Source of the DNA: Polytrichum commune
Taxonomy: Eukaryota > Streptophyta > Polytrichopsida > Polytrichales > Polytrichaceae
Length of the DNA stretch: 64,000 bases
NCBI GenBank assembly: GCA_950295325.1
Contig: OX485803.1
Coordinates: 59,783,554-59,847,553, forward strand
Reading direction: 5' to 3'
The stretch's first letter is position 1, and each line of letters begins with the position of its first letter. The translations under genes were made by a program, and so were the position numbers. The notes under the pieces are model-generated. The model saw only the letters and a program-made list of their open reading frames with translations, ran no database searches and was not told the DNA's origin. Shown here piece by piece: positions 1-64,000 of this stretch.

Positions 1-24
1 GCTATGATGTTGAATCCGTATTTA

Positions 25-26
<2 letters not shown>

Positions 27-55
<29 letters not shown>
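27..55. repeat. (AT)n microsatellite
   Basis: An uninterrupted AT dinucleotide run of about 29 bases. Confidence 0.95.
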
Positions 56-59
<4 letters not shown>

Positions 60-2234
60 GAAATAAAGTCATATGTGATAACTGTGATCACATCTATGTG
101 GTATGCATATGCATCTAGATCATTTATACAAGCTCAATTCTCAATTTAATTAATTTCCTATCATGTATGCTCATGTTGGAGTAACACCATAAATATTTAG
201 AGTATTTTCGGGCAATTTTGGACAATTTTTATGTCTTTTTCTTATATATCAAAAAGTAAACTTAAACCCCTCTGTATGACACTGAAAAGGGAATGCCCTA
301 GCGTCAGATTGTAGGAACTATTATAGAGCCTTGGTTGGACAACCAACTAGAATTGGACATGTGTGGAGGATAATCATAGGTCATAGCACTCTTCCAACCA
401 ACCACTTGTTGATTTATGATAAACTTATGGTACATGAAAATTACTAACCCCAACCTTTCATAGTAGTTGAAAGGTACTACAAAATATGCACAATCATAAA
501 ATCACCTAATTGAATGGGTCATTTAATTACTTGTGACCGAGATAATACCTCCCAAACATTTATACCCTCACCACACATGGTTCCCATGAGTCACACCAAG
601 TGTCATCCCTGTCAATTTGAGTAGAGGTGCAAAAGATAGAAGAGCCAGTCAATGAATATTCTCCCACACTTTAAATGATCTCATAGACCTTCGCACTTGT
701 ATTCACTACTGAACACATGAGGGTGTTTGTCATTTTAGTACATAGTCCAATCTCATTATAGCACATGTGTTTGTGGTGTCCATTCTTAACTACAACAAGA
801 GATTGTATTGCATGCACCTACCGAAACCGCCCCGAAATAGTATGTTCGTTGGAGGTTACTTTTTAAGATGATTTGACACCATAATGAACTTCAGTAACCA
901 TGGGCAAAACATTGAAAACAAGGGGCTAATTGCAAGATTGCCTTACCCTGGTATTATCTCGTATACATGGCCAATGATGGTTGGCTCTCCGACCAGGACG
1001 AAACTTTGGCTCTTTTCAGGCACCACTTTACATCAACAATCAATTGCAACTGGACTTCGCTTGAGAAGCGAGTTACTAACAACATATGTAACTGAATCTG
1101 ATTGGATGCCAAACTTTGACCCACTCCATAGACCACCCTAAATCTTTTGCCACAACGCAAAGCCAATAATTTGTACCACAAACATACAAGGGACTTCTAC
1201 ATGAATGGATAAAAGACATACTTGGAATCAACAATCCCTATTGCCTTCGCCATAATAACTTATAACTTATCACTCAAACAATATAAGTTATGCGTCCAGT
1301 TGAGAAGCGGGGCCACACAAGCTTTGTGGTCTATATGTTGTGACCCATGTTTGAGTTATTAATTTCTAAGGAGGACATTTGAGGCACTAGTTGATAATAT
1401 TCATATGAATGATTAGGGTAGAGGTGTTTACTACCGTAGGGTGTTGTCTCGTTCAACACAATATCACTAGTTCTAGGACTTTTTTTGACACATGTTGTAT
1501 CTACATTGATCAAGACAATGGTCAATCCAATGTGGAAATTAGCTTTCAACACTCAAAGTGTTGAATCAGACAACACCCTATGGTAATGTTGCACTCATAT
1601 TTATGTACATCCAAATTGGTTGGTTAATTAACCCTCACAAAAATGTGTATTTGAACTACATATTTTCATTTTGGTCAAATTTGTTATAAGTGATCCTATA
1701 TGAAGTGCACTTTTCAAAATGATTGAATGCCTTCATGTTATTGAAGATTCAAGTTCAAATATGCAGCTTGGGCACCCTTAAATACAACTACGTACATTCT
1801 ACATTGATCATCAATGTCAAGTATGAGTATATTTTTATTTTATCCTTGATAGAAGATATTGTATAACAAAAAATTCAAACCCATGAATATATAAATTTGA
1901 AATTTGAACTTCGTGAGGCCCATATAAATTGTGTTGATGACCGTATATCGAGACCATGTTTCATATGAGTGTTTAAAACGAATACTTATGTTATTACTAA
2001 CTATCAAAACTAGTCATAACATCCCCATTATCAAAATAATAGTAAAAACTAAAAATATATTGCAAAATTGGGAGATCATAGCATAAAATAGCTATTTTTT
2101 CAACTGGTTTTCCACATTGATCCTTTGCGAGGATCTATGTGACCACTCAAAATCCATTTCACATGATGCTAGAAGACCTACTAACATTAACTATCCCGTA
2201 GTCCACCCACCAAAAATAAGTATTAAGCCCCTCT

Positions 2235-2252
2235 CCCCCCCCCCCCCCCCCC
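2235..2252. repeat. poly-C run
   Basis: Eighteen consecutive C residues, preceded by a CT-rich stretch. Confidence 0.95.
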
Positions 2253-3779
2253 TTGTTCACTTGAACATGACTAGGAGAGGGTGAACGAACATAACACGTT
2301 GATGTAAATAGTCCCAACGTTCCTTATCATTATTTATTCACATGATGTTAGAATTTCATGGAAGCAATTACAATAGCCTCTTTATACATTTGTCAATGTA
2401 TTTGAAATTCTTTGTTAGCATTTTTGAGAATGTTAAGGGCCTTTTCAGTGCTTGAAGTGTCTATCACATGCATTTCTAATAAGTATCTTGGCACTTTTTT
2501 CCCCCATCATGGATTATTTTGGGTATGCATGTTTTATTCCAAGTGTCCATAGTTAACCCTTTACTACCCAAGGCTATGAAAGGTTGTCTTGAGTGCATTT
2601 CACTTGATTTTGTTTGTGGAATATTCCCAGGCAAGTTTTGAGGTGAAAATGGGATATATCTATAGGATCTTGAAACATGAAAGATGAACTATTTCCGGGG
2701 GGGAAATGGGCATCAAATGCCCTCTGGAATTCTCATAGTATAATTGTACACCGATTGTGGTAAATATTGTGGCCATATATACCATTATTACATGATGCTC
2801 ATGCACCTTACATGTGGCAACCCCATAGTATGGCCCACAACATACACCATCACACATGAAAATAATGTGCAACCCTTGTTGTAACACTTAGATCTTCTAC
2901 CACTCATCATGTTCCATTCTTTCACTCTTAGTTGCGGGTATCAAAGCTATTGAAATTGTGAATCCAAAGAACCTAACCTCATTCACTAAGTCCAAGAATC
3001 GAGGGAGAAAACATCAAAATTTGACATGAAGAGCATTTGATCCTTGAATGGTCACTACATCCAAATGGCTACCAATTAGGAGATGTGTGTGGTGTTTATG
3101 GAAAGAGCTTGTAACCTTTGCAAAAATGACTCGTAGTTTGAGAAAAATAAATGAGATTTGAAAGAAAGGTCTTCGTTTGAAGCAACCATAGGTGTTTTTG
3201 ATGGTAGGTTTTGGTGGTGAGCACCACTTTCACTAGGCTTGTGTTCACATCAAGGAGAGATAATCGCTTCGTTGAATAATTAGCAACACTAAATACTTAA
3301 TGCACTAAAGTTTTTAGTCCAACAAAAATAGTGCAATCTTCAACATGGACATTTGATGTCCAATATTATAGGTTGGTGGATAGTGTGCATCCACGATATT
3401 ATCCCCAATGTTTTAGGTTGAAAATGAGCTTCATTGGTGTATGCAATCAGGTTGCTTTCATGAATATTGCCTCTTTACCCATGCAAATTACTTTGGGACT
3501 AACTCATATTACAAAAACTTATAACATTGTTCATTCATCTGTATGGCATCAACAATATTAAATAATAAAAATAAAAGATGTTTTGATATTTTGGTAATAA
3601 GTATCTAAACAAATGTGGAATTTTGTTAAATTAGCATGGGGCAACCTAATTGCACATAGCAATGTAAATAGGAGGGCGCACAATGTTTACTATGACCAAA
3701 GTAGTGTGTGTGTGTAAGTGCGATTTTATAGAATTTGAACATATGTCTCTAACTACACTAATTATCCCTGTAAAACCAC

Positions 3780-5225
3780 TTTTTGGGCTATCGCCTGGTC
3801 GAACGAAGCAATTTCAAAATTTTAATGAGATTCATCCGGCTATTGGCCACTGAAGACAAGGCAGTGTGAAAATGAATGGCTATCGCCGTGGTGGAAGCGG
3901 TTACTAGGCTAACCAACTGTCTCTCTCCCTCGGCACTATGAGGAGAGGGCAACCTAGGTAGAATTCAGGCTATTTTTCCATTTTTGTAAATCAGGCACAG
4001 TCTCACAGTGAAAGCAATAGGCTAGTGAAGGCGCCAACACTCAGTGATTGAGGTTGGGCGGCCAGTAGGCAACCCCAAGTGAGATGCTTGAGGGCATAGA
4101 TATAGACTTTTCTGAGCTGAGTGATTCGGACTCCGACACTACTTAAACTTTGACAGTGGAAGTAAAAGATGTTGTTCCAATGAGATATCTGTGATAAGCC
4201 TGAAATGCAAGTTGATGTTGTATGTGTATGAGCAATTGTCTGGAAATGGAATGTTGACAGGAATCTGTAAGAACTTGATAATTGAATACGAGTCAAGCGA
4301 GTAGTCTGGTGAGAAGTATCCAGAGAAAGAGAGTAGAGTTATTTTGTCGAAGAAGGAAATGAAAGACACATCAGGCACTAGGCCGGCGGTGAAATTGATT
4401 CTAAGTTTAATTCTGAGAGAGTAAGGACGGGGAAAGCCAACATTGTCTAGGAATAATGGCAGTAACATGTTAAGGGCAATAGCCGTCTGAGTGGAAGGTA
4501 CCTGACCATAAGGGCGTGGAAACTTGAGTCAGTTGTGAGAGCTAAGTTCAATCAGGAAGGAGTGAAGTTCAGAGTATGCATAGAAATTGGCATTGTCGAA
4601 GGCCAGGGCATAATCAAACTCTTAAGGGCAATAGCCGAGAGAACATTGAGAGGTCTGAAAGATAAGAACGGTTGTGCAGGTTGTGAGAGCCTTGGGCCAT
4701 CGTCGAAGAGCGTTAACCAGGCTATGACCAAAGAGACAGAGAGATAAAGCATTGGCGATGGGCAGTAACCAACTCGCCATTACCTGAGAGGCTGTGAGAG
4801 ATAAGGATGAGTCGCCTGAGAGGGGCGATTGCCTGGTAGTGAGTGAGATAATTAAATTAGGCCAAAGCATCAGAAAGGCAAGTAGTCAAAGTGAAGATTG
4901 TGAAGGTTGAGAGGCCTGGGATGGGCGAGACAACCTCCGAGAGAGACTAAGTGGCCATAGCCAGGTCCGAGGTAGGGAGCCTGAGAGACGAGAGTAGTCA
5001 TTACCCGGCAATACCGAGGTAGGATATCGCCAAAGTAGACCATGTTTACGAGAGGGAGAGATGAAGGCAAGGCGTCAGTAGCTGGTAGGCCATAGGCTGA
5101 CAGGCGTTACCTGAGGAAGAGGAGACGTTACCAGCAAAGAGTAAGGTTAATTCTTGTGTAAGACTGAGTAAAAGTAACAGATTAAAGCTTTAACACAGGA
5201 TATCGCCTAGCTTACTATGCATTGC
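3780..5225. other. GC- and purine-rich island with repeated GGCnATnGCC-like words
   Basis: Base composition changes sharply at about 3780 and returns to AT-rich near 5225. The plus strand is rich in GAGA-type purine words, with many short quasi-palindromes such as GGCTATCGCC, GGGCAATAGCC, GGCCATAGCC, GGCGATTGCC and GATATCGCC. They are irregularly spaced, so this is not a simple tandem repeat. Minus-strand open frames around 4003-4468 and 4552-4870 are Leu/Ser-rich from CT richness and match no family I recognise. It may be a diverged mobile element or a decayed gene. Confidence 0.4.
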
Positions 5226-5739
5226 TTTATATATTGACAATGTGGGTGAATTTTAGATGAGTTGCCAGGTACACCGGAAGAACAAGATGATGGCTACTGG
5301 TTCCGCGACACGAACATGATGGTTGTAAGTTAATCGAAGAATTAATTAAATTGTTGAATTACGCAATTGAGATTCATGATGAGCAAAGACTATACGGTTA
5401 CTAAGACATTACCCCGGACTTTGTCCAGATTATGAGCCATTGACAATTTGCCGAGCTCTTGAGCTTCATAACTGACATAGGTCGAAAACCATAGAGTGAT
5501 AGAACACTTTCCTTTGAGATAGGACAGACAACACTCACGACTGAACCTACACATATGAACTAATAAGGATGGGAATTGAGAAAATAAGTTAAGATTGGAG
5601 AGCATAAATAATGAGAATTAACCATAATGTTATTAAGAACCTTAATCCAATGTGACATTAACCCTTATAGACACTAGCTCAGTCTTCCTGGAGACCTTGT
5701 TCCCTGGGTTTTTGTGGTTTTAAGAACATAGCAAAAACT

Positions 5740-5940
5740 TACTACAATCCCATTTCATATGTGTTACTATTCGGAGTTACTCATGATTTGCACTTTTAGT
5801 AATGGAATTTAGTAGGTTGTTCGGACTTTATAGAAACATAAATGACTTTGTTTGGTAGAATATTTACATTCTCGTTAAATAGTTATAGCACAACATGTAA
5901 CTCTGAATAGTAACATGCACTAATTGGGATAATCAATGTA
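5740..5940. mobile_element. Foldback MITE (family F)
   Basis: The left arm near 5762-5790 contains GTTACTATTCGGAGTTAC. The right arm near 5893-5922 contains its inverse, GTAACTCTGAATAGTAAC, with extra pairing on both sides. Related arms occur at 53262-53500 inside an intron and around 16780-16810. The size and structure fit a non-autonomous foldback or MITE. I could not fix the exact ends or a target duplication. Confidence 0.5.
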
Positions 5941-7486
5941 GCATTTTTCCTCAAGAAAATATAACATCGTATAAATTATGTTTTCACGCACCTAAATATT
6001 TTTGGTAATGATCAAGCCAATACATTATTTAAGGCCAACTTGATGGCCGCTTGTCATTAGGTGATTTGGCATCGCCCTGCTTATTATTGTCATTGTCTCT
6101 TCAACATTTAACTTAAAATGAGGTGAAGGTTGAATATTTGATGGCCACTTGTCAAGTTGTCATTGGAGACTTGGTGGCCACTTCCCAAAGTAAAAGGTCA
6201 ATCGAGACTCCCTCATTCCCTCTCACACAAAAAGATGAATTTCCCACTTGAGGCCGGTTCATGTGGGGTCCCAAGTCCCAAATCCCAAGTCATGTTAGCA
6301 AGTCCCAACATGGAGGCAAAGACCCAACTTTTGAGCCTCGAGACACCATTAAAACATGGTTAATTATCATTAAAGTCGGATTTTGATTATTTTATGCAAA
6401 ATATTTGTGGGGCTTGTGTTGAGAATTAGGTCTAGCTTTTTGCTCGACCCAACTCTCAGCACAAGTCCCAAGCCTCACTTCCCAAAAAAAACGTTGCCAT
6501 GTAGGTACCCAAGTGTTACTTGGAACCCCATGTAGAGTGGCAAGTCCCAACTTCCATGCTCTCAATGGTTGAGATTGCACGGATTGACTTCGATTGACTT
6601 TGATTGGGACTTAGGACTTGGAACCCCCATTACATTATTAAGCATTGTGCATTCGTTCATGTGGGCCCTGAGAATATAACCATGGGATGCCCCAATTCAT
6701 ATTAAGTCTGAATATGCACTAGGTTGGAGCATCCATGGTTATGTTCTCAAGACCCACATGAATGAATGCACACTGCTTAATAACGTTATGCCGTGTGAAC
6801 CAACCCTTATACCACTAATTTGAAGACATGGGTGTAGAGACAACAAGGAGGAGATGCAATTTGTCGTGTGCCACATTCGTCGTATAGAACAATTATCATG
6901 GGCCATGTCAATACCCATCTTTAGTGAAGTTAGCATCACTTCATTGGATATTTCTCTCACCGTGGGTGCAAGGGTTAAAGGACGAATCTTACAAAGGAGA
7001 AACGTGTGGCCACACTTGAACATTGTGATAGGGATAGTCACACTAATTTAGACATGTTGAATGTTCTTGGCCAATAAGAGAGCATGTCGGAACACTATTC
7101 AACCGATACCAAGCGTTATCCTTCTTAGAAAATTATCATCCACCAAATCTCTACCATAACATTCACGCCTGAATTTGGAGCTTCCGTCACATCTCATGAA
7201 ATTAACCGGGTGCAATACCCTAGATGTTTCTTGAATTTTTCATGACGCCTTGAACAAGAAAAACTCATATATTTGATGGTGATGAATTCAAATTTAATAA
7301 TAATAACAATAATCATAAACCCTTTGTCTAGCAAGATATTGGGTTGGACAACATAGTCCAACATTAGCATGTGGTTGTAGTCCATGAGCGAAGAGACTCT
7401 TCATTTATGCTCGCTGCCTCCTTAGGAAGCCAAACTTTATATCTATCTAAGATAGATGTGTTTGATTCCAACACAACAGTAATATG
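5941..7486. other. Intergenic, no gene seen
   Basis: Open frames are short and without motifs. A partial inverted duplication is visible at 6640-6790, where words such as TGAATGAATGCAC and CATGGGTTATGTTCTCA recur in opposite orientation, so this may be another foldback remnant. Confidence 0.45.
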
Positions 7487-7790
7487 AACACCTTTGTTTG
7501 AGTGGTCTATGATTAGGTGTGGATCTAAAGTCGGACACCATAAAGACACGTGTTTAAAAGTGATTGGACTACATGTTCAAGATACGTGAACCATTCTAAA
7601 TTCAATGATCAACATGATTGGGGGGATATGTATGACCACTCAATGAGCACAAAGACTCTACCTTTTTTAATGAATGAGGTATTCAAACGAGCTTCAAAAT
7701 TTATGAAGCAAATGGCTACATGCGCAATTTGGATTCGCTAATCATCTAGTAGTGATTGCATGTTTCATATCCAGGGCACAAATGCTAGAC
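7487..7790 (+). mobile_element. MITE family A copy 1
   Basis: It matches the family A element at 54961-55324: the words GTGGATCTAAAG.CGGACACC, AAAGACACGTGTTTAAAA, GATTGGACTACATG and ATTGGGGGGA follow in the same order. The 3' part has the shared GGATTCGCTAATCATCT and CATGTTTCATATCC words. The terminal repeats are not clear in this copy. Confidence 0.6.
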
Positions 7791-7804
7791 ATCCCATGAA
7801 GGAA

Positions 7805-8226
7805 TTGTGCACAAGAGTCAGACAACTCCCAATTGAAGATCTTTGCGTTGGAGTTGGACAACTCCAACTAAGTGTTAGAAACCTCCCTTTGGAAGATCTT
7901 TGTGTTGGTGTTAGAGAGCTCCAACCAAAAGATAGGAATATGAGTTAGACAACTCCCAACAGATGGATGTTATTCATTGGAGCTAGATAACTCTCAAAGA
8001 ATAAATCTAGATGGAAATAGACAGTTCCAACTAGAAGACTGGATTAACGAATCTAGTTAAAATTAAATGGTTCTAACTATAAAAATGGATGAATGAATCT
8101 AGTTGGAATTAGATAGTTCCAACTAGAAGATTGGATGAATGAATATAGTGAAAATTAGATGATTCTAACCATAAAAATGGATGAATGAATCAAGTTGGAA
8201 TTAGATAGATCCAACTAAAAGATTGT
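7805..8226. repeat. Minisatellite with palindromic core (about 46 bp period)
   Basis: About ten diverged units each carry a short inverted repeat of the type AGTTGGAATTAGATAGTTCC plus AACT, in which GTTGGA pairs with TCCAAC. The last four cores start near 8055, 8102, 8149 and 8195, so the period is 46-47 bp. Upstream units are less regular. Alternate units share GATGAATGAATCTAGTT. Each unit could fold into a small hairpin. No function is evident. Confidence 0.75.
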
Positions 8227-8579
8227 GATTGAGCCAAAAGATACAAAAGGATCATATGGTGAAATGGTCTATTTATATAGATAAGGAAGCTTCAATATAA
8301 ATTTATTAAGACTTGAAACTTCTAAAATATCTCTTAGATACTATGGATAAAGATGGATAAGATTAGGAGTGCCTTTGGGTATAAGAGAGAGCTCGGGGGA
8401 GGAGAGAGGATTATCTTTTGCCTTTCTCCTATGATCGGGTGGTTCGAGCCCATAGCAATCACAATATTGTGTTTGAGTTGTAAAGCTTCGTAATGTACAA
8501 AGTTTGAAAGTTCCTAAGACTAGTGCCTCAAGTACATTCATGATTGTATTATTCTCGTGTGAAACATGAACGTGATAGA

Positions 8580-8875
8580 GAGGGAATTGTCGTATACAAG
8601 CGTGCCTCTCATTCATTCAACGTGAAATCCTTGAAATAGTATGCAACCCGAAGGCTACTCCTTAGTTGAATTGACATTGGAATTAGCTTCTTCTTTTTTG
8701 GGCACAAATTGAAAAATCAATTGCAAGGAATCAAAATACAAACACCCCGGGAGAACACATTGGAATTAACTTTAAAGATCTCAACTTATTTTATTGGAGG
8801 TCATTTAAGATAAATCAACGATAACCCTATTGGAGAGTCAAGTTTTTATGTTGGATAGATGAGAGACACACTCAT
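8580..8875. repeat. Dispersed repeat family D, copy 1
   Basis: It shares ordered words with 30750-30975: CTTGAAATAGTATGCAA, TTGACATTGGAAT and GTCAAGTTTT.ATGTTGGAT. The two copies are on the same strand. The class is unknown, because no termini are visible. Confidence 0.55.
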
Positions 8876-8945
8876 ATGTGATAGTTTCCTCGCTCCGGTT
8901 GGACAAAGTATGTTATTTTCTCATTCATAGTAATTCCAAGTTCGC

Positions 8946-9022
<77 letters not shown>
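8946..9022. repeat. (TA)n(GA)n compound microsatellite
   Basis: About 17 bases of TA dinucleotides are followed directly by about 60 bases of uninterrupted GA dinucleotides. Confidence 0.97.
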
Positions 9023-9025
<3 letters not shown>

Positions 9026-12000
9026 CATTGTGAACATTGGCTAAATAGTCAAAGCTCGTTGGAGCATTGACTAAGCCTCCACCGGTTGTCAAGTAAGTTG
9101 AGAAAGGGAATGAACAAAAGAGAAAAGTTCATGGTGTGTCTCCAATGCCAAGTCCTTGACTCGGGAAAGACAATTTGCAAAGGACAAGTACGCTAAATAC
9201 TCCTATTAGTGTGGGTGGAAAACTAGCATGGAAATAACGCTTTAATTGTCTAGTCATGGTGGAAATAACACGTGTTCTAAGACCCTAGGTCTTCCCCACG
9301 CTCTTCCTCGAGGCTTTCAACCATCTCCTTATGTAATAATCACTTTACATCAAAAGTAGCATATAATTAAAACGTTCGCCCACATCCAGTTCCCAGAGAC
9401 CATTGAGTGTGGGTCACACTCAGTTCAAACTATGGTTTTGACGTGGGTTGAGAATTAATGTCACCCACATTAAATCTCAATATGAGATTTGATGTGAGGT
9501 CTAATACATGATTATTGCGGTTCACATTAATAGGACTATTTAGTGTAGTGGTGTGAGTTGGGAGCCTATGGGGAATTGACTCCCTTTATTATACCCGGTG
9601 GATGAAAGCAAGGTTTGAATTTCATGTGTCACCCCGATCTGTCCTCTTGAACCAAAACTAAAAAACTTTCAAAAACATTATGAGAATTCTTTATCTTGAG
9701 TAGTATGTTTCAATACGACTTATGTAGGTTTAGCCTTCAATATTCATCATCGACCCACACAAATGATCTTGTAATCATAGGTTGGGAACGTGAGACAATT
9801 GTTGTTTGCATGATAAGTCATGAAAGACACTCCTTTTTAATATTTCTCATCAACTTTAATGTCCACTCAAATTATACATATATCAAAGTTCAATTATTAT
9901 GACTTTCAATTCAAAGAGGTCCTAGGTTGATACCCTACTTCCTCCAACCTTCCTACATACTACAACCCCGGTTGTTCACTTACACTATGTCTTACGTTTG
10001 TTTGAAGAAACGAGAAAATCCGTGACCAAAATTCGGCTAAATCTTTGAAGATGTTCAATGTTTCTTGGAGATTGTAATCCACCATTTTCCATGATAGTAA
10101 AGTATCTTTGAAGTGGGCCTCATGTCCTCTAATGGCTAAGCTATTGGGGAGGCTCTAATAGTAGTAACACATGCAACCCAACTTGACTTGACTCCCTCCG
10201 ACCAAATGTTGCGTTTGACTCACACTATGCGTGGCAATTGTTGCAAAGCACGAAAATTGGTGATGAAAATTTGGGCACGAAGTGGAAATGGTTCAATTTT
10301 TCCAAGAGGATGTCATCAACCATCATCATCATCATCATCATCATGGAGAGGTACAAGTGACGGCCCCGATTTCCCATGGCCCGGGAAGTTGGGATAACAA
10401 ACTTATCTTTGCATAACTTTCTCCAACCGAATGTTACGGTGTTTGTTTGTTTGTTTGTTTGAATAACTCACATTACGGTGTTTGTTTGTTGGAGATTGAG
10501 AAAAATGGATGATGAAAACTTGGCTAAACGTTTGAAGAAAATTCAATGTTTCCAAAAAAGGTGTCAAACACCAACATTGTTTATGGGGCACAAATGAAGA
10601 TAGTTCAATGATGTGTTTAAGTACATTTGGACAAATTTTGAAAATTTGGACTTTTTGGTTGCTTCAAATTTATTGGCGGAAACGTGCATAGATACTGAAG
10701 TTTTATTGGAGATATGTGAATCCGTAGTGATCACTAGGATATCAAGCTATTACTATATGACATTAAAAGTCATAATTTTAGTGCTAAATATGAGTAAATA
10801 AATGTCAACTAGTGAAAATACAATCAAAATAATTGCTATAATGTTATCATAATAAATTTGCATTTTCTATCAAAGGATCTTGCCATACAATCTTATCCTA
10901 GGATTCCATATGAGAACTCAACATGTTATAATTCAAGACTTGGACATAGTCCAATATTATTTATATCTAGTTTTAATTGCAAAAGAGAAACAACCGCCTT
11001 TTTAATTTTTCACTTTCTCAACCCACTCTCACACTGGATGGGGATTAGGAAAATATCCCAAGAGATGGACTATTCACATTCCAAATTATTCACAAATTAT
11101 AAGGATGCGAAAACATGTGTCTAGCACTGCACATGCTATCAAATTGGTTACAAAAACGAATGATTTCCGATGTATTTAATTTATATTTATATTTAATTTA
11201 TATTGAGTTCTCATCCCACTTTGCACACCATAACATTACACAACTCCTTGGTTGTGTGTTGTGGGACCAATACCACATGAGGATTGTTTGTCTTTCATCC
11301 ACGGATTCCTTCTTTATGAGGAGCACTCATGTTTTGTACTGTGAACTTTTCGACAAGCAATTGCAAATTATCAGAGTATTTTAATCACAACCTCTTTCTT
11401 TGGAAAGAGACCATCATGTGGTTGCTTAATACACTCCAAACTTTGTAACGTCGACCTCCTTAATATCACTCCTTCTCTTATATCCCGAATTGTAGGGAAT
11501 TGAAGTTCTCAATTTAAGTCCCCCTCCTTGTTGTCACATTTTCCTCCCAAAAATCATGGATTTCGACAACAAAATAAACCACCACAGAATTCAAACCACA
11601 TGCTCGCACACATGATGTTGTCATCATTATAATTAATGCCGATATTGTAATGTTGACTTTGTGTTATTTCATAGTGTCACACACTACACTAATTCCCTTT
11701 TATCATGCATCCATGTTAACAATATAAAACTCCTGAACGTCACGTGCACTTTGGTCGCCGCAAACGTGATATTACGGAATTTAGAGTGTAATGTTATCAC
11801 GGTCATAGTCCAACATGAATGATTACTTTGAAAACATATTCAATGCTTTTAACTTCCAAGAGGATGTCATCCATCCACTATCATCCTTTCATGGTGGGAA
11901 GGTTATAGTTGAGGAGCTAATAAGGGGCTCAGATATAGTGGTCACGTCCCAAGAGACAAGCTATCTGCCTTCCAAATTACCGACGAATTATAACAACATG

Positions 12001-12199
12001 AAAAAAATCAATATCAAAATCCAACACTGCATGCACTACACAAAAACTTTTGAAAAAGCCGAAATTTTTCTTACGGTTTATTTTTTAAAATAAAAATAAA
12101 AAACTAACAGATTTTGAACGACTTTCAAAGTCTTATCCTCTGTGCATGGCCATTGTCCAACATGAATGATAAAAATTTGGCTAACTAGAGTTTATGTAG
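9023..12199. other. Intergenic, dispersed low-copy words, no gene
   Basis: No convincing coding region. The phrase CCAAGAGGATGTCATC recurs at about 10300, 11858 and 12618, always before a CATCATC-type run, which suggests a diverged dispersed repeat. Short simple repeats lie at 10321-10344 (CAT) and 10439-10461 (TGTT). Confidence 0.5.
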
Positions 12200-12485
12200 A
12201 AAGTTCCTCAAAGAGGCTCAAAGAGGGACGGAACCGTGGGTTTAATCCTTCTTTGAGAATGCTTTCTATTAAGAGCTTATTAGCTCGTTGTGTGTTGGAG
12301 CATGTTTTGAAAGTTGGGTGAAAACTTTTGGTACCTCCTCTTCTCACCTCGAAAACTTGGAGAGAATCTTAGGATTTAAAATAGGGTATGCGCACGGGAC
12401 CCATTGTCCTAAATCTTGGATTGGCCTATGCAAATCAACTAGCTTGGCCCACCTATCCTAGTGGGACAAGCTAGAAAGTCGATCT
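12200..12485 (-). repeat. Dispersed repeat family C, copy 1
   Basis: Read on the minus strand, this interval matches 35110-35350 on the plus strand. Shared words include GGTGGGCCAAGCTAG, TTTAGGACAATGG and ATACCCTATTTTA, in the same order. No termini or coding capacity are visible. Confidence 0.6.
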
Positions 12486-12689
12486 TTAATAGCATGCCAC
12501 CACTCTTTGTGTATGATGACTTTGTGTTGATTCTCATAAACTCAGGGTGACTTTGTGACAAAACCTATGGTTTCACTTCCCAAATAACTTTGATGTTAAA
12601 AAGAATGATAATTTAATGCTTCCAAGAGGATGTCATCCACCATCATCTTTCATCATGGTAAGGCACCTAAGGTAGATGGGTCTTAAATG

Positions 12690-13049
12690 TCTACTTTTCT
12701 CTACTAGCCCACTTCTCATAGGATATTGACCATGTGATTATCATCAGATGGTTAGCACATCCAAATCGAGGTTGTAGTCACTTTCCTCACAATTTGTGAT
12801 GCTCGTGTGAACGTCTTATTCATTTTCAAATTGAAGATTCTCGTGCTCAGCAAGTGGTCATATTGGTCCCCCCCCCGGAATTATACTGACCATTGAACCT
12901 ATAATGGTTATCATATTTTAAACCCATAATCCAATCTCTTCAAAACACATGTCTTTCTAGTATTTGTTGTTGGAGCCACACAAAATCACATACCACTTGC
13001 ACATAAGTGTCTAAGTAAGAGGAGTAACCGAATTAGGCACGTCTACACT
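12690..13049 (-). mobile_element. MITE family A copy 2 (minus)
   Basis: The reverse complement matches the family A element: AATTCGGTTACTC at its start, then the GACATGTG region, a G-run, and GGATGTGCTAACCATCT near its end. It lies in inverted orientation to copy 3 at 14185, so the pair forms inverted repeats about 1.1 kb apart. Confidence 0.65.
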
Positions 13050-14184
13050 TAACACATAGTACGAGTGACTTGGGCCCAAATTCTCCATGGCCCCCACAAG
13101 CCGGGGTATATTAATGGTAGCCTAGTAGTAAAGAAAGAAGGCTTGGCATTCTTGGTGTCTATGTAAATTTATCCATCATGAATGAAGGGCATTACGTTAT
13201 TCAGACACGTGGGTTAGTTTCATAACCCTAGAATATGTCAATTATATTATGTGGGCCCTTAGAACAAAGTGGGAATATTCGTTTACTAATCATACATTCA
13301 AGTTGAACTTGGAAATTTGGGTGGAGCTAGGGTGAGTTTCCATGTAGGCCACTTGCCCCAAGAGATTCTAGAAAATGATGGGTCGGAGGTGTTCACATGT
13401 ACTTAAACGCAAGCTGCCATCCAACCACATTATGGCGGTCTACTAGAATATGGAGGGTAGTGGATACATGCCGCTAGACTTCCATGTGCCCACTAAAGAA
13501 TCTTTAATCTACAAACGTCAGTCGCCTAAAGGTTTTGAAGACCGGTTTTAGAAGGAGGAGGAGGTTAGTAGTTGGGCCCAAATTTGAGAATGTGGGAGCA
13601 GCTGGTTGGAACCTACGAACCCTACCCACCATATTTCCTCTATATTTGGGCGGGTTTGTCCCTATTCACACTAGAATTTGGTGGGCGAGCAACCAACATG
13701 GAAACTCACCCTTATACTCTCGACACTATGCGCATGAATTATTGTTCATCCTAGGAATATTCGCAGGAACAATATTCATCCCAATATTATTCCCTGAAAT
13801 TATAATTCATAGCAACACTAGTATTGACAATACTGACACTACTCACAATATTCAAACCATTCAAACCTTAACTATTCATATTCGTACCAATGTCAATTTC
13901 TTCCTATTTTCCGAGTTCCTTCCCATGAAGGTAAGATAATGGAGGCCAATGTTAGATGCTAAATATAGAATGAAACACAACCATGCAGTTGAATAATATT
14001 ATGAGGCTCCAATAAAAAAATCCCCCCACAAGATCAAGGACAGAGTCATTCCAATCTCACTCCACTCCACTAATGCGGGGTCTTTGACTCTATTTTGTGG
14101 AGTCACATCTTCCACAAATAGTAATTTACATGATGTAATAGATTTCACTACGTCTTTACCTTTGCAAATGGATAAGTTTACGTA
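13050..14184. other. Spacer between two inverted family A copies
   Basis: The longest open frame (13535-13939, 134 codons) has an Arg-rich start and no recognisable domain. Its 3' part is an AT-rich stretch giving Ile/Thr/Asn-rich translation. I do not regard it as a gene. Confidence 0.5.
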
Positions 14185-14510
14185 AGGTAGACGTGCCTAA
14201 TTCGGTTACTCATCTTAACCAAACACCCGTACTTGAGTGCTATGCGATTAGATGTGGCTCCAAGAACGGATACCAAAAAGACACGTGTTTAAAAGATATT
14301 GGACTACATGCTCAAACTATGATAACTATTGTAAGCTCAATAGTCAACACAATCGGAGACACTATACAACCACATAACGAACACGAGAATCTTCACTTTG
14401 AGAAAGAAGAAGACAACCCATATGAACCCTTAACATTATGAGGAAAGCATGGCTATGGCTTCGATTTGGATGTGCTAATCATCTTGAACTGATCGCATCT
14501 TAGGGGAGAA
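14185..14510 (+). mobile_element. MITE family A copy 3
   Basis: It starts AGGTAGACGTGCCTAATTCG right after a TA dinucleotide, matching the start of the 54961 element. The words GTGGCTCCAAGAACGGA, AAAGACACGTGTTTAAAA, GACTACATGCTCAAA and GGATGTGCTAATCATCT follow in family order. The right terminus is unclear. Confidence 0.7.
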
Positions 14511-14782
14511 GTGAGGTAGTCGGAACAAGAAAACGGTAGAACCGTGAGGCTCTGTCCTTTGCTATGAAAGACTACAATTGTAGTTGATTACTTTGCTCAT
14601 GCCAATCCATGGCTATTCAATATACCAAACCTTTCTTGGATTTTGTGCACCTTCTTCTCAAATACGGATCAAGGATTGAAGCTACTCATTTATCACCCAA
14701 AATTTTAAAAAATAAATAATCAAGAACTGCCAAAATAACTATAGTTAACTAGATTTCTTTCAATGCATTTTAGGGAGCACTT

Positions 14783-14785
14783 GTA

Positions 14786-14810
<25 letters not shown>
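14783..14810. repeat. (TA)n microsatellite
   Basis: An uninterrupted TA dinucleotide run of about 28 bases. Confidence 0.95.
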
Positions 14811-14816
<6 letters not shown>

Positions 14817-15217
14817 TATAGTTAACATCCACATTACATAAAGTGGACCAAAAATAACAAGAACAAGTAACGTCCAAGTGTGAACACAAAGTGGTTAGGA
14901 AATTTGCTCTTGAAACGAAGAAGTTGATGCATAGTCTCTGTCCTACAGACAGAGCCCATAAAGTAACCATTCAAGACCCATCTCTACCTTATTAGACACA
15001 CGAGCCCCTAGCCGGTAATAAAGAGATGTTCAAAGTACCCTGTTCTGACCCCCTCCCGACTACTTAAACCTGGGAAAAGCACTCTGCCAGATAACATCAC
15101 AACACCCAATCACTAACGAAGGAACCAAGGAACCCTGGAACCCTACCCTAGTGCCACTTAATATGAACCCTAAAAAAACACACTTTATCTACATACACAC
15201 ACATACATATATATACC

Positions 15218-15266
15218 CCCCCGGGACGGACTCGACTGACGAACCGGGGGGGGGGGGGGCGGGGGG
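15218..15266. repeat. C-run/G-run hairpin
   Basis: A C-run followed by GGGACGGACTCG faces GAACC and a long G-run, leaving about 20 bases between them. The runs could pair with each other. They may also reflect sequencing difficulty. Confidence 0.5.
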
Positions 15267-15929
15267 TGTCATAATAAAAGTCACTTACGTGCCGCTAGTA
15301 CATAGATACTGTGGGCCCAACAAGGGGAATCTCGACCGCCGGGTTCCCTACTAGGGGTTCTCATTCATTATGTCCTTTTGTACATGGTAGGGCATAGGCA
15401 TATCTATACTACTCAATACGTATCACTCGAACTTTGTCTCACTACGTCATACACCATAACATTACATAGATAAGGTAGAAATACCATTACCCGTGAAAAC
15501 AAGGTGATTTTATCGCATCCAAGATCTGGTCTCACAATCATGAGATAATTTCCCAAGATAGACGAGAAGGATTCATGAAGAATGCAAGTTGTTTCATATT
15601 TTTTTGTCCTATACAAAACATGCTACAATTTTTGAAAGTGGAAAGTTGTCCAACCCCCTATTCGTTCATTAGATTCTCCCTACACCGAACATGGTAATCC
15701 GCATTTTCATATAGAACATCGCCTAAATCAGTTACCTCATGAGTACATTAACACCTGACTCCCATTGGTACACTAAGTGTATACGCGCTGAAGTTGCCAC
15801 CGAGCCATGATTTGTTTTAGAAATGGCACTTCACCATTATGACGGCGGTCTAGTGCACGGCTAGAGGGTGGTTAATGGGTTATGGTATTTCTACCTTATA
15901 CTAGCCACACTCGTGGTCTAGTCGGCCCG

Positions 15930-16125
15930 CGGCCAGCCCTCCCCCTCCCGGGAGTTGGTGCCGCCCATCAAGCAAAGATGGGACAAGCTCCCATCTAACA
16001 CCAACTGGCTGGATGCAGGGCATCAACTCGGGAGCTCCACGTCTAGCCAACTGATGTTAGATGGGAGATTGTCCCATCCTTGCTCAGTAATTAGCACCAT
16101 CTCGGGGGGGGGGGGGGGAGGACCG
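15930..16125. repeat. Long imperfect hairpin (foldback)
   Basis: The left arm, about 15947-16010, reads into AGATGGGACAAGCTCCCATC then TAACACCAACTGGCT. The right arm, about 16045-16108, is its inverse, with AGATGGGAGATTGTCCCATC. By eye about 55 of 63 positions pair, with a loop of roughly 35 bases. Flanking CCCTCCCC and a G-run can extend the stem. It is either a foldback MITE or, less likely, a MIR-type hairpin. Confidence 0.7.
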
Positions 16126-17820
16126 GTCAGGTTGACTGGTGGTTGGTTGGAACCCCCCCCGGTGTGGCCCCTCTAAGAGTGGGTTTTTTGTTGTCTCTCT
16201 ACAAATAAAGGGGGAGAACATGGCCCATAGTTGAACTTGGGATGTGGGGACACATTAGTTGGTGACCAATCACTTGCGGGTAGTGGGCCCCGTGTTTTTA
16301 ACAACACCCTACTAATAAGGGTCACAACACTTGGTCGATGCGGATAGGGTAGTTTGTAGTGGGATGGTGGGTAAGAAGGAGGGAGGGTATGTTTCACACC
16401 CGATTCCAATTCATGCTAAGCTTGGGGTCTAGATCCGAACCTTGAGGTGTTGTGCCGACATCTAAATCTTGGGTGGTGTGGGCTCATGGAACATTGTGGC
16501 CGCCATGTGTAATGTTATGGAGCAATAAGTAGATGGTGATCATATGCAATGTTGAGATCAATAGAGCTCCCGGTTTGGGAAGTTTTTGAAAAGGAACACA
16601 ACTTGCCAAGTGAGTCCTTAGTAAGTTATTTAAAAGAGTGAGGAATAACACGGCCATGGTAATTTGTGACCGGCAAAATCATACAGCTTATCTTATTGGG
16701 AGGCTACACTAAACAATCTTATTTGTGTGGGCCATAATAATTGTTCTAGACCCCATGTTGCACTAAATATTGTATTTAGTGTCACTTACTATTTGGAGTT
16801 ACACAATGCTATATCTCTTTACATAGATTGATGTGAACTTTTACCAAGTGACTATGCTTCACAATCTAATGGACATGTTGGCGTCCAACGCGTTCTCCAT
16901 CTCCAATCTAACACCATGACCTACCATCTGAATTGAACCTATTTATCTTTGTCTTGTCACTGAAATTCACGCATTTCCAATCATCAATGGTTTAATTTTC
17001 ATACCTTTGAGCAAACCTCAAGCGTGCAATAACATGTTTATGACTCAAAAATGGTTTCCTTTGCACCCAATCCAACCTCTCTTAAAGCACGCCTCACAAT
17101 GATGTTAGACAACAACTTACATGTTTCAGTTCGAAGTTGTTTTGTCATCACAAACGCAACTCCAAGTCGACCTTCATTAACAAGAGTGACACAACGCCCT
17201 TCCTCTCAATCTGCAAGAAGCTTTGGATGCCCTCCTCTTTGTCTCTCAATGTTGCCCCCTACATCATTCCTCATATGCGCTACAGAAGCCCTATAGGTAG
17301 ATATAATTTACACCATGAGTTTATTTTATAAACTCTATTTTGTTTGTAAATTATGCCATTTATCAAAATATTGGAATTTTTACATAAATTGATAGTAAAC
17401 CATTAAAAAAACATTAACGACAACAATAGATTAGCAATACATGCAAATGAAATTCAATTGTACATGGTTGCGACACTATCTTGAAATAATTCATAACTAT
17501 TTTGAAAATTTCAATGACCACCCCAAGCTTGCCATCATCTAATTTTGATGTTTTTTTTGTTAATTGAGGCAACTTCTCATCCAATCCAAAGACATTCATT
17601 GAACCTCCAATACATTCTTTATTCTTTCAAATATAATAGACCCTACTTTAGTAACAAAAATGAGATATAACTGATATTTTCACCTACCCTATTTAAGATA
17701 TAATATTTTATGGGTCATTTAATCCAAGTTATAGTAATTCCAAAATTTGTATAATTTTGCTCTCTATTGACTTAAAAGTACCCTATATTTTCCTCATGTG
17801 GTTTAGTATTATTTCAACAT
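16126..17820. other. Intergenic, no gene seen
   Basis: No coding signal. Around 16700-16810 a short stretch shares TATTTGGAGTTACACAATGC-type words with foldback family F, so it is probably a remnant of that family. Confidence 0.45.
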
Positions 17821-17824
17821 TGAC

Positions 17825-18500
17825 CTTCTCGTCCATGGATGAAGGGGTTACAATATCTACACACAAACCTTCTATAAGGTTGAGGGCTAGTCCATTTTGA
17901 TTGGGTTTCATTGAAATAATCGGGGATCTTTGATGACATCTCTGAATTTGAATCATCACAAAATAACCATTATACATGCTATAGAATGGTTTGATGTGCT
18001 TTCACCTTTCTAATGGGCGAAGTTGCTTAGACACCACAAATCCTTGGCCCATTCGCAAGTTGGTCTTGCATCAATACTACATATAGAATGAAAGTGATTT
18101 TCAAGTATGTAATTTGTTTTTCCATGCCACAAGAACACCCAGACTACTTCGTGCAGTCTCTATAAATTCGTTAAGCCTTGATGATGAGGTTACAATACCT
18201 ACTTAAAAATCCCCTATAAGGTCGAGGGCTAATTCACGGCGATTAGGTTTCACTGAAATAAGTGGGGATCTTTGATGCCATTTCCGAATTTGAACAATTT
18301 CAAAATAGTCAAATAACATGCTATAGAATGGTTTGATGTGTTTTCACCTTTCTAATGGATGAACTTACGTAGACACCACAAATCCTTGGCCCATTTGCAA
18401 GTTGGTGTTGCATGAATACTATAGAACACAATGTGATTATTGGGTGTGCTACTTGTTATTCATGCCATGAGAACTAGGTTGCTTGGCACAAAGGGATGTC
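17825..18500. repeat. Tandem duplication of about 342 bp
   Basis: The block starting near 17838 recurs from about 18180. The phrase CTATAGAATGGTTTGATGTG occurs at 17979 and 18321, and CACCACAAATCCTTGGCCCA follows each time. Divergence between copies is modest. No coding content is visible. Confidence 0.75.
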
Positions 18501-18645
18501 TTTGAAATTCTTTTGTGGATAAGGTTTCACTAAGATAGAGGATGCTAAGTCACTTTAAGCACTGTATATATAGAGCACTATATATAGATACACACAAATA
18601 TACGATTCTACATATCCTAGGAATTGTGAATGATTCCCCATACCA

Positions 18646-18990
18646 ATCATTAAATCTCTACAACTTCATAAATGGTTGACTACAAACGGTTATGTGTTTC
18701 TAAGTGACCAAGTAGGGAAACAAATACTAGGTACACCTATGGGCTTTCAATGCTCTCCTCTTTGATGTAATTTGTATCTCGTATCTTACGAGATTCAATC
18801 TATCTAAAGCCTTGCTAAACTTGGAAACACTAATATTATGTCTAAATTTAAGTATGCCTTTAGGTATATTGATGACTTATGTTGGCTTAATGTGGGTGAG
18901 GCTAGTTTATTCTTTGTTCCATACAACCAAGAGTCGTGGATAATCCGTTTTTCGCTTTACCCACTAGATAGAAGAGAGAAAAGAAAAAAT
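18646..18990 (+). pseudogene. Reverse transcriptase fragment with YIDD motif (5' part)
   Basis: One frame runs from about 18646 to 18990 with only two internal stops (TGA near 18763, TAA near 18808). It encodes a GTPMGFQCSPL motif followed, about 50 residues later, by FRYIDDLCWLN. The YIDD box is the reverse transcriptase catalytic motif and the PMG-SPL box is the motif upstream of it. Both stops fit single transitions of Trp or Gln codons. The frame stops making sense after an LYPLD sequence and resumes at about 20165, so the gene is split by inserted DNA. I could not assign the retroelement class. Confidence 0.8.
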
Positions 18991-19128
18991 AACGCCCATA
19001 AATAGGTACCGGAGTGAATGTGAGCATGTTAACCTGATGTTGATCACGGTTGTCCGTGATGCAACTTAAGGTATTTTACCTCTTTGAAGAGGTGGGCTCT
19101 GGTGGTGTGTTAGTAGTTTCCTAGTTCA

Positions 19129-20080
19129 TTAAGATGAGGGGACGGGTGTTTGTTTATTGTCAAGTTTTATTTTGTTTAGGACAAGGTACGTGAGGTATTT
19201 GATGGTGTTTTGGTGTATATTTTTCATGAGAGTTTTAATGTTGGGTTTTGGGATTTTAAGGTTGGTAAGTTTCTTAATTGAGTGTTCGTGTATAGCTCCT
19301 CTTACTCCGGCCGTGATAGTAATGAGGGGGTTGGTTTTCCAACCCTTGCTTTGTAAGTTGTGAATTGATGGGCCATATTTGTTATGTTTACGTGCGAGAG
19401 CCTGGTTGAGGAATCTGTCATGGCAATATGTGAATTCAATGAGTTGAATTGTGAGTGTAGGGGAGGGTGCAATTGGTGTTTGTGTTTGGTTCGGGGCTCC
19501 TATTATGCAAAGGATGCATGGCCTCAGTTTAGCTTGGCATTGGCAGGCTTATTATGAGCATGTGCATTTAGGGAGCCACCATGGGATTGTTTGGTCTGGT
19601 GATTTGTTGTTGAAAGTGCCTACATTGGTCAATGTGAGGAACCTCGTGTTTTTGTTGGCTTGGAGCGATTGGGTGATGAGGTGTGTTGCTTTGTTGTGCC
19701 GTACTATTCTTAAACCTTTTAGGTATGGGTGTTCACAGTTTGATAATAGGTGTGGCCATGTGTCTCTGTCATTAAAATGGCACAGTGTGCAATTAGGGTT
19801 TTGATGTGTGAGGGGCTAGAATATATTGTTCTTGTGGTTACCCATGTACTGGGCATACCTGAATTTTAGGGTGGGAGTGATTTGGGCGTCTATCACGCTT
19901 TCATTTTTCCATAAGTGGTTACAAAGATTCTGATTTATTTGAGTATTGGATAACCATTTGTCCATGTATGGGAATTTGTGTTTGGCTGATACAAATTTTT
20001 GGTTTCTATGTTCTTTTGTTATAAATGTGTGAAGGTTGCAGATGGCCCCGTCGTGTGTGGCAGTTGGACAGCTTGCTAAC
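19129..20080 (-). mobile_element. LINE 3' fragment: CCHC finger, RHN motif, likely restriction-like endonuclease (copy A)
   Basis: On the minus strand one frame can be followed from about 20000 to a TAA at 19129. The last 142 codons are uninterrupted, and adjacent TAA TAA codons lie near 19556. Upstream is CTLC...DTWPHLLSNC, a CCHC zinc-binding pattern, then a RHN motif. Downstream is IEFTYCHDRF, a KHNKYG stretch, then PLITITAGVRGAIHEHS. A CCHC plus RHN tail followed by a PD-(D/E)XK-like domain is known from R2/NeSL-type LINEs. The fragment lies antisense inside the reverse transcriptase pseudogene that flanks it, so it inserted later. No RT domain is present, which implies 5' truncation. Confidence 0.7.
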
Positions 20081-20089
20081 TAGTAGGGG

Positions 20090-20575
20090 GTGGGGTGGGT
20101 TGTGTGTATCCGGGGCGTTACGGTTGGTTTTTCCTTAAGTGTTCCTTCATTGACTAGTGTATCGACAATAGACATTATAGAAATCAAAACTGAGGTATCT
20201 CAGTTTTCATTATCAATTCCCAATTTGGGCATCAAAGCTCATTGTATGAATGCCTTGATTAGTGTCACAGACGAAAAATCTAGATTGTTTATCATGCAGA
20301 AATTCGATAAACGTCATGATCTACCAGTCAAGTATTCACAGTATTTTCGGTTCAAATCAAACAATTCTTCAAGGAACCACATAATGTAATAATTTCACAC
20401 ACCGTACCTGTTCATTATTCATCCAACAAACCCAATAGTGGCTATGCAATAGATCCAAGCCTTGTTTACCACTCTTTCATCTAATGGCTTCCAATTAGCC
20501 AAACTGAAAACATATCATGATCAACTTTCTAACTGATAACCATTTTTCCGGCTATGAAGTTCAGTAAAGACAACC
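20090..20575 (+). pseudogene. Reverse transcriptase fragment (3' part)
   Basis: The frame resumes with DIIEIKTEVSQFSLSIPN at about 20170 and runs to a stop at 20389. It carries a GIKAHCMNALISVTDEKS stretch and then KFDKRHDLPVKYSQY. After a frameshift, weaker similarity of the same kind continues to about 20575, ending AMKFSKDNLP. This is the continuation of the 18646-18990 fragment. The joint between LYPLD and DIIEIK is broken by about 1.2 kb that includes the antisense LINE fragment. Confidence 0.7.
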
Positions 20576-22399
20576 TTCCACTGTTACTACAAGGTATGTT
20601 ACTTTCCTTGTACTCTACTGTGTTTATCACATGGAGAATTGACGATTGTATGTTAGAATAAATACTTACAATTATCATGAGATTGAGGGCCACTTCACAC
20701 ACGAGCCAAGAGCCGTGACCATGAAATTCTGAGAGCCCAAAAGGAAGTGTCCAAAGGCCGTCCCAACACACCTCCAAAATCATGTAGTGTGGTCACGGAT
20801 CCTTGAGTGTAGTGTGAAGCCATATGTGATTAGGCCCTCAACCAAACGTTATTTTAATGAATTTCTATTCATGGGGGGTTTCACACATGATAAAGTAGAG
20901 TAAAGCAATGGTTGTGATCATTCAAAGTGCCGTGGTCTTCCTGGTTTTGTGTTAGACCTACGTCTAAGAGGTGGTTTTGGAAAATAATCCAAGTAACCAT
21001 GAAACATGATCCATTGGATGCCATGTAGGAAACTATGCAGACTTTACATCCATCTTGCATCACATACTCAGTTGGTCCCTCAAGCGTAGTCTGAAGCTAA
21101 CTTGGACCGGCTCCACCTTTTCCACCAATGAGAGTGCTTTGAAGTGTAATGGTCACAAGCTCTCAGTCTCATGTTTGAAGTGGCCCTGAGTGAGAGTTGT
21201 TATTAGAGGATTGGTATGCATATTGTGAGTGAATGCAAACCAACATCCACTCCTATATAGTTATGACCTACTAGGGGTTTTTGTTAGGTGGTCTCTCTCT
21301 CTATGCTTTGTTGTCTTATAAAACTAACATTAATCTATTTCGCAATAGTCTTCTTGAAAGAAAAAAAGAAAAAACTTCAAGCTCATTATAAATATACATG
21401 TACATGGAAGGTATTACACTTGCCATGAAAACAAACACACCACTATGATAGATGAAAAGGTAAAATAACCAAGGTTGCAGACGCAAGTCATGTCACTAAA
21501 CCATGGTCAAAATCTAGGGTTTATGGGAACTTACCATGATTAAGGTCTCCAATATAAACCTTGAACCCTAAATAAACTTCCCTTTTTTACCATTCACATA
21601 AGTGAGAGGAGGTGTTCATACTTACCGAGGCAGTAGATATGTGCTAAACATGGGAGAAGTTAGGGTAAACCACAAGAAGAATATTCTACTTGAAGTTACC
21701 CAATCCTGGCAAAGGAACATGTTTGAACACTCGTTTTTCATCTTGCAATGAGTGAAGTAGTTTGAAATACCACAATGCATTTGAAATTGTTAATGGCGTA
21801 TGACATGGATGACAATTGGGTTATGTTGTTATTTACCTCATGTACATGACTTATCCTCAAATATGTGGTGGTTGGTGGCATGGGCACATGTGAGGCATGC
21901 CATTCACACTTTCAACTCACATAATGATGTATTGTGCTCAAGAGTTTTTATACAATGTTATTGGATGAAGTTATTGGGAATTTGTACCATGGTAAGTGTT
22001 CCATTGGTAATGTTACATATGTCTTGTGGTGAAGCAAAGGATGTTTGCTTGAACTTCCAAGGTATTAGAAATTTATACTCAAAACCTTGTTGTTGGATAT
22101 CATTGAAAAACATAACCCCTAGGTATGGTAAACATTTTTACAAAGCAACTTAGCCTAATACACAAACATGTGGATACCTCACCATGCACATACTTAGCTA
22201 TATTTGAAACCAAATACACTCTACCATGCAAACAAATACTTTGTTACAAATGTGAATGTTGAAAAAGAAGTTGAAGGAGTTCATGGAAAATTCTCATCCA
22301 CCCACCCTTGCATTGCAATGAAGAAGAGTTTGAAGGGTTTGGCCTCTGAAAGTGGAAGTTCAAGCTTTGAAAAAAGTTTTGAGAAATGAGCTATCTCTG
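20576..22399. other. Intergenic, no gene seen
   Basis: Open frames such as 21800-22153 have no recognisable domain and are interrupted by ordinary AT-rich sequence. I see no repeats with clear termini here. Confidence 0.45.
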
Positions 22400-22408
22400 T
22401 GTAAGGCA
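22400..22408. repeat. Left target-site duplication of MULE
   Basis: TGTAAGGCA lies immediately left of the element. TGTGAGGCA lies immediately right of it at 28410-28418. Eight of nine bases match, and 9 bp is the usual Mutator-superfamily length. Confidence 0.8.
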
Positions 22409-22500
22409 GAGGGAAGCTATCTTATGAGCGATGAGCAGTGAGCGGTGAGCGGTGAGCAGTAACACATGAGCAATGAGCAGTAACATATGAGCAATGAATC
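22409..22500 (+). repeat. Left terminal inverted repeat with GAGCRGTGAGC subrepeats
   Basis: The outer 22 bp pair with the right end. They are followed by tandem short units of the type ATGAGCAGTGAGCGGTGAGC to about 22490. Such subterminal repeats often bind MULE transposases; here that role is inferred. Confidence 0.8.
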
Positions 22501-22639
22501 CAAATTTAGTAAAGACACACGGGTTTAGGGTACACAACCAGAATTTTGACAAATTAATTGCATATTTTCAATTATAAATTGCCAGTATTTTAAATGAAGC
22601 ACACGTGAAAGGGCCCTATTGCCATGGATCATTTAAAGC

Positions 22640-23053
22640 ACTTTCAATTCATTGTTGATTTTTATTATAATAATCCAAACCAATACATGTCATTTATTGA
22701 CATCCTTATACATGTAGTTACAACCAACACTTGCACAACTACTCACATTCCACAACACCAGCAAGTTCAAGTAGGTGCATAACCTCATTATATGTATATG
22801 TAGGTGCCATAATTGTGAACCACTCAAACCGCTCACGGTTGGGTCGTAGTCTAAATAAAAATGAAGTTACTGAATCATTTGAAATACTTTTAGTCCATTG
22901 CTAATTTTTATTATAATAATCCAAACCAAAACATGTCATTTATTGACATTAAAATATATGTTGCTTAATAAAACACTTGCAATATTACTCACATTCTACA
23001 ATACCAGCAAGTTCAAGTAGTCGCATGACCTCATTATAGGTATATGTAGGTGC
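22640..23053. repeat. Tandem duplication of transposase 3' end
   Basis: Two units of about 235 bp. Each contains AATCCAAACCAA.ACATGTC and then the minus-strand coding tail ACCAGCAAGTTCAAGTAG.. to TATATGTAGGTGC. The outer unit is a decayed copy of the transposase C-terminus (about 22733-22810), lying beyond the stop codon of the inner one. Confidence 0.75.
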
Positions 23054-24740
23054 ATGAATGAACTTGTCACTCTCGTAATTCACCTTACACAAAAATCTAA
23101 ACACATAATAAAGATGTTTATAATACACCAATTTTCCTTTCTTTCCCAATGCATGAGAGGACATTTTCGTGAAATCCGGGCATGTGCAATGCGAGATGTT
23201 GCCAATTGTGACATGGTAGGTGATATCCTCCTTGGAGACAATATTGATTATCACTCCAAAGCCCGGATATGGAATGGCAGTGACTCCAACCACATAGTAA
23301 TTTTCCATGAGTCCGGTGCTTTCCCATTTGTTTTTGTGATCCGCCAGCGGTGCTATTGGATTATGACGCACTGTCTTCCCAAACCTGAATGTAGGGTGGA
23401 TATCCGGGTTTGGTGGCATACAAAAATGCGAGCGAGGGATGGGAAGAGTTGCGATTGTTGAAAGCCTACAACGAGGGGACAATGTCTCCCTCTGCTGTAG
23501 TTAAAATTCAACATCTTCAAGTGCCAGAACCTCCTTTCTCGATAGATTGGTACCTATCTTCACCGGCCACGTGTTGGGTAATATAGGCCAATCCAAAACA
23601 TATTTCTTCTTACTGCCACTCACACAACGCTTGATATCGTCAAGGCAAAACCAAAATTCATATTCCACATTGTTGGGAGAGCAAAATTCCTTCATGAGCC
23701 CTTTGTATGTCGGAGCAGGTGTGCCATGTTTTCCAATCCGGACTTTGGTATTGCACATAGTCCCTGTAATGGCCTGCAGTGCCCAACATCGTTTGACTGA
23801 GTTGGGTGGCAATCTTGTAATGTGCCACTTAGAAGTAAGACAAACAGTTTCTAACACGGATGTAGTATGAGACACACTATGAATTGCAAACTCAACGATT
23901 CCTCTATGCGTCGACGAGTCGCTCGGGTGTTGGGACGATGAATGAAATAATTCACTTTGTCGGGTCGATGAGAATCACAATCAACACCCGGTGATAGGTT
24001 GAGTTTGCGTTTGGTGGAACCAAAAAACTCTGACCCTTCCAATGTACAATCTTTAGTGTTGACGTCTTCTGCCCCTCGATAAGACTTCGTGGCATCAACC
24101 AATATTTTTGGATCTCCACACCTGACAACTGCTTTGAGTTTCAAAGATGCCAAATAAGGACCTTTACCATCAGACCCCCTCTCAACCATGTCCGGTAATT
24201 TGCAATTTGCATGAAGGCATGGATCATGTCGTCGACTATAGTTTCATATAAACAAGTCATCTTGTTGCCGGATTGTTGGAGCCATTTTTTGTCTACAGTC
24301 TCTGCAAGGTTGCATGTTGGCATTTCCACACGTTCTTTTATTGTCATATCCTATGGACAACACACAAATATGAGGATAAGAAAATATAAGATATATATAA
24401 CAATGAAAGAAAAATGAATGACATTGAATAGTGAATTTTGATATGTACTTACAAATAGCATATGACCACCCCATTGTCTGTAACGAAAGTGCCAAAAACC
24501 CAACCACTTTGAAAGGCAAAGCAGATCTGGATGACAACCACCAAGAACGAATCACATGATACTTAGTCTCGGTGTCGTTCATTGTTTTCGCGTCTTTGTA
24601 ATCCTTGCATATTTGCTTATGTTGAAACTGCAAGAATGGTTTGATATAATTTTGGGTCACCTTATCCAAGCTCGCAGACCAATGGAAAAGACATGTACAC
24701 TTACGTGCAACCATGGAGAAATACGCCACACAATACAAAA
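22985..24740 (-). pseudogene. MULE transposase pseudogene with C-terminal SWIM zinc finger
   Basis: Fragments on the minus strand can be read in order. 24738-24460 has SASLDKVTQNYIKPFLQFQH and SRSALPFKVVGFLALSLQTM. A 102-bp intron with GTAAGT donor lies at 24351-24452. Then come 24350-24205 (MPTCNLAETVDKKW, VDDMIHAFMQIAN), 24195-23870 (PDMVERGSDGKGPYLASLKL), 23875-23501 and 23482-22985. Frameshifts lie near 24466, 24205 and 23870, and a TAA lies near 23500. The last part holds CTCPDF followed by YYKHLYYVF, a SWIM pattern (CxC..CxH) in which the third Cys is Tyr. SWIM fingers are typical of MuDR-family transposases. The catalytic DDE residues could not be placed with confidence. Confidence 0.8.
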
Positions 24741-25188
24741 AAGAAGAACAATCTTCTGAGGCGGAGATGGAGGTAGGTTATACGAACGAAATGGTAAGAT
24801 AATAACTTTAAAATCAAAATAAATTTGGAGGTATGTAATGTATATTATATTGTGCACGCCGAGAATACGATTCCAACGGTATATAGCATGAACAAAATGA
24901 TTTTGTTTTGCATGTTTTAGAGCCAAAAAACAATCAAAGCATCTTCGATCTTCTAAAATCTTCAAAACATGAAGATTTTATGCAGGAAATCTAACCATGT
25001 TAATTTCAGTATACTTTAGCGATTTATGTAAAATTAACATCATCTCCAAAAATTCTCAAAACAATTGGAGTAAATGGCAAGGCTATAATCTATGCACTTG
25101 ATTTTTTGCGGAAATAAATTAAAATATTTGAAAATGTTATAGCAACTCCAGAAAGTGATTCAAATCAATATGCATTTCTCTTCCAAAT

Positions 25189-25959
25189 GGGTAGCCGTTA
25201 ACGGCCACCCTTTCTATGATGCCAACTTCTGTGTTCTAGTTTAGGGCGGCCGTCAACGGCCACCCTTTGTATGATACTAACTTCTCTGTTCTAGTTTAGG
25301 GCAGCCTTTAACGGCCACCCCTTTTTGGGTTTCACTCTTCATTTAACAACATAATTTCTTTGAAATAAAATCATATATATACATATATTTCTTATGTTTG
25401 CTCCATCTAAAAGTGTGGCCGTTAACAACCACCCTTGGTTGCATCTCAGATTTATTGGTATATGTGTTTCTTTTTTCATGTATACACTCATTTCCGTCAT
25501 TTTTTGTCCTTCAACAAGGGTAGCCGTTAACGGCCACCCTTATTGAAAAATCAGATTATTTTCTATACATGTTTCTTTCTTCATGTATACACTCATTTCC
25601 TTCATTTTTTTTCTTCCAACAAGGGTGGCCGTTAACGGCCATCCTTATTGAAATTTCATATTCTTTTCTAAATGTGTTTCTTTTTTCTTGTATACACTGA
25701 TTTTCTTTATTTTTTTCCTCCAACAACGGTGGCCGTTAACGGCCACCCTTATTGAAATTTCATATTATTTTCTATATGTGTTTCTTTCTTCATGTATACA
25801 CCCATTTCCTTACTATTTTTTTCCTTCAACAAGGATGGCCGTTAACGGCCACCCTTATTGAAATTTCATATTATTTTCTATATGTGTTTCTTTCTTCATG
25901 TATACATTCATTTCCTTGATGTTTTGTCCTCCAACAAGGGTGGTCATTAACGGCCAATC
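25189..25959. repeat. Array of nine palindromes (GGTGGCCGTTAACGGCCACC) in MULE intergenic region
   Basis: Nine copies start at 25189, 25244, 25299, 25413, 25518, 25623, 25728, 25833 and 25938. Spacings are 55, 55, 114, 105, 105, 105, 105 and 105 bp. The 22-bp core GGGTGGCCGTTAACGGCCAC plus CC is a perfect palindrome in the consensus, centred on GTTAAC. Copies 6-8 differ from it by one to two bases. The 83-bp linkers between later copies are also alike (TTATTGAAATTTCATA, GTGTTTCTTTCTTCATGTAT), so this is a true tandem repeat. It sits between two divergent genes, where operator or transposase-binding sites would be expected; that role is inferred. Confidence 0.9.
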
Positions 25960-26132
25960 TTATTGAAATTTCAATTTTTTTTGTATATGTGGTTTTCCCT
26001 TATGTATACTCTCACCTTTATAAATGTTTTTGCATATTATTTTAGTTTGCATATGTGATCTCTTTCATATGTATATATTTCTTTTAATTTGTTTTTGTGT
26101 TTCATATGGGTGATATTTTTTGTGCTTTAGAT

Positions 26133-27737
26133 ATGAAAGTTGTATTTCTTTCTGAAGATCAATTGGAGTTGTAATTGCATGTATTTTTTAAGAAAGAAAT
26201 TGTGAACACATCTTCCCGTCTTGAACGGTTGAGGTATCAATCAAGGGCAAAATCAAAATTCAACGTTCCACTGTGTCCAATAGTTGCATTGCCCGTTGTC
26301 AGGCCTTTTTTGAAAAATAACATTATGAACCTGACTGCTCATTTTGTTGCTTGTGGTTATATGGAAGGCAATGGAATTTTTGACATAGCCTTGGAAAATA
26401 ATGAGGGGAAAACAATAGATGTTACCGATAGTATCATTCAATCATGAAGTGAGAATTGGGTACGGACAAATGATGTATTTGAAAAAATATTGCAAACTGA
26501 TGAGGATCTTAAAATTTTCTCTGGCAAAATGTTCATGGTGTGGGACGGAAATTACCATTTGCAAGCATGGTTGCATATTATTAATCGAGATCATACACAT
26601 GATCATACTTGACATTATGTTGTTGAAAGTATTATTTTATACGTCAAGGGAGATATTGCAACGGTAGCTTCACATGAAGTGAATTGGTAATTCCTTCATT
26701 CTTCTCTTTTTATTTGTTCGGTTCATTTGGTTTTCTTTTAAAAAAAAATTTATTGTATATATTTTTTTCTTCGCTTATCATTGGTTGTTTTATTTTGTCA
26801 GGAGGAAACAAAAATTCCATGTTTGTACGAATCTTGTTCATAAGCTTTTCCGCATTCAAAGCATTGATGTGCAACCATATTCATATTTTGAAAAAGTTAT
26901 CTCTAAAGAAGATCTTATTGCCGATGATGCCAAACAAAAATCGAAACATAGGACTTGGTTAACTTTGACTATTAAGGCTCTTAATGGATTTCTATACTAG
27001 GTTATTTTTTCTAAAATATTAGTTTTTCACGCATTTTTTTGTCTTGTATATATATATATATATTTATTTATTTTTCTATAACTATATGTTTTATTGCATC
27101 TTATTTTTATTATGTGTGATTTATGATACTCTTATATTTTTTTCCCTAGTGTAGCAAGAGTTGGGAGATGCTGCTGCTACTGCTCAAAGAAAAATTTATG
27201 AGAAATAGCATGATCATGCATATTGGACTTCAAGTGCAATGGATAAATTTGTTTTCAAAGCTGTTGAGAGGGTGAGATTGACTTTCCATTCGGAACTAAA
27301 GAAACATCTTCTCATTGCAGATTCTAAACATTCTCCTATGTTCTTAGAGCAGGTGAAGTCTCATTATGAAACTCACGATGAAAATCATGAGATGACTCAA
27401 GAAAAACTTTAGATGTTAGCAACTTCGGCAATGGATACATCTATGAAGATTAAGTGGCTTGAGAGGTGGAACAGTTCACCTGCTCTTCGTGGGACTCTCA
27501 AGTTTCCGAAACCAAAATTCAATGATATAGAGTTTCCTAAGTGGCTTCATAAAGCTACTTGATGGGCTCAGGTGATAATTTTTTGTCTATGTTTTTTATG
27601 TTTTTTAATATTTTTTCAATCATTCAATTTTTCTAATCTTTATTTTGTATTTGGCAGTTGGCTATTGAGACCGAGAAGCTCTTTGATGCTACTGTGGCTG
27701 ATATGCATGTGTCCATCAACTATCTTCCAGATGGTTT
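26133..27737 (+). pseudogene. Second MULE gene, spliced, with ParB/sulfiredoxin-like GNxxLxA motif
   Basis: Four exons can be followed: 26133-26686, 26802-27000, 27155-27571 and 27658 to about 27737, with plausible GT-AG borders. Exon 1 encodes ERLRYQSRAKSKFNVPL, FVACGYMEGNGIFDIALE and MFMVWDGNYHLQAWL. The last resembles the DGxHRLxA box of ParB/Srx-fold proteins. Exon 3 encodes TFHSELKKHLLIADSKHSPM and GTLKFPKPKFNDIEFPKWL. Stops interrupt every long exon: near 26172, 26446, 26612, 26998, 27208, 27409 and 27560. Each fits one transition of a Trp, Gln or Arg codon. The gene is divergent from the transposase and belongs to the element. Its function is unknown. Confidence 0.7.
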
Positions 27738-28349
27738 GGATCCTTTGCCCATTATTTTTATTTTTGATATTTGATTTCCAAGAACTTCAACAATTTAAAC
27801 CTACTACCCGATTTATATCTACAATCCACTTTTGTTGTTCTTTATGTTTTGGACTTCGTAAATGTCACCTTCATGATGGTGTTATGATGTATTCAAATTT
27901 TACATTGATGTGTATTATAGTGAGACATTCTAACGTGCTACATTTGTTTTCAACATGAGTTTGCTTACACATTGTCTCCAATTACATAATTATTATCTCA
28001 ACAGTTGAATGTATATTAGTTCATTTTTAGTACAAAATTGTTATAGCAACATTCTCATTTGTTGTTCATTTGGGCTATAGACCCTTACATGTAATTCTAC
28101 AATCATAGGCCCCCAACGGATTTACAAACCATAACCGGGAAAAAATTGAAGGCTCACATGTTTACACTCGCATGCTCACATACTAGCAACCCCGAGTCGT
28201 GTACATATTGGTCTTTTTCATTGCTCACTACTTGCAATCTAGCATTCACATTGTTTGTCCTCCCCAATCTTCTTATTATTGAACCCTAAAAATTTGTTTC
28301 TTTAGGCCACGGTTATAGGATACTAGGGGTCCTATTACCAAATATTTTG

Positions 28350-28409
28350 TTTTCTTCACCGCTCACAAATTACTGCTCATCGCTCACCGCTCACAAGATA
28401 GCACTCCCC
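28350..28409 (-). repeat. Right terminal inverted repeat of MULE
   Basis: Read on the minus strand it begins GGGGAGTGCTATCTTGTGAG, followed by CGGTGAGCGATGAGCAGTAA, the same subrepeats as the left end. Confidence 0.8.
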
Positions 28410-28418
28410 TGTGAGGCA
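28410..28418. repeat. Right target-site duplication of MULE
   Basis: TGTGAGGCA, one mismatch from the left copy TGTAAGGCA. Confidence 0.8.
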
Positions 28419-28956
28419 TAGGATATGGAGAGGGGTATCTTGGTAAAAGGGTAATTTTATCCACCATAAGAGTAACACACCGTATCGTGAACATCATGAT
28501 CCAATATGTGCTCCTTTCTTCACATGGCATAAGCTTATGGGATGTGTATAGAAAATGGTGCAAGTGTAGACATGTGTAGAATCAACAATATACCATATTC
28601 AAAATAACAAGTATTTTATGTGGACTGAAAAGTACATTGAATCTCAAAACTAAGTTAATCAACAAAACAACAAAATTTCGGGAAACCATATCTGGAATAA
28701 TATTGATATTTTTGCCAAACCATAAATTGCGTCTAATAGGCAACCAAGTTGGCTATCATGCTTCCAAATTCCAGCTTGAGTATCATAGCAATGAGAGAGA
28801 AATTGCATTTCAGATTAACTTAGGTTTATAGACTAAGTTCTAGAAATGTTTTCATCACTCACCTTCAAATGCAAGAATAAGTTTGTAGCACCACCTAGGG
28901 CTCTTTCTCTCACTCCTAGTTAGTAATGTGGTTTCTTAGGACATTTTCTCTTACAG
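28419..28956. other. Spacer between MULE and mariner remnant
   Basis: No gene or clear repeat is visible. One short open frame at 28637-28831 has no recognisable motif. Confidence 0.4.
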
Positions 28957-29652
28957 TTGCGAAGGTTTTTTTTGCCCATGAGAGGATTACCAAAGGAGAG
29001 AAGGTTGAATCCTATAGCCTTGTTGCAACATGGGTGTAGCACATGTGAAGTGTCAAATTTGTTGAATATCTCTCAATCTACATGCACTAGGATTCATAGA
29101 GAGTGTGTTCCTTATGTGGAGACTTCAAGAGGAGGGCACCCAAGAAGCATCATCCATGTTCAATGACGAGTGTGTGTAAGAGCCAACACAATTGGTGGAC
29201 TAGATAATATTGTAGACGTGATGAATTGCTTTGAGTGAGCATTTGAATGTGGTAGTGAGCACCAACAAAATGAGGCATACACTCTATGAAGCATGTTTTG
29301 GGTCATTCAAGAAGTAGACAAAGTCATTGCTCACAACCAAGAACGTGTGTTGCATGTTGGAATTTGCCCAACATCATCAAGATTAGTCTATCCATGACTG
29401 GTATAGGGTGAATTTTAGTGATGACACTAAGATAAATCAATTTCATTTTGATGGCTGCACTTGGTGTGGGTGAGGGATGGGGAATCTCAATTACAAGCTC
29501 ATTAGATGAGTCAAACATGAAGGTAGTGCAAATTTTGCATGGGGTTGTATGACTTCCCGTGGCATGGGTTACATGTGCAAAATAGAGGTGAAGATGACAC
29601 AAGCTTCAAGATGCATCTTAGCGTTCTTCAAGATGGGGTCATGAAGACAGTT
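28957..29652 (+). pseudogene. Tc1/mariner-type transposase pseudogene
   Basis: The N-terminal part reads PKERRLNPIALLQHGCSTCE and SNLLNISQSTCTRIHREC, a helix-turn-helix of the Tc1 type, then GGHPRSI. After stops and frameshifts the catalytic-core region reappears near 29435-29640 in changing frames: DGCTWC, then FAWGCMTSRGMGYMCKIEVK, then SVLQDGVMKT. These match the order of a Tc1/mariner transposase. The C-terminal third, with the later catalytic acids, is absent: the reading ends at about 29652, where LINE sequence begins. Confidence 0.7.
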
Positions 29653-30290
29653 GATACATGCCTCCGCCTTCTCTCATCTTGCACCAACAAATACATCAGT
29701 GGTCTTCGTACGGACCACCACAGTAATGCAACCCACACCTTTGCAAATACACTGCTCTCCCACTCAAACTCCCGGCACTTCACATTAATCCACACCAATA
29801 TTTATAATGGCATTCACCCAGACAACACACTACCTTCATGGCTTTTAATATATTCTTGCTACCTCCCCCCAATGTAAATCCCTCGTGCGTCTTTGCCTAG
29901 ATGTTCTTTGCATTAAGGGGAAATCTCCATCTCACACAACCCCCTTTTTCCCATCACCCAATCTTAGTATCCAATTCATTGAAATCACATATTGTAATGA
30001 TATATTTCCAGATGTAGCCATCACCCGCAAACACGCCAAATATGATATCCTTATCCCACACCTTGACCAACTTGGTTGGCAAGCCATCCCACCCCTAATA
30101 ATTAGCGCTGGAATAATAGGAACAATTCACAACTCCTTTATCAATAAACGCAAGGACCTTAATATCTCTACATACAAAAATGAAACCACTCGTGCAATTC
30201 ATCTAACTTAACACCATCAAATACCTTACGTATATGGTCCTTAATGAACAAAAACCCAAAAACTGCCAGGCTCTAGTCCCCCTTGACTAA
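29653..30290 (+). mobile_element. 5'-truncated LINE fragment (copy B)
   Basis: It begins directly with DTCLRLLSSC, the second half of the CCHC motif seen in copy A. DHHSNATHTF follows, matching the RHN region with an Arg-to-His change. After a frameshift near 29880 the frame to 30211 has FIEITYCNDIF, KHAKYDILIPHL and PPLIISAGIIGTIHN, the likely endonuclease region. It is plus-stranded and abuts the mariner fragment, so a 5'-truncated LINE probably inserted there. Confidence 0.65.
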
Positions 30291-31009
30291 ATTTTCCGCT
30301 ACTCGATTCCCATTCCCTTTTGGGTCCCACGTGCACATTCCATGATGCGGTTCCAAGAAATAGAAAAATAACTTACTTGGTAAAGAATGGTATCATAGAG
30401 GTCACTCTCTTTCACTCTAGTGCCGGAATGTAGGTTTCCCGTGAGATTCAAAAGGGTCGTCACCAATGTAGGATTGCCGTGTGGCAAAGACGTGATGTCA
30501 TAACGATGGAAGACATGAGGGCTCTCTAATTTTTTTGTCAAAGTAGAGAGCCCTCTACAATATTCTCACCTTGCAATGGTAAATTGACTTGTAACCCCAA
30601 AAGGTAATCCACACTAAGTATACCGACAAATTGGTGGTGCAATGACGAGACCACATGATTGGAGGTAACACCCGAATATATTCCCCTAGTGAGACTTTAG
30701 GAAGGAGTTTATAGTGTTCACGAGATTTGAGAAGTCCCACAAATTAAGTTTGGAGAGAGGGAAATCATCACACACAAGCTTACCTCCCATTCATCCAATA
30801 TAAAAGCCCTGAAATAGTATGCAATCCAAAGGTTGTTATTTTCAATAGCTTTGACATTGGAATAAGCTTCAAAGATCCTGAAGCGAGCTTAGTCCAAGTC
30901 ATTTTGAGATGAATTGGCGACAAACCTATCAATTAAGAGGGTCAAGTTTTGATGTTGGATGGATGATAAGAGGTACGTTCAAAAAGGTAGGATAGGTCTT
31001 AAGTAGCTC
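30291..31009. other. Intergenic, includes repeat family D copy 2
   Basis: No gene seen. From 30750 to 30975 the sequence shares ordered words with 8580-8875, including CCTGAAATAGTATGCAATCC and GGGTCAAGTTTTGATGTTGG. Confidence 0.5.
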
Positions 31010-31260
31010 ATTTTCTTAATCGGAACCCTAGATTTGATTAATTAGTATGTGGTTCGATGAGGATCCAGGAGAAAACATCATAATGACACATGTCTAAAAG
31101 AGATTGGACTACATCTTCAAATACCAATAACTACTCTACACTCGGTAGTGAACACAATTGGAAGGACCTATGTATCCAATTAAAAAATCAACAAACATGC
31201 ACTTCCAATAATCATAACTAGATCACATGAGGTCTGATTTTGAATCCAATATTTGTAGAT
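31010..31260 (+). mobile_element. MITE family A, partial copy
   Basis: It retains the family words TGACACATGTCTAAAAGAGA, GACTACATCTTCAAATACC and ACACAATTGGAAGGACCTAT. Termini are not recognisable. Confidence 0.5.
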
Positions 31261-32539
31261 GTTTCCTCATCAAAGACTTGCTAATGCAGCACGAGTTTTG
31301 TTATGATATAACTTGAATCGGTGGAAGTTGGAGAACATGAAAAACGACGAATCAAAGAACACCTCGTAACTCACTCGACATTTCCCTTGCTTGGCTTTCC
31401 ACATACAAGAGACTGCAAAAGAATGCATGGATTTGGTGGGTCCCCATACGAAGCATCAGTTGGATAAATCCATTCAGGCTATATAAGTAGAGGCTTTATA
31501 AAGATGACCTATTCAGGAAATAGGGAACTCGGGCCAAGTGTCCGGAGAGGTTTTTGGGCCTAATTGGTCGAATTCCTACTTTTTCCCAAGCCCAACCGGT
31601 TTACACCATGTTGTGATCTTTCGGTGTTTTTCTTTATTAATTTGAAGCATATTCCACAGATTCCTCTAAAATGATCAGTAGTAATTTCCACAAAGTCTTG
31701 CACTTCAACCATTTCATGATACGTAGACTACACTAAATAGGATATTTAGTGTTTGATTACATTTACTGTTGTTACCATCCTACCCTGCTCAACCCTAATA
31801 TTCAATCTCTTGATAATCAATGTTAGACATAAATGTGCCGCTACCTTCCCTACTACCACCTCCTTTATTATATATCCTTCTTTTCATATCCTTACCAACA
31901 CGAAATTCAAACATGTAACTTCCACATATAACCATAGTTGATATTTAGTGTTTGAGTTTACACGTGATGTTACTTACTTTCACAAGGTTATCGATATTTA
32001 GTGTATGCGTTTGTGTTTAGTGTATCCAACACTAACTAACTATCCTAGTTGGTGTAGCTGTAGTGTACCGACCCTCTCAACACATAATTCATATCCCTTA
32101 AGCTTATTATAATGGCCCCGCTTGGTGGCTGTCTGCACTCGGGCAGCCCGGTCAAAGTAAGATAAAATATTTATTCGGTCCGGAGGGTGAAAAGCTCAGA
32201 TGATCACCCAATCACATAAGTTCATGGGCTACAAATTATCAGACCTAGGGTGTGAGCCCGGGCATGCAAATATAATAAATGCTCAGTCAGCTCATACAGT
32301 GACATCATTTATGTTGTCGAGGTTGTGTGTAGGCATGGGAATTGAACCCTCTCTATACCCTCTATTAAGAGCTTCACTGATGCACCTTCGACTTCTTTGA
32401 AGTTGTGTTGTTGGATGCTTTGCACATTGAGAATCGGAATTTTCTTAATTGGGTTATGGTCATCGGAAGTGCATGATTTTGGGTTTCTTGATTGAATATA
32501 TAGGTGCTTCCAGTTATGTTCATTGTTAGAGTGTGAAGT
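31261..32539. other. Intergenic; possible SINE-like remnant near 32140-32400
   Basis: No gene seen. On the minus strand near 32330 GGTTCAATTCCCATGCC resembles a tRNA B box, and an A-box-like stretch lies about 40 bases upstream of it. The similarity is weak, so this is only a candidate tRNA-derived SINE. Confidence 0.3.
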
Positions 32540-32830
32540 AGTTGATATAATTTAAAGACATGGTCCAGTCCCTTTTAAGCATGTGTCTTTGTGGTGTTTG
32601 TTCTCTGATGCCCACCTAACCACACAGATGTAGGTGTTGGATTGAGACGGGTTTACCAGTAGGGTCCAAGCCCAAAGACACTCCAATATAAAGGTGATCT
32701 TATTTGGTTGAGGGAAAAGTTTTGGGAAGGCATGTGGTCGTATTGTGGACGTCCAAATACAATTGTGGCCATTGGATTGGATCAACATTTGTTTCATCCG
32801 ATTAGCGATTGTGAACAACAAAGATTGTCA
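32540..32830 (-). repeat. Partial MITE family A and repeat family G
   Basis: 32556-32620 reads, on the minus strand, AAAGACACATGCTTAAAAGG then GACTGGACCATG, a family A fragment. 32645-32830 shares AAAGACACTCCAATAT and ATCTTATTTGGTTGAG words with 57270-57400, a second low-copy family. Confidence 0.45.
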
Positions 32831-35109
32831 TTTCAAGTTTCATACTTAAAGTGAGATGAGGAGGGAAAAAAAATTGAAGGTCAAAGTGAGAATTATTTTT
32901 CTCTCCTAGTGATCATATAGGCCATTTCAACCCCTTTATTATTATTATTATTATTATTGAACCTAGAATAGTATTTGTATTCTAAACACATTTTCTAATC
33001 TCATCGTAACACGTCTATGTTTGGTGTATGTTATTGCATACAATCCTTGCCAAAAAAAACCACTCAAATTTAGGTGTCTAATTCTTAAGAAGAAGAGTGA
33101 CCCCATAGTTATAACGTATAAGGCCCACATATTAACCTCACATGATTTGTTAAGCACATGATCCATTAAGAACTCGTAACACTTTGATGCATGATGGTTG
33201 CTTGTATTTTCTTGTAGGAGTTGTAACTTCAAATAAGCACAATCCTATTTGCAAAGCTTTGAAGTGATGAGGATTTCCCCTACATGCTCTATATATACAT
33301 CTCTTATGTCAAGATTCAGGACCGTTCCCGTTATTAACAATCACTCGAAATACGAAACGTAGACTACGATCATGCCATCTGCGAGTTGGAGCATCAGGGT
33401 TGGCTACAGAGTGAGATCAAATTGTCCCGATCCTTCAAAACAAAAATGTCAAAACAAAACTACCTTACATTGGTATGGGCGGGTCGTATTTGCTCAAAAA
33501 GTGTCACATGTCATCATGTGAGTGGTTGGAACTTCTTAGAAGACGACTTGGCATTGGAATCGAAGTAGAGACGTGCTCAATTACACCCGAATGTTTGTGA
33601 GGAGTCGGAGGAGGAAGAATACAAAGAAACAACGAGGGAATAAATGACCACAACAAGAACAACAAAAAAGTTCCTATGAGGCCCACCAAGAGGGTTCCTC
33701 CGAAAGCAATAAAGGAGCAAAAGCCAAAAAAGCAAAAGCAAGCATCTACAACACTAGGTTCTTGATCCAAGATGACTGGTCCAACCAGTCGAAGACCACA
33801 AAAAGCAAGCCAACGATGTCGGGTCCAAGCACGGAATTGATCAACCAAAACGGGTTCCCAATTCCCAAAACTGATGGGCTATGGTGGGGCCTTAGTTACC
33901 ATCCCCACCCGAACACATGACTCGTCCCCTCTTTAGAGACAAATCAAAAGCAAAAGAACATGGAATCGGTATAACAAGCGAGGTGGAGTAGAACCACCTA
34001 TTCTCGATCGAGACCCCATCGGGAATCTATAGGGTGCCATAATTTGGATCATGATCAGGTTAGTTTCAGTGATGTCTTTCCATGGGTGGTTAGTTATAAT
34101 GAGGTTCCATGTTTCGTGGTTTTCAAGTCTCCGACTGCACATCTGGTATCACTGAGGATTCAGTAGGTGCCAAGACACATGCCCCCGGTTTTTGAATGCT
34201 AAAGTGAGGAAGGATTCGTCTTGAAATGAGCGGTTATGGCAAACTTTAGACATTGGTAATGTGTTCAGACCAACTTTTGGCTTCGAAAAGTTATGGTAAT
34301 TTCAATTTGAGGAATAAAATTACAAAAAATTTGCAATCCTCGTGGTTTCCATCTTCCTACATGGGGAAAATTTGCACCGCCTTGTACTTCTCCATACTTG
34401 GCACATAATCTCTTAAATGATCAGTTATGGGCACCTCTACTCTAGACGTGCCTCATAGGTATCTTATGGCTACTTCCAAGAGGTTCGGCCTCTTAGAATA
34501 GAGTTGTTCACAAAGTAAAGGGGATGAAACCATGGGTTGAGTCCCAAACCCTTCCGTTTTTTAGAACGAACACAAACTCACCCAAGTTTTCTTAATGCTT
34601 AAATTACCATACACAAAGAGTGGTGTCGGGTCATTAAAAATCGACTTTCTAGCTTCTCCTACTAAGGTAGGAAAACCAAAAATGGTGAATGACCACCCCT
34701 GGTGCACTAGACTAGGGGTAGAACGATTCTTGTGTGGACCCAAAATGGCTAATTATAAAAGTGGTGGCCTGAAAAGGATGCAGTGATAGGTGGGATGCAG
34801 TGATGGGTTGGATAGGTGTTGTTTCACATCACTTGCAATCACTTTTGGGTGCCATTGAGTTAACCAATTTGTGTGCATTCGTATGCAAAGTAAGATGTTT
34901 TGATTCTCAGATTAGGGAGACTCTACTATACAAGTAGGGGGTTTGGCTTACTTGCCGCTTTGGGGGAATGAAACTAATTATTTACATGGAATAAAATTAT
35001 GAAACAATTGGCATTCCTCATCATTTCCTCTACTCTATCTTTGAAAAAGATTGCACAAATTTCAAGCCACTTTTTTGTTGTTGTATCATCTTATTTTCAT
35101 TGTTTTTCC
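32831..35109. other. Intergenic, no gene seen
   Basis: An ATT trinucleotide run lies at 32937-32959. The remaining open frames are short and carry no motifs. Confidence 0.5.
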
Positions 35110-35350
35110 ACATATCTACCTCAGGATGGGTGGGCCAAGCTAGCCTTGCATAGGCCGATCCGGGATTTAGGACAATGGACCCAATACACATACCCTATTT
35201 TAGATCCTAAAAATCTCTCAAGGTTTGAGAGGTGGAAAGTAGAGGTCCCAAATAGACTCTAGTACACGACGAGCTAATGAGCTCTTTATAAACAAAATTC
35301 TCAAAGAAGGATCAAACCCATGGTTTCATCCCTCTTTGAAAACTTTACGG
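35110..35350 (+). repeat. Dispersed repeat family C, copy 2
   Basis: It matches the minus strand of 12200-12485 through GGTGGGCCAAGCTAGCCTTG, TTTAGGACAATGGACCC and AATCTCTCAAGGTTTGAGAG-type words. Confidence 0.6.
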
Positions 35351-36264
35351 ATAATTCTAATGTGCATGAAAAATATGGGCCGATTAGGAAATCTTGTGCA
35401 AACCCAATGTCATAAGAATGAGATAAATGCGACAAAATACTATTTTTGATTTTTTTTTTCCGACCATGTTTGGAAAGAGAATGACATCCGTTTCGAAACA
35501 AAAACCTATGGGGCACACACATAATTACTGAAGACTTCAATGTCCAAGCAATCCTAAAGACTAACATGCTCATTTCGCTTGTTACTTAATGATTCAAATA
35601 CACATGGTTAACCTTCTAGACTTCGTCCAAAAATTTATTAGCAAGCATGGGATCTTCTTAGGTAGTTATATACGTGTGTACAAAGTGGTTAGTGTGGAGC
35701 GGGTGTTGAACCTTGACTATGGGTAATTCAACCAAGGAGTTGTCACATTGATTCTTAGAAAGAACTTGAGGCATCCATAGTCAACCATGTCCATTTAACC
35801 GCTCACTAGGGTCATGTAATGCCAACATGGATGAACTCTATATTTTTTAAGTAACCAAAGTTAAAGTTTATGTGATGGCGGCTTATGATTGATCACCCTC
35901 ATAAGAGTTTTGATAATAATCATAGCCAAGAATTAGCATTTAGATGAGCGTTTATGGGTAAACCTAATATAAGAAGCCTTTATTGTAGAAGAATACTGAA
36001 CCATTTTACACCCGAAAGTAGGTGTTTGAATAAGACATGTCTACCTTATAGGATGGTGCACCTAGCCATGTGCCCTTACAAATGTAAACAACTCTTGAGG
36101 AAAATGTTGCATGTGGAATGCAGTAAAATTGATGCAAGACACCACATAATGCACTATAACCTGTACATTTTGCACAACATGATGCATTCACATGCCTCAA
36201 TAAAAACGAGGTGTATAAGTTTCTCAGGTGACCAAAGACAAGAAATCTAAGTAGTATAGTATAA
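35351..36264. other. Intergenic, no gene seen
   Basis: Only short frames without recognisable motifs. Confidence 0.4.
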
Positions 36265-36645
36265 TAGGCACGTGGGATTTATATGTATTTCTCTCTACAC
36301 CCACTTCTTGTAGGATATGAAACACACATTTAGTGTAAGATGATTAGCAAATCCAAATAGTCATTTGCCTCCTAATTTTTGAGGTTCATACAAACACCTT
36401 ATTACTTATTACACGAAAATTTTCATATTCTTAAAGTGGTGATATAGCCCCCCTCCCAATCATGCCGACTATTAACTTATAATAGTTAACATATTTTGAG
36501 CACATAATCCGGTCTCTTTCTACCATATGTCTTTTTGGTGTCCGTTCTTAAATCTACACCTAATTGCAAACCACTTAAACACATGTGCCCAAATTATTGC
36601 TATGTTGGAATTAGGCATGTCTACCATAGACTACTTAAAGTGGCC
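36265..36645 (-). mobile_element. MITE family A copy (minus)
   Basis: The reverse complement carries the whole family order: AATTAGGT near the start, AAGAACGGACACCAAAAAGA, CATATG, a G-run, then GATTTGCTAATCATCTTACA and CATATCCTACAAGAAGTGGG. A GGCATGTCTACC end lies near 36626. Confidence 0.65.
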
Positions 36646-38389
36646 TACATTGAACTAAAGCACCCTATATAAGTGGTGTGAGAGGCCGAGTCCCAAATCC
36701 ATTGACAATGGTCCAACCAGTTCTCTGGACCAAGCCTAGTGGTCCAACCAAATAAACGGCAAAAACGAGGGCCCAACTCCCCAACTCATGGTTGAGGTGG
36801 GCCAATCATTTGAACCAAAACAAACACCTTATCTATTTTGGTACCCTTAATTCTTCCCACATAATTGAATGAAAGAAATACGCTCACATTCAAAACAAAA
36901 AGAAACCCGGTACATCAAGCTCTCAAATCCAAAGGTCATTTAGGCCATTTGGTCTAATTGTTGTTCCCATAGACCCAAATGATTGGAGCAATTAAGGAGA
37001 TCAAGTGAAACCCCAAGCAATGGTTCCAACATTGAATTCAAAGCACATTCTCTACTTGCAACTTTATAAGGTATGTGGGTCTTATGTGGCCACTTTTCTT
37101 AAACAATGCCTACATTTTGGGACATTTTGGGAGTGTATGACATAACATATAGTCAAGAACATGCACTAAACTAACATTTGTCGTGATGAAGTAGACTATG
37201 TCCACAAAGTATGACATCATTCTAGGTTCGATTATTTACACAATTGGAAAGGTCTATGTGATCAATTAAAAAAAGAAGAGAAAAGGTTAATCCTTATTGT
37301 GACCTCTCATGAAATTGTATCTCAAATTTTATTATGAAACTCATAACATCAAGTTGTGTGATTTGTAGTTGCTAACGACATGAGACAATTCTTGATTAGA
37401 TCCAACCATCCAAAATATGTGTGAAGTGAAACCGCCCAAAATAGGAGCACATACCTTAGTACACCCGTCTTCAACAGTAAGAGAGCAAGAGAAGTTCTCC
37501 AATTTGAAGCAAAACAAAGTGATGCACCAAGCTTATGAATCCAAAGTGGAAGAGTCCAAGCAACCCTGCACGCCAATCCAAACGATCGCGCCAAGTAAAC
37601 AAACAAACAACGGGGGGAGCCCACTGTCCAGCCAATGGGCAACCAACACACCATCAAAACACCTTATCTGTTATGGGCCCATTAATGTACAACTAAAGGT
37701 GAACCGGACCTCAAGCATAGCAATGCCTAGGCATCGGTGGGTCGATTTTTTCTCTTCTCTCCATAAACAATAACAATATAAAAGAGGCCCAAAATCGATT
37801 AGGCGAGCCCAACGAGGGGGGGGGGGCAGAGGGTTATGCTATGGGAATGTCAGACACTTCCGTATCCCAGAATGCCACCTCAAATGCCAAAAGGTTATGG
37901 TTTTAGAAAGGGGGTCCAATTTACCATAATAATAGGGCAAAACAAAATAAGGAGGCGTGGGAGGTCTTTACCACTAATGATTGGTAAGGCCAGTCATGGG
38001 TCGACTCCAACATCAAACCCAAGTAAAAAGAAAGAAACTAATGCCAATGTTTGGAAGAAAAAAAAATTATTCATTGAGGAGAATGAGGCAAACCATCCTG
38101 GGTAACATAATTTATAACTACATCAACAATATCACACTATGAATAACTTCAAATGCACAAGTGGATGACAATAAGTTGCACTGGTTGAAACACTAGAACA
38201 TAAAACCAAACATTGCCTAAACTCTTGACACAATCTCCTCCTGATGCTTTACACTTGGAAGCACAACATGCCTTTTGACACTGTGTCCCCTAGTAAAAGG
38301 ATACATAAACACAAGGACTCAAGATTGCCCCCCCCCCCACCCCCACCCCTCAAAATGCATACAAACATAACCCCACAACAACCATTTGG
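36646..38389. other. Intergenic upstream of DUF1639 gene
   Basis: No gene recognised. There is a G-run at 37814-37824 and a C-run near 38329. Open frames at 37349-37773 and 37836-38105 overlap on both strands and have no motifs. Confidence 0.4.
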
Positions 38390-38860
38390 GATATGCGCTT
38401 GGGGTCGCGACTTCCGGGAGGACAAATGGAGGGCCCCAATGCCCATGATGCAAAAAAAGAAGAAACGAAAAAGGAAGCAGCTCTTTCACACCGGCTCCCT
38501 GGGTGACCACCCCCAGCGAGTACAAAAGTCCCACGCACATCAGCCATTGTCGACCGGGTCTTCCAGTCACCAACTCCCAGGAGGACAAAAACGACCAAAT
38601 CCCCCGGTCACAACACCCCGGCGACCACAACAAAAAGGGGGCCCACCTGGCTCCCACAAGCAGGCAGCGTCGACCGGATGTTCCGGTCACCGACTCGCAG
38701 GAGGACAAAACGAGGGCCCCCATCACCCGGGAAAAGCCGTAAAAGGAAGACAGAGGCCTCTGGGCACCGGCTCCGGCGGTGAGGCTCACGCCTTTGCGCA
38801 ACTGACACTGCTCAACTCCTGCTCGCTCGCTCGCTCGCTCTTCTAAGGCTTGCGACTCCA
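38390..38860. promoter_or_regulatory. GC/CpG-rich upstream region with 120-bp repeats
   Basis: GC content rises abruptly and CpG is common. The phrase GTCGACCGG.TTCC.GTCACC, then a GAGGACAAAA box, occurs at 38549 and 38669, exactly 120 bp apart, with a partial third copy at 38403. The block ends with a GCTCGCTCGCTC run at 38820-38840. It lies about 0.4-0.8 kb before the first DUF1639 exon, where a CpG-rich promoter is expected. Promoter function is inferred. Confidence 0.5.
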
Positions 38861-38979
38861 ACACTCGCCTGGCCTGGTCTGGCCTCCCTTTCAAGCCTTT
38901 CTCAAACCCACACCACCCCAAACAAAACCAAAGCCCAGCAACAACAAAGCAACAAAAACCAACCCAACACCAAAACCAC

Positions 38980-39211
38980 ACCACAAACTCACACAACTCA
39001 CACAACACACACACCTACCTCTCTCTCACACACACAGACAGACGAGAGAGAGAGAGAGACGAGGGAGAGAGGAAAGAGGGGAGAGACAGAACAGACAGAC
39101 AGACACACAGACAGGCCCAAGTCACGTTGTGGGAGAGGGGAGGAGAGAGGAGGAGAGAAGAGAAGGAGAGGAGGAATAAGGGAGGAATAAGGAGGGAGGG
39201 ATGGTGAGGCC
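38980..39211 (+). promoter_or_regulatory. CT/GA-rich probable 5' UTR of DUF1639 gene
   Basis: A CT/CA-rich stretch passes into GAGAGAGAGAGAG (about 39043-39058) and purine-rich GGAGAGGAGGAATAAGGAGG up to the proposed start. Long CT/GA tracts around the transcription start and 5' UTR are common in plant genes. No TATA box is evident. Confidence 0.45.
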
Positions 39212-42200
39212 ATGCTTGGAGAGGCAGGGGGCCTTGGATTCTTGAGGGAGACGCTCTGCTGGAGGCAGGGGCGACACAGGCAGGAAGAGGCCGAGTTGGA
39301 TATGGCCGCTGCTGCTGCCACACCTGTTGATGCGGTATGTTACTATGTACCCATGTGGCTGGGCTAAGTAAAGGATCTCCTTGTGAATTGGACCCATGCT
39401 GCTTGTCTATGTGTTTTATGTGTTTTTATGTGTTCTGTGTATGTGCTTGTTTTGTTTTGGGGGGTTATGAGGTGGAATGAATTAGTAGTGTGGTGTGGGT
39501 ATGGAGTGTGGAGTGTGTGTGTGGGAGGGGGGGAGGGGAGGGGGGTCTTTTTCGATGAGGTGATGGTAGGTGAGGGGGTTGGGAGCTGCGGGAGTGGGGT
39601 GCTGTGGGGTTGGAATTGGGTTTGGGTGGGAAAGAATTCCATTCCGGTGGTTGCTATTGGGAATGCTGGTGTCGATTGGCAGGAGGGGACGTGGTGTGGG
39701 GGGAAGAAAGAGGTCATCTGCTTTTTGTTGGTTGCTGGATAGATGGATGGATGGATGGATGGATGCGTAGCAAGTGGGTGGGATAACAGGAGATGATGTG
39801 ACATTGGATAGTGGATGCCTTGTAATTCACTGAATTTTAAATGTGTGGTTAGGTTAGGCATGGCGTGTTGATGCTGTTTGTGTTGCTGATGATTAAGAGT
39901 AGGAGAAAAGAAAAGAAAAGAAGAAAGGCACATGCAAGTGGTGACGATTACATGTGTGTGTGTGTGTGTGTGTGTTCGGCGGTAAATGCAGCCAAGTGGA
40001 ACAGGAAGCCGGAGGGCAGTAGTGAGGAGCGAAAGATTTATGGAGTGGCAACGAGAACTCAGCAGGTCAGTGACAAAACTCAGTCAGTCGGTAGCTTGGA
40101 TTAGGCGAGTGCATTGCGTACAGCTGCAAGGTTGAGGTTTTCTTTTGATGTCAACCAAGAACGTGGGAATACTTCTTGGAGTCATTACCATAGAAAAGGA
40201 GCGAGAAAAGAGAGCGAGGGATTTATATATGGATTTTTACCTATGTTTGTGTGCATACATGAAACACATGTCCTTTCGTTTCTGTGTGTGTGTGTGTTTA
40301 GCTCGCGGGCCACATATGGGGGGCGGAAGCGCCAGGATGACAATGAGGTTATGGAAGGTGGTGGTGGCATGAGGATGTTCTGTGGTGGAAAAAGGTATTT
40401 CTTTAATTGATTCATCGTTGTAAAGTGATCTCTTAGACATGTAGGTATAGTGCACAATGATGTGCTGATCGGCCCCTGGGGTTAACTTCGAGGGTGATCC
40501 GAGCATCATGTGAGACCTAGTGGATGGCAATGAAGGAAAATCTATCTGCATGGGCGTGGGCGGAGTGTGCATGGTCGACATTGGATTTTGGGATTACCGA
40601 AATAGGGTGAAATGGACCAGATGACTTAACCCAACGCTGGGTTTGAGATGGGTTTGGAAACTGGGGTCTAGCTAGAGAATCTATGAATGTTGGGGGGATC
40701 AATAAAAAAGTTTGATCAGGGGTTATGGGATATTGAAGTTGGGGTTTGTGACGCTGTAGTTAGTTTTTGGGGCGGCTATTAAGCTTTTTGTTGCGTGTGG
40801 AGTATTGTGCTCCTTTGTGCTTACTCCAAAGAATGGATAAGTTTTGGAAGACATTTGAGCGACAAAGACAATGTGGAAATATGCCAAGACATGATGAGGA
40901 AGTTTCGGAAACTGGGCTCTATCTAGAGAAACTACAGTGTTCAGGGATCAATAGAAAAAAATAGGGGTTATTGAACTGTTGAAGTTGGGGTTTGTGATGC
41001 TGTAGTTAGTTTGTGGGAGGCTATTAGGCTATTTGGTTGGGCATGGAGGGTTGTGTCCCTTTGTGCTTACTCTAAAAAATGGATAGATTTTGGAAGGCAT
41101 TAGAGAGATGAAGACAATGTGAAAATGCTGAGACATGAGGGTTCAGAAACTGGGTTCTATCTAGGGAATCTATAGTGTTCAGGGACAAATAAAAGAAATT
41201 AGGGGTTATTGAATGTTGAAGTTGGGGTCTGTGACGCTGTAGTTAGCTTGTGGGAGGCTGTTAGGCTATTTGGTTGGGTGTGGAGGGTTGTGTTCCTTTG
41301 TGCTTACTCCAAAGTTGGTTAGATTTTGGAAGACATTCGAGAGACAAAGGCAATGTGAAAATGCCAAGACATGAGGGTTCAGAAAGTGGGTTCTATCTAG
41401 AGAATCTATAGTATTTGGGAATCAATAAAAAAAAATCAGGGGTTATTGAATGTTGAAGATGGGGTTTGTAATGTTTTTTTTGTGTGTGGAGTTTTTGTTC
41501 CTTTGTGCTTACTCCAAAGAATGGATGACTTTTGGAAGGCATTCGAGTGACGAAGACAATGTGAAAATGCCAAGACATGAGGGTTCGGAGGAGAGGGAAG
41601 GAGAAGGTGAGGAACCCACAGCAGATTCGCAGGGGGGAGGCGGTGGAGGCGGAAATGGAGGAGGAGGAGGAGGAGGTGATGCAGGTGCTGCTGCAAATCA
41701 AAGAGTTAGAGGGAAGAAACAACAACACCAGCGGCAACGGTCGGATGCGAAAAAACACCGAAAAGATAATAACGAGGGTGACCAAAAACAACAGCAGCGA
41801 AGTGCATTGACCACTATTAAAGACTCAGCTACACCTGCAGCAGAAGGTGAAGGGGGAAGGATGAGGAAATGTAAGCAGCAACAAGCCCCCCAAGTCAGTC
41901 CCGCAAGGCGGCAACAGGCCCCACAGGCACCCACACAACAGCAATTACCTCAACCCCTAGCTCGGAGGAGGCAACGGCGATTGCCTCGTTCTTTCACTCC
42001 TCCTAAGGAAGAAATTGAACGAGGCTTGCGATCTTTGACAAGGTAATTAACCATACTTTTTGCCTATCTACCTCCACAAGGCAATATGTTTCTCCCTGCA
42101 TACGAAGACCTCAACCAACTACACTAAACCTCTGACTTAGTGTGGCATTAAAATTGTCATTTGACACCCTCTCTAGTTGCCACCTTACAATTGCAAGACA

Positions 42201-43940
42201 ATTAATGTTTGTCGATGATCAATAGTGTGGGTCACACTAAATCAGATGTCTTTAGTGTACCTTATTGCCTTTCTCAGAAGGATGGAACCATGTAACTTTG
42301 AAGAGCGAGGAAAAACAAGAGGTCACATTTGTTCATCCTTGAGGGTTAGGGTTGTCCCTCCACATCCTGTCAGGATCTAAAGACTCATAAGACTCCTCTG
42401 CATATGCAGGTCTGGACTTGTGAGAGCAGGTGGTAACATAGTAACATTACTACTTCTGTAATGTCATCCTTTCATTTTTAATAATAGTATTTGATTGCAG
42501 ATTAATTTAGAACATTACCCAGCAGGTGTTGCCAGAGAAATTTAAGCAGTATTGATGTGTAGCAATCAAGTGCATATAGGTCGTTCCACTTTCCATCGTA
42601 GCTTGCTGGGATTGTACTCCTAAGTAAGGTTCTGTAAGCACAAAGCTGTGAATCTTCTAGCTTGTGTGGAGCTTTGTAAAGCCCTACTGCCGGGAAGCCA
42701 GATTCTCAGTTCTTATTTTCCCCAATCCTGCATGACTGGCACAAGTTCTAAGAGGAATCCGGCATAATACTATCAGTTTACTGTATAGTACAAGTTGTTC
42801 AATGGTGGGAAATAGATTTTTCTTTCAAGTAAAGTACAGGAGTACATTTACATAGGATCGATCTGTCTGTACTTGATTTCAGTGTAATGGATGCTTGGTG
42901 ACGCATGCTAGGGCTTGACACCAATGGAGACTCTTTGCTTAGTTTTGCACCTTTGAGTCTGCACTTAGATTATTGACTGTCATTATTAATGTAAGCTTGG
43001 CGTGGTACACAGTTCCTGCTACCAAGCTTTTCAAGAATGTTGTTTCCGTAGTAATGACATACACTAAGAGGATCATCCACAATGATCTGATACACCTAGT
43101 TGCCTTGATCCTGCATGGAAATATGTTTCTGGCTGGAAATAAGGCTCTTGTAAAAATGCTTGGAAAACAAACTACAAACAAGTTTTTGACACATCCTATA
43201 GGTGAGAGAAAGCTGTAGTTTGTGCTCGGCAACATCTAATCATGCATTCCAAGATATTGGTGTAAGATTTCAAGTAAGACCTCCAATGAAGACAATGACC
43301 CCATGGGTTAAGAGTCTGCTGGAGTTCATATTCTTGAGGGACTTTGTTTCAAACTCTTGAGAGATTCTGTTTATCAGTAATATTTTACTGTTTGCTCAAG
43401 GTTCTGAAGTACTGAACAAGATTTTATTGACTGGTATTATTTTACAGGAATCGCGGTAGTGAAGCTGTACAGGCTACAGCTACAGCAATGCCAATTAATA
43501 GCAACAAAGGGGCTACGAAGCGTTCAAAACGGGTTGCTCAGCGTTTGGCTAATGAGGAACCTGCTCCACCACCATTAAAGCTTCCAAAACTCCACATAGT
43601 ACTTACGCGCAAAGAAATTCAAGAAGACTGGATGAAAATCACAGGCCACAAGTACTCTGGGAAACCAAAGAAGTCAACACTTATCCAACGCGTACGTCTT
43701 CAATCTTAAGCCTTGGCCTAGCACACTGTCCGTCTGAAATTCAGACAATCTGAATATGTAGGAAACCCAAGTTCTTCACGTCATTTTGGAAGATATTTCT
43801 GGAAAAGAGGAGTTTGGAGCATCATTATTTTGTTCTGAATGGGGAAATCTTCTTCTCTGTTCTTGCAGGGTCTTGGTTTATGTACTTCCTTGACATGTCC
43901 ATCCTCAATCCGCTATCTCAACGAACCTCAATGTAAGTAA
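39212..43940 (+). CDS. DUF1639 family protein, six exons
   Basis: Proposed exons are 39212-39334, 39992-40065, 40302-40394, 41596-42042, 43448-43691 and 43869-43940. Every phase agrees and all borders are GT-AG, giving about 350 residues. The function of DUF1639 proteins is unknown. The family signature is in exon 5: KLPKLHIVLTRKEIQEDWMK followed by ITGHKYSGKPKK, matching the LS.EEIEeD...tG..P.RRPKK pattern. The C-terminus GLGLCTSLTCPSSIRYLNEP is in exon 6. The middle is low complexity: two Gly runs, then Gln/Arg-rich blocks (QQQ, RRRQRRLPR) that look disordered and basic, so nuclear location is possible. The last stop could instead be at 44094, if GTAAGT at 43933 is used as a donor. Exons 4-6 are firm; exons 1-3 rest on phase agreement. 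A second start at 39302 (MAAAAATPVDA) is possible. Confidence 0.75.
39739..39765. repeat. (GGAT)n microsatellite
   Basis: Tandem ATGG tetranucleotides in intron 1 of the DUF1639 gene. A TG run (39953-39975) lies just upstream of exon 2 and a second TG tract (40282-40298) just before exon 3. Confidence 0.9.
40655..41590 (+). repeat. Tandem array of about 240-bp units in DUF1639 intron 3
   Basis: The unit start TTGAAG.TGGGGTTTGT occurs at 40733, 40979, 41216 and 41453, giving spacings of 246, 237 and 237 bp. A partial unit lies before 40733. Each unit contains TTTGTGCTTACTC.AAA, ATGGAT.... TTTTGGAAG, and AAGACATGAGGGTTC. The last unit stops about six bases before the exon 4 acceptor at 41595. 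The array makes up most of the 1.2-kb intron. Confidence 0.85.
42131..42247. mobile_element. MITE family B copy 1
   Basis: The left end TCTGACTTAGTGTGGCATTA and the right end GGGTCACACTAAATCAGA are inverted repeats. The same ends and inner words occur at 48895-49063. The element is in DUF1639 intron 4. Confidence 0.65.
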
Positions 43941-44094
43941 TTTGCCTTTTCTTCTACTCTTTTGCTGAGTCAGTTTTTTTGTGTCTATCATTGCTATTAC
44001 GACATGCTACTCTTACTCTGTATGCTCAATGTTTACGCATTTTTAGTAATGGGAATCTTTTTGCCTCTTTTGTGTTTCAGGTGTATTGGTGTAG

Positions 44095-46249
44095 CATTTT
44101 GACATGGATTTTTGTTTAGAGTGGTTCAGCATTGCAGGTCCCGTAAGGATGTGGTGACAAGGATTTATTTGCCTCAACAGTTCCAATAGTGAGCTGATAG
44201 TTTAATAGATTTGTCACAGCTTCATTCTTTTGGCTACCACATCAAATCATTGTTTGAGCCTCCAGTATTCAAAGGAGAAGCAGTTTGTACCATAGTACTG
44301 AATAATAATAGCGGAATTAGAGACATAGGCTCACTCACATGAAAAAATAGGCCTTCTAACAATGTTGATAGTCTGCACTTATGTCACTCTGGTGTGATTC
44401 ACATTCGACGAAAGGACGTCAATGCCCATGATAAGATGATCCTTGTTTTGTAACTATCCCTGCTCAAATGCGAGAACCGGCTCTTAGAGCTAAACAATGT
44501 GAACCTACCTGGCCCTGTATCTATATTGTAGTTCAGCTTAGTTGCGGCATCAGTCTTCCTAGTTTCAGTTTCTGAACATGGTCTCAATCATACTCAAGGC
44601 ACCCTTTGTTTGCTGTTGATCATTTTAAAGAAGGCTTGTTCATCACCATCACTCTTTATGTCAATGTGGAATTCAATGTCCGGTAAGAGCACTAGGTATC
44701 AGAGTGGCTCCTGATGGTCTCCATCTTTCACTCAACAGTTGTGTTTTTCATGCCCTTTGCCAACTTTGTGCTTCCCCCCCCCCCTTTAAACTATGCTTGG
44801 ATTGGTAATTAATGTGGACCCTACCATTTTGAACTCTAAACATCTAGGGGAAAATAGTGTGTGTTTCTAACCACACCATTTTTGTGGTTCAAGTGAATGT
44901 TGTGTGCCACATAAACTACCAAGTATTGAAAGTACTGTGCATTCCTTGAGATGATGCGTGTTTTTATTAACATTGAACTGCAAGTGAAAGTTGTCACTCT
45001 TAGATTAAATTTCATTTTCATATAGGAACCTAATACACACATATTATTCAATGACATAATGCTTTGTATTTTGTGCCTGAAATATTGCTTGATATAGGTC
45101 GACAAGTAAATTTTGATGTTAGTATGATATGCTGTAAGCCTTGCTAGGGTTCAATATATCAACTATATAGTAATGTAGCAATTTATGGGTATGGTGTGTT
45201 GTATTTAAAATTTATCAATATAATTGTAACCGGATGCCATATTTAGGATTTTAATATTACTATGATATACGATAAAGCTTTTAAGTGTCGTTTATTTTAT
45301 ACTTGGTGCTGAAATCATGTTTTAAGGATGACGTGTAAGTTAGCTTGACTTTGAACTATTTTGGAAAATGGAAAGCATCCACACTATTTTCCACAAAGGA
45401 AAGTAGAAATAGTATTCCTTAAAGCTTGTGCTTACCAGTACTGTAAGTCCCTCTATTAGCATGCTATAGTATTTACCAATTTCAGTGATTGAGGATAAGT
45501 TTATTCTTTTCTCTTAAGTCCCAATGATTACTGTTTGCTACAATGCAGCACAGAAAAATATGCTAACACTCAAGACCTATATGCTAATATTCTATATATG
45601 TATATGCTGATAATTATTGATAGACACTCGTTGAAACAAGAAACCAAAGACTGATTGGTGGGAGTGTTTTGAAATCTTCTAAGGTGGGCAGGTTTCAACA
45701 AACAAGTGCCCTTAAATGGTTTCTAGCACATAGTTACATATTTGATTCTAACTTTTACGGAAGATATAATGTGAGGAAATCTAGGAGGGGTGCTTTAACA
45801 ATCCATAGATATTCAGTTCGATTCTAGAAACTAAATTTTGTAACTCTCATGGTCTTCATTTGGATTTTTCAACCAACATATATTAAAACCTTCAAGAGCA
45901 GATTCAGACTGAATGTGGGAAATATCCAGGAATATTTGATGGAATATTGTCAATCCCACATAACGTTGTTATGAATCTGAACAATGTTATGTTGGTGGAA
46001 ATAAGAAAACCAATATTACAAAATCCCAAAAGGAAGGCAATGCCCTTACCCTAAAGCTTGGTAAAACATGATCAATGTAAAAGAGAATGGCCACCCATTC
46101 ACTTCGATGCTTGGAACATCAATGTTTATTTTGTTTTTATTTATTCATTCAAGCCTACTACACATGAATTCTTAAACATCACCAAAGCTTTGAGGGGGTT
46201 TTCATGACAAGATTTTTTCATTTTTATTTTTGATAATTTGATAATTTGA
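44095..46249. other. Downstream of DUF1639 gene; AT-rich, no gene
   Basis: Probable 3' UTR and intergenic DNA. A C-run lies at 44776-44785. Near 45930-46000 the phrase ATTGTCAATCCCACATAACG matches 60235-60265, another dispersed repeat. Confidence 0.45.
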
Positions 46250-48200
46250 CTAAATATCACTTCTAATAATCCAATAGAGAAAAATTCATCAACAAACTAG
46301 CCACTCTAAACCTCACAACCCTCTCCCATACTACAACTCCCACCTCCCCCCACAAAAACCCCTCAAGCACACACATCTCCCCTCTCGGCATACCTCTCTC
46401 AAACATAACCACATTGAAAACAATCAAGTACTAAGATAAATGGAGTGCCCACAAACACTCCCACCACTTCAAATGCCACACCCACGATGCTCATTACAAC
46501 AAATGGATACCTCAAAAGGTATCATTAAACCTTGACAACATTTTAATCTGAACACAACCTTCTCCTCATCACAAAATTATCACAAACCACGAGACACAAA
46601 TCCATAACTACAAATTCCTCGCCACACAAAAAACCCCACAAACATAAGATAAAAGATACGTTTGCCCAAGCCTCACCATACTACCTTACACTACACACAC
46701 AAGAATGCAACCCACACAAAGATATCATCACAAACACACCTAGATTCCAAATCCACCACCATTCACCCAAATACACGATCATGAAGAGAATTACCAAACT
46801 TCCATAACACTGGATAGACTCTATTCACTAGAAGAAATCTTGTCCATTTCAACCGGCCTTGCGACTAGGCCATCACAACTCGCACCCAAAAAATGCATAA
46901 ACAAATCAATTTGGTTGGCAACCGGGGGGGCACCCTCCATGGGTACACCACGGGTACCTTCCGGGTGCCAACAAATTGATTTGTTTATGCATTTTTTGGG
47001 TGCACAAGTCGCGATGGCCTCGGTTGAAATGGACAAGATTTCTTCTAGTGATTGGTTATGGGAAAGATACTCCATAAACAAAACCAACCCCACCCTCAAC
47101 CTCAACCCACTTCCACAAGACTTCGCAACATAAATCCTACTACGAATCAACAAATATATTAAGCCACTTCCACAAAAACCACCAACTTCCATCTCCCCCC
47201 TACACAACTACCACACCCTCCCCCAAACAATCCTCGAAAACCTATCAACACCTTCCAACTAACATACTCATACTTCTCAAGCCTCTTAACATGTTCTACC
47301 ACATTCATACAACTCACCACACGAGAGAGACTAAATCTTTGGATATTTGGGCCATGCTTTCAACACACAATTGTCTGGCCATGGCTACATCCACATATCG
47401 ACATCGACCTCATCCCAAAGGTCATCAAGTGGCCCAAAATTGCACAACAAACTAACCCAAACAACACCACCATTATCGTCATTACACATGATGATTGGAC
47501 AAACAACAAAATTGATATTCTCCAAAAACCATATATATAGTTTCCACCATAACAATCCCCTTGGCATACCCTCCAATACACATCACCCCCAACTTTCCCC
47601 TTATACTACATCGCCACCGAACCTCTCCTCACCTCTATAATACATATCTCTCATACATACCTTCCTTCATAACTTTCTTAATTCCCTTCTAAACACATCA
47701 ATGCCAGTACCTATAATGACCGCCCACTAGACAACACTACCCCATCATGATTATTATTATGCACATGTTACCTACCATAATGCAACTGCCTAGCCTGCCT
47801 ACACCTAGACACCCTATGCCTAATAGGCATCCAACCAAATGCTAAACCCCCATTCACACCCAAACCCCAACACCAAAATACAAAACTTAGAATTTATACA
47901 CTGCAATGATAGATTCCATGAGGCCACCACCACCTACAAACTTGATAAATATGCAACCCCACAACCCCTCCTCACCCAACAAGGTGGAACCTTCTCCCCC
48001 TCATCATAATCACAGGCAGTATAAGAGGCTCCATCCACACACCAATCATTAAACACCTAACCAAACTTTAAATCCCCCAATACAAAATCAATAAATTGAT
48101 GAAGAACTTTTCACAAATAGCCATCCAATACCCTAACACACATCATACTCAACAAAAGAAAATTGGAAAAGAAACAAGCACCAATACTACTAAATCAAAA
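46250..48200 (+). mobile_element. LINE fragment with strong A/C bias (copy C)
   Basis: The strand is A/C-rich throughout and nearly free of G, as in LINE copies A and B. Near 47890 the frame reads NLEFIHCNDRF, then KLDKYA. A frameshift near 47998 gives PLIIITGSIRGSIHTPIIKH and later LMKNFSQIAIQY. These match the endonuclease-like region of copy A in order and spacing. The 5' part is too decayed for me to place an RT domain. A CACTA-type MITE is nested at 46830-47049. Confidence 0.55.
46830..47049. mobile_element. CACTA-type foldback MITE
   Basis: It starts TCACTAGAAGAAATCTTGTC and ends with the exact inverse, GACAAGATTTCTTCTAGTG. The arms are about 100 bp and nearly perfect, also sharing ACCCAAAAAATGCATAAACA. 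The loop carries a G-run and the words GGGTACACCACGGGTACC. Termini beginning CACTA and a 3-bp flanking duplication (ATT on both sides, at about 46824 and 47050) fit the CACTA superfamily. It is nested inside LINE copy C. Confidence 0.8.
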
Positions 48201-48894
48201 CATATTAATCATATTGACCTAGAACTAACAACAGATTCCACCTATTACCAACAGGCATAAAGCCACTCCCACTCCCCATATCCACACGCCAATGGGTTGG
48301 GAGTAAGTGAACGGACACTGCATGTCGGTGGAATAAGTCATTGTTCTATTTATTGTTCAGATTTGAAGCAACATATCACCATACCTACATACACGAATGT
48401 GGTTAAGATGCGAAGTATCTCCCACAGGATGATGGCTTATCAATGTTGTGTCGGTCTCCTATTAGCCAAGAGCAAGGTCACACCCGCAAATTCCCACTTA
48501 CTGATAGTAGATTGGTTATATAATGAAGCATATAGGGAGTTGGATGATAATTTAAGCTTGATAGATAATTGTCATCTTCGATTCAATTAAACCAAACTTA
48601 GGACCATTGTCATCAAACGTGGACCTTCTTAGAACGCAAGTCTAGGACATTCAAGGATCTCACGTTGGTCAAGGCATTGGGGAAGGTTGGAAGACTCCAC
48701 ACTTTGGAGAATCAAATTATAGGTTCATTGAGCTTTGATAAGGTCGTGTTTGAGTCACATGTACATGTCATTTTGATTCCATATTTTGCACAATTTATTA
48801 GATCAATTGGATTGTTGAATCTCGGTTCCAACCTAAACACAACAGCCAAATGTTGGGCAAATGTTCAACTTTATTTCAACCTCTGCATTAAAAG
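48201..48894. other. Intergenic, no gene seen
   Basis: Two open frames at 48297-48590 and 48665-48904 have no recognisable domain. They could be remnants of an unidentified element, but I have no supporting motif. Confidence 0.35.
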
Positions 48895-49063
48895 TTTGAT
48901 TTAGTGTGGCATTAAAACTGGTGCGCCATGTTAATCAAAGTGGTCTTCATGACTTGGCATGTAGCACCAAATGTCATGTGATACCCTCACATCTTGTCAC
49001 CTAGTGAGTGCAAGACAATCAATGTTGGTTGTTGATGAATAGTGCGGGCCACACTAAATCAAA
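48895..49063. mobile_element. MITE family B copy 2
   Basis: The ends are TTTGATTTAGTGTGGC and the inverse of TTTGATTTAGTGTGGCCC, 16 matching bases. The inner words CTTCATGACTTG.CATGT and GCAAGACAATCAATGTTGG are shared with the copies at 42131 and 58887. The length is about 169 bp. Confidence 0.8.
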
Positions 49064-51243
49064 TCTTTAGTTTAGTCTCTATATATTTGTGATGTTGATA
49101 GATTACTTACAGTTATTAGTTGGGGTGGATGAATAGTGCGTTACATGGCAAAGTACACCACATTGTGGGTGTTTTTCACTATTATTATGTTATAACATTA
49201 TAAAAACAAAATAAACATATTATTCAATAAAAATTTAGAGTAAGCAATGTGTTATGAAATAATAATACAACCTTCCACACTAATTATGCTCCAATCAACC
49301 ACTATGGACCACGCCATCTCAATCTTAAGGATGAATAGTGTGGGTATGCACAATCAATGTAACCCATTGGATTCAGATACATGAATGAAATGTGTGGGTA
49401 TTGTGCAGATTAGTGTGGTCCATACTTAATAACCTCAAGTAACTTAGTCCCAACGACAGCACTACTTTGAGCTTGCCAAGAGAGGGCCTCAATATTTCAA
49501 CAAAATTTATCAAGTCCGTTTTACACCAAAGAGGCACTTCGAGTGTCACAAATGACATTTGCTTGAGATCATGGTTGCATGTCTTTACACTCAACTTACA
49601 GGTCCATGACCACACAAAATCCAATTTTAATCTTCCATGTTATACCCTTTGGATCATCAGATGAGTTTCAAAGGCCCTTACAATTTCATGGTCATGGCAC
49701 TTAACCATGATGCCAAGTATCCCTTAACCATAGTGTCAAGTATCCCTCATAGCTAAAGCTCCCTTCTAGAGTGAGAGCTTGACATGTGAATCCCCAACCT
49801 ACAATCCTACATTCTTCGTAATTATGGGAAGGCCAACTGGTGGCTAATTGACGCCCACTAACACTTGTCATAGAATTGTGAATCGGGAAAGAGGTTAGGC
49901 AGATTGACACCCTAGCTACCAGCGCGTTGGTTGAGGACCCACTTGATAAACTCACAGTTGCCGGTGATATGGGGAAGCATGAGCTACAATGATCAAGCCA
50001 ACTGCTCTAGAAACGGAGGAATCATGTGCATAAAATGGAAGAATCCTGCGCATGAAAGGAGAACAATTCAAAGATCATTCCTGGCTCCACAATGCACTGG
50101 CACAAAGGCTGAGTAAAGTCATGCTGATGTCCAAGATGAAAAACAAAAAATCGGTTCCTCCCACACCACAACACAATGGTGTCTCCTTGTAGGGTTCAAG
50201 TAAATGTCATAATAGTGTAAGGTACAAATGCTCCGTAGGAGGAACCCACAAACACAATGGAAGACTTGCTAAGTAGAGAGGAAGATGTTCTAAGTTAGCC
50301 CTAATTTTGTCCATTTGTTCTGGCAGACAGAATAAGAGCGATGCACAATTTTTGCATAGATGATTGTGCCACATGTAGTTCATTGTGCCTATTTAGTGCT
50401 TGCCAGAGCTTCGTAGGACTGCTTTTCTGAACAGGATTCTTAAGTATGGGAAGCACCTCTGGTCACATCATGTTCAGTAGTATACCATTTGTAACAATGG
50501 TGATGAAGGGCAAAGTCTGGAGACATATGCAGTACATTCATTTTTCAGTTTAACCTGTATGAGAGCATTGTTTCCAAAGTGGGCCAAGGCCTTCATGCTT
50601 TCAAAGTTCCCATATCCAGCCTGTCACCAAATCTGGCCTAGGCTCAATTATTGCCAATGTGAATGCATATCAATAATGATACCTTCCAAAAGCACATATG
50701 TTATTGGCAGGTGAACCGTGAAATGCACAGCAATAGCTTGCTTCACCCAGAACCAAGCAGAAAGTGAAACTTTAGTCAAGAAGAATGAGAAAATGGCCAA
50801 CATCTACTGCAACCATTCAAGACGTAATGTGAGCTAACCCTAAATTGGTGAGATGCAAGTTTTTCCTGGGCAAAATCATAGTGCACCAACAACATTCATT
50901 GACTAATATCAGTGAGGGGGGTATATTTATGATGGACCATGAAAATAAGCAGAACTCATACCACCACAGATCATGACATTATTTCCAATGCAGCACCCTT
51001 GCAAGATGCATTTTGAATCCTCAAAAATCCTAGAAACCACTCAAAAAAACTGTGCATCTGTCCACTGCATCTGTTTACCTGGTGGAATGATAGACCTACT
51101 CCATCTACGTACTTTGAGACCTGAATACAAATATCAGCTGACTTCTTGTGGAATTAGGAACACCACAACTAAATGGACAGAAACCAATAAAAAATTTGAG
51201 ATTTCTGACTTCGGTGTCCATGTTACATTTGTAAACTGGCAGA
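49064..51243. other. Intergenic and probable 3' flank of the dapB-type gene
   Basis: No further gene recognised. The 49900-51240 part has fewer repeats and may include the 3' UTR of the minus-strand gene that ends at 51244. Confidence 0.4.
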
Positions 51244-54200
51244 TTACCGCATGTTCCCTTCACGTAATACATCAATCATATTGTACAGTTTCTTGTCAGC
51301 CTTCTCCTTGATCTGCACACAAATACATCACAGATCAGAATCCAAAACTCTCTTCACCCCAAACAAATACTGCACGCTATAGCTTTTTGTACATATATAC
51401 AATCAGCACAATCAGCACAATCAGCACCTATTGTTGGACATTGAACTTAGATACTGTCTGCAATCGATCTACAAGTTGGCCTCACTCAAGCGCAACATTA
51501 GATAGGCCCCCCAACACACAAATTTCAGGTACCTGGGATTAGCACAATCTGAAATTCACTCTAGCAGCATAAGCAGCTACAATTTACATCTAGTAAGGAG
51601 TTTTATTTGCTGATTTCACTTGGGAATGACAAAATTGCCAATCTGTTGAGTTTACATTAGCCAAAATTGCTCAACTTTCAGTTTGCTCCAACTGAAGCCT
51701 ATATATAACCGAAAGCCTTACAAGAGCCAAAAATGGGGTGACTAAAGAACACCATAACAAGAACCATGTTACCCGATATAATTACTGACCTTCTTTGAGA
51801 GAAATAGAACGGCATCAACAGTCCCTTGTGCATAGATTGATCTCCCACAGACATTGTGCTGGAATTCAAAGGCAACCCTGCAGCAGACAACAAATACAAA
51901 CAATTGCAATCCCTGCATTAATGATATTCCTCTAACTGCATAAACAGAAAAATGCAACCGTGTAGACAACACACACAAGTCAGTGGCTGCAGGGGGCTAT
52001 AATCAGTGTTTAACTGGTATCATCTTTTTTTCATACCACTTGCGTATATATAATGAGGAATTTCTATTTCTATAATACACGTAGAGTATGGGTATTTTAA
52101 GATATTTTTGCTTTTGATATCATTTGGGTCTATATACCATCCAAGAACCTTCATACCTAGGTAAAATCAACCTAGTATGAATATGGTATTAGTATGGTAT
52201 TGACCCAAATAATTACTTAGGTAGCCCAAGATTCCCTCATCTTGTGATACCCACAAAGTATCAATGTTTGTCATACTGGTTGGGTAGGTTCTTTGATACC
52301 ATTGCTGATATTCTGTAATGATACCATGCATTCACCTATATACCAGTCCAATAATTGGCTATAACCTCAAGAGTAGGCATAAGTAAGTTATACTTAACGC
52401 ACATGCCATCAGGTGAGACTACTCGGTATGTATGGAATGCATGCCCATTGATGTGCTCTTCAGGCACATTCATCTCTTCTATCTGCCTCTTAGGCTCCCT
52501 CACCATCTCAATCTGCAAACATTAGCCCCAATAGTCAGTGCTTAAGTCAAAAGAATTATTACCTACATTGTAGTCTAGGCTGCACCTTTCAGTTAAAAGA
52601 GAGCAATTATACATTCTTCTGGCATTGCTTTTGCAGATTGTCAACTAGGCCATTAATTTGTGCTCTGTGAATAATGCCTGCCAAATCACCACAGAAAGAG
52701 GCCAAGACATCATCATTTGGCAAACTGCACTTTAGAACCAGGGTGCTGTCACCAACCAACTATGTTACCTAAAAGACCTCAGGATGAGGATAAAGAGGAG
52801 ACGAAAGAGTTCATGACAACTCAATAGGGAATCAGCATTGCAACCAATAAAAGGACACATCTTGGCATAACTAGTCTCGATCTTCTCAATAAAATCATAT
52901 CATATAGTTTAGGATAGCACAAAGCTTAATGCATCCTGAAAAGCATTCAAGAGTGTGTGCGAGTGAGTGAGCAGAGATAGAGACCTCATCCATTTCAAAA
53001 GGGAGGCCTAATTTTTGGAAGCTCGCAATTACAGCTTTTGCTGTCCCTGATGTGTCGACTTTAGTGGACTGATGTGATTCTTTAACCTGCCAACATCCAC
53101 TACATATCAGCTTGTCTGTATAGAGGTGAATATGATTGATGAGCTAGAGGATTGTGCACATACTTGAAATTCAGCATCCTCATCATAGAGCAGAATAGAG
53201 ATGGCACATGTTATATGTTTTCTATCCTTTTGTAGCATAAGCGTTTGTACAAAAGAGCTAATTACACAACTACACTGAATTGTCCTATTAGTGTGGGTTA
53301 CCATTTGGAGTTATGCATTGCTATAACATTTCACTGAGCGTTTGATTTTTTACTCAAGTTACATAAATAGTTAGTATGCACATCAAAGAACATGATATGA
53401 CTTACTTGGTAAAAAAAGATAATGTCAGTAAAAAGTTGTAGCAATACATAACTTCAAATGGTAACCCACGCTATTAGGACAATTCAGTATAGTTTTAGAA
53501 TAGGTTACCAGTAGAATGAAGTTTGCAGGTTTAATTGAAAATAATGAAACATGGGAACCTGTAGCTTGTAGCCTGCAAAGGCACCTGGAAATTGCTCTGC
53601 CATGATAGACATCGCTGCTTGAAATGCTACCACCTGCAACAGAGGCACCTCTAGCCACGTCATAAGCTGGAGACATATAAACTCAAACAAACCAGATTTG
53701 CTTTGACCTCTTGAACCCCCTCGAAGGCCCAAGGGTTTTTTTCCTTAATGGTAAGATGGTCTAAACTAAAAGTCTCAATGACCTCTTAACCCATTTACCA
53801 GAGCTAAAGATTGATGGAAATGACCTAAAGATAAGATGTAGTTGTATTCACTCTTGTGATACAGAAGAAACTTATGTGTTTCATGAACTTGACGTCAAAA
53901 ATTAAACGATTTATATAGTATTAAAAGGATTTGTAACTTTGCATTATGAGGTTGAACCTATATTTAGAACAATTGCAGTGAGCATGTCACAATAATTGAG
54001 AACCGATACACACTAATATGTGAATAGTGACCAAGGGTACTACATACAGAAAGAAAACCAACACTAGCATATTCATTTGTACTTGCATCAGCACTGACAG
54101 CTGCTTTCTAATTATGAACTTAATAAGGGTCTGTGCAACCAGATATATGTCTTAGGCAGTATTGATGCAACAAGCCTTTTCTGTTCCCTTTCAGCCCATG

Positions 54201-56949
54201 ATGATATTCTTCCTCTCATGACTCCTGATTGAGATTGCAGGGGGTTTGAAATAGTAGAAGCAAGACACACCTGTTTCCCCATTTGTGGGGCAATGACCGA
54301 GTAGACCCCTGACTTCACAACATCATCAACTAACTTGTCACGGTCACCTCCAGTGGTGCCCATGACAAAGGGTAATCCTCGACTACAATAAAATTCGGCA
54401 TTACCTGCCAAATATACCAGTTTAGACTTGACTGTTGCACCAACAGCCTTCGTAAAAGGTAAAGGAACTGCAGATGAGCAGCTCTCGAACTCATATGTCT
54501 CCATAAGTCCTAAATAATCAATTATTAAGTTGTATCATCTCAACTTAGTGAGTGACTTTTGACATGTTTACCTCAACATTGAACAACATTGCAGAATCTA
54601 ACATCAAACGTGCAGATTGACCCAAGTGGTGCAAAATGTAGGTCGGACAAATAAGAGTACCTCATAGAAGGTTCTACAAAAGCAACATGATTCACTCTCT
54701 GGTAATAGAAGTTTGTCTTCATTATACACCACAAACCTTTACATTCATATATCAACACAGGTTTCACATAGATTGAATGATCAAACTACAACATTGAATC
54801 AATGCCTATCAAACACAGGATTGCAATTTTGCTCTTTTGATATTTCCAAACTTTAGCATTGCAAGACCCAAAAGGTTGAATTTCTGAGTGAATCAATGCT
54901 GAATGAATCATTAGCCAAAAGTTGAGTTAGCAGTGAAAGGAGTTTAAACCCTGAAGGGTAAGGTAAGCAGGCACAATTTGGTTACTTACCTTAAATAGAC
55001 ATCTATATTTGAGTGGTGTGTGGTTGGGTGTGGATCTAAGAACGGACACCAGAAAGACATATATTTAAAAGAGATTGAACTACATGCTCAAAAAATTTTA
55101 ACCATTCAATAGTCAACATTATCAGGGGAACCTATATGATCATTTAATGAAAGAAAATTTTCACCTAGAAAATGAATAAGTGATTCATTTGAGCTCCAAA
55201 GAATATGAAGAAAATGGCGATGGCACAATATGGATTTGCTAATCATCTCACACTAATTGTCTGTTTCATATCCTATGAGATGTGAGTGCAGAGCTAAAAG
55301 TGTCCATTTAAGGCCCGCTTACCTTAAGTATCAACACTAACTCAACATTGAACACCAGTCACTTGCGTTTTGAGATGTACAGGTTCAGAAGCTAACGTAA
55401 GCAGGCCTAATTCGGTTACTTACCTCAATCAGACACCTATATTTGAGTGGTGGGTGGTTAGCTGCAGTCCTCAGAACGGACACCAGAAAGACATCATGTT
55501 TTTAAAAGAGATTGAATTACATGCTCAGAACTTGTTAACCATTCTAGGCTCAACAGCCATCAACAGGATTGGGGGGACCTATGTGGCCTTCCTATGGCTC
55601 ACTGACAGTGGACTTTGATATTTCATAACAAATTGAGATTAGCTCCAGAACTTTCTGGGATTAATCCTGGCTTCTCCAAGTGCTTACATTCACGGATGCA
55701 GAGAAATTTCAACCTAAGTGAATCTGAGTAGTATGAGGTAGCAAACAGCAAAAAGTAATCAAATAAGGCCCATCTACCTTATGTGGCTATCAGAAGCTCA
55801 AGGATACAGAAAGAAAAGAGTAGACGGTGACTCACCATTCACAGCTGCAGGCAATGTGTAGTCCACCACAATGACATTGGGGTATTGCTGCAACACCTCA
55901 TCCATCACCCTCTCTCTGTCCCTGGAATCCACAGCCTCCATATCGATCCCTTGTATTGAGAAATTTCGCCCCAAGCCAGGTCCTGTCAGACATACAGGCA
56001 CCAGTTGCAAGCCAGCCCCCAACGCAGCCTCCGCCACTGCTCCCCCCATCTTCCCTGAGCAGTCATTCACCTGTCCAAATCCCATGGTGCAACATTTCAT
56101 TTCAGAGTTTCATAGTGTCGTCTTCATTTCCACACATCCCCAGCTCATCTCAGACCAAAAAAGCACTTGCATTGCACATGCAAAACGCATGGAAATCTAC
56201 CATCAAAGTTGCAACATTGCAACTCCCATCGTGCAACATTTCATTTCAGAATTTCATCGTGTCCTCTTCATTTGCATACACCCCCAGCTCATCTCAATCC
56301 AAAAGATCGCATGCATTGCGCATTCAAAACACATGGAAACTTATCATCACGGTTGCCACATTGCTACTCCCATCGTGCAACATTTCATTTCAGAGTTCTT
56401 CGAATCCTCTTCATTGCACACACCCTCAGCTCATCTTAGACCAAAAACCACATGCATTGGACATTCAAACACATGGAAACTACGGTTACCACATTACTAC
56501 TCCCGTCGTGGAACGTTTTATTTCGGAACTTCATTGTGTCCTCTTCATTTGCACACATCCCCAGCTCATCTCAAATTAAAAACCAGATGCATTGCACGTT
56601 CAGAACGCATGGCAACCTACCATCACGGTTGCCACATTGATACTCCCATTGTGCAATATTTCATTTCAGAATTCGTCTATCCCTCCTCATTTGCACACAT
56701 CCCCAGCTCAACTTGGACCAAAACAACACATGCACTGCGCATTCAAAACACATGGGAACCTACCATCACGGTTGCCACATTGCTACTGCTACTCCCCGCA
56801 GCTGCTCTTGCACTCATCGCCCTTTTCGCTTCCATCTTGCCACCGAATGCATTCCAAGAAGCAGCGAAGCTTTGAGGGTTGCGCAATCGGTTGGAAGTGA
56901 AGGTGGAGGGCAGAATTGACGACGAGAGAGCGCAATGTAGCACTGCCAT
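51244..56949 (-). CDS. dapB: 4-hydroxy-tetrahydrodipicolinate reductase, plastid type (DapB), eight exons
   Basis: The enzyme reduces 4-hydroxy-tetrahydrodipicolinate with NAD(P)H in the diaminopimelate route to lysine, in plastids. Exons in coding order: 56764-56949, 55836-56070, 54271-54404, 53559-53633, 52985-53086, 52403-52512, 51790-51877, 51244-51312. All borders are GT-AG and all phases agree, giving 332 residues. Residues 1-50 are Ser/Ala/Arg-rich, like a transit peptide. The nucleotide-binding start is NVATVMVNDCSGKMGGAVAE. Next come VDYTLPAAVNGNAEFY, GLPFVMGTTGGDRD, VIAPQMGKQVVAFQAAMSI, the substrate and catalytic box KESHQSTKVDTSGTAKAV, then GHAFHTY and FEFQHNVCGRSIYAQGTVDA. The ATG at 56949 is used; an upstream in-frame TTG is not. 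CRR1, a DapB relative needed for chloroplast NDH, cannot be excluded by eye. Confidence 0.93.
53262..53500. mobile_element. Foldback MITE (family F) in dapB intron 4
   Basis: The left arm ACACTGAATTGTCCTATTAG, continuing GTGTGGGTTACCATTTGGAG, is the inverse of the right arm at about 53440-53497. Arms are about 60 bp with few mismatches. It lies wholly within the intron between exons 4 and 5, 175 bases from the exon 5 border. Confidence 0.75.
54961..55324 (+). mobile_element. MITE family A, best-preserved copy (364 bp)
   Basis: The termini are AGGTAAGCAGGC and the inverse of AGGTAAGCGGGC (11 of 12 match), flanked by TA on each side. TA target sites fit Tc1/mariner-type mobilisation. Inner landmarks are GTGTGGATCTAAGAACGGAC, GAGATTGAACTACATGCTCA and GGATTTGCTAATCATCTCAC. 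It lies in dapB intron 2. Confidence 0.8.
55385..55620 (+). mobile_element. MITE family A, 3'-truncated copy
   Basis: It starts near GTAAGCAGGCCTAATTCGGT and follows family order through AGAACGGACACCAGAAAGAC and AACAGGATTGGGGGGACC. It lacks the right half. It sits about 60 bp after the full copy, in the same orientation, in the same intron. Confidence 0.7.
56081..56790. repeat. Five-unit tandem array spanning exon 1/intron 1 border of dapB
   Basis: Units start at 56081, 56225, 56369, 56502 and 56645, with spacings of 144, 144, 133 and 143 bp. Each begins with a CCCAT.GTGCAACATTTCATT-like box. Each unit also carries, read on the minus strand, a copy of the exon 1 tail AGTAGCAATGTGGCAACCGT plus GATG and the splice donor. 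The true donor (GTAGGT) is at 56763. The unit ending at 56645 keeps GTAGGT at 56620. The next has lost the donor, the following reads ATAAGT, and the innermost reads GTAGAT. Confidence 0.88.
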
Positions 56950-56996
56950 TGCGATCAATCGTCGCAATATGAGATTGGGAGCAGAATCGATGCTCT

Positions 56997-57010
56997 AGGG
57001 TTTAGGGTTT
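56997..57010 (-). promoter_or_regulatory. Telo-box (AAACCCTAAACCCT) in dapB 5' region
   Basis: On the minus strand AAACCCTAAACCCT lies about 48 bases upstream of the dapB start codon. Telo-boxes near the transcription start are common in plant housekeeping genes. It is too short to be a telomere remnant. Confidence 0.6.
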
Positions 57011-57059
57011 AAGGATCCCCTGCAGGGCCTTGAAGGAGACCTAAGTTAAACTTCGAACT

Positions 57060-58886
57060 CTGTACTTGAATGCCCCACACATGCAAAATGCTTGGCACGG
57101 CCATCCACTACACTAAATTTGTGATTCTTATATAAGTAGTGTGGACTAAGGTGTGGTTTTTTTGCATAAACCAATGGGGTATGGGTGTTGGAAACAAAAC
57201 ATGTATTTTCATATCCGGCGGATCTTAGAATATTAATTGTCCCATGCTTGTTGGGTCAATTGATTCATTAGCACTATCTTAGGGTGGACCTGCACCAGGA
57301 TCCAAGACTAAAGAAACTCCAAAATTAAGCAATCTTATTGGTTGAGAGCAAAATGTTGGACCCAAAGACTTTATACAAGAGTCCAAAGTTTGGAAAAAAT
57401 GAAGCGGCAATGACATGGCATCACTTTCTTGCCAATTTTTGGCAGTCCCCATCCATGAAAATAGACTTCTTAGTTTGAGAGAATAGTTGTAAGTTCGAAA
57501 GTAAGGTCCTTTAAGGGGTGTTTTGTAGCCCAAGTTTCTTGGACCCCGACCTGTGTGAAAATCACCCTTAGTGCCCTTCTCTCATGCCAAGCAAATTGAG
57601 CAAAAAGGAAGAAACAAAATTATTCAAAATGTGAACATGTGGATTTCCCAAAAAGGGGCGATGAGAGAGAAGGAGGCTCCTAAAGAAACATTGTCACGTT
57701 TGCCAATTTCAATATGGTTTGGCTAAAACACTGACATCTTCATGGAGAAGGAGGGCAACGTCAAAATCCATATGTAAGCCCTCACAAAGTCCCTCTTGCA
57801 TGTACCACAACAAACATATTTGCAAAACCAGTGTGCATATTGCAAGCGAAAGACTCATTGGGTAAGCAATCCTTGTGGTGGAATGTATTTATGTCTGAAG
57901 ACATGTCTTGGAAAGGTTCATACACCTAGCCTTGTTTGGAATGGTAATGACCTCTTCATTTAATATGGCCATGTTATGTGCTTGAAAATGAACCAATCTT
58001 GTATATACCATATTGAATTACTAAATCAAGTGTCTACAATAGGGATCACTCAAGTGCATTAACATGGATAGTTTGTCACACGAGGCAATAAATGGGGAAC
58101 ATGTATGGGAGCCTGCTACATGATGGATGGACTTGGTCTATAATGGCCTAAATGATTGATGATTACATGAAAATGGCATAAATGACTAAGATGTTAGCTA
58201 ACTAGGAAGATCTCCATAAAGGAATGGTAGCATGTGGTAAATGTCAGAGGTCCACCATCTAGATTGGGATTATGAACAATTAGGTTTCCAAGAAAATAAG
58301 AATAAAAATCCTCAATAACAGATTTTGTGTTTTATTTGCAAGTTGTATTTGGGTAACGGAATAAAGCGGGATCCTAGCCAAATTTGGCAATGAAATAGAA
58401 AAATACCCATATATACATTGAAAATGGTCACGTCCAAAAACATGACCATCACATAATAAGATTTTTGGCATGTCGTTCAATTGTTGCCCAAGTCGGGCAA
58501 CCCATCAATTTTTCCCAATATGATTTTACAAGGACTAATCATACTAATAAGAGCATTGTTGTTTGGACAAAATTTAGGAAGCACGAGCTCTAGGGACAAT
58601 AGGCCAAGATTTTCCGGTTGAGAAACACAAAAGATCCCCATGAAGGGCACCCTGTGAAGACTTGTGTAATTTCAGCCATAATTGAGACCCCCCACCCCCC
58701 TTCCTAGCAACTTCGATTGTCAAATGGACTTTAATTGGGTGCATGTCAACTATTTGAAGAATCTTGTTGTCATATTGATGCAAGTCTTGGAAATTCTCAA
58801 CTCTCCCTCATAATTAATGCCTCGAACAAAAATCCATGCTCAATTCCAAATATGTATGTGACCCACATTGAATACACTGTGTATAT
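57060..58886. other. Intergenic, no gene seen
   Basis: 57270-57400 shares words with 32645-32720 (low-copy family G). Otherwise only short, motif-free frames. Confidence 0.4.
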
Positions 58887-59046
58887 GTGATTTAGTGTGG
58901 CATTAAAACCGACGTACGTTTTGTATCAATGCGACCTTCATGACTTGTCATGTGGCAACAAAGTGGTCGATGTCGTGTACCTTGGAGACACCTTATGACC
59001 ACAAGATCATTTGCATGGGTTGATGATGATTGGTGTGGCTGGCATT
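58887..59046. mobile_element. MITE family B copy 3 (right end degraded)
   Basis: It starts GATTTAGTGTGGCATTAAAA and keeps CTTCATGACTTGTCATGTGG. The right end GGTGTGGCTGGCATTGAA only weakly resembles the family terminus. Confidence 0.6.
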
Positions 59047-60539
59047 GAATTATAATTGGGTTATAGTGAAAGCCACCGAGAGTTACCTATTCCCTTCATT
59101 CCTTGCTTGTGTTGTTCAATCGATGTAAGCCACCTCGATTGAATGGGTCGTTACGGGTCAAACCCTAACCTTGGAGAAGCTCGGGATTTTGAAGCCCTTG
59201 ACCCCTAGGCTCAAGCATTTCTCATGTCATAACACCCCACGTATTTGCTATAAAATGAAGGTTGTGAGGTTTTTTTTTTTTTTTTTTTTTTAATACGTTT
59301 TTGAAGCAATTCAAATTGTTGGAATCGATTCAAAGAACGCACCCATTTGGTTGGTAACCTCAAGTACCCCAACATGATCAATTCAAGTTTAAAATTGAAT
59401 AACTTCGTCTTATATCAACATTACGTAGATTTGGGTTCAATGTTTTCCACGTGCAACGAGCACGTGTGGGATTTTGATGTGTTGAGAGATGAGAGTAAGG
59501 GCATGTTTACAAAAAAACCATCATGCCATGGCTCTTGAGAATCCTTGTATTCTCATTGGTCGAGAGTGTCATGGGCTCTTGTTTCAGGTTTACATGAGGG
59601 TAGTTTTGGACCAGAGTCCATAGCATATTCGGTGGATGAAAAACTCGCAGGGAATCCCACATGGCAAGTATGGATAACGTTGGCCGGGGTTGTAGGAAAA
59701 AATTTTAGGAGTGCTCTCGCAAGTAGGCCTAATGGAATTTGCAATGAGCATTTGCGGTAACACCAAGGATTTTGGCCCTCCAAAAGACTTTGGACTTAGT
59801 CCATGGACTTCTCTACGATCTCATCGAAAAAAGCGGGACACTGTGATCACTTAAGAGCCATGGCCTTTGGTGTAAACATGTTCTAAATTAGATATAATGT
59901 ATAGACAATTTAGAAAGGACGGTATTTTTTATTTTATTGTTTGAAAAGAACTATGAGCAAAATTTCATGTGGCATAATTTTTATTGTGGTCTATGTATCA
60001 ACTTCTGAACCGCATAAGGTCAACAACATCAAAAACTATAATTTAAAGTTCTTATATAAAAGATACATACAAATAGATACAAAAGAACTACCGGCGCTTC
60101 ATCTCACAAGTTTACATATCCCACATGAATTGTGGACACCTCTTGCAAATGATTTAGTATATACTAAAATGTATTGCCAACAATATGTGCAACATAACAT
60201 TATTTATGTCCATAATAATGGGAAATATTTTGTGGAATGTTGTCAATCCCACATAACATTGTTATGGATTTGAATAATGATATGAATGTGAATACATTAT
60301 ACTTGTTGATTGGGAATTTGTGAACTAGACAAATTTGTGGGAATGTCATAGGAAAGTCGTGTGGGGATTTCTTTAGTTATAATATTGAAACGCTTGAAAA
60401 ACTTTTGCCTCATTAGATAATTATCCAACACAACTAGGTAGTCTAATTTCAATTGATTGTCATGTGTTTTATGGATTTGGGTTCATGATCCTCTTTAAGG
60501 TTGAGGCATCTATAACTGATAAAATAAGAGAGTTTACAT
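59047..60539. other. Intergenic, AT-rich
   Basis: A poly-T run of about 22 bases lies at 59271-59292. Near 60235 a repeat shared with 45950 is present. No gene recognised. Confidence 0.45.
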
Positions 60540-60599
60540 ATGTTTAGGAGGAGTAATAGGGGGGAATCGCTTTTCTTGCAAAGAGAACCTAAATCTAAC

Positions 60600-60886
60600 G
60601 AGAATGCCAACAAAATAAGGGCCAGGCCGCACCAAGCGGTGCTGGGCCGGGCACGGGTAAGAATAGTGGCTGCCCGGGAGCTCCTATTCGGACAGGGAGC
60701 CAACCCGGTACTGGAGCCGGGTTCCAGGACGGTGGCCGCACCGGCCGGTTCTCTACCGGATGCCTTGCGAACATTCATCCACGCGTTTCTGTAGCAACAG
60801 TCCATCCGCGAGACTCCACCGCTCCACGAGAGCTTTGCGCACAGTGCCCTCCGAACCCACACGCGCGCCGATCCGTGAGGACTGCG
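60600..60886 (+). promoter_or_regulatory. CpG-rich promoter-like region
   Basis: CpG and GC content rise sharply at about 60620 and stay high to about 61450. The stretch precedes a short exon with a good start context at 60887. This resembles the GC-rich region before the DUF1639 gene. No TATA box is obvious. Confidence 0.4.
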
Positions 60887-62586
60887 ATGGAGGTGGCGTC
60901 GGCGACCGCAATTGACAGTGAGCTTCGAGAACTCCAGTTCGGGTGAGTGCTTCCCGCTTCTTATTTTCCGCCCGACTCTTTCGATGGCCGTGTCTGTGTG
61001 TTTGGGGACTTGTGCTGTGCTTGGTCTGTGCGCGGAGAGTTGTCCAGTCTGCCTACAAGCAGCCTCACAGCGGTTGCTGCAGAATTGGACTTCCCGCCCG
61101 CAGTGCGGCGAATCGCCCCGGGGTGCCCAGGGAAGCCCCACCCCCACATCTCCAATTGAAGAAAGTGTGGTTAGGGTTGGTCGTGGGGTCAGGGATGCAG
61201 GCCACAAATTGGCAGTAGCCACTCCCGAAAACGGCGCCGAGCTGCTTCGCAAGCGTCCGCGAGAGGCTGGTTGCAGCACGCGTCCAGCAAGCACCGAGTC
61301 CAGTTCACGTGCGCCGCTCGCAGGGAGGAACCAGAAGAAGGGCGGCCGGCAGCAATTCAATTCGAGGCCATGCCAGTGTGGGGCCGCAAACCTCCGCGAC
61401 TCTGGCACCGGTGCTCCAAATTGGAATTTAGCATGTCGACGATGATGGATTGGACAGGGTCCTTCGCAATTGCAGTATTTTTTTGGGGGATTTTTTTTCC
61501 TCTCCAAATTGTGCCGCAAGCGCGCTGGCATGGAGGATTTCAGTAGGCAGGCTGCCTCAGCGGTGGCATGGGCACAATGTCAACGTCCATTTCCCGCCCA
61601 GTTAGCAGTCTTTGGGCTGGGGCTTGGGGATTGGTGGTTTGCTCTGATTGTGCCGCTGCTGTGTTTTTATTGTATGTTCGCAATTTGAAATCCAGGATAC
61701 ATTCGTTGTCTCCCCTGAGCTGTCTTCAATTTTGGTGTCGTTGTGTGTTGGCATCGTCCTCTGTGTGCATGTGTTCATGGAATCTGTTGTGCACCCTCCT
61801 CCATTGTCTGTCTGTGTTCTTGCGTACTGTGCCCCCCACAGCGTCTGCCAGGCAGAGAGAGCTCACTAATTTGTTTGCGCCGAATGCACTGCCTACCTCC
61901 CCTGTTCCGCAGCAACTGTGACTGCCAGCGTCGAGCATACACACTTTGCACACACTTTGATTTGCTTGCATACCTCCAGATTGCAAAGTTGTGGATTACT
62001 GTATGTCTATTTGTTTCATTCATCAACGACTGTGTGTCTGTAGGGTGCAAGATTTTTGGTAGGGGTATAAACTTTTTTGTTACGCGTTCTATTCCCATTC
62101 ATTGGAGCACGATGCAGAATTTCGTCGAACCAAATTGGGTTCGTTTTTTAACGCGCTTCTGTGTCCTGGGGTGTTTGTTATGTGATTTTTCCTCTTCATT
62201 TGCTTTGCTGGTTTAGTGCTCGGTGTTCATGGATTGCCGATACATTGGTACTCTTTCACAGGTGAACTTGTGTGGAGGCGGCATGTGGGATTGCCCCTTC
62301 CTTCCAGACGTGCCATCCGCACGACGTGCATGGAACTGCTACCACTCGTAGAAATGTACTGTAGGTGGGAGCTCGAAGAGGATTGTAGTGACCTTTGGGC
62401 TCTCATGCGTCGTTACGATTCAGAACTGGAGTTGGAAACCCATGAATTGGGTCGCTCTCTTCTGTACATGCTCCGGAATGATGATGAGGGCTTGGATACT
62501 ATGCCCAGGCAGGTGCCTCTCGAGGCTCGGGTTAATCCTTTTAATGACATTCGTGAAAGATTGGCTGCGAGTGCCATAGCTATTAG
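60887..62586 (+). CDS. Probable plant gene, partial; 3' end cut by a CACTA element
   Basis: Exon 1 is 60887-60942, encoding MEVASATAIDSELRELQFG, with a GTGAGT donor. A later exon begins at 62262 after TTTCACAG. It encodes ELVWRRHVGLPLPSRRAIRT, then TCMELLPLVEMYCRWELEED, then LARSLLYM-like helical sequence rich in Leu and acidic residues. I do not recognise the family. Exon 1 and the later exon do not join in phase, so at least one middle exon is needed. A candidate follows CCTACAAG near 61055 (SLTAVAAELDFPPAVRRIAP); its donor is unresolved. At 62587 a CACTA terminus interrupts the frame, and the TAG used at 62645 is inside the transposon. Confidence 0.4.
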
Positions 62587-62732
62587 CACTAGTAGAAAAT
62601 TTTGCGTCCGGATCAATAGAAAGGCGTTGGTCGCGGTTGTTACTTAGGACGCGTTGACCTGGACATGATGTAACACAATTTTGTTGATTTTTTTTGTTGA
62701 TATGGTCACAAAAATATTTTTAAAAAAAAACT

Positions 62733-62735
<3 letters not shown>

Positions 62736-62773
<38 letters not shown>
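62736..62773. repeat. (TA)n microsatellite
   Basis: An uninterrupted TA run of about 38 bases inside the CACTA element, at what would be the 3' tail of the adjoining SINE. Confidence 0.95.
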
Positions 62774-62774
<1 letters not shown>

Positions 62775-62985
62775 CATTAAAAATTAAAAAATGAATAAAT
62801 GTCAGATCTGCAATTCCTAACCCCTCCCAAGTAACCCTCAACCTATACCTCACCTACAAGTATAGACTACCTACCACTCACATAGGTGGCAAGGGCAAGG
62901 CCAAAGGTGTCGGCCACAGGAATCAAACCTTGCACCTAGTGATACCCACACATGTGCCTTAACCACTAGGTCATCACATCACACA
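62775..62985 (-). mobile_element. tRNA-derived SINE (candidate)
   Basis: On the minus strand the head reads GACCTAGTGGTTAAGGCACA, an A-box-like stretch. About 40 bases on it reads GCAAGGTTTGATTCCTGTGG, a B box. A body of about 130 bases follows, ending in AT-rich sequence and the TA run. Spacing and order fit a tRNA-headed SINE. It is not a functional tRNA, as no acceptor stem can be closed. Confidence 0.6.
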
Positions 62986-63054
62986 TGATATAAACGGAGT
63001 GTTTTAAACCTTTCTAGAATAAGGCCACTAATTTCTCTTTACTACCTACTTGAT

Positions 63055-63335
63055 GTATATATTTACAGTAAATATATACAGTATATAATTACAGTATATA
63101 ATTACAGTAAATATATACAGTATATACTTACAGTAAATATATACAGTATATAATTACAGTAAATATATACAGTATATAATTACAGTAAATAATTACAGTA
63201 TATAATTACAGTAAATAATTACAGTATATAATTACAGTAAATATATACAGTATATAATTACAGTATATAATTACAGTAAATATATACTGTATATAATTAC
63301 AGTAAATATATACTATATATAATTACTGTAAATGT
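63055..63335. repeat. AT-rich tandem array (TTACAGTAAATATATACAGT units)
   Basis: TTACAGTA and its partner TATACAGTATATAA alternate about 20 times, with a basic unit of about 12-14 bp and a dimer of about 26-27 bp. TACAGTA and TACTGTA make the units self-complementary. It lies inside the CACTA element. Confidence 0.85.
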
Positions 63336-63560
63336 CTACATATTTATATATTATATATTATATACATACATGTTACATATATTGTATACATATATTATAT
63401 ACATATATGTTACATATATTATATATATATACATATATATATATACATATATATATATATAATATGTTACATATATTATATACATATTATACATATTAAT
63501 ATGAATTCATATACATATACATATTAATATATTAATATATATATAATATTAACTATCAAC
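63336..63560. repeat. AT-rich TATATAC/ATATTA low-complexity tract
   Basis: Almost wholly A and T, with repeated TACATATAT and TTACATATATTAT words. It continues the array inside the CACTA element. Confidence 0.85.
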
Positions 63561-63878
63561 TAATATAATATTTATAATATTTACACACCTTTGAATTCGT
63601 AATTATTTCCATACCCATACATTTACAAGACCATAAATTGCAAAAAATTAAAAAAAATTTACAATATTCCAATAGATCCTAGAATATTCCAAAAAGATTC
63701 CACATTTACTAAAATTTTGTTGATTTGATCATTGTACTATTCTAATCAACAAAAATGTAGGCAGTAAACTGTTGATTTTTACAAAAATTCAAAAATCAGT
63801 GAAATCGGTCATTGCAGTGCCCAGATCGACAAAGATCTGTTGATTTTTTGTTGATTTGGTCATGATTTTCTAGTAGTG

Positions 63879-64000
63879 TGGAGTTCTATCGGAGTCAACA
63901 ACCTCCGTAGCCCTCCCAAATATTGACCTCTTGCCAACAAACCCCTCCATCTCCGTGTACATTGCCTCGCTAAACTCTAAAGACATCCTCCTAGTCCTAG
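63879..64000 (+). other. Flank beyond CACTA element, open frame to window end
   Basis: The 122 bases after the CACTA right end contain one stop-free frame that begins VLSESTTSVALPNIDLLPTN and runs off the window. It could be the continuation of the gene interrupted at 62587. The stretch is too short to judge. Confidence 0.3.

Follow-up and report, generated by a model that had tools for sequence, protein, structure and literature searches.

The nine palindromes at positions 25189–25959 of the window (the whole 64,000-nucleotide stretch of Polytrichum commune DNA that was analysed) are best explained as a transposon-borne docking platform with multiple sites, one whose binder is likely encoded by the element itself and which would take part in regulation resembling that of the VANC proteins; we put the probability of this reading at about 0.5. 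An operator-like protein-binding array had been proposed in the first-pass annotation, and it appears from sequence comparison to be the best-supported reading, with the palindromic core kept in related copies while linkers and spacing diverge.

The 22-mers of the array start at 25189, 25244, 25299, 25413, 25518, 25623, 25727, 25833 and 25938, which gives start-to-start distances of 55, 55, 114, 105, 105, 104, 106 and 105 bp. Eight of the nine copies match the A-type palindrome GGTGGCCGTTAACGGCCACC with at most three mismatches, one of them exactly, and the remaining copy has four. The nine copies first described are thus all present, and 100 shuffles yielded none; the exact 105-bp period that was claimed for them holds, within one base, for the last six copies, but not for the first spacings of 55, 55 and 114 bp. 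The array can accordingly be divided into two parts:

25189..25353, + strand: array section spaced at 55 bp, with dyads at 25189, 25244 and 25299
25413..26014, + strand: array section spaced at about 105 bp, with dyads at 25413, 25518, 25623, 25727, 25833 and 25938

Across the genome (408 Mb, 64 contigs) the A-type dyad 20-mer occurs 539 times at up to two mismatches, with no occurrence of the reversed control. For comparison of copies, 20 stretches of 10 kb were taken around exact copies of the palindrome; the presence of an array in these is no evidence by itself, because the stretches were chosen by the palindrome. Together with the window, they hold between 5 and 48 dyads per array, and in the ten arrays compared the interior units differ from the end units. 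The largest array (L017:4279–9388) has 48 dyads, mostly 104–107 bp apart. Spacing in the 20 other copies is mostly 104–108 bp, with 54–55, 67, 102 and 114 bp and various values of 137–274 bp also found. The earlier suggestion that the copies face the same side of the helix had to be rejected, because spacings of 55, 67, 104–108, 155, 180, 213, 233, 244, 287 and 338 bp follow no common helical rule. A translated repeat was also considered, given that 105 is a multiple of three and that one frame stays open through some arrays, for 367 aa in copy E15, and was discarded because spacings of 55, 67, 104, 106 and 244 bp shift the frame.

Blast searches among copies place the array within a single element with terminal inverted repeats (TIRs), for which the following features were identified in the window:

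22400..22408, + strand: left target-site duplication TGTAAGGCA
22409..28409, + strand: whole element, an internally deleted copy of about 6.0 kb (end alignment, 14 rows)
22409..22430, + strand: left terminal inverted repeat GAGGGAAGCTATCTTATGAGCG
22424..22497, + strand: left subterminal TGAGCGG / TGAGCAGTAACA repeats
22985..24777, − strand: transposase-like gene, 3' part, with disrupted frames and a SWIM-like CxCH stretch near the end
24716..24725, no strand: deletion junction, about 3.4 kb missing (against copy E14, 6423/9792)
24725..24772, + strand: remnant of the acidic upstream ORF, ending in donor-like GAG/GTAGGT
26131..26687, + strand: first conserved exon of gene 2, with three stops here (DGNHRLQAW region in relatives)
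26802..27756, + strand: further gene-2 exon remnants, methyltransferase part missing
28356..28394, − strand: right subterminal repeats, inverted relative to the left ones (repeat pairs I12 and I18)
28388..28409, − strand: right terminal inverted repeat, an imperfect partner of the left
28410..28418, + strand: right target-site duplication TGTGAGGCA

The target duplications of the window copy match at eight of nine positions, and exact 10-bp duplications are found at four other copies (L005, L010, L011 and L012); on the basis of the TIRs and target duplications of 9–10 bp, the element would be classed as Mutator-type. The transposase-like protein gave no Pfam match above threshold, the SWIM match (E=0.075) being below threshold and limited to one piece from the relative E23. 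The ORFs that lie elsewhere in the window yielded no informative Pfam match. At the right end of E23 (L030, L023, L029) the TGAGCGG repeats are expanded in 14-bp steps, reaching roughly twelve units in one copy, and element ends thus carry a second tandem repeat system. Other long tandem repeats lie in the window outside the element, at 40650–41469 (237 bp x 3.4) and 56080–56787 (144 bp x 5).

The window copy is a doubly deleted form of a 12–16 kb element. The loss of about 3.4 kb at 24716/24725 removed the remaining 5' part of the transposase gene, the true intergenic region and most of the acidic ORF, and at the junction 27756/27759 about 2.2 kb of E14 are missing, including the methyltransferase part. 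Longer copies range from 12.3 kb (E14) to 15.9 kb (E15, with extra DNA): these carry the transposase-like gene leftwards, with open frames of up to 794 aa in E23, and gene 2 rightwards, with at least seven exons (splice sites read by eye). The transposase frame of E14 (6569–8317) lies about 1.1 kb away from the acidic ORF on the opposite strand (9441–9839), which is followed by the array and then by the first conserved exon of gene 2. The description of the array as lying between two divergent MULE genes therefore fits the window copy mainly because of its deletions and is partly an artefact; in the longer copies the array is located immediately upstream of the methyltransferase-like gene or within a 5' intron of it. 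Of 21 rows, 18 show a donor-like GAG/GTARGT, the exceptions being L008 and L012, which differ, and L015, which is truncated; an acceptor-like TTTAG/AT is present in 18 of 20 (absent from L011 and L013), with the 5' edge of the first conserved exon in the window reading TTTGTGCTTTAG/AT, also acceptor-like. An assignment of the array to intron 1 was nevertheless not adopted because the reading phases clash (0 versus 1, by eye), and its position is thus either intron 1 or the 5' flank of gene 2.

The C-terminal part of the gene-2 product resembles beta-class N6/N4 DNA methyltransferases in profile matches. The D-type protein matches PF01555 in the motif I region (E=1.3e-5; 25.7 bits, just under the curated cut-off of 26.7), PHROG 3008 (DNA methyltransferase; E=1e-8) and the NCBIfam CcrM model (E=2.8e-5); the A-type protein reaches only E=0.2 against PF01555, and a combined A and D profile gave only weak matches in the PDB, the best being the DpnA methyltransferase at E=0.14. 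Aligned over 452 columns, A and D1 share 48.7% identity in their gene-2 pieces. The standard motif IV of the beta class is (D/N/S)PP(Y/F/W), DPPY-like; this is absent from our alignment, which has DYPDG (A) and EYPDG (D) instead. Because of this replacement catalytic activity is uncertain, and the domain, methyltransferase-like as judged from these profiles, may be non-catalytic. The N-terminal part contains a DGNHRLQAW motif that is, by eye, reminiscent of ParB/sulfiredoxin proteins; this identity was rejected after no match was found in Pfam, PHROGs, NCBIfam or PDB sequences. Searches for phage relatives returned one match that is not credible (E=6), and those for viral relatives no confirmed match.

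That the cores are more conserved than the linkers, as first noted by inspection, is borne out by the 105-bp class, for which 157 units were compared across 21 loci, L017 alone contributing 47: mean major-base frequency is 0.922 over the 22 core columns against 0.847 in the linkers, and the best contiguous 22-column linker window reaches 0.885. Alignment of related copies, the check originally recommended, likewise showed the array to be present there with its core kept and its linkers and spacing diverging; cores diverging as fast as linkers, the pattern that would have pointed to a functionless minisatellite, were not found. The consensuses of two A groups differ at none of 22 core positions and at 14 of 83 linker positions, although this core excess reaches only p=0.038 (Fisher) and common descent accounts for part of the core identity. 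The A copies themselves are decaying, with little codon bias: in a codon-position test on five coding stretches, the first conserved exon alone had fewer changes at second positions.

More distant members of the family also bear on the dyad. A genome search with the methyltransferase part gave 248 matches, and among the matches listed there are, besides the close ones, lineages at about 66%, 53–56% and 50–52% identity. Tandem arrays of dyads are present in seven of nine places fetched in distant lineages (about 50% protein identity); L031 is unreadable, 4166 of its 5000 bases being N, and L032, where the gene is more distant (about 30% identical), has no array within the 5 kb fetched. The relatives' arrays sit near the same gene, with periods of 180–360 bp:

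L033 array: period about 245 bp
L035/L041 array: period 243–244 bp
L036/L042 array: spacings 213, 284–287 and 360 bp
L037 array: period 338–340 bp
L038 array: period 180 bp
L043 array, beside L034: period 180 bp
L039 array: period 233–235 bp

Where the first conserved exon is present (L033, L037, L038 and L043), the array ends about 0–310 bp upstream of it, and in L039 the array lies about 180 bp before the methyltransferase exon. The dyads of these relatives are GGTGCCGTTGCCGGCACC, GGTGCCGCTAACGGCACC, GGTGCCTGTAACGGCACC, CATGCCGTTGACGGCACT and GGTGCCGTTAACGGCACC, whilst their linkers are unrelated to the A linkers and no common sequence is visible in linkers across lineages. Since near-identical dyads are kept at unrelated linkers and periods, the dyad is conserved across lineages and helical phasing is not. 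Two positions in the arms distinguish A from the other lineages, in each case with both sides changed (TG/CA versus GT/AC), and one unit of L033 has CTG..CAG in place of CCG..CGG, again with both sides changed. In the genome, GGTGCCGNNNNCGGCACC occurs at least 1000 times against one control occurrence, and a separate search for the GGTGCC-type dyad gave 385 sites against none. Several further features of these loci were observed. The 245-bp unit of L033 (L033:1799–3159) holds a donor-like GAG/GTAAGG and an acceptor-like TCTGTGCACAG/G shortly before the palindrome, and upstream of the dyad array lies a second tandem repeat (L033:777–1223; 192 bp x 2.3, 98% alike). LINE-like reverse-transcriptase frames (by eye) adjoin the array at L039:719–5093. 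Many GC-rich palindromes of the D and C types (L033, L036, L037, L039) are followed within about 25 bp by a T run, which lies on the gene-2 sense strand in the manner of a terminator hairpin.

The association between dyad and gene was also counted from the gene, by an independent ASCERTAINMENT with the listed methyltransferase matches, not the palindromes, as its starting point. For A-type first-exon matches on C1–C6, an exact A palindrome lies within 10 kb in 13 of 16 cases and is absent from that distance in three; these 16 matches span query residues 8–117 at 82% identity or more, and the count takes exact palindromes only and omits shorter matches and those to the second exon alone. Among the non-A matches listed for the first 29.6 Mb of C1, six of seven have an exact GGTGCCGNNNNCGGCACC within 10 kb; the seventh, belonging to the B type whose methyltransferase is about 66% identical to that of A, has no exact palindrome within that distance. 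Conversely, 48 of the 50 non-A sites listed are at most 10 kb from a match and all are within 12 kb, and in 100000 random draws at most two of six clusters fell near a match.

Whether the dyad is read as duplex or as a folded strand was approached through its pairing. As single-stranded DNA, seven of eight units fold with z of -3.0 or lower. The outer arms vary by lineage and pair better with their own partner than with those of other lineages (36.0 against a mean of 19.6). Pairings as good arose in 24 of 50000 permutations when nine partly related rows were used; seven rows gave 30 of 5040 and six rows 12 of 720. D5 shows no outer pairing. The covariation score of 11 hand-picked units was 0.227 against 0.141 when shuffled, and was reached in one of 500 shuffles, but this signal is only modest because structures slid by +2 and +3 score 0.235 and 0.277. 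Over 11 units G17, C18, C25, G27 and C28 are invariant and C19, T22 and G26 are at least 90% conserved, mainly in the arms. Within the close A family, 218 units show 78 G.T against 159 A.C, hence no G.T excess (63 and 108 in the 114 distinct units), and 9 double changes against 16.4 expected, with pairing restored in five of the nine. These counts (78 versus 159; 9 versus 16.4) do not support an RNA hairpin, as neither G-U tolerance nor compensatory change is apparent. For the cruciform offered by the first-pass annotation the picture is mixed: most units fold well as DNA, but the close family has no excess of compensating changes, so that these counts do not point to selection on structure as such. 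The comparisons thus support the dyad as a double-strand recognition site and do not support a folded RNA.

The main rival to an element-encoded binder is a host MYB-type factor, because the dyad centre CCGTTAACGG holds two inverted AACGG cores, which we take to be an MSA/MYB3R site: the binder could be a host factor, and the array a platform of many MYB-type sites acting as a cell-cycle promoter or intronic enhancer. Both AACGG cores are found in the A and C types, the D1–D5 consensuses each keep one AACGG/CCGTT half, and both halves are lost in only six of 114 distinct A units against 14.2 expected, although this count is biased by the units having been picked by similarity to the consensus. 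We nevertheless consider this explanation unlikely, as the invariant columns fall mainly in the arms, the outer arms tend to a complementarity that a MYB site does not need, and L033 contains a unit reading CTGTT..ACCAG and another, at 3223, that lacks both halves. A purely structural element, whose units would form hairpins or cruciforms at the level of the DNA or of the transcript and might act as an attenuator, could draw on the folding of single units, the pairing of outer arms with their own partners, the covariation score and the T runs that often trail D and C hairpins; the shortage of double changes, the missing G.T excess, the higher scores of slid structures and the lack of outer pairing in D5 make it distinctly unlikely.

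That the array is a selfish minisatellite, arising from functionless tandem duplications of ancestrally inherited sequence, would agree with array sizes of 5–48, with the difference between end and interior units and with the decay of the A copies. Against this, the arrays of different lineages share mainly the dyad, with linkers and periods unrelated, so that the dyad has outlived the turnover of its surroundings; together with the genome-wide excess of GGTGCCGNNNNCGGCACC over its control, this renders the explanation quite improbable. Least probable of all, to the point of being hardly credible, is an internal enhancer bound by the transposase in the manner of the subterminal repeats of other DNA transposons. 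Array and transposase-like gene do occur in one element, and the array is present in deleted copies (copies found via the palindrome), but a transposase-binding array, as first proposed, becomes less likely because the TIRs and TGAGCGG repeats at the ends of the element do not resemble the dyad, and because the array adjoins the methyltransferase-like gene.

For a docking platform bound by a protein of the element, we infer the following scheme. A symmetric dimer would recognise each dyad (9-bp arms around a 4-bp centre) in its double-stranded form, and the many sites supplied through tandem duplication would allow cooperative loading and higher occupancy. The likeliest binder would be the element's own protein, most plausibly the gene-2 product. 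The location of the array beside gene 2 suggests autoregulation and chromatin opening: the gene-2 product would regulate its own gene and maintain an open or marked chromatin state on the element, in the way that VANC proteins act on VANDAL arrays. A more far-reaching version, which we regard as speculative and rather doubtful, is that a large eukaryotic transposon family uses its own methyltransferase-derived protein, aimed at palindrome arrays, to mark its copies or shield them from host silencing; such a system would be the methylase-type equivalent of anti-silencing by VANC, preserving protein and dyad while the sequence in between turns over.

Comparable arrangements exist in other systems. 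En/Spm-type transposons carry arrays of subterminal motifs that are bound by TNPA and thought to gather the element's protein; a short motif repeated many times within a DNA transposon is seen here as well, but the En/Spm motifs are terminal, whereas the present array is internal and the ends carry other repeats. The parS sites and iterons of bacterial replicons, which are palindromes or repeats, serve a dimeric protein that spreads or loads cooperatively, and the likeness to them lies in the sites, no ParB-type homology having been found here. Escape of a transposon from silencing through its own sequence-specific proteins is, to our knowledge, known mainly from VANC. In the available text of the two reports on VANDAL21 and VANDAL6 of Arabidopsis, the VANC targets are tandem repeats of a short motif in non-coding parts of a Mutator-type transposon, including introns of the elements' own accessory genes; the repeats are gained and lost, motif and repeats vary among related elements, and the VANC21 motif YAGTATTAY has nine bases and is arrayed in one orientation (PMC5735166, PMC10398659). 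A tandem motif in the non-coding DNA of a Mutator-type element is also found here, and copy numbers of 5–48 with a kept core resemble the dynamics of VANC-type arrays as far as described in the text available to us (PMC5735166). The difference, on the same basis, is that the present motif is a dyad of 18–22 bp with a core common to lineages whose linkers are unrelated, and that the accessory gene matches methyltransferase models; the word 'palindrome' does not occur in the available text of PMC5735166 and PMC10398659. A survey of MULEs (PMC6446971), again as far as its available text goes, shares with our element the TIRs and 9–10 bp target duplication and includes groups with a second, antisense ORF, but differs in that the transposase-like protein here is without a Pfam match above threshold; methyltransferase, methylase and ParB do not occur in its available main text. 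In the literature covered, part of it available as partial text, we found no report of such an element or of a palindromic site tied to a methyltransferase-like gene. Within these sources, motif arrays inside Mutator-type elements are already known, and the cross-lineage palindromic site together with the methyltransferase-like gene was not encountered. A different type of protein and a different type of site appear in a layout comparable to that of VANC, in an abundant family with many lineages: if the reading or writing is done by a DNA-methyltransferase fold, element-encoded epigenetic factors would gain a further class, and the natural series of dyads (GGTGGCC.., GGTGCCG.., GGTGCTG..) with their matching proteins makes the coevolution of site and protein directly testable.
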